From positions 1-44,415 of the forward strand of contig CALUJF010000023.1 in NCBI GenBank assembly GCA_944320855.1: 44,415 nucleotides of DNA, given 5' to 3'. Below are positions 1-44,415 of the stretch, in pieces (the first letter of the stretch is position 1; the number at the start of each line of letters is the position of its first letter). The position numbers and the translations under genes are program-made. The notes beneath the pieces were generated by a model that worked only from the letters and a program-made list of their open reading frames with translations, searched no databases and was not told where the DNA came from. The DNA is from an uncultured Phocaeicola sp. GTDB taxonomy: Bacteria > Bacteroidota > Bacteroidia > Bacteroidales > Bacteroidaceae.

Positions 1-299
1 TAGGGATAAGTATAATAGAGTCAACTTGAATCAGTGGTAATGACATGATAACAGTCAACCAAAATCAGGAAAAGACAATTTGAACGATGTTAGAACACTG
101 TTCAAATACTATTAAAATATAATTCGAAGAACCAGTATTTATTGTTCATTTGGCGTTCATTAGCCGTTTAGTGGGTGTTTGGCAAGTTTTTTTGCATCCC
201 CCTGATGTCAGAATGCGAAAAAAAACATTCCCTGTAAAGTTCTGTGATTTAATGAAAAAGACTATATTTGCATGTTTGAAATTAATATTCCCGTAGAAT
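1..299. other. gene-free left edge
   Basis: No credible gene is seen here. An 8-bp inverted repeat, ATTTGAAC at 78-85 and GTTCAAAT at 100-107, encloses a perfect GAACA-C-TGTTC palindrome at 93-103. From 144 onward there are GTTCA-type units at 11-bp steps (144, 155, 166). A promoter-like TATATTTG lies at 263-270, before the nuclease gene. The open frame on the minus strand across 146-388 overlaps that promoter and the start of the next gene, and is not considered real. Confidence 0.6.
263..271 (+). promoter_or_regulatory. Bacteroidota -7 element for the Rpn-type nuclease gene
   Basis: TATATTTGC matches TAnnTTTGC and lies 29 bases before the start codon. No clear TTTG -33 box is seen at the usual distance, so the call rests on the -7 element alone. 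Confidence 0.5.
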
Positions 300-1373
300 A
301 TGAGAGACAAGGTTTTTGGAGCCGGACACTTTGTGAATCCGTTCACCGATTTAGGATTTAAGATTATCTTCGGACAGCCGGCAAGCAAGGATTTGCTAAT
401 AACGCTGTTGAACGAACTTTTGGTAGGAGAGCATCGTATAGAAGATTTGACTTTGCTTGATAAGGAAGACCATGGCGACAGCGTTTCTGATGCCGGTATA
501 ATTTACGATTTATTCTGCCTGACATCGAAAGGTGAATACATTATTGTGGAGATGCAGAACCGTTCGCATAATAATTTTATCGACCGTACCCTATACTATA
601 TGTGCAGGGCGATAGGCAGACAGGTTAATAATACTTTAGAGAAGAGAAAAAAAGAAATAGAGCTTAGCCTTGGATCTAAGGCTGATGAACTTCGACAGAG
701 TGGTGGTGATGCGTTCACGCTCGGCGAACCGACCCTTGACAAGTATGGCTCTAAATATAAACTTTCTACTGTTTATGGTATTTTCCTAATGAACTTTAAG
801 GAACCTATTCTGAAGGAAAGGTTTAGGACGGACACCGTGATAGCCAACAGGGAAACAGGCGAGGTGGTAAATCCGCATTTCAGACAGATTTATCTGCAAT
901 TCCCGTATTTTAATAAAGAACTCGAAGAGTGCGAAACTCTGTATGACAAACTTATCTATACGTTGAAGAACATGCGCTATTGGAGCAGAATGCCTGATGC
1001 CTTGAAAGAGCAGGTTTTCTTTCGTCTGGGTTCGCTCGCGGCAGTGGCAAACCTCTCAGAAGAAGATCGTCTGGCGTATGATAAAGCCATGGACAGGTAT
1101 TGGGTAAACCGTATCGCGGAAGAGGATGCACGAAATGAGAGCTGGGAAAAGGGTCTTGAAGAGGGACGGGCTAAAGGACTTGAAGAGGGACGAGCTAAAG
1201 GAATAGAACAGGGTCGTGCAGAAGGCCGTGCGGAAGGTCGTGCGGAAGGTATTGAAGAAGGCGTAGTGAAAACTCAAAAGTCTATAGCGCGTAATATGAA
1301 AAACTTAGGTATACCTGTAGAGCAGATAATACAGATTACAGGACTTACTGAAAATGATATTATGGAGCTGTAA
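300..1373 (+). CDS. Rpn family recombination-promoting nuclease / PD-(D/E)XK nuclease family transposase
   Basis: This 357-residue protein starts with the FVNPFTDLGFK segment typical of the family. It has a PD-(D/E)XK-type nuclease core in which D70 and the E84-x-Q86 pair (IIVEMQNR) are the likely metal ligands. Family members are related to RpnA-E of E. coli, DNA endonucleases that promote RecA-independent recombination, and are often annotated as transposases although they carry no terminal repeats. The C-terminus (about 285-325) is a run of EGRAKG/EGRAEG units that would form a charged helix, followed by a short helical tail. The gene stands alone, and its role in this genome is unknown. 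Family assignment is secure. Whether it is mobile is not. Confidence 0.85.
   Translation: MRDKVFGAGHFVNPFTDLGFKIIFGQPASKDLLITLLNELLVGEHRIEDLTLLDKEDHGDSVSDAGIIYDLFCLTSKGEYIIVEMQNRSHNNFIDRTLYYMCRAIGRQVNNTLEKRKKEIELSLGSKADELRQSGGDAFTLGEPTLDKYGSKYKLSTVYGIFLMNFKEPILKERFRTDTVIANRETGEVVNPHFRQIYLQFPYFNKELEECETLYDKLIYTLKNMRYWSRMPDALKEQVFFRLGSLAAVANLSEEDRLAYDKAMDRYWVNRIAEEDARNESWEKGLEEGRAKGLEEGRAKGIEQGRAEGRAEGRAEGIEEGVVKTQKSIARNMKNLGIPVEQIIQITGLTENDIMEL
1150..1263 (+). repeat. in-frame 18-24 bp coding repeats
   Basis: Tandem near-copies encode (G-L/I-E-E/Q-G-R-A-K/E) units within the Rpn-type nuclease gene. Successive copies differ mostly at third codon positions. The unit lengths are multiples of 3, so slippage would change copy number without breaking the frame. 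Confidence 0.75.
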
Positions 1374-1564
1374 TTTTGAAGGCTCGAGTTTATGCTATAT
1401 AATTTAATGTGTAGTTGATGTTATAGTATGCTTTGCATAAAACTGCAATATCTACATAGCATTATGTGTACATATGTTTGAAATAATGGCTTTATTTCGG
1501 CTATATTGTAATATTTGTGTATATTTTTTTCTTTTAAAATAGAATGAAGGTTGATATTAATTGT

Positions 1565-1573
1565 TATTTTTGC
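1565..1573 (+). promoter_or_regulatory. -7 element for fba
   Basis: TATTTTTGC fits TAnnTTTGC, 40 bases before the aldolase start. The rest of the 240-base gap behind the nuclease gene (1374-1613) is AT-rich and shows no other feature. Confidence 0.6.
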
Positions 1574-1613
1574 AAAGGAATTTAATCACTAACATTATAA
1601 ATAGTAAAAAACA

Positions 1614-2618
1614 ATGGTTAATTACAAAGATTTAGGCTTGGTAAACACAAGAGATATGTTTGCCAGAGCAATCAAAGGTGGATATGCAATCCCAGCTTTC
1701 AACTTCAATAATATGGAACAGATGCAGGCTATCATCAAGGCTGCAGTTGAAACAAAATCACCTGTTATCCTTCAGGTTTCTAAAGGTGCTCGTCAGTATG
1801 CTAACGCTACTTTGTTGCGTTACATGGCTCAGGGTGCAGTGGAATATGCTAAGGAATTAGGCTGTGCGCATCCTGAAATCGTTCTTCACCTTGACCACGG
1901 AGATACATTCGAAACTTGCAAGAGCTGTATCGACTCTGGTTTCTCTTCAGTAATGATTGACGGTTCTCACCTTCCATACGAAGAAAACGTTGCTTTGACT
2001 AAGAAAGTTGTTGACTACGCTCACCAGTTCGATGTAACTGTAGAAGGTGAACTTGGTGTATTGGCAGGTGTTGAAGACGAAGTTTCTTCTGACCACCACA
2101 CTTACACTAACCCTGAAGAAGTAATTGACTTCGCTACTCGTACAGGTTGCGATTCATTGGCTATCTCAATCGGTACTTCTCACGGTGCATACAAATTCAA
2201 ACCGGAACAGTGCCACGTTGACCCTGCAACAGGCCGTTTGGTTCCTCCTCCATTGGCATTCGACGTATTGGATGCTGTTATGGAAAAACTTCCTGGATTC
2301 CCTATCGTTCTTCACGGCTCTTCTTCAGTTCCACAGGAAGAAGTTGATACTATCAACCAGTATGGTGGTAAATTGGAGGCTGCTATCGGTATTCCTGAAG
2401 ATCAGTTGCGTAAGGCTGCTAAGTCTGCAGTTTGCAAGATTAACATCGACTCTGACTCTCGTCTTGCCATGACTGCTGCAGTACGTAAGGTATTCGCTGA
2501 AAAACCAGCTGAATTCGACCCTCGTAAGTATCTTGGCCCTGCTCGTGACAACATGGAAAAACTTTACAAGCACAAAATCATCAACGTATTGGGTTCAGAC
2601 AACAAATTGGCTGAATAA
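1614..2618 (+). CDS. fba: class II fructose-bisphosphate aldolase
   Basis: Zinc-dependent aldolase that interconverts fructose 1,6-bisphosphate with glyceraldehyde 3-phosphate and dihydroxyacetone phosphate in cytoplasmic glycolysis and gluconeogenesis. The 334-residue protein has the HLDHGD motif (H92-H95), where D94 is the expected catalytic acid and H95 a zinc ligand. It also has EGELG near 145, the SIGTSHG segment with a second histidine ligand, and VLHGSSSVP with the third. It belongs to the longer class II type with a conserved PPPLAFDVLD stretch. Codon use is strongly biased, as expected for a highly expressed gene. It has its own promoter and a downstream terminator, so it is probably monocistronic. 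Confidence 0.96.
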   Translation: MVNYKDLGLVNTRDMFARAIKGGYAIPAFNFNNMEQMQAIIKAAVETKSPVILQVSKGARQYANATLLRYMAQGAVEYAKELGCAHPEIVLHLDHGDTFETCKSCIDSGFSSVMIDGSHLPYEENVALTKKVVDYAHQFDVTVEGELGVLAGVEDEVSSDHHTYTNPEEVIDFATRTGCDSLAISIGTSHGAYKFKPEQCHVDPATGRLVPPPLAFDVLDAVMEKLPGFPIVLHGSSSVPQEEVDTINQYGGKLEAAIGIPEDQLRKAAKSAVCKINIDSDSRLAMTAAVRKVFAEKPAEFDPRKYLGPARDNMEKLYKHKIINVLGSDNKLAE

Positions 2619-2682
2619 TTACGTTTAATATACGAATTTACACCTCTGTAGAGGTCTGAATAAAGTTAATTTTCATATGAGG

Positions 2683-2720
2683 AGGAGATTGTCCGTGATG
2701 GATGATCTCCTTTATTTATT
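2683..2720 (+). terminator. terminator after fba
   Basis: AGGAGAT (2683-2689) pairs with ATCTCCT (2705-2711) across a 15-base loop and is followed by a T-rich run. A smaller hairpin, ACCTC-TGTA-GAGGT, lies just before it at about 2642-2655. Confidence 0.7.
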
Positions 2721-2730
2721 ATATGCGGTG

Positions 2731-2762
2731 TTGTGTGTTATCTGTTTTTTCCGTACTTTTGC
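2731..2762 (+). promoter_or_regulatory. promoter of the POT transporter gene
   Basis: TTG at 2731-2733, a 20-base spacer, then TACTTTTGC at 2754-2762 match the Bacteroidota sigma-ABfr pattern. Confidence 0.65.
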
Positions 2763-2802
2763 ATAAAAATTTAATCATTAATCATTTAAATCTTCATTAT
2801 TT

Positions 2803-4359
2803 ATGTTTAACAAACATCCTAAAGGGCTGATACCTGCCGCACTTTCAAACATGGGCGAACGCTTTGGATATTACATCATGAATGCTGTGCTGGTGTTGTT
2901 CCTTTGTTCAAAATTCGGTATAAGCGAGGAGAAAAGTACACTTATCTATTCATTCTTTTATGCAGGTATATATCTGTTGAGTCTTGTCGGTGGTCTGATA
3001 GCCGACAGAAAGCAGAATTATAAAGGTACAATCATGGCCGGTCTTGTGGTTATGGCCATCGGTTATATTGCATTGTCTGTTCCTATTACTGCCAATGCCG
3101 GCAACACTTCATGGTTGCTTACACTTACCTGTATCGCATTGTTCTTTATCGCTTTCGGTAACGGTCTTTTCAAAGGAAATCTTCAGGCTATTGTAGGTCA
3201 GATGTACGACGACCTCGAAGCTGAAGCTGCTACAAAAGGTGAAAAGGAATTGATAGAAGCCAAGAGCAAGAGGGATTCTGGATTCCAGATATTCTATGTG
3301 TTTATCAATATCGGTGGACTTATTGCTCCTTTCGTGGCTCCTTTGTTGAGAAGCTGGTGGCTCAGTGCGCACAATATGGTTTACAATGCAAGTCTCCCGG
3401 CTTTGTGTCACGAATATATTTCGAAAGGTGCTGAAGGAATGTCGGTTGAAGCAATGGGTAACCTCAATAAACTGATGACAGATTGTGTGGGCGAAACAGC
3501 TGATATGGCTGCATCATGTGCACAGTATCTGCAGATATTCAACGAAGGTATACACTATTCATTTGTGGCTTCTGTAGCTGCAATGCTTATTTCTCTGGTT
3601 ATCTTCTTTGCCACTAAGCGTCAGTTCCCGAATCCGGGAAAGAAAGAAGCTGCAACTGCGGTTACATATACTGCTGAAGAAAAAGCTACTATGGCTAAGG
3701 AAATCAAACAGCGTCTTTATGCATTGTTCGCAGTGCTTGGTGTTGTTATCTTCTTCTGGTTCTCGTTCCATCAGAACGGTACTTCACTGTCGCTTTTTGC
3801 AAGAGATTTCGTTGATACATCGACTATTGCTCCTGAAATCTGGCAGGCTGTAAATCCTTTCTTCGTGATTACACTTACACCGATTATCATGATGATTTTC
3901 GGTTCACTTTCAAGAAGAGGAAAAGAAATCTCTACACCGCGTAAGATTGCCATCGGTATGCTTATTGCAGGTCTGGCTTATCTCTTCCTTGCTGCGTATT
4001 CGCTCGTTATGGGCTATCCTTCTGCAGCGGAATACAGAGATCTTCCTATCGACCAGCAGGTGAAAGCAGGAGCATGGGTGTTGATAGTTCTTTATTTCCT
4101 TCTGACTGTAGCTGAACTTTTCATCTCTCCGCTTGGATTGTCGTTCGTATCGAAAGTGGCTCCAAAACATCTTTTGGGACTTTGCCAGGGCTTGTGGCTT
4201 GGTGCTACAGCCGTTGGTAACCTTCTGTTGTGGATTGGCCCTCTTATGTACAATGCCATTCCTATCGGATATTGCTGGGCTATCTTTATGATAGTATGTA
4301 TCATCTCAATGGGAGTGATGCTGTTCATGGTGAAATGGCTTGAAAAAGTTGCCAAATAA
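2803..4359 (+). CDS. POT/PTR family peptide MFS transporter
   Basis: Inner-membrane proton-coupled oligopeptide transporter of the POT (PepT-like) branch of the major facilitator superfamily, 518 residues with about 12-14 hydrophobic segments. The PTR signature NMGERFGYY lies at 16-24 and the TM4-type lysine motif LFKGN is near residue 126. In most POT proteins the first motif is ExxER. Here the first glutamate is replaced by N16, while E19 and R20 remain. A central stretch of about 60 residues between TM6 and TM7 is longer than in short POT members. Family is clear. Substrate (di/tripeptides or another solute) cannot be told from sequence. It sits between its own promoter and a strong terminator. 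Confidence 0.9.
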   Translation: MFNKHPKGLIPAALSNMGERFGYYIMNAVLVLFLCSKFGISEEKSTLIYSFFYAGIYLLSLVGGLIADRKQNYKGTIMAGLVVMAIGYIALSVPITANAGNTSWLLTLTCIALFFIAFGNGLFKGNLQAIVGQMYDDLEAEAATKGEKELIEAKSKRDSGFQIFYVFINIGGLIAPFVAPLLRSWWLSAHNMVYNASLPALCHEYISKGAEGMSVEAMGNLNKLMTDCVGETADMAASCAQYLQIFNEGIHYSFVASVAAMLISLVIFFATKRQFPNPGKKEAATAVTYTAEEKATMAKEIKQRLYALFAVLGVVIFFWFSFHQNGTSLSLFARDFVDTSTIAPEIWQAVNPFFVITLTPIIMMIFGSLSRRGKEISTPRKIAIGMLIAGLAYLFLAAYSLVMGYPSAAEYRDLPIDQQVKAGAWVLIVLYFLLTVAELFISPLGLSFVSKVAPKHLLGLCQGLWLGATAVGNLLLWIGPLMYNAIPIGYCWAIFMIVCIISMGVMLFMVKWLEKVAK

Positions 4360-4384
4360 CAGAATTATAATAAAATAGACTAAT

Positions 4385-4422
4385 AAGAGGATATATCTTT
4401 TCGTGGTATATCCTCTTTTTTT
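4385..4422 (+). terminator. terminator after the POT transporter gene
   Basis: AAGAGGATATA (4385-4395) and TATATCCTCTT (4407-4417) form a perfect 11-bp stem with an 11-base loop and a T tract. The next gene's -7 element begins right after it. Confidence 0.85.
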
Positions 4423-4424
4423 CT

Positions 4425-4433
4425 TAAATTTGC
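4425..4433 (+). promoter_or_regulatory. -7 element for parC
   Basis: TAAATTTGC sits directly behind the terminator T tract, 35 bases before the ATG at 4468. An independent start of the parC run is therefore likely. Confidence 0.6.
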
Positions 4434-4467
4434 AAAGACTGTTTTATTCTTGATTAATATACTAAAA

Positions 4468-7104
4468 ATGAGCGAAGATACATTTGATAAAGAGAACGAT
4501 TTACAGGGAGGTGAAGGCCATTCTGATTATAAACCGGCAGATACCTCAAATGATGCGGTCAGACATCAGCTGAGCGGTATGTATCAGAACTGGTTCCTTG
4601 ACTATGCATCGTATGTAATACTTGAAAGAGCCGTACCGCATATCAATGACGGACTGAAGCCTGTGCAAAGACGAATACTGCACTCCATGAAGCGTCTGGA
4701 CGACGGAAGGTACAACAAGGTGGCAAACATCGTAGGTCATACCATGCAGTTCCATCCTCACGGCGATGCCTCAATAGGTGATGCCTTGGTTCAGTTGGGA
4801 CAGAAGGAACTTCTCATAGACTGTCAGGGAAACTGGGGTAATATCCTTACAGGCGACAGTGCAGCTGCTCCGCGTTATATCGAGGCCCGTTTATCAAAAT
4901 TTGCTTTGGATGTGGTTTTCAATCCGAAAACTACTCAGTGGCAGTCATCCTACGACGGACGAAACAGAGAACCTATAACTCTACCGGTCAAGTTCCCTTT
5001 GCTGTTGGCTCAGGGGGTAGAAGGTATTGCCGTAGGTCTGTCGTCCAAGATTCTTCCACATAACTTTAACGAACTTTGCGATGCTGCCATAGCATATCTC
5101 AAAGGCGAACCGTTCCAGCTTTATCCGGATTTCCAGACAGGTGGCTCGATAGATGTATCGAGATATAATGACGGTGAGCGCGGTGGAGTGGTGCGCGTGA
5201 GGGCCAAGATATCCAAACTCGACAATAAGACGCTTTGTATCAGTGAAATCCCATACGGAAAGACTACATCTTCGCTTATAGACTCTATCCTTAAGGCTGT
5301 TGAGAAAGGTAAAATCAAGGTCAAGAAGGTGGAAGACAATACAGCCGGTAAGGTTGAAATTCTTGTGCATCTTGCTCCGGGTGTTTCGTCGGACAAGACA
5401 CTCGATGCGCTGTATGCATTTACAGACTGTGAGGTTAATATCTCGCCAAACTGCTGTGTGATAGACAATAAGAAACCTCATTTCCTGTCTGTCAGCGATG
5501 TGCTTAAGAAATCTACAGACAATACATTGGACCTGCTCCGTCAGGAACTGAACATCGAGCGTGAGGAGAAGCTTGAAGCTCTGCATTTTGCTTCATTGGA
5601 GAAAATATTCATCGAAGAACGTATATACAAGGATGCCAAGTTTGAACAGGCGGAAAATATGGACGCTGCGTGCGAACATATTGACGACCGTCTGACTCCG
5701 TTCTATCCTCAGATGGTGCGCGAAGTAACCAAGGAGGATATTCTGAAACTGATGGAGATTAAGATGGCACGTATCCTGAAGTTCAACAAGGATAAGGCTG
5801 ACGAGCTGATAGCACGTCTGAAAGGCGAGATAGAGGAAATAGACAATCATTTGGCTCATATCACAGATTATACCATCAACTGGTACGAGGGCTTGAAAGC
5901 CAAGTATGGCAAGAACTTCGAGCGTAAGACGGAAATCAGGAACTTCGACGTCATTGTTGCAACCAAGGTGGCAGAGGCAAACGAAAAGCTTTATATCAAC
6001 CGTGAGGAAGGTTTCATAGGAACAGGACTTAAGAAGGATGAGTTTGTATGCAACTGTTCGGATATAGACGATGTGATAATATTCTATAAGGACGGTAAGT
6101 ACAAGATTGTGAGAATCAGCGACAAACTGTTTGTGGGTAAGAACATCCTGTATGTGAATATCTTCAAGAAGAATGACAAGCGTACTATATATAATGTGAT
6201 ATATCGCGACGGCAAGGATGGAGCGTACTTTATTAAACGCTTCAACGTCACTTCGATGATACGCGACCGCGAGTATGATGTCACCCAGGGTAATCCGGGT
6301 TCCAAGATAATGTACTTCACTGCCAATCCTAACGGTGAGGCCGAAGTGGTGAAGGTTGCTCTCAGACCGAACCCGAGAATAAAGAAGCTGATTCTGGAAC
6401 GCGACTTCAGCGAGATTTCCATCAAGGGCCGTCAGTCGATGGGTAATCTGCTTACCCGTCTTGAGGTACACAAAATCAGCCTGAAACATCGCGGCGGTTC
6501 TACTTTGGGAGGTCGAAAAGTATGGTTTGACTATGACGTGCTCAGGCTGAACTATGACGGACGCGGAGAATATCTCGGGGAATTCCAGAGTGAGGACAGC
6601 ATATTGGTGGTACACAAGAACGGTGAATTCTATACATCAGACTTTGACTTGAACAACCATTACGATTCTGATATAATGATTCTCGAGAAGTACGACCCGG
6701 AAAAGGTATGGACTGCAGTACTCTATGATGCCGACCAGCAGAACTATCCGTATCTGAAGAGATTCTGTTTCGAGCAGAGTACCAAGCGTCAGAACTTCCT
6801 TGGCGAGAACAAACAGAATGAACTGTTGCTTCTTACTTCGGAAACATATCCAAGGATAAACGTAGTGTTCGGCGGACATGACAGCTTCAGAGAACCGATG
6901 ATAGTAGATGCCGGCGAGTTCGTTGGTGTCAAGAGCTTTAAGGCCAAAGGAAAACGACTTACTACATTTGCCATCGACAAGATAGAGGAACTGGAGCCGA
7001 TAGTCAGAGAGGAACCTGAGGTACAGACTGAGGAAGTGGACGAAGCGGTGAACGACTCGGAAGAAATGGTGAACGAAGACGACGGTCAGATGAAGTTATT
7101 TTAA
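4468..7104 (+). CDS. parC: DNA topoisomerase IV subunit A (gyrase/topo IV A family)
   Basis: Breaking-rejoining subunit of a type IIA topoisomerase that decatenates daughter chromosomes together with the ATPase subunit ParE, which is not in this window. The winged-helix core has GLKPVQRRILHSM, the HPHGDASIGDAL region that corresponds to the quinolone-resistance region, and AAAPRYIEARLS, whose tyrosine is the DNA-linking residue. A coiled-coil and a divergent beta-pinwheel C-terminal domain follow. The sequence is of the Bacteroidota ParC-like type rather than GyrA. The ATG at 4468 is preferred over an upstream in-frame TTG at 4450. The acidic tail ends in QMKLF (see findings). DUF3316 and S41 genes follow closely, suggesting cotranscription. 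Confidence 0.88.
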   Translation: MSEDTFDKENDLQGGEGHSDYKPADTSNDAVRHQLSGMYQNWFLDYASYVILERAVPHINDGLKPVQRRILHSMKRLDDGRYNKVANIVGHTMQFHPHGDASIGDALVQLGQKELLIDCQGNWGNILTGDSAAAPRYIEARLSKFALDVVFNPKTTQWQSSYDGRNREPITLPVKFPLLLAQGVEGIAVGLSSKILPHNFNELCDAAIAYLKGEPFQLYPDFQTGGSIDVSRYNDGERGGVVRVRAKISKLDNKTLCISEIPYGKTTSSLIDSILKAVEKGKIKVKKVEDNTAGKVEILVHLAPGVSSDKTLDALYAFTDCEVNISPNCCVIDNKKPHFLSVSDVLKKSTDNTLDLLRQELNIEREEKLEALHFASLEKIFIEERIYKDAKFEQAENMDAACEHIDDRLTPFYPQMVREVTKEDILKLMEIKMARILKFNKDKADELIARLKGEIEEIDNHLAHITDYTINWYEGLKAKYGKNFERKTEIRNFDVIVATKVAEANEKLYINREEGFIGTGLKKDEFVCNCSDIDDVIIFYKDGKYKIVRISDKLFVGKNILYVNIFKKNDKRTIYNVIYRDGKDGAYFIKRFNVTSMIRDREYDVTQGNPGSKIMYFTANPNGEAEVVKVALRPNPRIKKLILERDFSEISIKGRQSMGNLLTRLEVHKISLKHRGGSTLGGRKVWFDYDVLRLNYDGRGEYLGEFQSEDSILVVHKNGEFYTSDFDLNNHYDSDIMILEKYDPEKVWTAVLYDADQQNYPYLKRFCFEQSTKRQNFLGENKQNELLLLTSETYPRINVVFGGHDSFREPMIVDAGEFVGVKSFKAKGKRLTTFAIDKIEELEPIVREEPEVQTEEVDEAVNDSEEMVNEDDGQMKLF

Positions 7105-7110
7105 GATATT

Positions 7111-7959
7111 ATGGGTAGATTATATATATCAGTCTTGCTAATACTGTTGGTATCTTGTGTCGGAATATCGGCGCAGGATACTTTGTCGCATGAGAAGTAT
7201 CTTGTACGTTCCGCTATGGTCGGTATAGGAAAGACCAATGTGTACGATACATATCTTTCTCCTTTGGAGTATAAAGGTCCGGAACTCAGGTTTATGCATG
7301 AGAGCATACGTATGACAAGGTTGATGGGAGGACGTGTGTCTGCACAGCGTATTGTGCAGGTTAATTGTTCATCTACAGATAATATCTCCAAGTCCTCAAC
7401 CTCTTATTCAGGAATGTTCAACTGGACTTATGCCCTGCATTATCAGTATAATGTGAACGGGAATCTGAAGATTCTGTTTGGACCGATGATTGACCTCAAT
7501 GGCGGATTTATTTACAATACACGCAATTCCAACAATCCGGCTCAGGCAAAGGTTTACGGCAATATTGATGCGTCGGCTATGGCTATATATAAGTTCAGGA
7601 TAGTAAGATGTCCCATGGTCGTGAGATATCAGGCTAATCTGCCTTTTATGGGGGTGATGTTCTCCCCTGAATACGGACAGTCATATTATGAGATATTCTC
7701 TTTGGGACACGGTGGCAGAAATGTGCTGTTTACGTCTTTTCATAACGCGCCTTCGCTGCGCCAGATGCTGACACTTGACTTCCCTGTTGGCAAGACCATA
7801 ATGCGTGCCGGTTATCTGTGTGACATCCAGCAGGCCAAGGTCAATAATCTGAAGAGTCATTTCTACTCGCATAATTTCATGATAGGCTTTGTCAGAAACT
7901 TTCACATGATAAGAGGAAAGAACAGGATAAGTCTTCCGTCTAAAGTTACTCCATTTTGA
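7111..7959 (+). CDS. DUF3316-type outer-membrane-like protein
   Basis: A 282-residue protein with a cleavable signal peptide (about 1-21, ending VGISAQ). Its body alternates short beta-rich segments with aromatic residues, as in small outer-membrane barrels. The pattern fits the DUF3316 family of Bacteroidota, whose function is not known. It starts 6 bases after parC and its stop region meets the S41 gene, so the three are probably one transcript. No enzyme motif is visible. Porin-like or envelope role is inference only. Confidence 0.7.
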   Translation: MGRLYISVLLILLVSCVGISAQDTLSHEKYLVRSAMVGIGKTNVYDTYLSPLEYKGPELRFMHESIRMTRLMGGRVSAQRIVQVNCSSTDNISKSSTSYSGMFNWTYALHYQYNVNGNLKILFGPMIDLNGGFIYNTRNSNNPAQAKVYGNIDASAMAIYKFRIVRCPMVVRYQANLPFMGVMFSPEYGQSYYEIFSLGHGGRNVLFTSFHNAPSLRQMLTLDFPVGKTIMRAGYLCDIQQAKVNNLKSHFYSHNFMIGFVRNFHMIRGKNRISLPSKVTPF

Positions 7960-7976
7960 TTAAAAAAGTTATCGGT

Positions 7977-9008
7977 ATGAAACTAAGGAACAATTCTTTA
8001 TTTGCAATATTGTTTTGTGTCATAATGTCTGCGGTTTCGGCATCGTGCATCAGAGAGGATGTGTCTGGAAATACCCCTCAGGCGAATTTTGAATCTTTGT
8101 GGAGAATAATAGACGAGCAATATTGTTTTCTTGATTATAAGAAAGAAGTGTACGGACTGGATTGGGATGAAGTGTATTCCAGATATTCCAAACGTATAAC
8201 TCCGACTATGTCGAGCTATAACCTTTTCGAGGTGCTGTCCGAAATGGTGAACGAACTGCGCGACGGGCATGTTAATCTGAGTAGCGGATATGGCAGTTCG
8301 CAGTATAGGGAATGGTTTGATGCATATCCGCGTAATTTCAGCGACAGTATTCAGAGCAACTACTTAGGCAAGGATTATGTCATAACTTCCGGATTGACGT
8401 ATCAGATATTGGAGAATAATATAGGCTATGTGTATTGTTCGAGCTTCTCGGATGGTATAGGGGATGGAAATCTCGATTATATGCTTAAAGAAATGGAGCT
8501 TTGCGACGGACTGATAATAGATGTCAGAAACAACGGAGGTGGAAATCTGACTACTGCACAGAAACTCGCAGCAAGGTTTACCAACGAGAAGGTACTCGTG
8601 GGATATATGTCGCACAAAATGGGACCCGGACATAATGAGTTCTCAACCCCAGAACCGGTCTATATCGAGCCGTCAAATGGCGTACGCTGGCAGAAGAAAG
8701 CTGTGGTATTGTCAAACAGACGCTCGTACAGTTCTACCAACGATTTTGTGAACTGTATGAAAAGTATGCCACTGGTTACAATAATGGGCGACAAGACCGG
8801 CGGAGGTTCCGGTCTGCCTTTCTCGTCAGAAATTCCTAACGGATGGCTGATAAGGTTTTCTGCTGCACCTATGTATGATGCTGAAATGAATCAGATAGAG
8901 TTTGGCATTGAACCTGATGTCCGTGTAGACATGTCGGAAGCTGATATATTGCGTGGAAAAGATACAATAATAGAAGAAGCATGTGTTTTGCTGAAAAAAA
9001 ATCAGTGA
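7977..9008 (+). CDS. S41 family peptidase, putative lipoprotein
   Basis: A 343-residue secreted C-terminal-processing/tricorn-type serine peptidase. The signal peptide ends SVSASC-like at C24 and is followed by I-R-E-D, an acidic lipoprotein export signal seen in Bacteroidota. The lipobox is weak (S-A-S-C). An N-terminal helical domain is followed by the S41 core: DGLIIDVRNNGGG, then VVLSNRRSYSSTNDF with the likely nucleophile serine, then GDKTGGGSG. The lysine of the CtpA-type GKG motif is not present, so it resembles the IRBP/tricorn-like branch. ATG at 7977 is chosen because it gives a proper signal peptide. An upstream TTG at 7956 overlaps the preceding stop. Confidence 0.82.
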   Translation: MKLRNNSLFAILFCVIMSAVSASCIREDVSGNTPQANFESLWRIIDEQYCFLDYKKEVYGLDWDEVYSRYSKRITPTMSSYNLFEVLSEMVNELRDGHVNLSSGYGSSQYREWFDAYPRNFSDSIQSNYLGKDYVITSGLTYQILENNIGYVYCSSFSDGIGDGNLDYMLKEMELCDGLIIDVRNNGGGNLTTAQKLAARFTNEKVLVGYMSHKMGPGHNEFSTPEPVYIEPSNGVRWQKKAVVLSNRRSYSSTNDFVNCMKSMPLVTIMGDKTGGGSGLPFSSEIPNGWLIRFSAAPMYDAEMNQIEFGIEPDVRVDMSEADILRGKDTIIEEACVLLKKNQ

Positions 9009-9012
9009 AATG

Positions 9013-9044
9013 TTTGCAGGAATAAAAAAAATGCCTACCTTTGC
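9013..9044 (+). promoter_or_regulatory. promoter of tRNA-Leu
   Basis: TTTG at 9013-9016, a 19-base spacer, then TACCTTTGC at 9036-9044 give one of the closest matches to the Bacteroidota promoter in the window, 28 bases before the tRNA. Confidence 0.75.
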
Positions 9045-9071
9045 ATCGCAAATGAGAAATAAACTTCTCAC

Positions 9072-9153
9072 GCGCCTGTGGCGTAATTGGTAGCCGCGCC
9101 AGACTTAGGATCTGGTGTCGTGAGACGTGTAGGTTCGAGTCCTATCAGGCGCA
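9072..9153 (+). tRNA. tRNA-Leu (anticodon TAG)
   Basis: The acceptor stem GCGCCTG (9072-9078) pairs with CAGGCGC (9146-9152), with discriminator A at 9153. The anticodon stem CCAGA/TCTGG holds loop CTTAGGA with anticodon TAG at 9106-9108. A class II long variable arm lies at about 9116-9129, and the T arm is TAGG-TTCGAGT-CCTA. The 3' CCA is not encoded. Confidence 0.96.
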
Positions 9154-9159
9154 CGAAAA

Positions 9160-9208
9160 GGAAGATATAAATAGCTGAGTAATTCGGAAATTTATATCTT
9201 CCTTTTTT
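9160..9208 (+). terminator. terminator after tRNA-Leu
   Basis: GGAAGATATAAAT (9160-9172) and ATTTATATCTTCC (9190-9202) form a perfect 13-bp stem followed by TTTTTT. Confidence 0.85.
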
Positions 9209-9299
9209 ATTTCCAGAAATGTATTACCTTATTAACCTAAAGTACACGTCTTTGTAATATCGATTCCGTTATTTTGCATCGTACAAAAATGAAAGAGAA

Positions 9300-10100
9300 A
9301 TGGAATTAAGACCACATTACAGAACAATCGTTTTATCGGATATTCATTTGGGAACAACTCATTCTAAGGTGGATGAGGTAAGTGATTTCCTTAGTACAGT
9401 GGATTGCGACCGCCTTATTCTTAACGGCGATATCATTGACGGATGGCATTTGCAGAAATCGGGTGTAAGGAAGTGGAAACCTCAGCACACCCGTTTTTTT
9501 AAGATTATAATGAAGATGATGGAAAAGTGCGGCACAGAGGTTATTTATGTTCGTGGCAATCATGATGATTTCCTTGATAATCTTGTACCATTGCAGTTTG
9601 CCAACATCAGTATTGTGAAAGATTATATATTGGAAAGCAACGGACGCCATTATTTCGTTACCCACGGTGATGTATTCGATAAGGTTACAACCGAGATGAA
9701 ATGGTTGGCAAAGTTGGGTGATGTGGGCTATACCTTATTGCTTTGGATGAACGGTATGTATAATAGGTATAGAGCCAGACACGGCAAACCTTATTATTCG
9801 TTGTCGCAGGCTATAAAACATAAAGTAAAATCTGCAGTTTCTTACATTTCCGATTTTGAAAAGGTTCTTGTAGATTTCGCCCGAAAACGTGAGTGCGACG
9901 GTGTGATTTGCGGACATATACATCATCCTGAAAACAGGATGGTAGACGGTATTCACTATCTTAACTCCGGCGACTGGGTTGAAACTCTTTCCGCACTTAC
10001 GGAAGATGAAAACGGAGAATGGGAAGTGGTGAACTATTCTGAAGTGACAAATCAATTGAACAAGACTGCAAAACTTACACTTTTATCTGCTGCATCATGA
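9300..10100 (+). CDS. LpxH-like calcineurin-type phosphoesterase
   Basis: A 266-residue metallophosphoesterase of the COG2908 (UDP-2,3-diacylglucosamine diphosphatase-like) group. The full metal-ligand set is visible: SDIHLG, NGDIIDGW, RGNHDD, THGD and CGHIHHPE. A second family member with closer resemblance to true LpxH lies at 28510-29283, so this one may act on a different nucleotide-linked or phosphorylated lipid. Its last bases overlap the next glycosyltransferase gene by 4 (ATGA), implying translational coupling and a shared pathway, plausibly envelope glycolipid synthesis. Substrate is not determined. Confidence 0.85.
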   Translation: MELRPHYRTIVLSDIHLGTTHSKVDEVSDFLSTVDCDRLILNGDIIDGWHLQKSGVRKWKPQHTRFFKIIMKMMEKCGTEVIYVRGNHDDFLDNLVPLQFANISIVKDYILESNGRHYFVTHGDVFDKVTTEMKWLAKLGDVGYTLLLWMNGMYNRYRARHGKPYYSLSQAIKHKVKSAVSYISDFEKVLVDFARKRECDGVICGHIHHPENRMVDGIHYLNSGDWVETLSALTEDENGEWEVVNYSEVTNQLNKTAKLTLLSAAS

Positions 10101-11215
10101 AATTTTTGTTTATTGTACAGGGGGAAGGTCGCGGACACCTTACCCAAGCTATAACTTTGGAAAATGTGCTGCTCAGGAGCGGACACGAAGTGGTGGAAAT
10201 ATTGGTGGGAAAAAGTGAGTCAAGAAGACTCCCGGGATTTTTTACCCGTAGCGTACATGCGCCGGTAAAACAGTTCGTAAGTCCTAATTTTCTGCCTACA
10301 CCTGCAAACAAGCGTGTCAATATCCCCCGTAGTGTATTATATAATGTGGTTAAAGTGCCTGAGTATCTGAGAAGCATACATTATATCAACGAGCGTATTA
10401 TTAAAACCGGTGCAGATATGGTTATCAATTTTTATGAACTGCTGACCGGTTTGACATATTTCTTATATCGTCCGGCAGTCCCTCAGGTATGCATAGGCCA
10501 TCAGTATCTTTTTCTGCATAAGGATTTCGAAATGCCTGAAAAGCATAAATTCGGAATGAGGCTTCTTAATATGTTTACACGTCTGACGGCTTTGGGAGCA
10601 AAGGAACATCTGGCTCTTTCGTTCCGCAGTATGAAAGACGACAATGACAGCAGAATAAAAGTCGTTCCTCCATTGCTTCGGCGAGATGTTTTCCGTCAGG
10701 AAGTCACAGACGGCGATTATATACATGGATATATGGTAAATTCGGGTTTCTCGGAGTGCATAATGCGATGGCATAAAGAACATCCTGAAACTCCATTGCG
10801 CTTTTTCTGGGACCGATGGGAGGAAACGCCGGTTAAGAAAGTAGACGAAACACTGTCCTTCTATCAGTTGGATGATGTGGAGTTTCTGCGCCAGATGTCC
10901 GGATGCAAGGCATATGCAAGCACTGCCGGTTTTGAGTCAGTATGCGAAGCTATGTATTTAGGCAAACCATTGATGATGGTTCCGGCGCATATAGAGCAGG
11001 AATGCAATGCTTACGATGCAATGAAAAGTTCCGCCGGTATAGTGGATGATGATTTTGACCTTGCCAAACTGCTGAAATTTGCAGAAACATATAAGCCTGA
11101 TACAAGATTTAGAGAATGGGTTAATTCTGCTGAGTACATGATAGTCAATGAACTTGAAGGCCTGGCTTCCACAGCGTTTATGCATAACATGTATATGGTG
11201 GAAGAGTATATTTAG
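10097..11215 (+). CDS. glycosyltransferase, MurG/GT28-like fold
   Basis: A 372-residue protein that opens with FLFIVQGEGRGHLTQA, the glycine-rich N-terminal motif of GT-B glycosyltransferases such as MurG. Near the C-terminus, the stretch from YASTAGFESVCEAM through LGKPLMMVPAHIEQECNA resembles the donor-binding region of GT28 enzymes. It has no signal peptide and probably acts at the cytoplasmic face of the inner membrane. The 4-base overlap with the phosphoesterase gene suggests the two act in the same lipid or glycan pathway. Acceptor and donor sugar cannot be named. I am fairly sure of the fold and unsure of the reaction. Confidence 0.75.
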   Translation: MKFLFIVQGEGRGHLTQAITLENVLLRSGHEVVEILVGKSESRRLPGFFTRSVHAPVKQFVSPNFLPTPANKRVNIPRSVLYNVVKVPEYLRSIHYINERIIKTGADMVINFYELLTGLTYFLYRPAVPQVCIGHQYLFLHKDFEMPEKHKFGMRLLNMFTRLTALGAKEHLALSFRSMKDDNDSRIKVVPPLLRRDVFRQEVTDGDYIHGYMVNSGFSECIMRWHKEHPETPLRFFWDRWEETPVKKVDETLSFYQLDDVEFLRQMSGCKAYASTAGFESVCEAMYLGKPLMMVPAHIEQECNAYDAMKSSAGIVDDDFDLAKLLKFAETYKPDTRFREWVNSAEYMIVNELEGLASTAFMHNMYMVEEYI

Positions 11216-11329
11216 TGAGGCTTGAGTATTTTGTGCTATTATCATGGTATATTGTATTGATTTTTTTTGTAAATTGCAATAACGTTGTAATATGTATTAC
11301 TTTCCTTTGCAGAAAATTTAGTAGTTATT

Positions 11330-13393
11330 ATGGCAATTAAGAAGAAAGAAAACCCATATCTTGAAAGAGATATCAGCTGGATGTATTTTAACAGGCGTAT
11401 TTTGCAGGAAGCGACACGCCAACATGTTCCTTTGCTCGAAAGGATGGCATTTCTTGGAATCTATTCCAACAATCTTGATGAATTCTTCCGTGTTCGTATG
11501 GCTTCACAGAACCGTATTGCCGAGTGTGAGGACAAGTCTGCTGCCAAAGATAGGGAGAAGGCCAAGAAGATAATCAAGAAAATCACTAAACTAAACTCGG
11601 AGTATGCCAAGGAGTACGAACAGGCTGTAGAAAGTGTTATCTCTGATTTGGAAAAAGAAAACATATTCTTGGTTGATAATGATAATGTCACTCCAGAACA
11701 GTTGGACTACATACGTTCGTATTATAAAGAGAAACTGAACGGTTTTATTGTTCCTGTATGGTTCTCTGCTGTAAAGACTCTTGATTCTGAAACTGACGAG
11801 AATATTTATTTGGCGGTAAAGCTTCAGAAAACCTATGAGTCCAAAAATATAACAGACTATGCGTTTCTGGAACTTCCGGTAGGATTATGCGGACGCTTTG
11901 TCCGCCTTCCGGATAATGACGGAAAGAGCTACATGATGTATCTTGATGATGTAGTCAGATGTTGTCTTCCTATAGTTTTCGAGGGACTGGAATATACAAA
12001 ATACGAAGCATATGCCTTCAAGTTTACCCGTGACGCTGAAATGGAAATCGACAATGACTTGCGCACAGGAACGTTGCAGAAGATTTCCAAGGGAGTGAAG
12101 AGCCGTAAGCGTGGTGAACCTCTCCGTGTTATTTACGACGGTGACATGCCAAAAGACCTGATGAAACGTGTCCTCAACAAGCTGGATGTCGATTCATGGG
12201 ATACTATCCTTTCCGGCGGACGTTATCAGAATCATAAGGACCTGATGAAATTCCCTGATTGCGGAAGGAAGAACCTGAAATATCCGGCATGGACTCCTAT
12301 CATGAAAAAGGAGCTTGACAGTCCGGAAAGTCTTTTGTCAAAGATTCAGGAGAAGGACAGATTCATCCATGTTCCTTATCACAACTTTGACTCGTTCATC
12401 AGAGTGCTTCAGGAAGCGGCCGTAAGCAAGAGGGTTAATAGTATCAAGATTACTCTGTACCGTCTTGCCAAGGAATCTAAGGTTGTAAAGGCCCTTATCG
12501 GTGCAGCACGAAACGGAAAGAAGGTTACCGTAGTAATCGAGTTGCTTGCCCGTTTCGATGAGGCTTCAAATATAAGCTGGTCAAAGAAAATGCAGGATGC
12601 AGGTATCAAGGTCATATTCGGAGTTGAAGGTCTGAAGGTACACTCCAAGATTACACATATCGGTATGAAGACCGGTCCGGATATCGCTTGCGTAAGTACA
12701 GGTAACTTCCACGAAGGTAATGCGCGTATGTACACGGACTGTGTATTGATGACTGCTTCAAGAAGACTTGTAAACGATGTTGATGCGGTATTCGACTTTA
12801 TCGAACGTCCTTACACACCGATTAAGTTTAAAGAGTTGCTTGTTTCACCAAATGAGATGAAGAACAAGTTCATAACTCTTATCAATAATGAAATTAAGAA
12901 CCGCAAAGCCGGAAAACCTGCATATATCAAGATTAAGATAAACCATATCACAGACCCGGTAATGGTTGAAAAGCTTTATGAGGCATCTCAGGCCGGAGTG
13001 GATATTGATTTGGTAGTACGCGGAAACTGTTCTCTGGTACCTGGAATACCGGGAGTAAGCAGTAATATCAGAATTACAGGTATCATTGACCGCTATCTGG
13101 AACACTCACGTATCTTTATCTTTGCTGCCGGAGGTGAGGAAAAGGTGTTCATGGGCTCCGCCGACTGGATGCCACGTAACCTTGACAACCGTGTGGAAGT
13201 AATTACTCCGGTTTACGACCCGGCCATAAAAGGTGAATTGAAACGTATTGTAGACTACGGACTTAAAGATACACTTCAAGGACGTATAGTCGACGGATTT
13301 GGTGATAACAAGTTTGTTTCTCTCGAAGGAGATGAAACACCATTTCGCTCTCAGGAAGCTCTATACAATAGCTATCTTGCTGAAAACGAATAG
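11330..13393 (+). CDS. ppk1: polyphosphate kinase 1
   Basis: Reversibly transfers the gamma-phosphate of ATP onto polyphosphate. The 687-residue length is typical. The N-terminal PPK domain begins YLERDISWMYFNRR. The two PLD-like catalytic domains carry the expected histidines: H438 in LKVHSKITHIG (the autophosphorylated residue in the family) and H592 in YLEHSRIFIF. The exopolyphosphatase-like gene follows 112 bases downstream on the same strand, the usual ppk-ppx partnership for polyphosphate turnover. A -7-like TTCCTTTGC at 11302-11310 precedes it. Confidence 0.95.
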   Translation: MAIKKKENPYLERDISWMYFNRRILQEATRQHVPLLERMAFLGIYSNNLDEFFRVRMASQNRIAECEDKSAAKDREKAKKIIKKITKLNSEYAKEYEQAVESVISDLEKENIFLVDNDNVTPEQLDYIRSYYKEKLNGFIVPVWFSAVKTLDSETDENIYLAVKLQKTYESKNITDYAFLELPVGLCGRFVRLPDNDGKSYMMYLDDVVRCCLPIVFEGLEYTKYEAYAFKFTRDAEMEIDNDLRTGTLQKISKGVKSRKRGEPLRVIYDGDMPKDLMKRVLNKLDVDSWDTILSGGRYQNHKDLMKFPDCGRKNLKYPAWTPIMKKELDSPESLLSKIQEKDRFIHVPYHNFDSFIRVLQEAAVSKRVNSIKITLYRLAKESKVVKALIGAARNGKKVTVVIELLARFDEASNISWSKKMQDAGIKVIFGVEGLKVHSKITHIGMKTGPDIACVSTGNFHEGNARMYTDCVLMTASRRLVNDVDAVFDFIERPYTPIKFKELLVSPNEMKNKFITLINNEIKNRKAGKPAYIKIKINHITDPVMVEKLYEASQAGVDIDLVVRGNCSLVPGIPGVSSNIRITGIIDRYLEHSRIFIFAAGGEEKVFMGSADWMPRNLDNRVEVITPVYDPAIKGELKRIVDYGLKDTLQGRIVDGFGDNKFVSLEGDETPFRSQEALYNSYLAENE

Positions 13394-13428
13394 ATATTAT
13401 AGCTTGATTTTTCACAACGTTGCTTGTC

Positions 13429-13456
13429 GCTTGCCCGCAGGGGTATGGTGGCAAGC
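13429..13456 (+). other. hairpin between ppk1 and the ppx-like gene
   Basis: GCTTGCC (13429-13435) pairs with GGCAAGC (13450-13456) around a GC-rich 14-base loop. No T tract follows, so it is more likely a transcript-stability or partial-attenuation structure than a full terminator. Confidence 0.45.
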
Positions 13457-13505
13457 AATTATTCGCATATATACACGAACTGTTAAATTATAAAAAACGA
13501 ATACT

Positions 13506-14444
13506 ATGAGTAAGGAAATGGAAACAGCACTTAACGGTGTGAATTATGCAGCTATTGACATAGGTTCGAATGCTGTACGTTTGCTTATAAAGCATCTGGA
13601 AGAAACGAAAGATGGGGTGAAGTTCTCTAAAGTTCTGCTATTGCGTGTGCCTCTTCGATTGGGTTTCGATGTGTTCTCCAAGAATAAGATTTCGGATAAG
13701 AAAGCCAAGAATATGGTCCGTCTGATGAAATCATACAGCTATCTGATGAAGATTTACGATGTGAAAGATTATCGTGCCTGCGCCACTTCGGCTATGCGTG
13801 ATTCAAAGAACGGTCAGGAGATAATAAAGCGTGTGGCTAAGGAATCGGGTATTCAGATAGAAATAATCGATGGTCAGGAAGAAGCAAAGATTGTATATAA
13901 CAATCATGTTGAGTCGATGGACGACCGTAAGGGAAATTACATGTATGTCGATGTAGGTGGTGGTAGTACAGAAATCAATCTCCTTTCAAAAGGTCAGTTG
14001 GTATGCAGCCGTTCTTATAATATCGGTACAGTGCGTATTCTTAACGATGCTGTAAAAGAAGGTGAGTGGGACAGACTCAAGAACGATATGGCCGAACTTG
14101 CACAATCTTATCCCGGCATCAATATCATAGGTTCGGGAGGAAATATAAACAAGTTGTACCGTATGATAGAAAAGAAGGACAAGAAACGTGCCCGTATGAC
14201 TGTAGCCTCTTTGCAGGAACTGCATAACGAGTTGAAACAGTACACTGTGGCTGAAAGAATGCAGAAATTCAATCTGAAGCCTGACCGTGCGGACGTTATT
14301 GTACCTGCCGGAGATATATTCCTTACTATTGCCGATATCATAAAGGCTACTTACATCTACGTTCCGGTTATCGGTCTTGCCGATGGAGTGATAGACGGTA
14401 TCTATCTGCGCAATAAATGGAAAGCTCTGAATAATGAGGTGTGA
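13506..14444 (+). CDS. ppx: Ppx/GppA family phosphatase
   Basis: An actin-fold phosphatase of 312 residues. The start AAIDIGSNAVRLLI is the phosphate-1 motif, DVGGGSTEINLL the second, and IIGSGGNINKL lies in the adenosine/phosphate-2 region. Family members hydrolyse terminal phosphates of polyphosphate or convert pppGpp to ppGpp. This short form lacks the C-terminal HD-like domain of E. coli Ppx. Adjacency to ppk1 favours exopolyphosphatase. GppA-type activity cannot be excluded. Confidence 0.88.
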   Translation: MSKEMETALNGVNYAAIDIGSNAVRLLIKHLEETKDGVKFSKVLLLRVPLRLGFDVFSKNKISDKKAKNMVRLMKSYSYLMKIYDVKDYRACATSAMRDSKNGQEIIKRVAKESGIQIEIIDGQEEAKIVYNNHVESMDDRKGNYMYVDVGGGSTEINLLSKGQLVCSRSYNIGTVRILNDAVKEGEWDRLKNDMAELAQSYPGINIIGSGGNINKLYRMIEKKDKKRARMTVASLQELHNELKQYTVAERMQKFNLKPDRADVIVPAGDIFLTIADIIKATYIYVPVIGLADGVIDGIYLRNKWKALNNEV

Positions 14445-14445
14445 T

Positions 14446-14496
14446 ATACTACACAGAAACGGCGGAACAAATCGTCCCGCCGTTTCTGTGTAGTAT
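14446..14496. terminator. bidirectional terminator, ppx / TonB-dependent receptor
   Basis: A perfect 20-bp inverted repeat (14446-14465 and 14477-14496, arms beginning ATACTACACAG and CCGCCGTTTC) with an 11-base loop sits between the convergent stop codons at 14444 and 14508. No strong T tract is present on either side. Confidence 0.75.
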
Positions 14497-14507
14497 GACT
14501 AAGTATG

Positions 14508-17093
14508 TTAGAATCTGCATCTCAAGTCAACGCCAATCTGCATCGGGCGTCCCATCTGTGAGAATCCTCTGTTCATTGATTCAAAGTAGAATGCCTGGTA
14601 TTCTGTGTTCAGGGCATTGTTTATCCAGATACCAATCTGTCCGTTACCTTTATTTAGGCTTATTCGTCCGTTCAGTGTACCGTAGAGGTTCTGATAAGCA
14701 TTGTTCTGCTCTGTCCAATAGATGCGTCCTGCTCCTTTGTAGTTGGCATTTACTATAATGTTATCCAGCCATGCACCGCTTTTCATACGGAAGATATACT
14801 GACCTCCAACTGTGAATGTATGTTCAGGAACGAATGGAACGTAATTGCCATTATAGCTTACTTCCTGCAATTTACCTTGTGCATCCTTATAGTTACTTAT
14901 ATATTCTGTGAACTTAGAGTTCGTATATCCGTAGTTACCGTTCAGGATAAAATTATCTGTTATCTGAGCTTTCAGAGCCAGTTCTCCACCAATACTTCTG
15001 CTCTTTCCTGCATTGACGGTGATACGTCCAAGTCCGCTTGCAGCAAAACGTGAAATCTGCTGGTCGTGAGTGTCCATGTAGAATGCTGCTACATCGGCCT
15101 GCAAACGTCCGTCAAACATTGTCATGTGCGAACCTATTTCGTAGTTCCATGAGTATTCAGGCTTGTAAAGTGTAGCATCTTTGATGTTTGTTTTTACTTT
15201 TTGTGCCATACCATTCATCATTCCGATGATCATTTGTTTAGTTTTCTCATCCAGATGCTTCATGTCTTCATTATTCTCATCATTAATAACTTCAATAGTT
15301 TTTTTAGCTATGTCACTCATGTTATTACTTTTCATGTCATTCTGAAGAATATCCGAGAACATCTGTATGTTATAACCTCCTGATCGGTATCCTTTTGATA
15401 TAGTAGCATAGATATTGTTGTTTTTATCGAAATCATATTGAAGAGCGAATTTAGGCAATAACTGTATATAGTCATGGCTTATTTCGCCTTTATAGCTGAT
15501 ATCCTGATTGAAAGTAGTTTCAGGAACCATTTCTATATTTGCGCTGCTTGGCATTCCAGGCATTAGAGGAGGATTGAAGTTGATGGTACCGCCCAGAGAA
15601 TATACGTGCGAATAATTACATCCCGAGTTGTAATTCATTTTCAAGTGTTCATAATCCATTCTTAATCCAATAGTGAATGACAGTCCTTCCGCTCCGAACA
15701 AATCATTGAATGTAGACTGATGGAATATGGCGGTATTTAATAGCGGAGTCTTGAAATATCCCGGTATATTTAGAGAGTTTCCTGTTATTACGTCGCTGAA
15801 ATTCATCTTCATTGTTCCTGTAATAGTCATAGGTCCCATTTGTCTTTCTACAGGAATTTCAGGTATATACTTGTTGGCATTGGTATTGGTCATGTCGTTC
15901 AGCCATGCCAGTCCATCCTCATGAAAAGTCACAGGTCCCTCAGTATTAAGCCATTGATAGAAACCGCTCACACCTGTAGTCCACTGCCAGCGACGTCCCG
16001 GTTTTGATTTGAGAACAATCTCCTCGCTTATGGTTTTTGAGTTCTGTCTTTGTGACATTGTATAGACATTCTTTCTTGTGAAGTCCTGATCGAGGTTCAT
16101 TTCATCTTTCAGATACTGGAAACCTGTCACACTGCTTAGGATGAAGTTCTCAGCCTGATGCTCGATGTTCAGACCTCCGTTAAGAAGATGGCGCATATAT
16201 CCGCATTCGTTGTTATATGCCACTTTGCCCAAGTCGCCTTTCAAGTCCTGATAGTAAACATCTGTTTCAGAAAGGCTTGTCAGTTGATACGGATAACCTC
16301 CCTGATTTGAGTATTCGTAATTTACGGTAAAGTCAAGTTTCAGATTTTCCTTTGGCAACCATATAGCCCTCATTCTGCCGCCGACTTCATCACCCTTGTC
16401 TATCTTTTCGTTGTTGCGTGCTGTATTTTCAAAGAAACCGCCTTCATGCTCGTAGAAAGCACCTGCCGAGAAAGCGAATTTCTCGGAAATACGATGATAG
16501 TGATTTACGGAAGCTTTATAATTATTGTAAGTGGCAGCTCCCAGACTGATGTCAGTACCCTGGTATGTGAACGGTGATTTAGTAAATACACGGATAAGCC
16601 CCCCCATAGTATTGCGTCCGTACAGTGTTCCCTGTGGACCGCGCAATACGTCGATACGTTCAATGTCGGAATAATTGAAGTCGAAAGCCGACTTGTCAAT
16701 GAAAGGAATATTGTCTACATACAGTCCCACAGCTGGAGTATTGATTCTTGAGCCGATACCTCTTACATATACAGAAGTAGTAAGCTTTGAGCCATAGTCA
16801 GGGATGAAAAGGTTGGGAACAAGTCCGGATAATGATTTTACGGATGTTACAGAATTGTTCCTCATATCTCCCTGTGAGAATGATGTGGCCGACAGAGGCT
16901 GCTGTCTCAGTCTGTTATTTTCCTTAGGAGTGGCAATGACCACCACTTCTTCTATGTCTATCACTCTTGTAGTGTCTGCCGGTGCACTGATGCTCTCGTT
17001 TGTTGGCAGACTGTAGGCAGGAGTCACTCCCATTGCTACGGTAACACCTGCCGCCATGAACTTAAATGTCTTTAGAACTGTACGTTTTCTCAT
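14508..17093 (-). CDS. TonB-dependent outer-membrane receptor
   Basis: An 861-residue outer-membrane transporter energised by TonB. The signal peptide is about 1-28 (to TPAYS), a TonB-box-like IDIEEVVVIA lies at 45-54, the plug domain runs to about 175 (VYVRGIGSR, DVLRGPQGTLYGRNTMGG), and the 22-strand barrel ends in aromatic-terminal LRCRF. It is a siderophore/vitamin-type receptor, not SusC-like, and no SusD partner is nearby. Residues about 581-641 form an unusual charged, methionine-rich insertion where most relatives have a short loop. ATG at 17093 is chosen over a frame extended to 17150 because it gives the signal peptide. The adjacent LuxR-type gene may regulate it. Ligand is unknown. 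Confidence 0.9.
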   Translation of the reverse strand: MRKRTVLKTFKFMAAGVTVAMGVTPAYSLPTNESISAPADTTRVIDIEEVVVIATPKENNRLRQQPLSATSFSQGDMRNNSVTSVKSLSGLVPNLFIPDYGSKLTTSVYVRGIGSRINTPAVGLYVDNIPFIDKSAFDFNYSDIERIDVLRGPQGTLYGRNTMGGLIRVFTKSPFTYQGTDISLGAATYNNYKASVNHYHRISEKFAFSAGAFYEHEGGFFENTARNNEKIDKGDEVGGRMRAIWLPKENLKLDFTVNYEYSNQGGYPYQLTSLSETDVYYQDLKGDLGKVAYNNECGYMRHLLNGGLNIEHQAENFILSSVTGFQYLKDEMNLDQDFTRKNVYTMSQRQNSKTISEEIVLKSKPGRRWQWTTGVSGFYQWLNTEGPVTFHEDGLAWLNDMTNTNANKYIPEIPVERQMGPMTITGTMKMNFSDVITGNSLNIPGYFKTPLLNTAIFHQSTFNDLFGAEGLSFTIGLRMDYEHLKMNYNSGCNYSHVYSLGGTINFNPPLMPGMPSSANIEMVPETTFNQDISYKGEISHDYIQLLPKFALQYDFDKNNNIYATISKGYRSGGYNIQMFSDILQNDMKSNNMSDIAKKTIEVINDENNEDMKHLDEKTKQMIIGMMNGMAQKVKTNIKDATLYKPEYSWNYEIGSHMTMFDGRLQADVAAFYMDTHDQQISRFAASGLGRITVNAGKSRSIGGELALKAQITDNFILNGNYGYTNSKFTEYISNYKDAQGKLQEVSYNGNYVPFVPEHTFTVGGQYIFRMKSGAWLDNIIVNANYKGAGRIYWTEQNNAYQNLYGTLNGRISLNKGNGQIGIWINNALNTEYQAFYFESMNRGFSQMGRPMQIGVDLRCRF

Positions 17094-17128
17094 TTCTTCA
17101 GTCTGTTTGTGGTTTTTGTAATTCGGAT

Positions 17129-17160
17129 GCAAAGAAACTCCAAATAACATAAACGTACAA
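17129..17160 (-). promoter_or_regulatory. candidate promoter of the TonB-dependent receptor gene
   Basis: On the minus strand TTG (17160-17158), 20 bases, then TTTCTTTGC (17137-17129) approximate the promoter pattern, 35 bases from the start codon. Confidence 0.45.
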
Positions 17161-17178
17161 TCCTAATTTCTTATGATT

Positions 17179-17760
17179 TTATATGCTGTCGGCATCTATA
17201 TATCCGTTCATTACGGCATAAATGGCCAGTCCGGACACGGATTTGATACCAAGTTTCTCTGTGATGTTCTTTCTGTGCGATATAACAGTTGTCAGTCCGA
17301 TGTTAAGTTTGTCGGCTATTTCTTTGTTGATATATCCTTTTGTTACGAGAACCAGTACCTCTATCTCTCTTGCAGAAAGAGTAGGAGTGTCACTTTGAGG
17401 TTGTGGCTTTGTGCGGTGGTGAGTCATTTCGTGTCCTCTGTCTCGCATATTCATGAAAGCCTTTATCAGTTTTTCCTGTGGCAGGAAGGTGTTGAGTACA
17501 GGAACTCCTATAGGAATCTGTGATTCTCCGGCCGAGAGAACGATGCTTTTAGGTCTTCTTTCCAGAAAGAAAGCCGTATGCTCGAAGTATATTGCTGTCG
17601 AAACGAAATAGTGGGCATACATGTCGGGAGTGTCGTCAATAAGCTCTTCGAACGAATGAAACACACGTATTACAGCCTGCGGAATAAGCTCTTCCAAGAT
17701 AGTCTGTAAGCCTAATGCGGTAAGAGTATTTCTCTCTATGATAGCTATTTCTGAAGTCAT
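17179..17760 (-). CDS. LuxR/NarL-type transcription factor with degenerate receiver
   Basis: A 193-residue protein with a C-terminal LuxR helix-turn-helix (about 127-190: TLSAREIEVLVLVTKGY, NKEIADKLNIGLTTVISHRK). The N-terminal half has receiver-like alternation, but the expected phospho-acceptor aspartate position (around 53-56, FVSTAIY) holds S/T and the conserved lysine is absent. It is therefore unlikely to be a normal two-component output. It lies between the COG2509 flavoprotein and the receptor gene, all on the minus strand, and may control the receptor. Function otherwise unknown. Confidence 0.8.
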   Translation of the reverse strand: MTSEIAIIERNTLTALGLQTILEELIPQAVIRVFHSFEELIDDTPDMYAHYFVSTAIYFEHTAFFLERRPKSIVLSAGESQIPIGVPVLNTFLPQEKLIKAFMNMRDRGHEMTHHRTKPQPQSDTPTLSAREIEVLVLVTKGYINKEIADKLNIGLTTVISHRKNITEKLGIKSVSGLAIYAVMNGYIDADSI

Positions 17761-17769
17761 TTAATTATT

Positions 17770-17800
17770 GTTTAAACAGTATTTAAATGGTATTTAAACT
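17770..17800 (-). repeat. AT-rich 11-bp direct repeats before the LuxR-type gene
   Basis: GTTTAAACA, GTATTTAAATG and GTATTTAAACT follow one another (17770, 17779, 17790), ending in the stop of the upstream flavoprotein gene. They could be an operator. No direct evidence. Confidence 0.4.
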
Positions 17801-19437
17801 CTCATAAATGCAGCTACGGCTTCTGCGCATCTCTCTCCGTCAACACCGGCCGAAACTATTCCTCCGGCATATCCTGCACCTTCGCCACAAGGGAAAAGAC
17901 CCTCTACAGTGACATGCTGAAGGGTTTCATTATCTCTCACTATTCTTACAGGAGCCGATGTACGTGTTTCCACTGCAATCATCACTGCATCGTTTGTGAG
18001 GAATCCGCGCGAGCTTCTGCCGAACATTTCGAATCCCTTGCTCAGACGTTCGCTGATGAATTTAGGCATCCAGAAGTGAAGGGGAGATGATATGATGCCT
18101 GGACTGTAGGAAGTGACAGGAAGGTCGTAGCTGAGTTTCTTTCTTGTGAAATCCACCATTCTCTGTGCCGGAGCTGTCTGTCGCATATTGGCCTGCTGCC
18201 AGCATATCTGTTCCAGTCTTTCCTGGAACTGCATCATTGCCAGTACCGACTGTTCTCCATTCTTGGCTGTTTTGCGTATAAGTTCTTCAGTCTGCTGTTC
18301 GGCGGAACCTTCAAATACTTCGCATGCCTGAAGTTGCAAGGTAGGGTCGTTCAGGTCTTCGGGACGGATTTCTACCACCATACCCGAGTTGCTCCATTTC
18401 GTACCACGGTTGCTCGGGCTCATTCCGTTAACAACCAACTGGTGAGGGCCGCTTGCAGCCGGAACAACGAAACCGCCCGGACACATACAGAAACTGTAAA
18501 CACCGCGTCCGTCCACCTGCTGTACGAAACTGTATTCCGCAGCCGGCAGGTATTTACCTCTTCCGTTCTTGTTGTGATACTGAATCTGGTCGATAAGCAT
18601 TGACGGATGTTCCAGACGTACACCAACGGCAAGACCTTTGGTTTCCATCTTCACACCGTTGGCATACAGCCAGCGGTAGACATCGCGAGCCGAATGTCCC
18701 GTGGCAAGTATGACCGGACCTCTGAAAGTCCTTCCGTCGTTGGTCTCTATACCGATAACCTTGTTCTTCTCTATTATGATGGCATCCATTCTGGTCTTGA
18801 AGTGAACCTCACCGCCACATTCAAGGATGGTATTTCTCATGTTCTCAATTACTCTCGGAAGCTTGTCTGTTCCGATATGAGGATGAGCATCTACAAGAAT
18901 TGAAGTGCTTGCTCCGTGCTGGCAGAACACATTCAGAATCTTGTCCACATTGCCGCGCTTCTTGCTTCTGGTGTAAAGTTTACCGTCGGAATATGCACCG
19001 GCACCACCTTCACCGAAACTGTAGTTCGATTCAGAATCAACCTTATGCTCGCGGCTTATTTTTGCCAGGTCTTCCTTCCTTTCGCGTACATTCTTTCCGC
19101 GTTCAATTACTACCGGACGTAGACCGAGTTCTATAAGTCGCAATGCCGCAAACAGTCCTCCCGGGCCGGCACCCACTACAATCACTTCCGGTTTTCCGCT
19201 TACGTTCTTATATTCAGTCGGAATATATTCCTGTGTGTCAGGAAGCTCGTTGATGAAGACCTGTACCTTTACGTTTACATATATGGTACGTTGACGTGCG
19301 TCGATACTCTTCTTCAGTACCCTCACTGCGTTGATGGTTCTGATGTCAAGCCCTTTTTCGCGGCTGATATATGTCTTCAGCGACTGTTCGCTTGCAGCCT
19401 GTTCAGGCAATATTCTGAGTTGATATTCGTTTACCAT
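17794..19437 (-). CDS. COG2509 FAD-dependent dehydrogenase
   Basis: A 547-residue soluble flavoprotein. An N-terminal domain of about 80 residues precedes the dinucleotide-binding motif VVGAGPGGLFAALR (88-100). It also has FGEGGAGAYSDGKL and a C-terminal FAD-contacting PCGEGAGYAGGIVSAGVDG segment. The family is uncharacterised but widespread, and is sometimes annotated NAD(FAD)-utilising dehydrogenase. It lies between radA and the LuxR-type regulator on the same strand. A fold-back repeat fills the gap to radA. Reaction and substrate are not known. Confidence 0.85.
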   Translation of the reverse strand: MVNEYQLRILPEQAASEQSLKTYISREKGLDIRTINAVRVLKKSIDARQRTIYVNVKVQVFINELPDTQEYIPTEYKNVSGKPEVIVVGAGPGGLFAALRLIELGLRPVVIERGKNVRERKEDLAKISREHKVDSESNYSFGEGGAGAYSDGKLYTRSKKRGNVDKILNVFCQHGASTSILVDAHPHIGTDKLPRVIENMRNTILECGGEVHFKTRMDAIIIEKNKVIGIETNDGRTFRGPVILATGHSARDVYRWLYANGVKMETKGLAVGVRLEHPSMLIDQIQYHNKNGRGKYLPAAEYSFVQQVDGRGVYSFCMCPGGFVVPAASGPHQLVVNGMSPSNRGTKWSNSGMVVEIRPEDLNDPTLQLQACEVFEGSAEQQTEELIRKTAKNGEQSVLAMMQFQERLEQICWQQANMRQTAPAQRMVDFTRKKLSYDLPVTSYSPGIISSPLHFWMPKFISERLSKGFEMFGRSSRGFLTNDAVMIAVETRTSAPVRIVRDNETLQHVTVEGLFPCGEGAGYAGGIVSAGVDGERCAEAVAAFMRV

Positions 19438-19449
19438 TTTTTTATTGTT

Positions 19450-19545
19450 AGTTTACGAGTTGACAAGGTTTTAGCTTCGCTGACTGTTGGTTGACTCCGT
19501 CGATTTTCAATTCATCCGGATGGATAACCTTGTCAACTTGTAACT
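19450..19545. repeat. fold-back repeat in the radA / COG2509 gap
   Basis: Left arm at 19450-19470 (AGTTTACGAGTTGACAAG then GTT) and right arm at 19526-19545 (AACCTTGTCAACTTGTAACT) are reverse complements except for one indel and one mismatch. The core contains GACTGTTGGTTGA. The arm recurs at 41173-41192 with one mismatch. Confidence 0.75.
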
Positions 19546-19567
19546 GTAGCCTTGTTTCCTATAATTT

Positions 19568-20941
19568 TTATCCGAAAAGTTCCCTGAAAGCCTCTTCCAC
19601 TTTCCTTACCGGAACAAGTTCTATTTTGATTTTCTTTTTGTCAAGTCCTTGCATATTATGTTTTGGCACCAGCATACGAGTGAAACCAAGTTTTTCTGCT
19701 TCGCTTATCCTTTGCTCTATTCTGTTCACCGGACGTATTTCTCCGCTCAGTCCCACTTCGCCGGCCATACATACTCCGGACTCTATCTCAGTATCCATAT
19801 TGCTTGAAAGAATGGCACTTATTACGGCCAGGTCGATAGCAGGGTCGTTCACCTTCAGTCCTCCGGCAATGTTCAGGAATACATCTTTTTGAGCCAGTTT
19901 GAATCCCACACGTTTCTCTAATACGGCAAGCAACATGTTCATTCTTCGGATGTCGAAACCGGTTGCCGAACGTTGAGGCGTACCGTATGCCGCTGTACTT
20001 ACGAGAGCCTGTACTTCGATAAGGAATGGACGGATACCTTCTGTGGCACATGCGATGGAAATTCCGCTCATACCCTCATGGTCCTGAGTGAGCAGCAGTT
20101 CCGACGGATTGCTCACCTGACGCAGACCGTCCTGGCGCATCTCGTATATACCAAGTTCGGCAGTACTTCCGAAACGGTTCTTTATGCTTCTTAGAATGCG
20201 GTACATATAGTGCTGGTCGCCCTCAAACTGCAGTACAGTATCGACAATATGTTCCAATACCTTAGGCCCTGCAATACTTCCCTCCTTATTTATATGTCCA
20301 ATCAGTATGACAGGAGTACCCGTTTCTTTGGCAAATCTCAGTATTGCTGCCGAGCATTCTCTCACCTGCACTATGCTGCCGGGTGATGAGTCAAGGTTCT
20401 CTGTAGAAATGGTCTGTATGGAGTCTATGATAACCAGGTCGGGAGCGGTACTCTTGATATTGGCAAAAATCTGTTCAAGTGAAGTTTCGCACGCTATTAG
20501 CAGTTCACTTTCTCCGTTATGCTTTATTCTGTCTGCACGCAGTTTGAGCTGTCGCGCACTCTCCTCGCCTGAGATATACAGTATTCTTTTGTCGGTCAGA
20601 TGCAGTACTGTCTGCAGAACGAGAGTAGATTTACCTATACCCGGTTCGCCGCCAAGAAGTGTGAGCGAGCCTTGCACCAGTCCTCCTCCGAGCACTCTGT
20701 TCAGTTCGTCGTCCATAAGGTCTATTCTCTGTTCGTCCGATGAAACAATCTCCCTCAGATACTGTGGTTTTGAGCGTATGGATTCTATTCCGTGTGCAAC
20801 ATGTTTAGCCACAGGAGTTTCCTTCCTGACCACCTCTTCCGAAAAAGTGTTCCACTGTCCACACGAAGGACATTTGCCAATCCACTTAGGTGACTCCTGT
20901 CCGCAGTTCGTACATACAAATACTGTCTTGTCTTTTGCCAT
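19568..20941 (-). CDS. radA: DNA repair protein RadA
   Basis: RecA-like branch-migration helicase that processes recombination intermediates. The 457-residue protein has the N-terminal zinc finger C10-x2-C13...C24-x2-C27, Walker A GGEPGIGKST (97-106), the RadA-specific KNRFG motif in the middle, and a C-terminal Lon-like domain (IAGGLKVNDPAIDLAV). All hallmarks of a full-length RadA are present. The gene is the first of a minus-strand run. Its promoter region contains the 20982-21056 repeats. Confidence 0.96.
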   Translation of the reverse strand: MAKDKTVFVCTNCGQESPKWIGKCPSCGQWNTFSEEVVRKETPVAKHVAHGIESIRSKPQYLREIVSSDEQRIDLMDDELNRVLGGGLVQGSLTLLGGEPGIGKSTLVLQTVLHLTDKRILYISGEESARQLKLRADRIKHNGESELLIACETSLEQIFANIKSTAPDLVIIDSIQTISTENLDSSPGSIVQVRECSAAILRFAKETGTPVILIGHINKEGSIAGPKVLEHIVDTVLQFEGDQHYMYRILRSIKNRFGSTAELGIYEMRQDGLRQVSNPSELLLTQDHEGMSGISIACATEGIRPFLIEVQALVSTAAYGTPQRSATGFDIRRMNMLLAVLEKRVGFKLAQKDVFLNIAGGLKVNDPAIDLAVISAILSSNMDTEIESGVCMAGEVGLSGEIRPVNRIEQRISEAEKLGFTRMLVPKHNMQGLDKKKIKIELVPVRKVEEAFRELFG

Positions 20942-20964
20942 TTATGAAAAACATTATAATATCG

Positions 20965-20973
20965 GCAAAAATA
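20965..20973 (-). promoter_or_regulatory. -7 element for radA
   Basis: On the minus strand TATTTTTGC, 23 bases before the radA start codon. Confidence 0.6.
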
Positions 20974-20981
20974 CAATAAAG

Positions 20982-21056
20982 AAATGACGAATAAAAACGT
21001 TTCGTCGTTTAAGTCTAAATGACGAAGCGTTTTTATTTAAATGACGAAGCGTTTCC
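20982..21056. repeat. 22-bp hairpin and direct repeats upstream of radA
   Basis: Arms of 22 bp at 20990-21011 and 21016-21037 are complementary except for two positions that could wobble-pair, with a 4-base loop. AAATGACGAAGCGTTT recurs at 21017 and 21039, exactly 22 bp apart, and a shorter AAATGACGAA lies at 20982. The set lies between the divergent radA and AlbA_2 promoters. Confidence 0.8.
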
Positions 21057-21099
21057 TTTTCGGCTTATGGGCGCAAAAAGTACAATTTTCCTTGAACAA

Positions 21100-21131
21100 T
21101 TTGTGGTTTAAGATTGAACGGTTAACTTTGC
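21100..21131 (+). promoter_or_regulatory. promoter of the AlbA_2/Schlafen-like gene
   Basis: TTTG (21100-21103), exactly 19 bases, then TAACTTTGC (21123-21131). The predicted leader is about 150 bases long and contains an 8-bp hairpin, ATTTTAGG/CCTAAAAT, at 21144-21171. Confidence 0.75.
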
Positions 21132-21143
21132 ATTCAAATACGA

Positions 21144-21171
21144 ATTTTAGGTATTCTTTGTTGCCTAAAAT
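21144..21171 (+). other. leader hairpin of the AlbA_2/Schlafen-like gene
   Basis: ATTTTAGG (21144-21151) and CCTAAAAT (21164-21171) can pair around a 12-base loop near the start of the predicted transcript. No T tract follows. A regulatory role is possible but unproven. Confidence 0.4.
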
Positions 21172-21287
21172 GTAAAACTGATTGGTTAATCATATTCGAA
21201 TCTGACAATCATTCTTAGAGATAGGCGAGAATACGAAGTTACCAGATTAAATAAGCATAAAAAAGCAAATGACATTGTTTGATTATT

Positions 21288-22823
21288 ATGAAATTTGATG
21301 ATATACAGAAATACCAGCAGCTTGGAGAAGAAACAAGAGTGCAGCTGAAAGAGCGTGTCTTTAAAGAGGATAAATACGATATCGGTTGTGAGCTTGTGGC
21401 GTTCAGCAATTCCAAAGGTGGCGATTTGGTAATAGGAATTAATGATAAGACAGGGAACATCAATCCGTTGTCTTATGTAGAGGTGCAGGAAACTACGAAT
21501 TTGCTGAGCAATATCGCATCGGAAAATGTTGTACCTTCGATATTGATTGATGTTGAAAATGTAGAGGTTATGGGTGGTGCTGTTGTTGTGGCGCATATAA
21601 AGGAAGGATTGAATAAGCCATATCGCGACAATAAGGGTATTGTGTGGGTTAAGAATGGAGGAGACAAGCGAAAGGTTTTCGACAATGCTGAATTAGCTGA
21701 AATGATGACTGAGTGCGGTAACTTTGCTCCTGATGAATCTGCTGTTGTGGATGCGACTATTGATGATTTGGACGAATCAACAATCAAGGAGTTTTTGCGT
21801 AATAAGTTTTCATCGGTGTTGGAGCGTAAGGCAATGATTGGGGATAAGTTGCGTGAAAGTTCTGTCAATGATGTTTGCAATGCCATTGCTGAAGGTCATG
21901 ACTTGACAAGGTTGTTCCGAAATTTACGCTTTATCCGTCCTAATGGTCAATTGACTATGGCTGCGATGCTACTCTTCGGCAAATATACTCAGCGATGGTT
22001 GCCAACGATGACGGCTAAGTGTATCTGTTATGTTGGGAATAATATTGGAGGCTCACAGTTTCGAGATAAAGTGAATGATAATGATATGGAAGGTAATCTT
22101 CTGCATCAATACAATATGATTATGGCCTTTTTCAGTCGCAATCTGAGAAGTATTCAAACCGAAGATGAATTTAATTCGCAAGGTCAATCAGAGATTCCGT
22201 ATGTAAGTCTAGTTGAGTTTACTGTAAATGCACTTGTACATCGCTCGCTTAATTGGAACTCTCCTATTCGTATCTTCATTTTTGACAATAGAGTGGAGAT
22301 TCACAGCCCCGGTATATTACCTAACGGTTTATCGGTAGATGATATATTAGCCGGGACATCTATGCCGCGCAATACCTTCCTGTTTAATAATGCCATTTAC
22401 CTTCTGCCATACACTGGTGCCGGTAGTGGAATGCAACGTGCAATAGCCAGCGGACTTGATGTCCGATTTGAAAATAATGAGTCTGCACACGAATTCTTGA
22501 TTGTTATTCATAGAAAAGGTAACTATCAAATTGATGACTTAAATGTTCAAAGTAACTATCAAAAGGAAGAAAGTAACTATGAAAGTAACTATGAACAGAA
22601 AAAAAGTAACCATCAGAAATTAACCAAGAAGCAAGAGGATATATGTAATTTCTGTAGTGTTCCACGAACATCACAAGAAATAATGGATAGGTTGGGTATA
22701 TCCAATCAGAGTAAGAACAGGCAAAAGTATATTGGTGAGTTGTTGGAGATGGGCGTTATTGAAATGACCATACCAAACAATCCAAAAGATAAAAATCAAA
22801 AGTACCGTAAGGTTAAACATTGA
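21288..22823 (+). CDS. AlbA_2 (Schlafen-type) putative DNA/RNA-binding ATPase-like protein
   Basis: A 511-residue protein of the COG2865 group. An N-terminal AlbA_2 domain (about 10-125, ELVAFSNSKGGDLVIGI and GIVWVKNGGDKRKV) is followed by an HATPase-c_4-like part (VEFTVNALVHRSLNW, IFDNRVEIHSPG, GAGSGMQRAI). A low-complexity linker rich in SNY repeats comes next, then a C-terminal winged-helix-like domain (SQEIMDRLGISNQS). Such proteins are usually predicted transcriptional regulators. Related modules occur in some defence systems, but no defence partner is adjacent here. ATG at 21288 is preferred over an in-frame TTG at 21279. Confidence 0.8.
   Translation: MKFDDIQKYQQLGEETRVQLKERVFKEDKYDIGCELVAFSNSKGGDLVIGINDKTGNINPLSYVEVQETTNLLSNIASENVVPSILIDVENVEVMGGAVVVAHIKEGLNKPYRDNKGIVWVKNGGDKRKVFDNAELAEMMTECGNFAPDESAVVDATIDDLDESTIKEFLRNKFSSVLERKAMIGDKLRESSVNDVCNAIAEGHDLTRLFRNLRFIRPNGQLTMAAMLLFGKYTQRWLPTMTAKCICYVGNNIGGSQFRDKVNDNDMEGNLLHQYNMIMAFFSRNLRSIQTEDEFNSQGQSEIPYVSLVEFTVNALVHRSLNWNSPIRIFIFDNRVEIHSPGILPNGLSVDDILAGTSMPRNTFLFNNAIYLLPYTGAGSGMQRAIASGLDVRFENNESAHEFLIVIHRKGNYQIDDLNVQSNYQKEESNYESNYEQKKSNHQKLTKKQEDICNFCSVPRTSQEIMDRLGISNQSKNRQKYIGELLEMGVIEMTIPNNPKDKNQKYRKVKH
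22518..22617 (+). repeat. GTAACTAT coding repeats in the linker of the AlbA_2 protein
   Basis: The nonamer AGTAACTAT or a close variant occurs five times between 22518 and 22617, encoding N-Y/S-N-Y/S-N-H motifs separated by charged residues. Copy number is likely to vary between strains. Confidence 0.65.
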
Positions 22824-22952
22824 CAATACAATTGAGTTATTTGACTTCCAAACATTGAAAATAGTCTGGTTAATAATTCGTTATCGCTGTTTTTAAAATA
22901 CTCTGTTAAGAGTTTATTTATCAAATGTTTATACCGTCAAACAACTGAAAAT

Positions 22953-23765
22953 ATGAAATACAAAATAACCACATTAGTTGAAAACTGTGTATATGGCCGC
23001 AAGCTGCAGGCGGAGCATGGATTGTCATTATATGTTGAGGCCGGCGATAATGTAGTGCTTTTCGATACAGGTGCATCTGATTTGTTTGCAAGGAATGCCC
23101 GTTTCCTGCATTGCGATTTGGAAAAGGTTGATTATCTGGTTCTTTCGCATGGACATAGCGACCATGCGGGTGGACTTGAGGCCTTTCTTGACATAAACAA
23201 GAAGGCAAAGGTAGTATGCAAGCGTGAGGCTCTTGATTCAAAGTTTAAGGGAGATAGAGAGAATGGTATAAAGCATTCTGAACGCCTGGATATGTCGCGT
23301 TTTATGTTTGTCGACAAGACAACAGAGATACTGCCCGGGGTATGGGTGTTTCCGGAACTGACTGTTTCGGATGAAAGAGATACACATTTTGAGCAGTTTC
23401 TTGTAAAGCGTGGCGGAGAGTTGATTCCTGACCGGTTTGAAGACGAGTTGGCTCTTGTGTTGAAGGGCGGTGAAGGATTAGTAGTTCTAAGTGCTTGTTC
23501 ACACCGTGGAATTACCAATATATTACGCTGTATATTGTCCTCTTTTGATAACCTTCCTTTGAAGATGGTAATAGGTGGTTTCCATATCCATAATGCTCCT
23601 TCTGAGAAAGATGTCGCGATAATCGAGGGACTGAAACAGTCTGTGCCTGACCAACTCGGAGTATGTCATTGTTCCGGTGTAGACAAATATGCCTTGTTTC
23701 ATTCCATATGGGGCGATAAGTTTTTCTATAATCATACAGGCTGTGTGAAAGAAATGGATTTATGA
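22953..23765 (+). CDS. MBL-fold metallohydrolase (COG1237)
   Basis: A 270-residue metallo-beta-lactamase-fold protein. The metal-binding SHGHSDHAGG motif lies near residue 65, followed by SACSHRGITNI and a C-terminal GVCHCSG histidine segment. The fold group includes enzymes related to the beta-ribofuranosylaminobenzene phosphate (methanopterin-type) synthases, but that chemistry is not expected here. It has no signal peptide. It stands alone between a regulator-like gene and a GH127 gene on the same strand. Substrate unknown. Confidence 0.82.
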   Translation: MKYKITTLVENCVYGRKLQAEHGLSLYVEAGDNVVLFDTGASDLFARNARFLHCDLEKVDYLVLSHGHSDHAGGLEAFLDINKKAKVVCKREALDSKFKGDRENGIKHSERLDMSRFMFVDKTTEILPGVWVFPELTVSDERDTHFEQFLVKRGGELIPDRFEDELALVLKGGEGLVVLSACSHRGITNILRCILSSFDNLPLKMVIGGFHIHNAPSEKDVAIIEGLKQSVPDQLGVCHCSGVDKYALFHSIWGDKFFYNHTGCVKEMDL

Positions 23766-23818
23766 TGTTTCTCATTTAATGCTGAAGTGTCAGTTATAAA
23801 ATTTTTCCATGAAATAAA

Positions 23819-23848
23819 TTGTTTGTTTTACACTTATTTGTATATTTG
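23819..23848 (+). promoter_or_regulatory. promoter of the GH127 gene
   Basis: TTG (23819-23821), 19 bases, then TATATTTG (23841-23848) match the expected arrangement, 25 bases before the first ATG. Confidence 0.65.
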
Positions 23849-23872
23849 TGCCGTTAAAACTTAATTTTATAA

Positions 23873-26212
23873 ATGGAAAACATGAGAAAACTGTATTTCT
23901 TGGGATTGATGCTTATGGCATCTGTAAATATGGAGGCCGGGTTACCTCAAAAAATCAAAACATTTCCTATTGACGATGTACGTCTTACATCGGGTGTGTT
24001 CAAACATGCTGAAAAGCTTGACAAGTGTTATCTTATGGGACTTGATCCTGACAGACTGCTTGCTCCGTATATGAAGGAGGCAGGACTGCAGCCTAAGGCA
24101 GAGAACTATCCTAACTGGGAGAACACCGGTCTTGACGGACATATAGGAGGACATTATCTTTCGGCTTTGTCTTATATGTATGCTTCTACGGGCGATGAGG
24201 AAATAGGAAAGCGTCTGGATTATTTCCTTTCGGAGATGAAACGTTGCCAGGATGCTTTGGGTAATGGATATCTGTGTGGTGTACCTGGTGGAAAAGCTGT
24301 CTGGAGTGAAATCAAGAGCGGTAAAATAGATGCTAATCCATTCGGACTGAATAACAGATGGGTGCCGCTTTATAATATCCATAAAACATATGCCGGTTTG
24401 CGCGATGCGTATTTGATAGCCGGAAAAGAAGAGGCTAAAGATATGCTCGTTGCCCTGACTGACTGGATGATTGACATAGTTTCGGGTTTGACGGACAATC
24501 AGATTCAGGACATGTTGCGTAGTGAGCATGGCGGATTGAATGAAGTTTTTGCCGATGTATATGGTATTACCGGTGAAGAAAAGTATCTCGACCTTGCAAA
24601 ACGTTTCTCGCATAGGGCTATCCTTAATCCTCTTTTGGAAAATAAAGATAATCTGACTGGGATTCATGCGAATACGCAGATCCCAAAGGTTATAGGATTC
24701 AAGAGGATAGCCGACCTGGAAGGCAACAGTGACTGGGATAATGCTTCTGTATTCTTTTGGAATACGGTGGTAAACAACAGAAGTGTTTCAATAGGAGGAA
24801 ACAGTGTCAGGGAACATTTCCATAAATCGGACGATTTCTCAAGTATGATGACCAGCGAGCAGGGACCTGAAACATGCAACACTTACAATATGCTGCGTTT
24901 GACAAAGATGCTTTATCAGACTTCTGCCGATGCTTCATATATGGATTATTATGAGCGTGCTTTGTATAATCATATTCTGTCGGGTCAGAATCCTGTTCAG
25001 GGCGGATTGGTGTATTTTACTCCTATGCGTTCCGGACACTACAGAGTATATTCGCAACCTCAGAACAGTTTCTGGTGTTGCGTAGGTTCGGGAATGGAGA
25101 ATCATGCCAAATATGCAGAAATGATATATGCTTCGCGTGATAATGAGCTTATAGTCAATCTGTTCATTCCTTCTGTGCTTGAGTGGGAAGAATGTGGTAT
25201 GACATTTACTCAGGAAACATCTTACCCTGAAAATGAAAGCACAAAAATAAGTGTTGCTACGAGAAAGCCTAAGAAAATGAAAATAAGTTTCCGTAAGCCT
25301 GAATGGATAGGGAATGCAAAAGTTACTTTCCTGGTGAACGGTAAGGAAACAGAAGCTTCTTGTGATGAAGGCTATTTCACTATCGAAAGGAAATGGAAGG
25401 ATGGTGATGTGGTAGAAATGTCATTGCCTATGTCTTTGCGTGCGGTCCAGCTTCCGGACAAATCTCCTTATTATTCGTTTATGTACGGTCCGATAGTCCT
25501 GGCTTCCGACATGGGTAAGGAAAGAATGGACGGTCTGTTTGCCGATGATAGCCGTGGCGGACATGTTGCTTCCGGTCCTCAGTTGCCTTTGCAGGATATG
25601 CCGGTCATAGTAGGTGATGAAAAGGATATTTTATCTAATATCAAGAAGAACGGCAGTAAACTTGAATTTACATTGTCAGGAACTTATCCTTCAAAATATG
25701 AAGGTATGATATTGAAGCCTTTCTATAAGACACACGAATGCAGATACATGGTTTATTGGGAATTGGTATCCAAGGATGAGCTTAAAAGGAAACAGGATGA
25801 GTTGGCAAGAGCTGAAATGGAACGTGCCAGACTGGAGAATATCACTGCTGATTTGGTGGTATGTGGCGAACAGCAACCTGAAAGTGACCATTTTGTAAAG
25901 ATGGAGCAATCCGTGATAGGAAGCGAGCAGGGTACACCTTGGCGCGAAACTAAAGGATGGTTCTCTTACAAAATGAAGTCTAAGGGTAAGCCGGTAAATG
26001 CTGTTATGATAAATTCATTCATTGATGCTTCAAGAGATGCCGAAGTTTATGTCAATGGACAAAAGATAGGATATATAAACGGTAAGGAGGCCTTGCATGT
26101 GCTTAAATTCCCTAAACAGCTGCTCAAGGCATCAGAATGGGAAATCAAGGTTATGCGTGGAAAATCGGACATTACTCCGCGTTTCTGTTCGGTGAGGTTG
26201 GTTTTTGAGTGA
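23873..26212 (+). CDS. glycoside hydrolase family 127 (putative beta-L-arabinofuranosidase)
   Basis: A 779-residue secreted enzyme with a signal peptide (about 1-22). The GH127 catalytic alpha-barrel has the zinc-thiolate centre recognisable by comparison with the characterised enzyme HypBA1: E333 and C335 in GPETCN, and C402-C403 in FWCCVGSG, one of which should be the nucleophile. Conserved GGNSVREHF (about 308-316) precedes it. The C-terminal third (from about 630) is a DUF4986/beta-sandwich region after a charged helix. The family releases beta-L-arabinofuranose, but members differ in target. No SusCD pair, regulator or other glycosidase is adjacent, so it is not part of an evident polysaccharide utilisation locus. 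An alternative ATG is at 23882. Confidence 0.9.
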   Translation: MENMRKLYFLGLMLMASVNMEAGLPQKIKTFPIDDVRLTSGVFKHAEKLDKCYLMGLDPDRLLAPYMKEAGLQPKAENYPNWENTGLDGHIGGHYLSALSYMYASTGDEEIGKRLDYFLSEMKRCQDALGNGYLCGVPGGKAVWSEIKSGKIDANPFGLNNRWVPLYNIHKTYAGLRDAYLIAGKEEAKDMLVALTDWMIDIVSGLTDNQIQDMLRSEHGGLNEVFADVYGITGEEKYLDLAKRFSHRAILNPLLENKDNLTGIHANTQIPKVIGFKRIADLEGNSDWDNASVFFWNTVVNNRSVSIGGNSVREHFHKSDDFSSMMTSEQGPETCNTYNMLRLTKMLYQTSADASYMDYYERALYNHILSGQNPVQGGLVYFTPMRSGHYRVYSQPQNSFWCCVGSGMENHAKYAEMIYASRDNELIVNLFIPSVLEWEECGMTFTQETSYPENESTKISVATRKPKKMKISFRKPEWIGNAKVTFLVNGKETEASCDEGYFTIERKWKDGDVVEMSLPMSLRAVQLPDKSPYYSFMYGPIVLASDMGKERMDGLFADDSRGGHVASGPQLPLQDMPVIVGDEKDILSNIKKNGSKLEFTLSGTYPSKYEGMILKPFYKTHECRYMVYWELVSKDELKRKQDELARAEMERARLENITADLVVCGEQQPESDHFVKMEQSVIGSEQGTPWRETKGWFSYKMKSKGKPVNAVMINSFIDASRDAEVYVNGQKIGYINGKEALHVLKFPKQLLKASEWEIKVMRGKSDITPRFCSVRLVFE

Positions 26213-26238
26213 TAGATAGGGTAATTAATTAAAGGCAG

Positions 26239-26275
26239 GCGATATTGAATTTCTCAGTATCGCTTGTTTTATTTT
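26239..26275 (+). terminator. terminator after the GH127 gene
   Basis: GCGATATTGA (26239-26248) pairs with TCAGTATCGC (26254-26263) with one wobble pair and a 5-base loop. A T-rich tail runs to 26275. Confidence 0.75.
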
Positions 26276-26319
26276 CTGACATATGTTTACTTTCGCAAGG
26301 ATATTAAGAAGAATTTATG

Positions 26320-26328
26320 TAAGTTTGC
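26320..26328 (+). promoter_or_regulatory. -7 element for the GT2-radC pair
   Basis: TAAGTTTGC lies 21 bases before the GT2 start codon. No clear -33 box. Confidence 0.5.
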
Positions 26329-26349
26329 AAATAACTCATTTTTTAGACT

Positions 26350-27420
26350 ATGCGATATTCAGTTATAGTACCTGTTTACAATCGTCCGGACGAGGTGGAT
26401 GAACTGTTGCAGAGCCTTATGCAACAAACATATACCGATTTTGAAGTCATCATTGTGGAGGACGGTTCGGCAGTGCCATGTAAGGATGTGGTAGATAAGT
26501 ATGCTGCGTCCATGAACATCAGATATTATTCAAAATCCAATTCCGGACCGGGGCAGTCAAGAAACTATGGTGCGGAGAGAAGTCATGGAGAGTATCTTAT
26601 AATACTTGACTCAGACTGTATTCTTCCTCCGGATTATTTCAAGGCAGTGGAAGAGGAGCTTACAAATGAACCGGCCGATGCTTTCGGAGGTCCTGACCGT
26701 GCGCACGAATCGTTTACTGACACTCAGAAAGCCATCAACTATTCGATGACATCTTTCTTTACCACAGGAGGTATCCGCGGAGGAAAAAAGAAAATGGACA
26801 AGTTCTATCCTCGCAGTTTCAATATGGGTATTCGTGCCGAAGTATATAAGGCTTTGGGAGGATTTTCCGATATGCGCTTCGGTGAGGATATAGATTTCAG
26901 CATACGCATTTTCAAGGGAGGATATTCATGCCGTCTTTTCCCGGGGGCATGGGTATGGCACAAGCGAAGGACAGATATGCGTAAATTCTTCAAGCAGGTA
27001 CACAACTCCGGTATCGCCCGTATCAATCTGTACAAGAAATATCCGGAATCGCTTAAACTCGTACATATGCTTCCGGCAGTGTTTACGGTTGGGGTGTCGG
27101 TCTTGCTGCTGACTGTTTTGGTGGGGATATATATGATTGTATTTACATCATTCAGTCCTGATGCTTCAAGTTATAATATGTTGCATCCGCTGGGAGTATG
27201 GCTGTGCGTAGTAGGATTGTTGCCCTTGCTGGTATTCTCAGTGTTGATATTCATTGATTCGTCCATACAGAATAAAAGTCTTAAAATAGGCGCTATTTCC
27301 ATTGTTTCATCGTTTATACAGTTGACGGGATATGGAAGCGGTTTCCTTATAGCATGGTGGAAACGCTGTGTGAGAGGAAAATCATCGTTTTCGGCTTTTG
27401 AAAAAAGTTTCTATAAATGA
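26350..27420 (+). CDS. membrane-bound family 2 glycosyltransferase
   Basis: A 356-residue GT-A glycosyltransferase. The nucleotide-sugar site starts SVIVPVYNRPDEV, the metal-binding D87-S88-D89 lies in ILDSDCILP, and FGEDIDFS carries the catalytic-region ED pair. Three C-terminal membrane segments (about 233-258, 278-302 and 310-332) anchor it to the inner membrane, suggesting transfer to a lipid-linked acceptor. It overlaps radC by 4 bases, a pairing with no obvious functional logic. Acceptor and sugar are not predictable. Confidence 0.88.
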   Translation: MRYSVIVPVYNRPDEVDELLQSLMQQTYTDFEVIIVEDGSAVPCKDVVDKYAASMNIRYYSKSNSGPGQSRNYGAERSHGEYLIILDSDCILPPDYFKAVEEELTNEPADAFGGPDRAHESFTDTQKAINYSMTSFFTTGGIRGGKKKMDKFYPRSFNMGIRAEVYKALGGFSDMRFGEDIDFSIRIFKGGYSCRLFPGAWVWHKRRTDMRKFFKQVHNSGIARINLYKKYPESLKLVHMLPAVFTVGVSVLLLTVLVGIYMIVFTSFSPDASSYNMLHPLGVWLCVVGLLPLLVFSVLIFIDSSIQNKSLKIGAISIVSSFIQLTGYGSGFLIAWWKRCVRGKSSFSAFEKSFYK

Positions 27421-28106
27421 CAGAAAAACTATCTATAAATCAGTGGGCGGAAGAAGACCGTCCGCGCGAAAAGATGATGATGCACGGTGCGTCTGCACTC
27501 TCGAATGCAGAACTGTTGGCGATACTGATTGGTTCGGGAAGTACGGACGAATCGGCTGTGGAACTTATGCGCAAGGTTCTTGACAAGTATAACAACAGTC
27601 TAAGTGCATTGGGTAAATGCTCGGTGGATGACTTGTGTAAGTTCAAGGGAATAGGGCCTGCAAAGGCTATCACTATTCTGGCTGCTTCCGAGTTAGGCAA
27701 ACGGAGAAAGGATGAGAAACAGGAGGAGAGGAAGCCGATACGTTCGTCGGAGGACATTTACAGCTATTTCCATCCTATTATGTGCGATTTGCCTGTAGAG
27801 GAATGTTGGGTGATGTTTCTTAATCAGGCTGCCAAGGTGATAGATGTCACACGAATAAGTCAGGGAGGACTGGCTTCTACTCAGGTGGATGTACGTGTGA
27901 TTTTGCGAGAGGCGCTTCTTAAGCGTGCCACTTCCATGATTATGAGTCATAACCATCCTTCGGGCAATGTGCGTCCTAGTGCCGACGATGACAGACTGAC
28001 ACAGGCCTTGTTTCAGGCATCGAAAGTGATGAATATCCGTATGCTGGATCATGTGATAGTGACAGACGGAGCATATTATAGCTATGCGGATGAAGGTAGA
28101 ATATGA
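27417..28106 (+). CDS. radC: RadC family JAB-domain protein
   Basis: A 229-residue protein with an N-terminal helix-hairpin-helix-type region (LCKFKGIGPAKAI) and a C-terminal JAB/MPN domain carrying the JAMM metal motif in MSHNHPSGNVRPSADD. The historical DNA-repair role of RadC was withdrawn for the E. coli gene and the true activity is unresolved. The start codon overlaps the GT2 stop (ATGA), so translation is coupled. Confidence 0.93.
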   Translation: MTEKLSINQWAEEDRPREKMMMHGASALSNAELLAILIGSGSTDESAVELMRKVLDKYNNSLSALGKCSVDDLCKFKGIGPAKAITILAASELGKRRKDEKQEERKPIRSSEDIYSYFHPIMCDLPVEECWVMFLNQAAKVIDVTRISQGGLASTQVDVRVILREALLKRATSMIMSHNHPSGNVRPSADDDRLTQALFQASKVMNIRMLDHVIVTDGAYYSYADEGRI

Positions 28107-28124
28107 TGTAAAATAAAATTTGTG

Positions 28125-28133
28125 TATATTTGC
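28125..28133 (+). promoter_or_regulatory. -7 element for the DUF59-lpxH pair
   Basis: TATATTTGC lies 27 bases before the DUF59 start codon. Confidence 0.55.
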
Positions 28134-28160
28134 ACAGAAAATATTACTTAATGGAAAGAT

Positions 28161-28481
28161 ATGAACAACGAAGAAAAACTCAAGATAGAAGAGAAAATCA
28201 TTGATATGCTGAAGACTGTGTATGACCCTGAAATTCCGGTAAATGTATATGACTTGGGGCTTATATACAAAATTGACCTTCAGGATAACGGTGAACTGAC
28301 TGTGGACATGACTCTTACGGCTCCGAACTGTCCGGCAGCCGATTTCATAATGGAGGATGTGCGACAGAAGATAGAGTCTGTAGAAGGTGTAACTTCCGCT
28401 CAGGTTAATCTTGTGTTTGAACCTGAATGGGACAAGGATATGATGACAGATGAGGCCAAGTTGGAATTGGGCTTCATGTAA
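28161..28481 (+). CDS. MIP18/DUF59 family iron-sulfur assembly-type protein
   Basis: A 106-residue single-domain DUF59 protein (TVYDPEIPVNVYDLGLIYKI, then TAPNCPAADFI with the conserved cysteine, then AQVNLVFEPEWDKDM). Members such as SufT take part in Fe-S cluster maturation. No suf genes are present here, so assignment is by family only. lpxH follows 28 bases later and may be cotranscribed. Confidence 0.9.
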   Translation: MNNEEKLKIEEKIIDMLKTVYDPEIPVNVYDLGLIYKIDLQDNGELTVDMTLTAPNCPAADFIMEDVRQKIESVEGVTSAQVNLVFEPEWDKDMMTDEAKLELGFM

Positions 28482-28509
28482 TAATAAATAAATTATAAAA
28501 GGTATAACT

Positions 28510-29283
28510 ATGAATGAGATGAAAAACATATATTTCATTTCCGATGCTCATCTGGGCTCGCGGGCTATACCTCATGCTCGTATGCAGGAAAGAAGGCTTG
28601 TCAATTTTCTTGACAGCATAAAGGATAAGGCTGCTGCTGTGTATATGCTGGGCGATATGTTCGACTTCTGGTATGAGTTCAAGACTGTAGTACCTAAAGG
28701 TTATACACGTTTTCTCGGAAAAGTTTCAGAATTGACAGACAGAGGAGTGGAAGTACATTTCTTTATAGGAAACCACGATATATGGTGTGGCGATTATCTT
28801 GAAAAGGAATGTGGAATGATAATACACCGCACACCTTTGACTTGTGAAATATATGGAAAAGAATTCTTTCTTGCACATGGCGACGGTCTTGGTGATGACG
28901 ATAAAAAGTTCAAGTTCCTGAGAATGGTTTTCCATAGCAAGACTTTGCAGCGTCTGTTCTCTATGCTGCATCCACGATGGAGTATCGACTTCGGACTGGA
29001 ATGGGCAAAGCACAGCCGCCTGAAGCGTAAGGACGGCAAGGAGCCTGAATATATGGGCGAAGACAAGGAACCGTTGGTATTGTTTACAAAGAAATATCTC
29101 AAGACTCATCCTGACATCAATTACTTTATTTATGGTCACAGGCATATTTTGTTTGATATGATGCTTTCAAGGACATCAAGAATGATGATTCTTGGCGACT
29201 GGATATCGGAGTTCTCGTATGCGGTGTTCGATGGAGAGAATATGTTTTTGGAACAGTTTATCGAGGGTGAAACGCAACTTTAA
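28510..29283 (+). CDS. lpxH: UDP-2,3-diacylglucosamine diphosphatase
   Basis: A 257-residue calcineurin-type phosphoesterase with the LpxH pattern: SDAHLG (D12, H14), LGDMFDFWYE, IGNHDIW, AHGDGLGDDD and YGHRH. LpxH hydrolyses UDP-2,3-diacylglucosamine to lipid X at the inner face of the cytoplasmic membrane in lipid A synthesis. The paralogue at 9300-10100 shares the metal sites but differs elsewhere. This copy is the better candidate for the housekeeping enzyme. Confidence 0.88.
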   Translation: MNEMKNIYFISDAHLGSRAIPHARMQERRLVNFLDSIKDKAAAVYMLGDMFDFWYEFKTVVPKGYTRFLGKVSELTDRGVEVHFFIGNHDIWCGDYLEKECGMIIHRTPLTCEIYGKEFFLAHGDGLGDDDKKFKFLRMVFHSKTLQRLFSMLHPRWSIDFGLEWAKHSRLKRKDGKEPEYMGEDKEPLVLFTKKYLKTHPDINYFIYGHRHILFDMMLSRTSRMMILGDWISEFSYAVFDGENMFLEQFIEGETQL

Positions 29284-29288
29284 GATAA

Positions 29289-29383
29289 GCCGGTGAACAA
29301 AAAACGTATTTTAGTGTTATGTCTTACCCTGATTTGGCTTGACTGGTTAATGTTCATATGCTGTTCATTTATTGTTCACCGGC
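29289..29383. repeat. large fold-back in the lpxH / kdgK convergent gap
   Basis: GCCGGTGAACAA (29289-29300) and TTGTTCACCGGC (29372-29383) are perfect 12-bp inverted repeats spanning most of the gap between the convergent stop codons. They could act as a bidirectional terminator despite the long loop. Confidence 0.65.
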
Positions 29384-29403
29384 CGTTCATTTGCCGTTCA
29401 CTG
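29352..29403 (+). repeat. 11-bp tandem GTTCA array
   Basis: GTTCA occurs at 29352, 29363, 29374, 29385 and 29396, exactly 11 bp apart. The best two units read GTTCACCGGCC and GTTCATTTGCC. A weaker relative runs from 144 to 180. Confidence 0.8.
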
Positions 29404-29413
29404 AATGGTATTG

Positions 29414-30454
29414 TTATCTTGCTACCTCGCCGCTTTCATGGCTGGCAATAAGGCTTTCTACTTCATCCGCTTTTACTATGTTATAATCGCCGGCTATCGT
29501 ATTCTTAAGAACAGATGCTGCTGTAGAGAAATCTACCCGTTTCTGATTGTCAGTATATGCGCTTTGTGCATATAGCATGGCACCGCAAAAGGCATCGCCT
29601 ACTCCCACACAGTCTATGACATTGTCTATGTCGAATACACGTGTATGTTTCATCTCTCCGTTTGCGTAAAGGATTCCTGCAAATGTGTGATGCTCAGAAC
29701 TCATTACGTTGCGTAGTGCGATATATATGTATTTACAGTTAGGAACCTGTTTGCTGATTTCCTGACAGAACTTTTCGTATGCATCCGTGTCATACTTCTC
29801 ACCGCTCTTTGTAGCCTTGAATCCGGGTGCCTTTATTCCCGTAACGAGAGCGTATTCTCCTTCACTTCCGAACATGATATCGCTATCCTTCATCAGTGGC
29901 TGTAGTACTTCCTGTGCGGTTTTTCCGTAGTTCCACAAATTCTTGCGGTAGTTTATGTCGTACGAAATCTTCAGTTCCATTTCTTTTGCTATATCGATAG
30001 CTTCCCTACATACATCTGCCAGTCCCGGAGTAAGTGCGGCATCAATGCCTGACCAGTGGAATATGTAAGCATCCTTGAATATCTCGCGCCAGTTTATCAT
30101 TCCCGGTTTCAGTTCGGAAAATGAAGAGTTCTCTCTGTCGTATATGACTTTTGAGTTACGCATTGCTGCGGCTTTCTCCATGTAATAAGTTCCGAGACGG
30201 TGTCCGCCGAATAGAATGTGATTTGTTCCGATGTTGTGCGAGCGTAATTCAGAAATACATGTTTCTCCTAATGCATTGTCAGGAAGTCTGGTGATGAACT
30301 CTACCTCTCCGCCAAAATTGGCAATGGAGATGGCTACGTTTGCTTCACTTCCACCATAGTTTACCAGAAAGTCACGGCTTTGCTGGATTCGCAAGTTGTC
30401 AGGTGTGGTAAGACGGAGCATAATTTCTCCGAATGTTACAATCTTTTTGCTCAT
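29414..30454 (-). CDS. kdgK: 2-dehydro-3-deoxygluconokinase (PfkB family)
   Basis: A 346-residue ribokinase-fold sugar kinase. The start FGEIMLRLTTPDN, the YGGSEANVAIS segment and C-terminal GVGDAFCGAML (catalytic aspartate, anion hole) are typical of KdgK, which phosphorylates 2-keto-3-deoxygluconate to KDPG. It links to the hexuronate operon at 40333 onward, which makes that substrate, but lies about 10 kb away beside ackA. ATG at 30454 is preferred. A frame extended to 30544 would run through the promoter. PfkB specificity cannot be fixed by sequence alone, but the N-terminus favours KDG. Confidence 0.87.
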   Translation of the reverse strand: MSKKIVTFGEIMLRLTTPDNLRIQQSRDFLVNYGGSEANVAISIANFGGEVEFITRLPDNALGETCISELRSHNIGTNHILFGGHRLGTYYMEKAAAMRNSKVIYDRENSSFSELKPGMINWREIFKDAYIFHWSGIDAALTPGLADVCREAIDIAKEMELKISYDINYRKNLWNYGKTAQEVLQPLMKDSDIMFGSEGEYALVTGIKAPGFKATKSGEKYDTDAYEKFCQEISKQVPNCKYIYIALRNVMSSEHHTFAGILYANGEMKHTRVFDIDNVIDCVGVGDAFCGAMLYAQSAYTDNQKRVDFSTAASVLKNTIAGDYNIVKADEVESLIASHESGEVAR

Positions 30455-30474
30455 AATGTCAAGTTTTCGATTTA

Positions 30475-30540
30475 AGCGGAAATCAAGGCATAAAAAGAAG
30501 AAGATACCTCTTGTCGGAATCCCTTTGCTTTGTTTCCGCT
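30475..30540 (-). other. kdgK leader fold-back
   Basis: AGCGGAAA (30475-30482) and TTTCCGCT (30533-30540) are 8-bp inverted repeats bracketing the region between the -7 element and the start codon. Within it and beyond, GATACCTC (about 30503-30510) is inverted near 30564-30571. A structured leader is possible. Confidence 0.35.
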
Positions 30541-30549
30541 GCAAAGATA
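30541..30549 (-). promoter_or_regulatory. -7 element for kdgK
   Basis: On the minus strand TATCTTTGC, giving a leader of about 80 bases before the ATG at 30454. Confidence 0.6.
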
Positions 30550-30604
30550 GTTAATTCCTTCATGAGGTATCCTCTTTTTAACTCTTTTAGGATATTCCTA
30601 TATC

Positions 30605-31804
30605 TTATTTATTGTTCAGGATGTCCATTGTGTCAGTAGCAATCATCAACTCTTCGTCTGTTGGTATTACTACAACTTTCACTTTAGAGTTTTCTGTAGA
30701 GATGATAGCTTCCTGGCCGCGTACCTTGTTCTTTTCAGCATCGATTTCAACTCCCATGAAGCCTAAAGTCTTGCAGACACCTGCACGTGCAGTAGCCTGG
30801 TTTTCACCAACACCGCCAGTGAACAGGATTACATCAACACCGCCCATAGCTGCTGCATAAGCACCGATGTATTTAGTAATGCGGTAGAAGTACATCTTCT
30901 CTGTAAGGATAGCGCGTTCTTCGCCTCTTGCTACTGCATCTTCCAGTTCGCGCATGTCGCTTGATTTCTCGAATACACCGAGAACACCGCTCTTCTTGTT
31001 CAACAAGTTAGACATCTCGTCAGGAGTCATGCCTTCTTTCTTCATCATATAGAGAATAGCACCTCCGTCGATGTCACCGCAACGAGTACCCATCATAAGA
31101 CCTTCAAGTGGAGTAAGACCCATTGTTGTGTCGATACATTTACCGTCTTTCACAGCTGCTATAGAACCACCGTTACCGATGTGGCAAGTGATGATACGGC
31201 TGCCTTCCTGTGGTATTCCGAGGAATTCGCAAACACGCTTTGAAACGTAGCGGTGAGATGTTCCGTGGAAACCGTAGCGACGGATACCATATTTTTCGAA
31301 ATATTCGTAAGGTATTGGATAAATGTATGCATAGTCAGGCATAGTCTGATGGAATGCAGTATCGAATACAGCTACCTGTGGAACTTCAGGAAGAAGTTTC
31401 TGTACGGCATAGATACCTTTCAAGTTTGCCGGGTTGTGAAGAGGACCGAGGTCGCAGCATTCTTCTACAGCTGCAATTACAGCGTCGTTAATCAGTACAG
31501 AACCGCTGAATTTTGTTCCTCCGTGAAGTACGCGGTGACCTACAGCATTGATTTCGTGAAGATTCTTTACTGCACCGTATTCTTCGTTAGTCAAAGTATC
31601 GAATATAAACTGTACACCTGTAGTGTGTTCAGGTACGTCCTTTTCTATAATTTTCTTTTCACCGTTAGGTAAAGTAAGTTTCAGGAAAGAACCTGGAAGA
31701 CCGATTTTTTCAATACCTCCTTGAGCAAGGATTTCTTTTGTAGTCATTTCAAACAATTTATATTTGATTGAAGAACTACCGCAATTTAGTACTAATATTT
31801 TCAT
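30605..31804 (-). CDS. ackA: acetate kinase
   Basis: Converts acetyl phosphate and ADP to acetate and ATP, the second step of acetate fermentation. The 399-residue protein has the N-terminal phosphate loop NCGSSSIKYKLF, the GFHGTSHR motif and a C-terminal FTGGVGEN segment, all standard. pta lies 79 bases upstream on the same strand, the usual pta-ackA order. A GCACAAA/TTTGTGC hairpin with a T-rich flank lies in the gap and could attenuate readthrough. Confidence 0.97.
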   Translation of the reverse strand: MKILVLNCGSSSIKYKLFEMTTKEILAQGGIEKIGLPGSFLKLTLPNGEKKIIEKDVPEHTTGVQFIFDTLTNEEYGAVKNLHEINAVGHRVLHGGTKFSGSVLINDAVIAAVEECCDLGPLHNPANLKGIYAVQKLLPEVPQVAVFDTAFHQTMPDYAYIYPIPYEYFEKYGIRRYGFHGTSHRYVSKRVCEFLGIPQEGSRIITCHIGNGGSIAAVKDGKCIDTTMGLTPLEGLMMGTRCGDIDGGAILYMMKKEGMTPDEMSNLLNKKSGVLGVFEKSSDMRELEDAVARGEERAILTEKMYFYRITKYIGAYAAAMGGVDVILFTGGVGENQATARAGVCKTLGFMGVEIDAEKNKVRGQEAIISTENSKVKVVVIPTDEELMIATDTMDILNNK

Positions 31805-31830
31805 ATAAGATATGTAAAAAAGTAATTAAA

Positions 31831-31860
31831 GCACAAAAGCCTTTTTACAGACCTTTGTGC
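31831..31860 (-). other. hairpin between pta and ackA
   Basis: GCACAAA (31831-31837) and TTTGTGC (31854-31860) form a stem that, read on the minus strand, is followed by a T-rich stretch. It may be a partial terminator or processing site. Confidence 0.45.
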
Positions 31861-31883
31861 CTATAGAAAAAGTTAATAGTCTG

Positions 31884-32897
31884 TTATTTTTGAGATTTAG
31901 CTGCAATAGCCTGGTTTGCAGTGATTGCAATCATCTTGTAAACATCATCGATGCTGCATCCGCGTGACAAGTCGTTTACAGGACGTGCGATACCCTGAAG
32001 GATTGGGCCGATGGCAGTAGCGTGTCCAAGACGTTCAACAAGTTTGTAAGAGATGTTACCTACTTCAAGGCAAGGAACTACAAGTACGTTTGCCTTACCT
32101 GCGATTTCTGAACCCGGAGCCTTGCTTGCACCGATACGTGGAACCAAAGCAGCGTCAGCCTGAAGTTCACCGTCGATTTTCAGTTCAGGAGCCATTTCCT
32201 TAGCTATCTTAAGAGCTTCAGTCACTTTGTCAACAACTTCATGTTTTGCAGAACCCTTAGTTGAGAAACTCAACATAGCTACACGTGGGTCGATACCTGC
32301 AACAGCCTGTGCAGTCTGTGCTGTACAAACGGCAATCTGTGCCAACTGGTTTGCGTCCGGAACCGGAGTAACGGCTACGTCACCCATTACCAATACACCG
32401 TTGTCGCCGCATTCAGGTGCGTGAGTCAACATCAACATGGCTCCTGATACACATGTAATGCCCGGAGCAGTCTTGATAATCTGAAGTGCAGGACGAAGAA
32501 CATCACCTGTAGTGTTGCGGGCACCTGCAAGCTGTCCGTCAGCATCTCCTGCTTTGATGATAAGGCATCCAAGGTAAAGAGGATTCTTTACAAGTTCCTG
32601 TGCCTGTTCCAGTGTCATACCTTTTTTCTTACGGAGTTCAAAAAGCAGTTCAGCGTATGCTTCTTTCTTCTCGTGGTTTTCAGGGTCAATGATTGTGGCT
32701 TTGTTAATGTTTCCCAATCCCCATTCCTGAGCCAGTTTCATTATTTCTTCAGGGTTACCTAAAAGAATAAGGTCAGCAACACCATCTGTCAATATTTGAT
32801 TGGCAGCTTTCAATGTACGTTCTTCTGTTCCTTCAGGAAGAACAATGCGCTGTTTGTTGGCTTTAGCGCGTTCAACGATTTGACTAATTAAATCCAT
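31884..32897 (-). CDS. pta: phosphate acetyltransferase
   Basis: Converts acetyl-CoA and phosphate to acetyl phosphate. The 337-residue protein is the short single-domain Pta without the N-terminal regulatory domain of the E. coli enzyme. GNPEEIMKLA near the N-terminus, GARNTTGDVLRPALQ, LSFSTKGSAKHE and the C-terminal LSRGCSIDDVYKM are family hallmarks. It is the first gene of a pta-ackA unit and is divergent from the LrgA-LrgB-like pair. Confidence 0.96.
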   Translation of the reverse strand: MDLISQIVERAKANKQRIVLPEGTEERTLKAANQILTDGVADLILLGNPEEIMKLAQEWGLGNINKATIIDPENHEKKEAYAELLFELRKKKGMTLEQAQELVKNPLYLGCLIIKAGDADGQLAGARNTTGDVLRPALQIIKTAPGITCVSGAMLMLTHAPECGDNGVLVMGDVAVTPVPDANQLAQIAVCTAQTAQAVAGIDPRVAMLSFSTKGSAKHEVVDKVTEALKIAKEMAPELKIDGELQADAALVPRIGASKAPGSEIAGKANVLVVPCLEVGNISYKLVERLGHATAIGPILQGIARPVNDLSRGCSIDDVYKMIAITANQAIAAKSQK

Positions 32898-32969
32898 GTT
32901 GATTTATGTTTTATAAAATGTAATTTCCTAAATATTCCGTTGGCGATAACGGTCATTTCTTATTCCGAT

Positions 32970-32978
32970 GCAAAAGTA
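32970..32978 (-). promoter_or_regulatory. -7 element for pta-ackA
   Basis: On the minus strand TACTTTTGC, about 73 bases before the pta start codon, in the 243-base divergent gap shared with the LrgA-like gene. Confidence 0.6.
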
Positions 32979-33104
32979 CGCATTTTTGTAATATGTAGTT
33001 TGCAAAATACAAACTTTTTTTCTTAAAATAGGTCATTTTATGTATGTTTAAGGACATAATAGGCTTTTTTGTTGGTGTAATCGTAAGTTTTCTGTGTTAA
33101 TACA

Positions 33105-33113
33105 TAAATTTGC
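33105..33113 (+). promoter_or_regulatory. -7 element for the lrgA-lrgB-like pair
   Basis: TAAATTTGC lies 27 bases before the start codon, divergent from the pta promoter. Confidence 0.6.
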
Positions 33114-33140
33114 ACCGGTTTTTAATAGAATAATTAAGGT

Positions 33141-33491
33141 ATGATTCGTCAATGTTCAATCCTTTTCGGATGTATGGCTTTAGGTGAACTGATAGTTTAC
33201 CTGACCGGTGTAAAATTGCCTTCGAGTATTATAGGCATGTTGCTTCTCACATTGTTTTTGTCGCTTGGATGGGTAAAGCTTGAATGGGTTCAAGGCTTGT
33301 CCGATTTTCTTGTGGCAAATCTCGGTTTTTTCTTTGTCCCTTCAGGGGTAGCTCTTATGCTTTACTTCGATATCATCCAGGCTCAGTTCTGGCCTATAGT
33401 GATAGCTACTCTTGTAAGTACGGTTTTAGTGTTGGTAGTAACAGGTTGGGTTCATCAAATAGTTCGCAAATATGGATTTTTTAGAAAATAA
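33141..33491 (+). CDS. CidA/LrgA family membrane protein
   Basis: A 116-residue protein with four predicted membrane helices and the LPSSIIGMLLL motif of the family. Members were first described as holin-like in Staphylococcus. In Bacillus the homologous PftA-PftB pair imports pyruvate. The gene overlaps the LrgB-family gene by 20 bases, a fixed partnership. Its position divergent to pta-ackA supports a metabolite-transport role better than a lytic one, but this is inference. Confidence 0.9.
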   Translation: MIRQCSILFGCMALGELIVYLTGVKLPSSIIGMLLLTLFLSLGWVKLEWVQGLSDFLVANLGFFFVPSGVALMLYFDIIQAQFWPIVIATLVSTVLVLVVTGWVHQIVRKYGFFRK

Positions 33492-34167
33492 GTTTTTTCT
33501 TCTGGCTATAACTTTTGGTTTCTTTTTCGTTTCCAAACTGTTGCAGAAGAAAACAGGATGGGTGTTGCTTAATCCTATCCTTTTGGCAGTGGCAATGTTG
33601 ATTTGCTTTCTTAAGGTAAGTGGTGTGTCGTATGAAAAGTATCAGGATGCAGGTTCTCTGGTAGAATTCTGGCTTCGTCCTGCTGTTGTGGCATTGGGAG
33701 TGCCTCTTTATCTGCAGCTTCGAATGATAAAGAAACAGTTGCTTCCTATCATATTGTCACAGTTGGCCGGCTGTGTGGTAGGTTTGATTTCTGTAACTGT
33801 AGTTGCAAAATGGTTAGGAGCTACTCCCGAAGTCATAATGTCACTTGCGCCTAAGTCTGTGACAACTCCTATAGCGATGGAAGTGTCGTCGGCTGTAGGT
33901 GGAATACCTTCGTTGACAGCTGCCGTAGTTATAGTGGTAGGTCTGTTCGGAGCCATTTTCGGTTTCAAGGTCTTGCAGGTGGGACGTGTGCACAGCCCTA
34001 TAGCTCAGGGACTGTCTATGGGAACTGCTACACATGCCGTAGGAACATCACGTGCAATGGAGGTAAGCGGTAAGTATGGAGCATATGCCAGCCTCGGACT
34101 TACTCTTAACGGTATTCTTACCGCGTTGCTTTCACCTTATATATTACATTTGATAGGGTTATATTGA
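33472..34167 (+). CDS. LrgB family membrane protein
   Basis: A 231-residue inner-membrane protein with about six or seven helices and the LrgB signatures LAPKSVTTPIAMEVS and GTATHAVGTSRAMEV. It partners the preceding LrgA-like protein, overlapping its coding end by 20 bases. Pyruvate uptake or export is the leading idea from characterised homologues. Confidence 0.93.
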   Translation: MDFLENKFFLLAITFGFFFVSKLLQKKTGWVLLNPILLAVAMLICFLKVSGVSYEKYQDAGSLVEFWLRPAVVALGVPLYLQLRMIKKQLLPIILSQLAGCVVGLISVTVVAKWLGATPEVIMSLAPKSVTTPIAMEVSSAVGGIPSLTAAVVIVVGLFGAIFGFKVLQVGRVHSPIAQGLSMGTATHAVGTSRAMEVSGKYGAYASLGLTLNGILTALLSPYILHLIGLY

Positions 34168-34199
34168 TATAACTTCTCTAACTTCTCAAAAGAATATCT

Positions 34200-35087
34200 A
34201 TGAATTTCAGACGTCTTGATATAGAAGATAAACTATTGGTACAGAAGTTCACTCTTCAGAGTAAACGCCGCAACTGCGATTTGACATTTGCCAATCTCTA
34301 CAGTTGGCGTTTTCTTTATCTTACCGAGATTGCCGAGTCCGGTGGTTTCCTGTCGTTCAGATTTTATGTGGATGGGGAGCTGTCATATATGCTGCCTGTA
34401 GGTGAAGGAGATATAAAGCCGGTAATGGAGGAACTTATGTCTGACGCCCGTACGAAAGGTGTTCCTTTTGTGATGTATGGTGTCTGCAAGGAGAATTGTG
34501 AAGAACTGGAAAGTCTCTTTCCCGGAAAGTTTGTCTTCACTTCGGACCGCGATTATTCCGATTACCTGTATTTGCGTTCCGACCTTGCTACTCTTGTCGG
34601 AAAGAAGTTTCAGCCCAAGCGCAATCATATAAACAAGTTCCGTAACAATTACCCGGGATATGAGTTCAAGCCTCTTACCCGCGAGCTGATACCGGAATGT
34701 ATAAAGCTTGAATCAATGTGGTGTAAGGCTAACAACTGCAGCGAGGATGAGGCTTTGCAGAACGAGAGAAAATCCATGAATGCCGCATTACGCTATTTCG
34801 ATGAGCTTGACATCACTGGCGGTGTGTTGATGGTGGACGGAAAGATAGTAGGCTTTACCTATGGTGCGCCTGTTAATAATGAGACATTCGACACTTGTGT
34901 GGAGAAAGCCGATACTGACTATGAGGGCGCATATGCAATGATAAACAATGAGTTTGCAAAGATGATTCCCGAACAGTACATATATATAAATAGGGAAGAG
35001 GACCTTGGACTTGAGGGACTGAGAAAAGCCAAACTCTCATATCAGCCGCATCTGCTTTTGGAGAAATATAAACTGGAGTTGAAATGA
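34200..35087 (+). CDS. DUF2156 domain protein (GNAT-like acyltransferase fold)
   Basis: A 295-residue protein matching the DUF2156 family, which includes the C-terminal catalytic region of the lysyl-phosphatidylglycerol synthase MprF. Features include FANLYSWRFLY near the N-terminus, KRNHINKFRNNYP, a MVDGKIVGFTYGAP strand and a tail LSYQPHLLLEKYKLEL. It has no membrane domain, so it is not a complete MprF. It overlaps the next acetyltransferase by 4 bases. Substrate unknown. Confidence 0.82.
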   Translation: MNFRRLDIEDKLLVQKFTLQSKRRNCDLTFANLYSWRFLYLTEIAESGGFLSFRFYVDGELSYMLPVGEGDIKPVMEELMSDARTKGVPFVMYGVCKENCEELESLFPGKFVFTSDRDYSDYLYLRSDLATLVGKKFQPKRNHINKFRNNYPGYEFKPLTRELIPECIKLESMWCKANNCSEDEALQNERKSMNAALRYFDELDITGGVLMVDGKIVGFTYGAPVNNETFDTCVEKADTDYEGAYAMINNEFAKMIPEQYIYINREEDLGLEGLRKAKLSYQPHLLLEKYKLELK

Positions 35088-36100
35088 GGGAACAGGTAAA
35101 GGAACTTTGGAAACTGTGCTTTCCGGACGATTCGGACGAATTCGTTAATCTGTATTTCTCTTCAAGATATACGGACGAAATAAACAGTGCCATTACGGAA
35201 AACGGCAGGGTAGTGTCCGCGCTTCAGCGAATCCCTTATCCTATGCAATTCATGGATACAGTGATACCGGTGGCCTATATATCAGGAGCATGTACTCATC
35301 CTGAGTTCCGTTCCAGAGGTCTGATGTCGCAGCTTCTTGACGAGGCGCATAGGAGAATGTACACCGACGGCAAATATCTGTCTTTGCTGATACCGGCCAA
35401 TGAAGGATTGGTCGGGTATTATTCTAAATTCGGCTATAGAGTAAGTTTTCAACAGGAAGAAAAGTTATTAACAGGTATGTGTAAAACTGTTGATAACTCA
35501 GAATATCGGTTGATATTCAATGAGTTATGCCTGTTGGAAAATGAAGTTCGGGAGCTTACAGACTTTGTTAATCAACAGTTATCAACATATTCTGCAAGTA
35601 TTCTTCATCCTCTGCATGATATGAAAATTGTTTTGTCCGACCTTCATCTTTCCGGAGGCCGGGCATGGACTGCACATGATGAAAAGGGCAATCTTTGTGC
35701 CTTGGCATTACTTATAGCTACAGACAGTCAGATGGTTATCAAGGAATTGGTGGCTATAGACGCAAAGGCCGAATCTGCAATGCTCGGCTTTATATTCAGC
35801 CGCTATTCTGTTTCCGAGGCAGTGAAACCCTCACCTTGCGGTATGGCTCGTGTGATAAATGCATACCGTATGCTTGAAACAGTAGCACACGGCATGGAAG
35901 GTAAGCACATTGTTGAAATCTATGGAGATAGTCTTATTCCTGAGAATAACGGTGTCTATTTTATTTCGGATGGTAAATGCAGAAAAACTGAAAACCATGA
36001 TTTTATCACCGATGCAGAGTACTTAAGAATGCATATCAATGATATGCCGTCATGGTTATTCCGAAATATGAAACCCTATATGAGCCTTATGCTTGATTGA
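35084..36100 (+). CDS. GNAT family N-acetyltransferase, Eis-like
   Basis: A 338-residue protein with an N-terminal GNAT domain. The acetyl-CoA loop lies in HPEFRSRGLMSQLLDEA (about 73-89), and LIPANEGLVGYYSKFGYR is a typical GNAT C-terminal motif. The remainder resembles the SCP2-like C-terminal domain of Eis-type enzymes. The ATGA overlap with the DUF2156 gene implies coupled expression. Its 3' end overlaps the convergent cdaA gene by 14 bases. Confidence 0.85.
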   Translation: MREQVKELWKLCFPDDSDEFVNLYFSSRYTDEINSAITENGRVVSALQRIPYPMQFMDTVIPVAYISGACTHPEFRSRGLMSQLLDEAHRRMYTDGKYLSLLIPANEGLVGYYSKFGYRVSFQQEEKLLTGMCKTVDNSEYRLIFNELCLLENEVRELTDFVNQQLSTYSASILHPLHDMKIVLSDLHLSGGRAWTAHDEKGNLCALALLIATDSQMVIKELVAIDAKAESAMLGFIFSRYSVSEAVKPSPCGMARVINAYRMLETVAHGMEGKHIVEIYGDSLIPENNGVYFISDGKCRKTENHDFITDAEYLRMHINDMPSWLFRNMKPYMSLMLD

Positions 36101-36872
36101 TATATTCGTTAGTCAGCATTCTTTCCAGTTCTTCGGCATTCAGTTTGAGGTAGAACTCACCCTTGTAGGCTATAGAGATACCGCCTGTTTCTTCCGATAC
36201 TATAATAGCTAATGCGTCTGTCTCCTGTGATACGCCTAAGGCCGCACGGTGGCGTAGTCCTAATTCCTTGGGAATATTAAGATTATGTGATACGGGGAGA
36301 ATACATCCGGCTGCCTTTATTCTCTTGCCGCTTATTATCATTGCCCCGTCGTGCAGCGGACTGTTCTTGAAGAATATGTTTTCTATCAGTCGCTGGTTGA
36401 TATTGGCGTCTATCACATCGCCCGTCATTACTATATTGTCCAGCGGAACATCTTTCTCCAGCACTATAAGTGCCCCGACTTTTCCCTTACCCATACTCAG
36501 GCAGGCCATTACTATAGGCATAATGTCATTCTTGTCGCTGTCGTTGTATTTCTTTCCTTTCAGAAACCTGAACAGGCTGTTGGTGCGGTATCTTGAACCG
36601 AGAGTCAGAAGGAATTGCCTTATCTCGTCCTGGAACAGCACAATCAGAGCTATGACTCCCACGCTGACCAACTTGTCGAATATGGAACCGAGCAGACGCA
36701 TCTGCAATACCTGAGATACGATAATCCAGATTATGATGAAAACCAGTATTCCGATAAATATGTTTATCGAACCTGACGATTTCATAACCTTGTACGTCTT
36801 GTACAGTATGAAGGCTACTAACAGTATGTCCAGTATGTCTTTCAGACTTATTATGCTTAAATCGAATGGCAT
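36087..36872 (-). CDS. cdaA: diadenylate cyclase CdaA
   Basis: Synthesises c-di-AMP from two ATP. The 261-residue protein has three N-terminal membrane helices (about 8-26, 38-54 and 66-82) and a DisA_N domain with the catalytic DGA (175-177) and RHR (207-209) motifs intact. It follows folP on the minus strand, with an inverted 8-bp-unit repeat in the gap. No CdaR gene is adjacent. c-di-AMP controls potassium and cell-wall homeostasis in many bacteria. Its targets in this organism cannot be read here. Confidence 0.95.
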   Translation of the reverse strand: MPFDLSIISLKDILDILLVAFILYKTYKVMKSSGSINIFIGILVFIIIWIIVSQVLQMRLLGSIFDKLVSVGVIALIVLFQDEIRQFLLTLGSRYRTNSLFRFLKGKKYNDSDKNDIMPIVMACLSMGKGKVGALIVLEKDVPLDNIVMTGDVIDANINQRLIENIFFKNSPLHDGAMIISGKRIKAAGCILPVSHNLNIPKELGLRHRAALGVSQETDALAIIVSEETGGISIAYKGEFYLKLNAEELERMLTNEYINQA

Positions 36873-36882
36873 TTTGATAATT

Positions 36883-37002
36883 GAGTTTTTAAGTTTTTAA
36901 GTTCTTGAGTTTTTGAGTTCTTAAGCTTTTAAGTTCTTGAGTTGGTTGATGATAGCATAAACAAACTTACAAACTTATCAACTTACAAACTCATCAACTT
37001 AC
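36883..37002. repeat. inverted array of 8-bp units between folP and cdaA
   Basis: Eight exact-period units of RAGTTYTT type run from 36883 to 36946, and five units of the complementary type (AAACTTAC, CAACTTAC) from 36963 to 37002. The core is AGTTGGTTGATG. The right arm extends into the folP coding end. Confidence 0.88.
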
Positions 37003-37831
37003 AATATATCTTCACCGCCTCGCAAGCCTCCTTCACATCATGCACCCTCAGTATGTTGGCTCCTTTCATCAGTGAAATGGTGTTGAGTACGGTTGTCCCG
37101 TTCAGTGCATCTTCCGGAGTATTGCCGAGAAGTCTGTATATCATTGATTTTCTTGATATTCCCACTAAGATAGGAAGGTCGAATATGCGGAACTCTTCTA
37201 ACTTGTCCATGAGCATATAGTTATGTTCCACAGTCTTACCGAAGCCGAATCCCGGGTCGATGATGATATCCTTTGCACCGAGGTCGCGCATCTTCTGTAC
37301 CTTTTCTGAGAAATAGTACAGAACCTCTTTCACTACATTATCGTATTCAGGATTTTTCTGCATGTCCTGCGGAGTGCCTTTCATGTGCATCATTATATAT
37401 GGTACACCTAATTTTGCCACAACAGGCATCATTCTGTCGTCCATGCTTCCGGCCGAAATGTCGTTGATTATTGCCACACCGTGTTCTTCCACACACATCT
37501 TTGCTATATCCGCGCGGAATGTATCTACAGAAATCACAGCTTCCGGCATCTCCTTATTTAATAAGGTAAGAGCCTTTTTCAGTCTTGAGGCCTCTTCTTC
37601 TGTAGAGATATGTTGTGCGTCCGGTCTTGAAGAGTAAGCTCCGATGTCTATAATCTCTCCGCCTTCGTCGATTATCTGTCTGGCCCTCAGTAATATATCC
37701 TCTTCCGATTGCTTTCTGCTTCCGGCATAGAAGGAATCGGGAGTAACGTTCAGTATTCCCATTACTCTGGGTTGTTCCAGGTCCATCAGACAGCCGTTCA
37801 CATTGATGTATTTTGCTATTTTGTTTTCCAT
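36983..37831 (-). CDS. folP: dihydropteroate synthase
   Basis: Joins para-aminobenzoate to 6-hydroxymethyl-dihydropterin diphosphate in folate synthesis and is the sulfonamide target. The 282-residue protein has MGILNVTPDSFYAG, IIDIGAYSSRP, IDPGFGFGKTVEHN and GISRKSMIYR, all typical. ATG at 37831 is chosen over a frame extended to 37870 that would cross the promoter region. The final residues K-L-M-S-L and the stop come from the adjoining repeat arm. It shares a divergent gap with murF and probably leads a folP-cdaA unit. Confidence 0.95.
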   Translation of the reverse strand: MENKIAKYINVNGCLMDLEQPRVMGILNVTPDSFYAGSRKQSEEDILLRARQIIDEGGEIIDIGAYSSRPDAQHISTEEEASRLKKALTLLNKEMPEAVISVDTFRADIAKMCVEEHGVAIINDISAGSMDDRMMPVVAKLGVPYIMMHMKGTPQDMQKNPEYDNVVKEVLYYFSEKVQKMRDLGAKDIIIDPGFGFGKTVEHNYMLMDKLEEFRIFDLPILVGISRKSMIYRLLGNTPEDALNGTTVLNTISLMKGANILRVHDVKEACEAVKIYCKLMSL

Positions 37832-37908
37832 TTCGATACTTGCGTAATGATGGTACAAATGTACATACAATAATTTATTTTTTATTGATTTGCGATTGAT
37901 TTTTCGTT

Positions 37909-37917
37909 TATCTTTGC
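37909..37917 (+). promoter_or_regulatory. -7 element for murF
   Basis: TATCTTTGC lies 26 bases before the murF start. A TTG about 21 bases upstream (near 37885) could serve as the -33 box. Confidence 0.6.
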
Positions 37918-37942
37918 GCCACGTATTAAATTGTAATTAGAA

Positions 37943-39238
37943 ATGGAAACTTCACTATTGTATAAATACTTTCTTGAGTGCGGAAAGGTTACAACCGATA
38001 CCCGCGACTGTCCGGAAGGCTCAATGTTCATAGCCCTGAAAGGAGCTAACTTCAACGGAAATGCTTTTGCCTCGCAAGCCATAGCCAACGGCTGCCGCTA
38101 TGCCGTGGTTGATGAGGCTGAATATGACAACGATGCAGAAGGACGGATTCTTCTTGTGGACGACTGTCTAAAGGCATTGCAGGAGCTGGCTGCATGGCAT
38201 CGCCGCGAGTTGGGCACTAAGATGATAGGTATCACGGGCACCAACGGCAAGACTACTACAAAGGAACTGATAGCTGCGGTTCTGAAAGAGAAATACAATG
38301 TTCTTTACACACAGGGCAATCTGAACAATCACATCGGAGTGCCTCTGACACTGCTTAAACTCACTCCAGAACACGAAATGGCAGTGGTGGAGATGGGAGC
38401 GAACCATCCCGGCGAGATAAAGACGCTTGTAAACATAGCATGTCCGGACTATGGTATAATAACCAATGTAGGAAAGGCGCATCTTGAAGGATTCGGCTCC
38501 TTCGAAGGTGTTATCCGTACTAAAGGCGAGTTGTACGATTATCTTCGTGCTAATGGTGGAAAAATCTTCATACAGAATGAAAATCCTTATCTCAACTCCA
38601 TAGCCGAAGGACTGGAATGTATACGTTACGGTGCAGAAGAAGGACTGTATGTTTCCGGGAAAGTCCTTTCATGCTCTCCGTTCCTGACTTTCAGCTGGAA
38701 GTCGGAAGGAAAAGCGCACGAAGTGCAGACTCATCTGATAGGTTCGTATAATGTTGATAATGTCCTGGCAGCAGTTGCTATCGGTAGATATTTTGGTGTT
38801 GAGGATGATGCCATCTGCCATGCGCTTTCATCATACGAGCCGCGCAACAACCGTTCGCAGCTGGTAGAGGCAGGAGGAAACCGCTTTGTGATAGATGCCT
38901 ATAATGCAAATCCAACATCCATGGCTGCCGCATTGGAGAATTTCCGTATGATAGATGCCGGACATAAGATGGTGATTCTGGGTGATATGAAAGAGCTTGG
39001 CGAAGCAAGCCTTGAGGAACATCAGAAGGTGGTAGACATGCTTGCCGGCTGTGGTTTCGACAGAGTGATACTCGTTGGTCCGGAATTTGGAAAGACAGCG
39101 AATGCTTTCGAGTGCTACACTGATGCCGATGAGGTGTATTCTGTGCTTTCTGCAGCCATGCCTGAGGGGTATATGATACTCATTAAAGGCTCGAACAGTA
39201 TGAAGCTGGCAGGGTTGGCCGAGAAGTTGATGGAATGA
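37943..39238 (+). CDS. murF: UDP-N-acetylmuramoyl-tripeptide--D-alanyl-D-alanine ligase
   Basis: Adds D-Ala-D-Ala to the UDP-MurNAc-tripeptide in the cytoplasm, the last nucleotide-stage step of peptidoglycan synthesis. The 431-residue protein has the N-terminal uridine-binding region (TTDTRDCPEGSMFIAL), the ATP loop GTNGKTTTKE (99-108), EMGANHPGEIKTL, and the C-terminal NRSQLVE and DAYNANPTSM motifs of MurF. It is not in the main mur cluster here. Confidence 0.95.
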   Translation: METSLLYKYFLECGKVTTDTRDCPEGSMFIALKGANFNGNAFASQAIANGCRYAVVDEAEYDNDAEGRILLVDDCLKALQELAAWHRRELGTKMIGITGTNGKTTTKELIAAVLKEKYNVLYTQGNLNNHIGVPLTLLKLTPEHEMAVVEMGANHPGEIKTLVNIACPDYGIITNVGKAHLEGFGSFEGVIRTKGELYDYLRANGGKIFIQNENPYLNSIAEGLECIRYGAEEGLYVSGKVLSCSPFLTFSWKSEGKAHEVQTHLIGSYNVDNVLAAVAIGRYFGVEDDAICHALSSYEPRNNRSQLVEAGGNRFVIDAYNANPTSMAAALENFRMIDAGHKMVILGDMKELGEASLEEHQKVVDMLAGCGFDRVILVGPEFGKTANAFECYTDADEVYSVLSAAMPEGYMILIKGSNSMKLAGLAEKLME

Positions 39239-39247
39239 CGCTGAAAA

Positions 39248-39343
39248 GAAACCGTTACACGTACGTGTTCCGCCCGTTACACGTACGTGTTCCGCGCGTT
39301 GCACGTTCGTGTTCCACGCGTTACACGTACGTGTTACGGTTTC
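39248..39343. repeat. 22-bp tandem palindromic array in the murF / araC gap
   Basis: Four units begin at 39253, 39275, 39297 and 39319, exactly 22 bp apart. Units 1, 2 and 4 contain the palindrome ACACGTACGTGT; unit 3 has GCACGTTCGTGT. The outer edges GAAACCG and CGGTTTC make the whole array an inverted repeat with one mismatch in the terminal 22 bp. It fills the gap between the two convergent stop codons. Confidence 0.9.
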
Positions 39344-40212
39344 TACAACTCCAATATTTTCCTTCTATATTCTGTCGGAGTAACTCCTGTTACTCCTTTA
39401 AAACATCGGTTGAAATGTACGGCCGATTCGAAACCACATTCTATACTTATCTCTGAAATATTGAAACGGTCGTCGGCAAGCAGTTTGCAAGCATAACCTA
39501 TTCGCATGTCGGTGATGTACTGCTTTAGTGTCTTTCCCGTGTTGTCCTTGAAATATCTGCAGAATGCCGACGGATTCATTGCCGCATACGACGCTATCTC
39601 GTCGAGTGTGATATTGTCGGTGTATTTCTTGTTTATATAGGCCACTACCTTTTCTATTTTCTTGTTCTTGAACTCGGCAGGTACGGGGTTGTAGTTCGGC
39701 GATGCCGCAAATTCCCTTTTCTTTATCATTGACAGCGACTGAAGCAGCTGAAGGAACAGGATAATCTGCTCCATACCTTCAGTTTCGGGTATCCGTTTCA
39801 GCAGCGATGTTATCTCAGGTCTGTTCTTGACTGAAATTTTTACCCCTCTGTTTGATTCGTTCAGTAGGTTGTTTATGTTGATGAACTGTACGTAATGAGT
39901 GAACGAATATTGCATGAAATCCTTCTCAAACTGTATAATCGTTCCGTTTACCCTCAGTTTTTCATCGTGTTCGTATTCCGGCGGATTCTGCATGCAATGT
40001 GGCAGCGTGGAACCGAACAATAGTAAGGTATCATCTGAATAATCTATTATATTGTCACCTATGATGCATTGGCCGAACCCTTTTTCTACATAGATAATCT
40101 CATATTCGCCATGGAAATGCCACGGGTAAGTGAAAGACTTGTAGTCGTATGTTCTGGCTTTTATCGGATTCGAATCTGATATGTATAGCTGTTCGTTAAG
40201 TATCTTCTTCAT
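39343..40212 (-). CDS. AraC family transcriptional regulator
   Basis: A 289-residue regulator with an N-terminal cupin-like ligand domain (YPWHFHGEYEIIYVEKG, near residues 29-45) and two C-terminal AraC helix-turn-helix motifs (TLDEIASYAAMNPSAFCRYFK, truncated here at its known span, and ISEISIECGFESAVHFNRCFK region). It is divergent from the hexuronate operon with a shared 120-base control region, so it is the likely uronate-responsive regulator. The effector is not known. Confidence 0.9.
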   Translation of the reverse strand: MKKILNEQLYISDSNPIKARTYDYKSFTYPWHFHGEYEIIYVEKGFGQCIIGDNIIDYSDDTLLLFGSTLPHCMQNPPEYEHDEKLRVNGTIIQFEKDFMQYSFTHYVQFININNLLNESNRGVKISVKNRPEITSLLKRIPETEGMEQIILFLQLLQSLSMIKKREFAASPNYNPVPAEFKNKKIEKVVAYINKKYTDNITLDEIASYAAMNPSAFCRYFKDNTGKTLKQYITDMRIGYACKLLADDRFNISEISIECGFESAVHFNRCFKGVTGVTPTEYRRKILEL

Positions 40213-40239
40213 TGTATATATGAAAGAATTGTTACAGAT

Positions 40240-40248
40240 GCAAATATA
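40240..40248 (-). promoter_or_regulatory. -7 element for the AraC-type regulator
   Basis: On the minus strand TATATTTGC, 28 bases before the start codon. Confidence 0.6.
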
Positions 40249-40296
40249 GGTAAATATCTTGCAAATTTGTGTATATCCGTGTGTTTCTTTCTATAG

Positions 40297-40305
40297 TATT
40301 TTTGC
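40297..40305 (+). promoter_or_regulatory. -7 element for the hexuronate operon
   Basis: TATTTTTGC lies 28 bases before the SDR gene, back to back with the regulator's promoter. No good TTTG -33 box is seen at the usual distance, which fits an activator-dependent promoter. Confidence 0.6.
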
Positions 40306-40332
40306 AATAAGAAAAATTTAAAACTTATATAT

Positions 40333-41148
40333 ATGAATAACATGTTTGATATTACCGGAAAAGTAGCCGTAGTGACAGGCGGTTCCGGCGTTTTGGGTAG
40401 TAATATAGCTGAAGGTCTTCTGAAGGCTGGAGCTAAAGTTATAATCATCGGTGCTCATCAGGATAGGGTAGATGCGGCATTGGAACGTCTGAAAGCAGTG
40501 AGCCAGGATGTAGCAGGTACTGTATGTAATGTACTTGACATCGAGAGCCTTCGTTCTGTAAAAGATACTGTACTTTCAAAGTGGGGTCGTGTGGACTTCC
40601 TTATCAATGCAGCCGGTGGTAACATACCTGGCGGTACGTTGACTGTCGAGCAGAATATATTCGACATGAAGGTGGAAGACCTTAACAAAGTGGTCGATTT
40701 GAACCTTAACGGTACTGTTTATCCATGCCTTGTTTTCGGTGAGATAATGGCAAAACAGCAGAGTGGCGTTATAGTGAATGTATCTTCTATGGCTGCTTAT
40801 GAGTCAATCACTCGTGTGCCGGGATATTCTATGGCTAAGAGCGCTGTTGAAAACTTCACTCGTTGGATGGCTCAGGAAATGGCTATCAAGTTCAGCGAAA
40901 AAATCCGTGTCAACGCTATTGCTCCTGGATTCTTTATCGGAAACCAGAACCGTGCTATTCTGATTAATCCTGACGGCTCACTGACAGAACGCAGCAAGAA
41001 GGTTATTGCCAAGACTCCTATGAGAAGATTCGGAGATATTTCAGAATTGAATGGTGCCGTTCAGTTCCTTTGCAGCGATGCCGCAAGCTTTATCACCGGT
41101 GCAACATTGGCTATCGACGGTGGTTTCAGTGCATTCAGTGGAGTATAA
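40333..41148 (+). CDS. SDR-type D-mannonate oxidoreductase (fructuronate reductase)
   Basis: A 271-residue short-chain dehydrogenase with the cofactor loop TGGSGVLGSNIA, the NAAGG motif, the catalytic serine in VSSMAAY and Y-x3-K in YSMAKSA. Context (uxuA, exuT-type MFS, uxaC downstream) and an insertion after NAAGGNIPGG mark it as the Bacteroidota and Bacillus-like replacement for UxuB, reducing fructuronate to mannonate with NADH. First gene of the operon and divergent from the AraC-type regulator. Confidence 0.9.
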   Translation: MNNMFDITGKVAVVTGGSGVLGSNIAEGLLKAGAKVIIIGAHQDRVDAALERLKAVSQDVAGTVCNVLDIESLRSVKDTVLSKWGRVDFLINAAGGNIPGGTLTVEQNIFDMKVEDLNKVVDLNLNGTVYPCLVFGEIMAKQQSGVIVNVSSMAAYESITRVPGYSMAKSAVENFTRWMAQEMAIKFSEKIRVNAIAPGFFIGNQNRAILINPDGSLTERSKKVIAKTPMRRFGDISELNGAVQFLCSDAASFITGATLAIDGGFSAFSGV

Positions 41149-41157
41149 ATTATATTT

Positions 41158-41265
41158 AGTTGACAAGGCTTCAGTTACAAGTTAACAAGGTTGTAGAATC
41201 GTTGACAGTTGGTTTCATTCGGACGAAGAACCTTGTTGGCTCGTCAACTTGTCAACTCGTAACTA
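41158..41265. repeat. fold-back repeat in the SDR / uxuA gap
   Basis: A left arm with AGTTACAAGTTAACAAGGTT (41173-41192) and a right arm (about 41229-41264) built of CAACTTGT/CAACTCGT units flank a core with GACAGTTGGTT. The arm matches the radA-gap element (19450-19545) at 19 of 20 positions. Confidence 0.75.
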
Positions 41266-41281
41266 AAAAAAAGTAAACATT

Positions 41282-42466
41282 ATGATGGAAAAAACTTGGA
41301 GATGGTTTGGAAAGAAGGATAAGATTACCCTTTCCATGCTGCGTCAGATAGGAGTGGAAGGAATAGTAACAGCTTTGCATGATGTTCCAAACGGTGAGAT
41401 TTGGACTGTAGAGGCAATCAACGATTTGAAATCGTATATTGAATCATACGGATTGAGATGGTCGGTAGTTGAAAGTCTTCCTGTTTGTGAAGCAATCAAA
41501 TATGCAGGTCCTGAACGCGACCAGCTTATTGAAAACTATAAAGTCAGTCTTGCAAATCTTGGCAAGTGCGGTGTCAAGACAGTATGCTACAATTTCATGC
41601 CGGTTATCGACTGGGTGAGAACAGACTTGCAGCATCCTTGGGCGGACGGTACAAGCTCGTTGTACTACGACAGGGTACGTTTCGCATATTTCGACGTGAA
41701 GATTCTTCAGCGCGAAGGAGCGGAGAAAGACTACTCTGAAGAAGAACTGCGCAAGGTGGAAGAACTTGACAAAGTCATTACAGAAGCAGAAAAGGATGAG
41801 CTTATCGACGCTATCATCGTTAAGACTCAGGGATTCGTGAATGGAAATATCCGCGAAGGCGACAAGAACCCTGTAGCTATATTCAAGCGTCTGCTTTCTT
41901 TATATAAAGGTATTGATAGAGATACATTGCGTGAAAACATGCGTTACTTCCTTGCGGCTATAATGCCGGTATGCGAGGAATACGGTGTCAATATGTGTGT
42001 TCATCCTGACGATCCTCCTTTCCAGATTCTCGGATTGCCTCGTATCGTTACAAACGAGGAGGATATAGCATGGTTCCTGAATGCAGTAGACAATCCTCAC
42101 AACGGACTGACTTTCTGTGCAGGTTCTTTGAGTGCGGGCGAGCATAACGATACACGCGAACTTGCAAAGAAGTTTGCTAAACGTACTCACTTCGTGCATT
42201 TGCGCAGTACAGCGGCTATGCCTGGCGGTAACTTTATCGAAAGTACTCATCTGACTGGTCGCGGACATCTGATCGACCTTATCAGAATATTCGAAAAGGA
42301 AAATCCTGGATTGCCTATGCGTGTTGACCACGGCCGTATGATGCTTGGCGACGAAGACAAGGGCTACAATGCAGGATATTCATTCCACGGACGTATGCTT
42401 GCCCTCGGACAGGTGGAAGGTATGATGGCTGTGGTGGAAGATGAACTGAAAAACGGAATAGTTTAA
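41282..42466 (+). CDS. uxuA: mannonate dehydratase
   Basis: Dehydrates D-mannonate to 2-keto-3-deoxygluconate. The 394-residue protein fits the UxuA TIM-barrel family: WRWFGKKDKITL at the start, CYNFMPVIDWVRTDL, NMCVHPDDPP with a metal-ligand histidine, FCAGSLSAG, FVHLRS and a C-terminal VDHGR segment. The second ATG at 41285 is an equally possible start. Preceded by the 41158-41265 repeat and followed by a 7-bp-unit repeat. Confidence 0.95.
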   Translation: MMEKTWRWFGKKDKITLSMLRQIGVEGIVTALHDVPNGEIWTVEAINDLKSYIESYGLRWSVVESLPVCEAIKYAGPERDQLIENYKVSLANLGKCGVKTVCYNFMPVIDWVRTDLQHPWADGTSSLYYDRVRFAYFDVKILQREGAEKDYSEEELRKVEELDKVITEAEKDELIDAIIVKTQGFVNGNIREGDKNPVAIFKRLLSLYKGIDRDTLRENMRYFLAAIMPVCEEYGVNMCVHPDDPPFQILGLPRIVTNEEDIAWFLNAVDNPHNGLTFCAGSLSAGEHNDTRELAKKFAKRTHFVHLRSTAAMPGGNFIESTHLTGRGHLIDLIRIFEKENPGLPMRVDHGRMMLGDEDKGYNAGYSFHGRMLALGQVEGMMAVVEDELKNGIV

Positions 42467-42471
42467 AAATG

Positions 42472-42543
42472 AATAATTAAGAATTAATAATTAATAATGG
42501 GTGGAAACTGCATTGTTAATTTTTAATTCTTAATTTTTAATTG
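42472..42543. repeat. inverted array of 7-bp units between uxuA and the MFS gene
   Basis: Four units AATAATT/AAGAATT/AATAATT/AATAATG (42472-42499) face four units TTAATTT/TTAATTC/TTAATTT/TTAATTG (42516-42543), around a 16-base core. The arms can form an imperfect AT-rich hairpin. Confidence 0.85.
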
Positions 42544-42552
42544 AATAATACC

Positions 42553-44028
42553 ATGAATTCACAAGATAATAGAATGAAAATGACAAATTATCGCTGGACG
42601 ATATGCCTTATGCTGTTTATCGCCACAACGATAAACTATATGGATCGACAGGTTCTTTCTCTTACATGGAAGGACTTTATTGCTCCTGAATTTAACTGGA
42701 CTGATGCCAATTACGGAACTATCGCCGGTTTCTTCTCTATATTGTATTCTATCAGTATGCTTTTCGTAGGAAAGTTTGTTGATAAGATTGGTACAAAGAA
42801 AGGTTATTTGTGGGCTATAGGTATATGGTCTGTAGGTGCCTGTCTTCACACTTTCTGCGGAATAGTTACTGCCGGAATATCTACAGGAACATGGGCTTTC
42901 ACTTTCGAAGGTGCGCGTGAGGCTATCGAGGCTGCCGAAACTGCGGGTACAGTGATATGGAGTGTATCGACCGTAAGTATATGGCTTTTCCTTGCTGCAC
43001 GTTCTATACTGGCAGTAGGAGAGTCTGGTAACTTCCCTTGCGCCATAAAGGTGACTGCCGAATATTTCCCTAAGAAAGACCGTGCTTTCGCAACCAGTGT
43101 GTTCAATGCCGGAGCACAGCTTGGTGCCTTGCTCGCACCTTTCACCATTCCTGTCATAGCACGTTATATGGGTTGGGAAATGTCATTCCTTATCATCGGT
43201 GCTTTAGGTTTCTTCTGGATGGGATTTTGGGTAAGAATGTATGAAACTCCGTCAAAGCAGAAGAAGGTAAACAAGGCTGAGCTGGAATATATCGAGCAGG
43301 ATCGTCTGACGGAAGCTTCTGAAACTGCAAAGCCTGCAACAGAAGAGAAAAAGGAGAAGGGTATCAGCTTGTGGAAGTGTTTCACTTTCCGTCAGACCTG
43401 GGCCGTAATATTCGGACGTTGTCTTCCTGACGGAGTATGGTGGTTCTTTCTTTTCTGGGCACCAGCTTATGTGAAAGACGTTTACGGATACAGCTCAGAC
43501 TCTACTATGGGTATGTTGCTTATCTTTACTCTTTATCTGATTTCAATGTTATCAATCATTGGCGGTTATCTGCCTACTGTGTTTATCACACGCCTTGGCA
43601 TGAATCCTTTTGCAGGACGTATGCGCGCTATGCTTATCTTCTCGCTGTTCCCATTGCTTGGGCTTTTTGCACAACCGCTCGGAAATATATCCTGCTGGTT
43701 CCCTATAATTATAATAGGTATAATAGGTGCTGCACATCAGAGCTGGAGTGCCAATACTTATACTGTGGTGAGCGATATGTTCCCTAAATCGGCTGTGGCA
43801 ACAGTTACTGGTATCGGTGGTATGGCAGGTGGTATCGGCAGTTTGCTGTTCAATCAGGGTTCCGGTATCCTGTTTACTTATTCTAAGGAAACAAATATGG
43901 CTTTCATGGGATTCGAAGGTATTCATGCCGGCTATATGATAGTGTTCCTTATAGCTTCAGTAGCTTATCTGTTCAGCTGGATAATGATAAAGATTCTTGT
44001 TCCGAAATATAAGATAATTGAAGTATAA
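42553..44028 (+). CDS. exuT: MFS hexuronate transporter
   Basis: A 491-residue major facilitator protein with about 12 membrane helices. The first loop has INYMDRQVLSLTWKDF, typical of the anion:cation symporter (ExuT/GudP) branch, and a hydrophilic central loop lies near residues 220-260. Position between uxuA and uxaC points to glucuronate or galacturonate import. ATG at 42553 is preferred over TTG at 42541, which falls in the repeat arm. Confidence 0.9.
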   Translation: MNSQDNRMKMTNYRWTICLMLFIATTINYMDRQVLSLTWKDFIAPEFNWTDANYGTIAGFFSILYSISMLFVGKFVDKIGTKKGYLWAIGIWSVGACLHTFCGIVTAGISTGTWAFTFEGAREAIEAAETAGTVIWSVSTVSIWLFLAARSILAVGESGNFPCAIKVTAEYFPKKDRAFATSVFNAGAQLGALLAPFTIPVIARYMGWEMSFLIIGALGFFWMGFWVRMYETPSKQKKVNKAELEYIEQDRLTEASETAKPATEEKKEKGISLWKCFTFRQTWAVIFGRCLPDGVWWFFLFWAPAYVKDVYGYSSDSTMGMLLIFTLYLISMLSIIGGYLPTVFITRLGMNPFAGRMRAMLIFSLFPLLGLFAQPLGNISCWFPIIIIGIIGAAHQSWSANTYTVVSDMFPKSAVATVTGIGGMAGGIGSLLFNQGSGILFTYSKETNMAFMGFEGIHAGYMIVFLIASVAYLFSWIMIKILVPKYKIIEV

Positions 44029-44031
44029 TAT

Positions 44032-44121
44032 TAGTTCTTTAGTTTTTGAGTTTTTCAGTTGGTTGATGTTAAAGAACTGGCAAACTTAAAAACTTATAAA
44101 CTCATAAACTTACAAACTCAA
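44032..44121. repeat. inverted array of 8-bp units before uxaC
   Basis: Left units TAGTTCTT, TAGTTTTT, GAGTTTTT and CAGTTGGT run from 44032 to 44063. Right units AAACTTAA, AAACTTAT, AAACTCAT, AAACTTAC and AAACTCAA run from 44082 to 44121, ending one base before the uxaC ATG. It shares the 12-mer AGTTGGTTGATG with the folP-cdaA array. Confidence 0.88.
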
Positions 44122-44122
44122 A

Positions 44123-44415
44123 ATGAAAGATTTTATAAACGAAGATTTTCTTCTGCAGAGTGATGTGGCAAAGATGCTGTATCATGAACATGCGGAAAAG
44201 ATGCCTATCATAGACTATCACTGTCATCTTAATCCGAAGATGATTGCAGATGATTATAAATTCAGTTCCATTACAGAGATATGGCTTGGTGGCGACCATT
44301 ACAAATGGCGTGCGATGCGTGCAAATGGAGTAGATGAAAAGTATATCACAGGTAAGGAAACTTCCGATTGGGAGAAATTTGAGAAATGGGCAGAAACAGT
44401 TCCATATACATTGCG
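44123..44415 (+). CDS. uxaC: glucuronate isomerase, 3' end outside the window
   Basis: Only the first 97 codons are present. The reading begins [18 protein letters not shown] and includes [18 protein letters not shown], whose H-x-H pair is a metal site of the UxaC amidohydrolase fold, and [20 protein letters not shown], a strong UxaC signature. UxaC converts glucuronate to fructuronate (and galacturonate to tagaturonate), the first cytoplasmic step of the pathway whose later steps are encoded upstream. Confidence 0.93.

Follow-up and report, generated by a model that had tools for sequence, protein, structure and literature searches.

REP and BIME sequences are small palindromic intergenic elements present in many copies, often within operons, each built as a single short hairpin with a conserved head tetranucleotide; their transposases are of the Y1 (RAYT) kind. 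MITE-like non-autonomous elements are small, palindromic and dispersed as well, and carry a target-site duplication and fixed terminal inverted repeats. The short tandemly repeated repeats, or heptamer arrays, of cyanobacteria have a period of about 7 bp and lie between genes; to our knowledge they are not built as inverted arms around a core. Among the papers listed by literature searches for a prior description of the build reported here, the one close match was the TAACTGA heptamers (MacGregor 2015, PMC4679880). In the portion of that paper available to us, these are direct intergenic repeats that for the most part lie a short way upstream of start codons and have a patchy distribution between genomes. 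Five Bacteroidetes are reported to carry them as well, and binding of a post-transcriptional regulator was proposed; one inverted case is given among 170 sets in the main genome. According to the accessible parts of two further papers, Bacteroidetes are generally without Shine-Dalgarno signals (PMC3155529, PMC6847099).

The arrays described below were found in a window of 44,415 nt, which is the whole stretch of DNA analysed (from an uncultured Phocaeicola sp., genome G000), and in related genomes. Like REP/BIME they are small, palindromic, intergenic and present in many copies, often in operons. They share small size, palindromic build and dispersal with MITEs, and no coding capacity of their own was seen, but no fixed terminal inverted repeat and no target-site duplication were seen in them, and they vary in length with added units. 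A period of about 7 bp and an intergenic position recall the cyanobacterial arrays, from which the inverted arms around a core set them apart.

The likeness to TAACTGA arrays lies in short, fixed-period, AACT-containing tandem units that are intergenic, patchy and near start codons (39 of 42 arrays here end within 17 nt of one). The unit differs, being AACTYANA with period 8 at our locus; the C7 type, AACTAAN with period 7, is close to TAACTGA but distinct. As far as the available text of PMC4679880 goes, TAACTGA arrays are direct repeats of one fixed heptamer, whereas the arrays here are usually inverted around a core, use degenerate units of 7 or 8 bp, coexist as several unit types and swap types at the same gap. 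Given the single inverted set among the 170 in that part of the paper, we regard three features as new here: arms in inverted orientation, the coexistence of several unit types, and the exchange of types at orthologous gaps. The first-pass annotation, made from the letters alone, had known of no named repeat family with this build, and our searches bear it out.

An inverted 8-bp array between folP and cdaA

The array separates two minus-strand genes, folP (dihydropteroate synthase, TIGR01496; 36983..37831) and cdaA (diadenylate cyclase, TIGR00159; 36087..36872), the start codon of the latter lying 11 nt past the left arm. AGTT words occur at 36884, 36892, 36900, 36908, 36916, 36924, 36932 and 36940 in exact 8-bp spacing, the one at 36924 reading AGCT. 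Eight RAGTTYTT units had been claimed: the 8-bp register is correct, but seven units fit and make up the left arm (Y-arm, 36884..36939, plus strand, one of them with AGCT), the count of eight having arisen because the first core unit, AGTTGGTT, was included. The core, AGTTGGTTGATGATAGCATAAACA, spans 36940..36963 (plus strand), followed by the right arm (R-arm, 36964..37004, plus strand) of inverted 8-bp units (AACTTACA/AACTTATC/AACTCATC); these are five, as originally stated, with AACT words at 36964, 36972, 36980, 36988 and 36996.

On the transcribed minus strand the left arm becomes the AACT arm adjoining the cdaA start, and the right arm reads as the last FolP residues and stop codon. The folP C-terminus K-L-M-S-L-stop, with cdaA next, falls within the right arm, and all five residues had been credited to it. 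However, K-L and its coding TGTAAGTT are common to four of five other relatives, so the array supplies only M-S-L and the stop codon.

Across 300 order-1 Markov simulations of the full window, no AGTT run at 8-bp spacing reached four (maximum 2), and the array is confirmed as real and far above chance. When folded as transcribed-strand RNA it has z = -4.08, none of 200 shuffles being equally stable. For the 12-base core AGTTGGTTGATG the genome has 4 occurrences, vs 1 for its reversed control; the window contains a second one at 44057, and cores akin to AGTTGGTTGATGATAACCAACT (or its complement) turn up again in other copies.

A family of array types within one genome

We named array types by their unit: A8, AGTTNNTR; B8, AGTTGACR with a CCATCCGGATGG-like core; C7, TTAGTTG; D7, TTAATTN; and E7, ACTAGRK. 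The three-unit 8-bp pattern AGTTNNTN (also written AGTTNNTNAGTTNNTNAGTT) matched 158 times in the G000 genome, with 100 of these 158 places listed, vs 0 for its reversed control. Pattern matches by type were 158 for A8 and 98 for B8, reversed controls giving 0 for both, and 49 for D7, for which the reversed control is nearly the same pattern as D7 itself and thus has no control value.

Within the window, a second A8 inverted array (44033..44118, plus strand) fills the gap between the stop codon of an MFS transporter gene and the uxaC start at 44123. The gap at 41149..41281 (plus strand), before uxuA, holds a B8-type inverted array of TCAACTTG/AGTTGACA units with a core around ATTCGGACG, and that at 42467..42552 (plus strand), between uxuA and the MFS transporter, a D7-type inverted array of TTAATTN units with core GGGTGGAAACTGCATTG. 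A B8-like element with a ATCCGGAT core (19450..19560, no strand assigned) is 88.8% identical over 89 bp to another genome copy.

A scan made blind to the unit, for 4-mers that recur 4 or more times with a constant spacing between 5 and 15, also recovered the periodicity. Spacings of 7 and 8 predominated: the scan gave 2 at 7, 10 at 8 and 1 at 11 among 72 G000 gaps, and 2 at 7, 9 at 8, 2 at 9 and 1 at 11 among 70 gaps of the related genome G018, vs 0 to 0.2 in shuffles, which preserve mononucleotide composition only, as do those in the scan of other unit texts and in the inverted-partner test below.

Three neighbouring, different gaps on contig C25 of G000 carry B8 copies 98.6-100% identical over 68-69 bp. 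The matching gaps of G018 contain no B8, and 7 B8 matches lie elsewhere in that genome. Near-identical copies in different gaps indicate that copies move or are copied between gaps. Movement had been proposed from the folP locus on its own; the array there does have many dispersed counterparts, and a sister type is present as near-identical copies in several different gaps.

The folP-cdaA gap among relatives

folP was found in 56 of 60 genomes of the genus, and the best 30 of these 56 loci were read. The close set comprises the eight genomes with FolP identity of at least 89%, G000 included. Three of them (G000, G055 and G018) have the A8 array at folP-cdaA. Short D7 half-arrays occupy the same gap in G028, G015 and G039; G022 has D7 units there, and in G046 a C7 inverted array precedes D7 units. 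FolP tails read KLMSL, KMMSL and KLMSL in the A8 species, and KLIFNS, KLIINS, KLIINS, KLVVGC and ...GKSNF in the five other close relatives; by reading of the sequence, the C-terminus is array-encoded in seven of the eight close species. A different folP tail had been predicted for orthologues lacking this array, with a tail conserved in species without the array counting against the idea. Among the close relatives the prediction holds, and none of the five keeps M-S-L. A partial look-alike exists in the distant, array-free genome G044 (locus L045), where folP ends in S-L-stop, encoded by AGTTTGTAA, with nine bases identical to those here. No such array was seen at folP-cdaA in the 22 distant genomes among the best 30 of 56 loci, and their tails differ; three of them (G011, G042 and G047) show a short D7-like stretch. 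The further claim that the array replaced the original 3′ end of folP stands in part: tails track array type, but the other tails come mostly from other short arrays (7-bp TTAATTN/TTAGTTG), so that none of the eight close species shows a plainly array-free ancestral end.

Aligned with the G000 copy over 110 bp, the A8 arrays of G018 and G055 show 98 and 99% identity, compared with 83-93% for the flanking coding sequence; the near-identity of the arrays could also reflect selection. In a tree of the flanks, the A8-bearing G055 is sister to the D7-bearing G028 (support 98/97), while the base of the close group is unresolved and leaves the number of array changes at folP uncertain. Measured per 120-nt bin, the flanks of these sisters share 87-98% identity, and the two bins adjoining the gap 94-95%. 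The A8/D7 split between sisters with similar flanks implies that the array was exchanged without its flanks, or was lost and replaced several times, and we favour exchange. An 8-bp array ancestral at folP alone, kept by purifying selection and independently replaced by 7-bp arrays in several species, would agree with the near-identity of the three A8 copies and with the unresolved base of the tree. Such a history would nevertheless require several independent replacements by similar 7-bp sequence, and such slow change clashes with the turnover at other gaps; we consider it unlikely.

Turnover between orthologous gaps

G000 and G018 were compared at 26 co-directional gaps, each 20 nt or longer. 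Arrays were present in both genomes in 11, in G000 only in 2 and in neither in 13 (p = 2e-5). The string of array classes was identical in 4 of the 11 gaps with arrays in both. The few comparisons with G028, G046 and G055 gave 5 gaps with arrays on both sides, 14 with none and 0 one-sided. Array type could differ at a gap: D7 in G000 stood against A8 in G018 at C25:13246 and C25:35431, B8 against A8 in the window gap 41149..41281, and B8 plus A8 against A8 plus E7 at C25:19781. At one orthologous gap the core was kept while the arms differed (106 vs 165 bp). A separate observation concerns the gap 42467-42552, where the outer D7 units are similar to those of G018, but GGGTGG... in the core of G000 stands against ...CCCACCC in that of G018, which looks like an inversion of the core between the arms.

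Placement, arm polarity and folding

Placement was surveyed in 226 gaps of 30-400 nt, from fetched segments of five genomes of the B. (Phocaeicola) caecigallinarum group with simple ORF calls. Co-directional gaps held arrays in 42 of 167 cases, against 1 of 28 for convergent and 1 of 31 for divergent gaps (p = 9e-5; with related genomes pooled, p-values for gaps overstate independence and are too small). The blind criterion gave 37 of 167 co-directional vs 2 of 59 other gaps. A preference for co-directional gaps was rejected as a general rule, since it fails in seven other genomes of the family (arrays in 26 of 202 co-directional gaps, against 11 of 65 convergent and 4 of 53 divergent ones).

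Counting any AACT or AATT as a start-side unit and any AGTT, AATT or GTTA as a stop-side unit, 39 of 42 array gaps had their last unit no more than 17 nt from the start codon. A first unit was found in 39 gaps, and in 36 of these its distance from the preceding stop was 20 nt or less. The few array-poor orthologous gaps seen are 11-35 nt long. The gaps that arrays occupy are otherwise very short, which would account for an element bounded by stop and start codons, and the shortness alone may explain why arrays end so close to the start codon. The 28 co-directional A-class gaps contain 0-8 AGTT and 3-11 AACT words; among 29 gaps, the start-side AACT arm was the longer one in 24 and the shorter in 3, with arms of equal length in 2.

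Of the 34 array gaps that could be tested in the caecigallinarum group, 24 had an inverted partner, vs 1.1 expected from mononucleotide shuffles; in the seven other family genomes one was found for 10 of 33 testable arrays. In A8 elements one arm tends to be YTT-rich and the other TRT-rich (correlation -0.74, p = 0.0004; 24 elements from G000, G018, G028, G046 and G055). The more R-rich arm was the right one in 6 of 9 forward cores, and the left one in 0 of 1 reverse core.

The two RNAs folded from the window beat shuffles (z -4.08, as given above, and -2.82). For 17 elements with at least 4 units per arm, own arms pair at -18.0 kcal/mol vs -22.3 for arms swapped between elements and -47.6 for a perfect partner, and 0 of 5000 permutations of arms paired as weakly as own arms; own arms were worse matched than swapped arms in the 24-element test too. 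Hence the hairpin is not tuned copy by copy: the stem is generic. The YTT/TRT polarity probably explains the poor matching of own arms. The same comparison argues against a tuned stem, and also against copying templated by the hairpin.

Distribution across genomes

Of 60 genomes of the genus, B8 was found in 10, and the same 10 are rich in A8 (15-275 matches) and D7 (9-49), while the other 50 have at most 5 A8 and at most 3 D7 matches. Two of the array-rich genomes, G056 and G017 (FolP identity 71 and 67%), are as far from G000 as most of the genus. At least one A8 match was present in 69 of 201 family genomes, with high counts in scattered genera, although the reversed A8 control is abundant in some family genomes without A8 and is therefore not neutral in this survey; across the phylum, 41 of 296 genomes had any match, mostly few or simple AGTT runs. 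Stretches from distant genomes contain 7- or 8-bp arrays with other unit texts (including GACTYGTW, TTAACTC, GTCAACGA and AATGTGAG), some beside the same CCGGA-type core. No arrays were detected in 35 gaps scanned in G042 (5.6 Mb). G056 and G520 combine high whole-genome counts with few arrays in the stretches scanned (1 of 25 and 2 of 38 gaps), which shows that density varies along genomes.

Several observations from these genomes stand apart. In G437, G438, G463, G466 and G492, units of the reversed control, TTGANTNN, are abundant and AGTT matches absent; stretches of G463 and G492 hold further unit types, some of which adjoin a CCATCCGGACGG core in G463. At loci L108 (G056) and L109 and L119 (G017) the common 8-bp unit AGTTNNTR accompanies cores that look unrelated to the others, so unit and core may have separate histories. 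Stretches L250-L254 of G474 combine coexisting 7-bp units (GAATGAA, AGTCAAA, ACCTTAG and ACGCTTC) with a longer intergenic repeat containing GTCAACAAAT words.

Origin and possible role of the arrays

We think that the folP-cdaA array is probably one copy of a modular interspersed repeat family whose members are copied between gaps and swapped by recombination. Dispersed copies, near-identical copies in different gaps, different unit types at the same gap and units added around a kept core are all directly seen. A full copy would consist of two inverted arms of 7- or 8-bp units around a small core, placed in a short intergenic gap and, in the caecigallinarum group, mostly inside operons. Spread would proceed by copying, swap or homogenisation by recombination or gene conversion through shared arm units, and addition or removal of units by slippage; an element could overrun a gene end, as seems to have happened at folP. 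No target-site duplication, transposase or recombination junction was found for the arrays; duplications were sought by eye, and the sequence outside the arrays is too short and diverged to show them. The weaker inverted build and the lack of a co-directional limit in the seven other family genomes speak against this reading.

Purely local microsatellite growth from AT-rich gap sequence, with no movement between sites, would account for the changes in unit number around a conserved core, and there is ample relaxed, AT-rich sequence in gaps. We disfavour it as very unlikely, given that cores are shared, that arm polarity is fixed and, above all, that near-identical copies lie in different gaps; simple slippage does not yield inverted arms. 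Movement of REP-type elements by a Y1 (RAYT) transposase would fit short intergenic palindromes in many copies, but no PF01797 protein was found in 9 of the 10 array-rich genomes, among them G000 (90% complete), G018, G055 and G056, leaving four of the five genomes richest in A8 without a Y1 transposase. The search was positive in 5 of 14 control genomes and in 6 of the 60 genus genomes, of which only G017 is array-rich. With arms that are tandem 7/8-bp arrays, unlike the single hairpin of REP, this origin is disfavoured too and is the most improbable of those weighed here. Intrinsic terminators or attenuators between genes would agree with the predicted hairpins (z -4.08 and -2.82). An intrinsic terminator is a G+C-rich hairpin followed by a U-run; the stem here is A/U-rich, its 3′ arm leads into A-rich sequence and a start codon with no U-run, and the arrays sit between co-directional genes, with a single case among the 28 convergent gaps of the caecigallinarum group, so that we hold this function to be highly improbable.

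The position before start codons raises the alternative of translational control, in which the A-rich AACT units before the start codon are bound by a ribosomal or other RNA-binding protein, with access to them governed by the inverted arm. Proximity to the start codon and the longer start-side arm are in its favour, as is the last 20 nt being less paired in 42 array gaps than in 104 array-free ones (0.62 vs 0.53, p = 0.0016), though this may stem from A-richness alone and pairing is no different 50 to 21 nt before the start. In the available parts of the sources, TAACTGA repeats occupy the same position elsewhere (PMC4679880), and RbpB prefers AU-rich sequence like that around Bacteroides ribosome-binding sites (PMC11697453); no motif resembling the AGTT unit is reported there for RbpB or for a P. 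gingivalis protein. The exchange of unit sequence between orthologous gaps and the 22 distant folP-cdaA loci without such an array, among the best 30 of 56, make it doubtful that control of this kind explains the arrays. We find it similarly hard to credit, if slightly less so, that a trans-acting activity in some Bacteroidaceae writes or spreads arrays of 7-8 bp units, commonly as inverted arms, with the unit sequence unfixed. The genome would then set whether arrays exist and the unit text would be free. The joint presence of A8, B8 and D7 in the same 10 of 60 genomes, with near zero in the other 50, points that way, as do distant genomes with arrays of other texts, some beside a CCGGA-type core; the inverted partner found for only 10 of 33 arrays in distant genomes does not.

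A role of the modular repeat at translation start is possible. In the mRNA the repeat would fold into an imperfect hairpin that leaves its surplus A-rich AACT units unpaired directly upstream of the start codon, and initiation without Shine-Dalgarno pairing should tolerate or even favour such units. If the modular family is real, a notable fraction of the spacers within operons of these gut bacteria would be exchangeable repeat rather than conserved regulatory sequence, rewritten between close species while the genes barely change, and able to supply protein ends. This would bear on the evolution of intergenic sequence, translation starts and gene ends in a phylum mostly without Shine-Dalgarno signals. 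It would bear, too, on the ways in which small palindromic repeats can spread when no transposase for them is known. The arrays may also serve as fast markers separating close strains.

Other candidates and repeats in the window

Two further ideas were set aside. Loss of the palindrome nuclease SbcCD as a general cause of tolerance was rejected, SbcD scoring above the family cut-off in 9 of the 10 array-rich genomes, with a weak match only in G017. A link to viral contigs came down to one core match with no array around it, taken as chance. Rfam covariance models at gathering score, run over the whole window, returned one tRNA only and nothing at the arrays. The window also contains repeats of other builds. 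Nearly four copies of a 22-bp repeat with the palindrome ACACGTACGTGT lie at 39252-39335, directly after murF (CCGTTACACGTACGTGTTCCGC), and are unlike the arrays. At 1146-1250 there are 12/24-bp in-register tandem repeats, which possibly code for a repetitive protein stretch.
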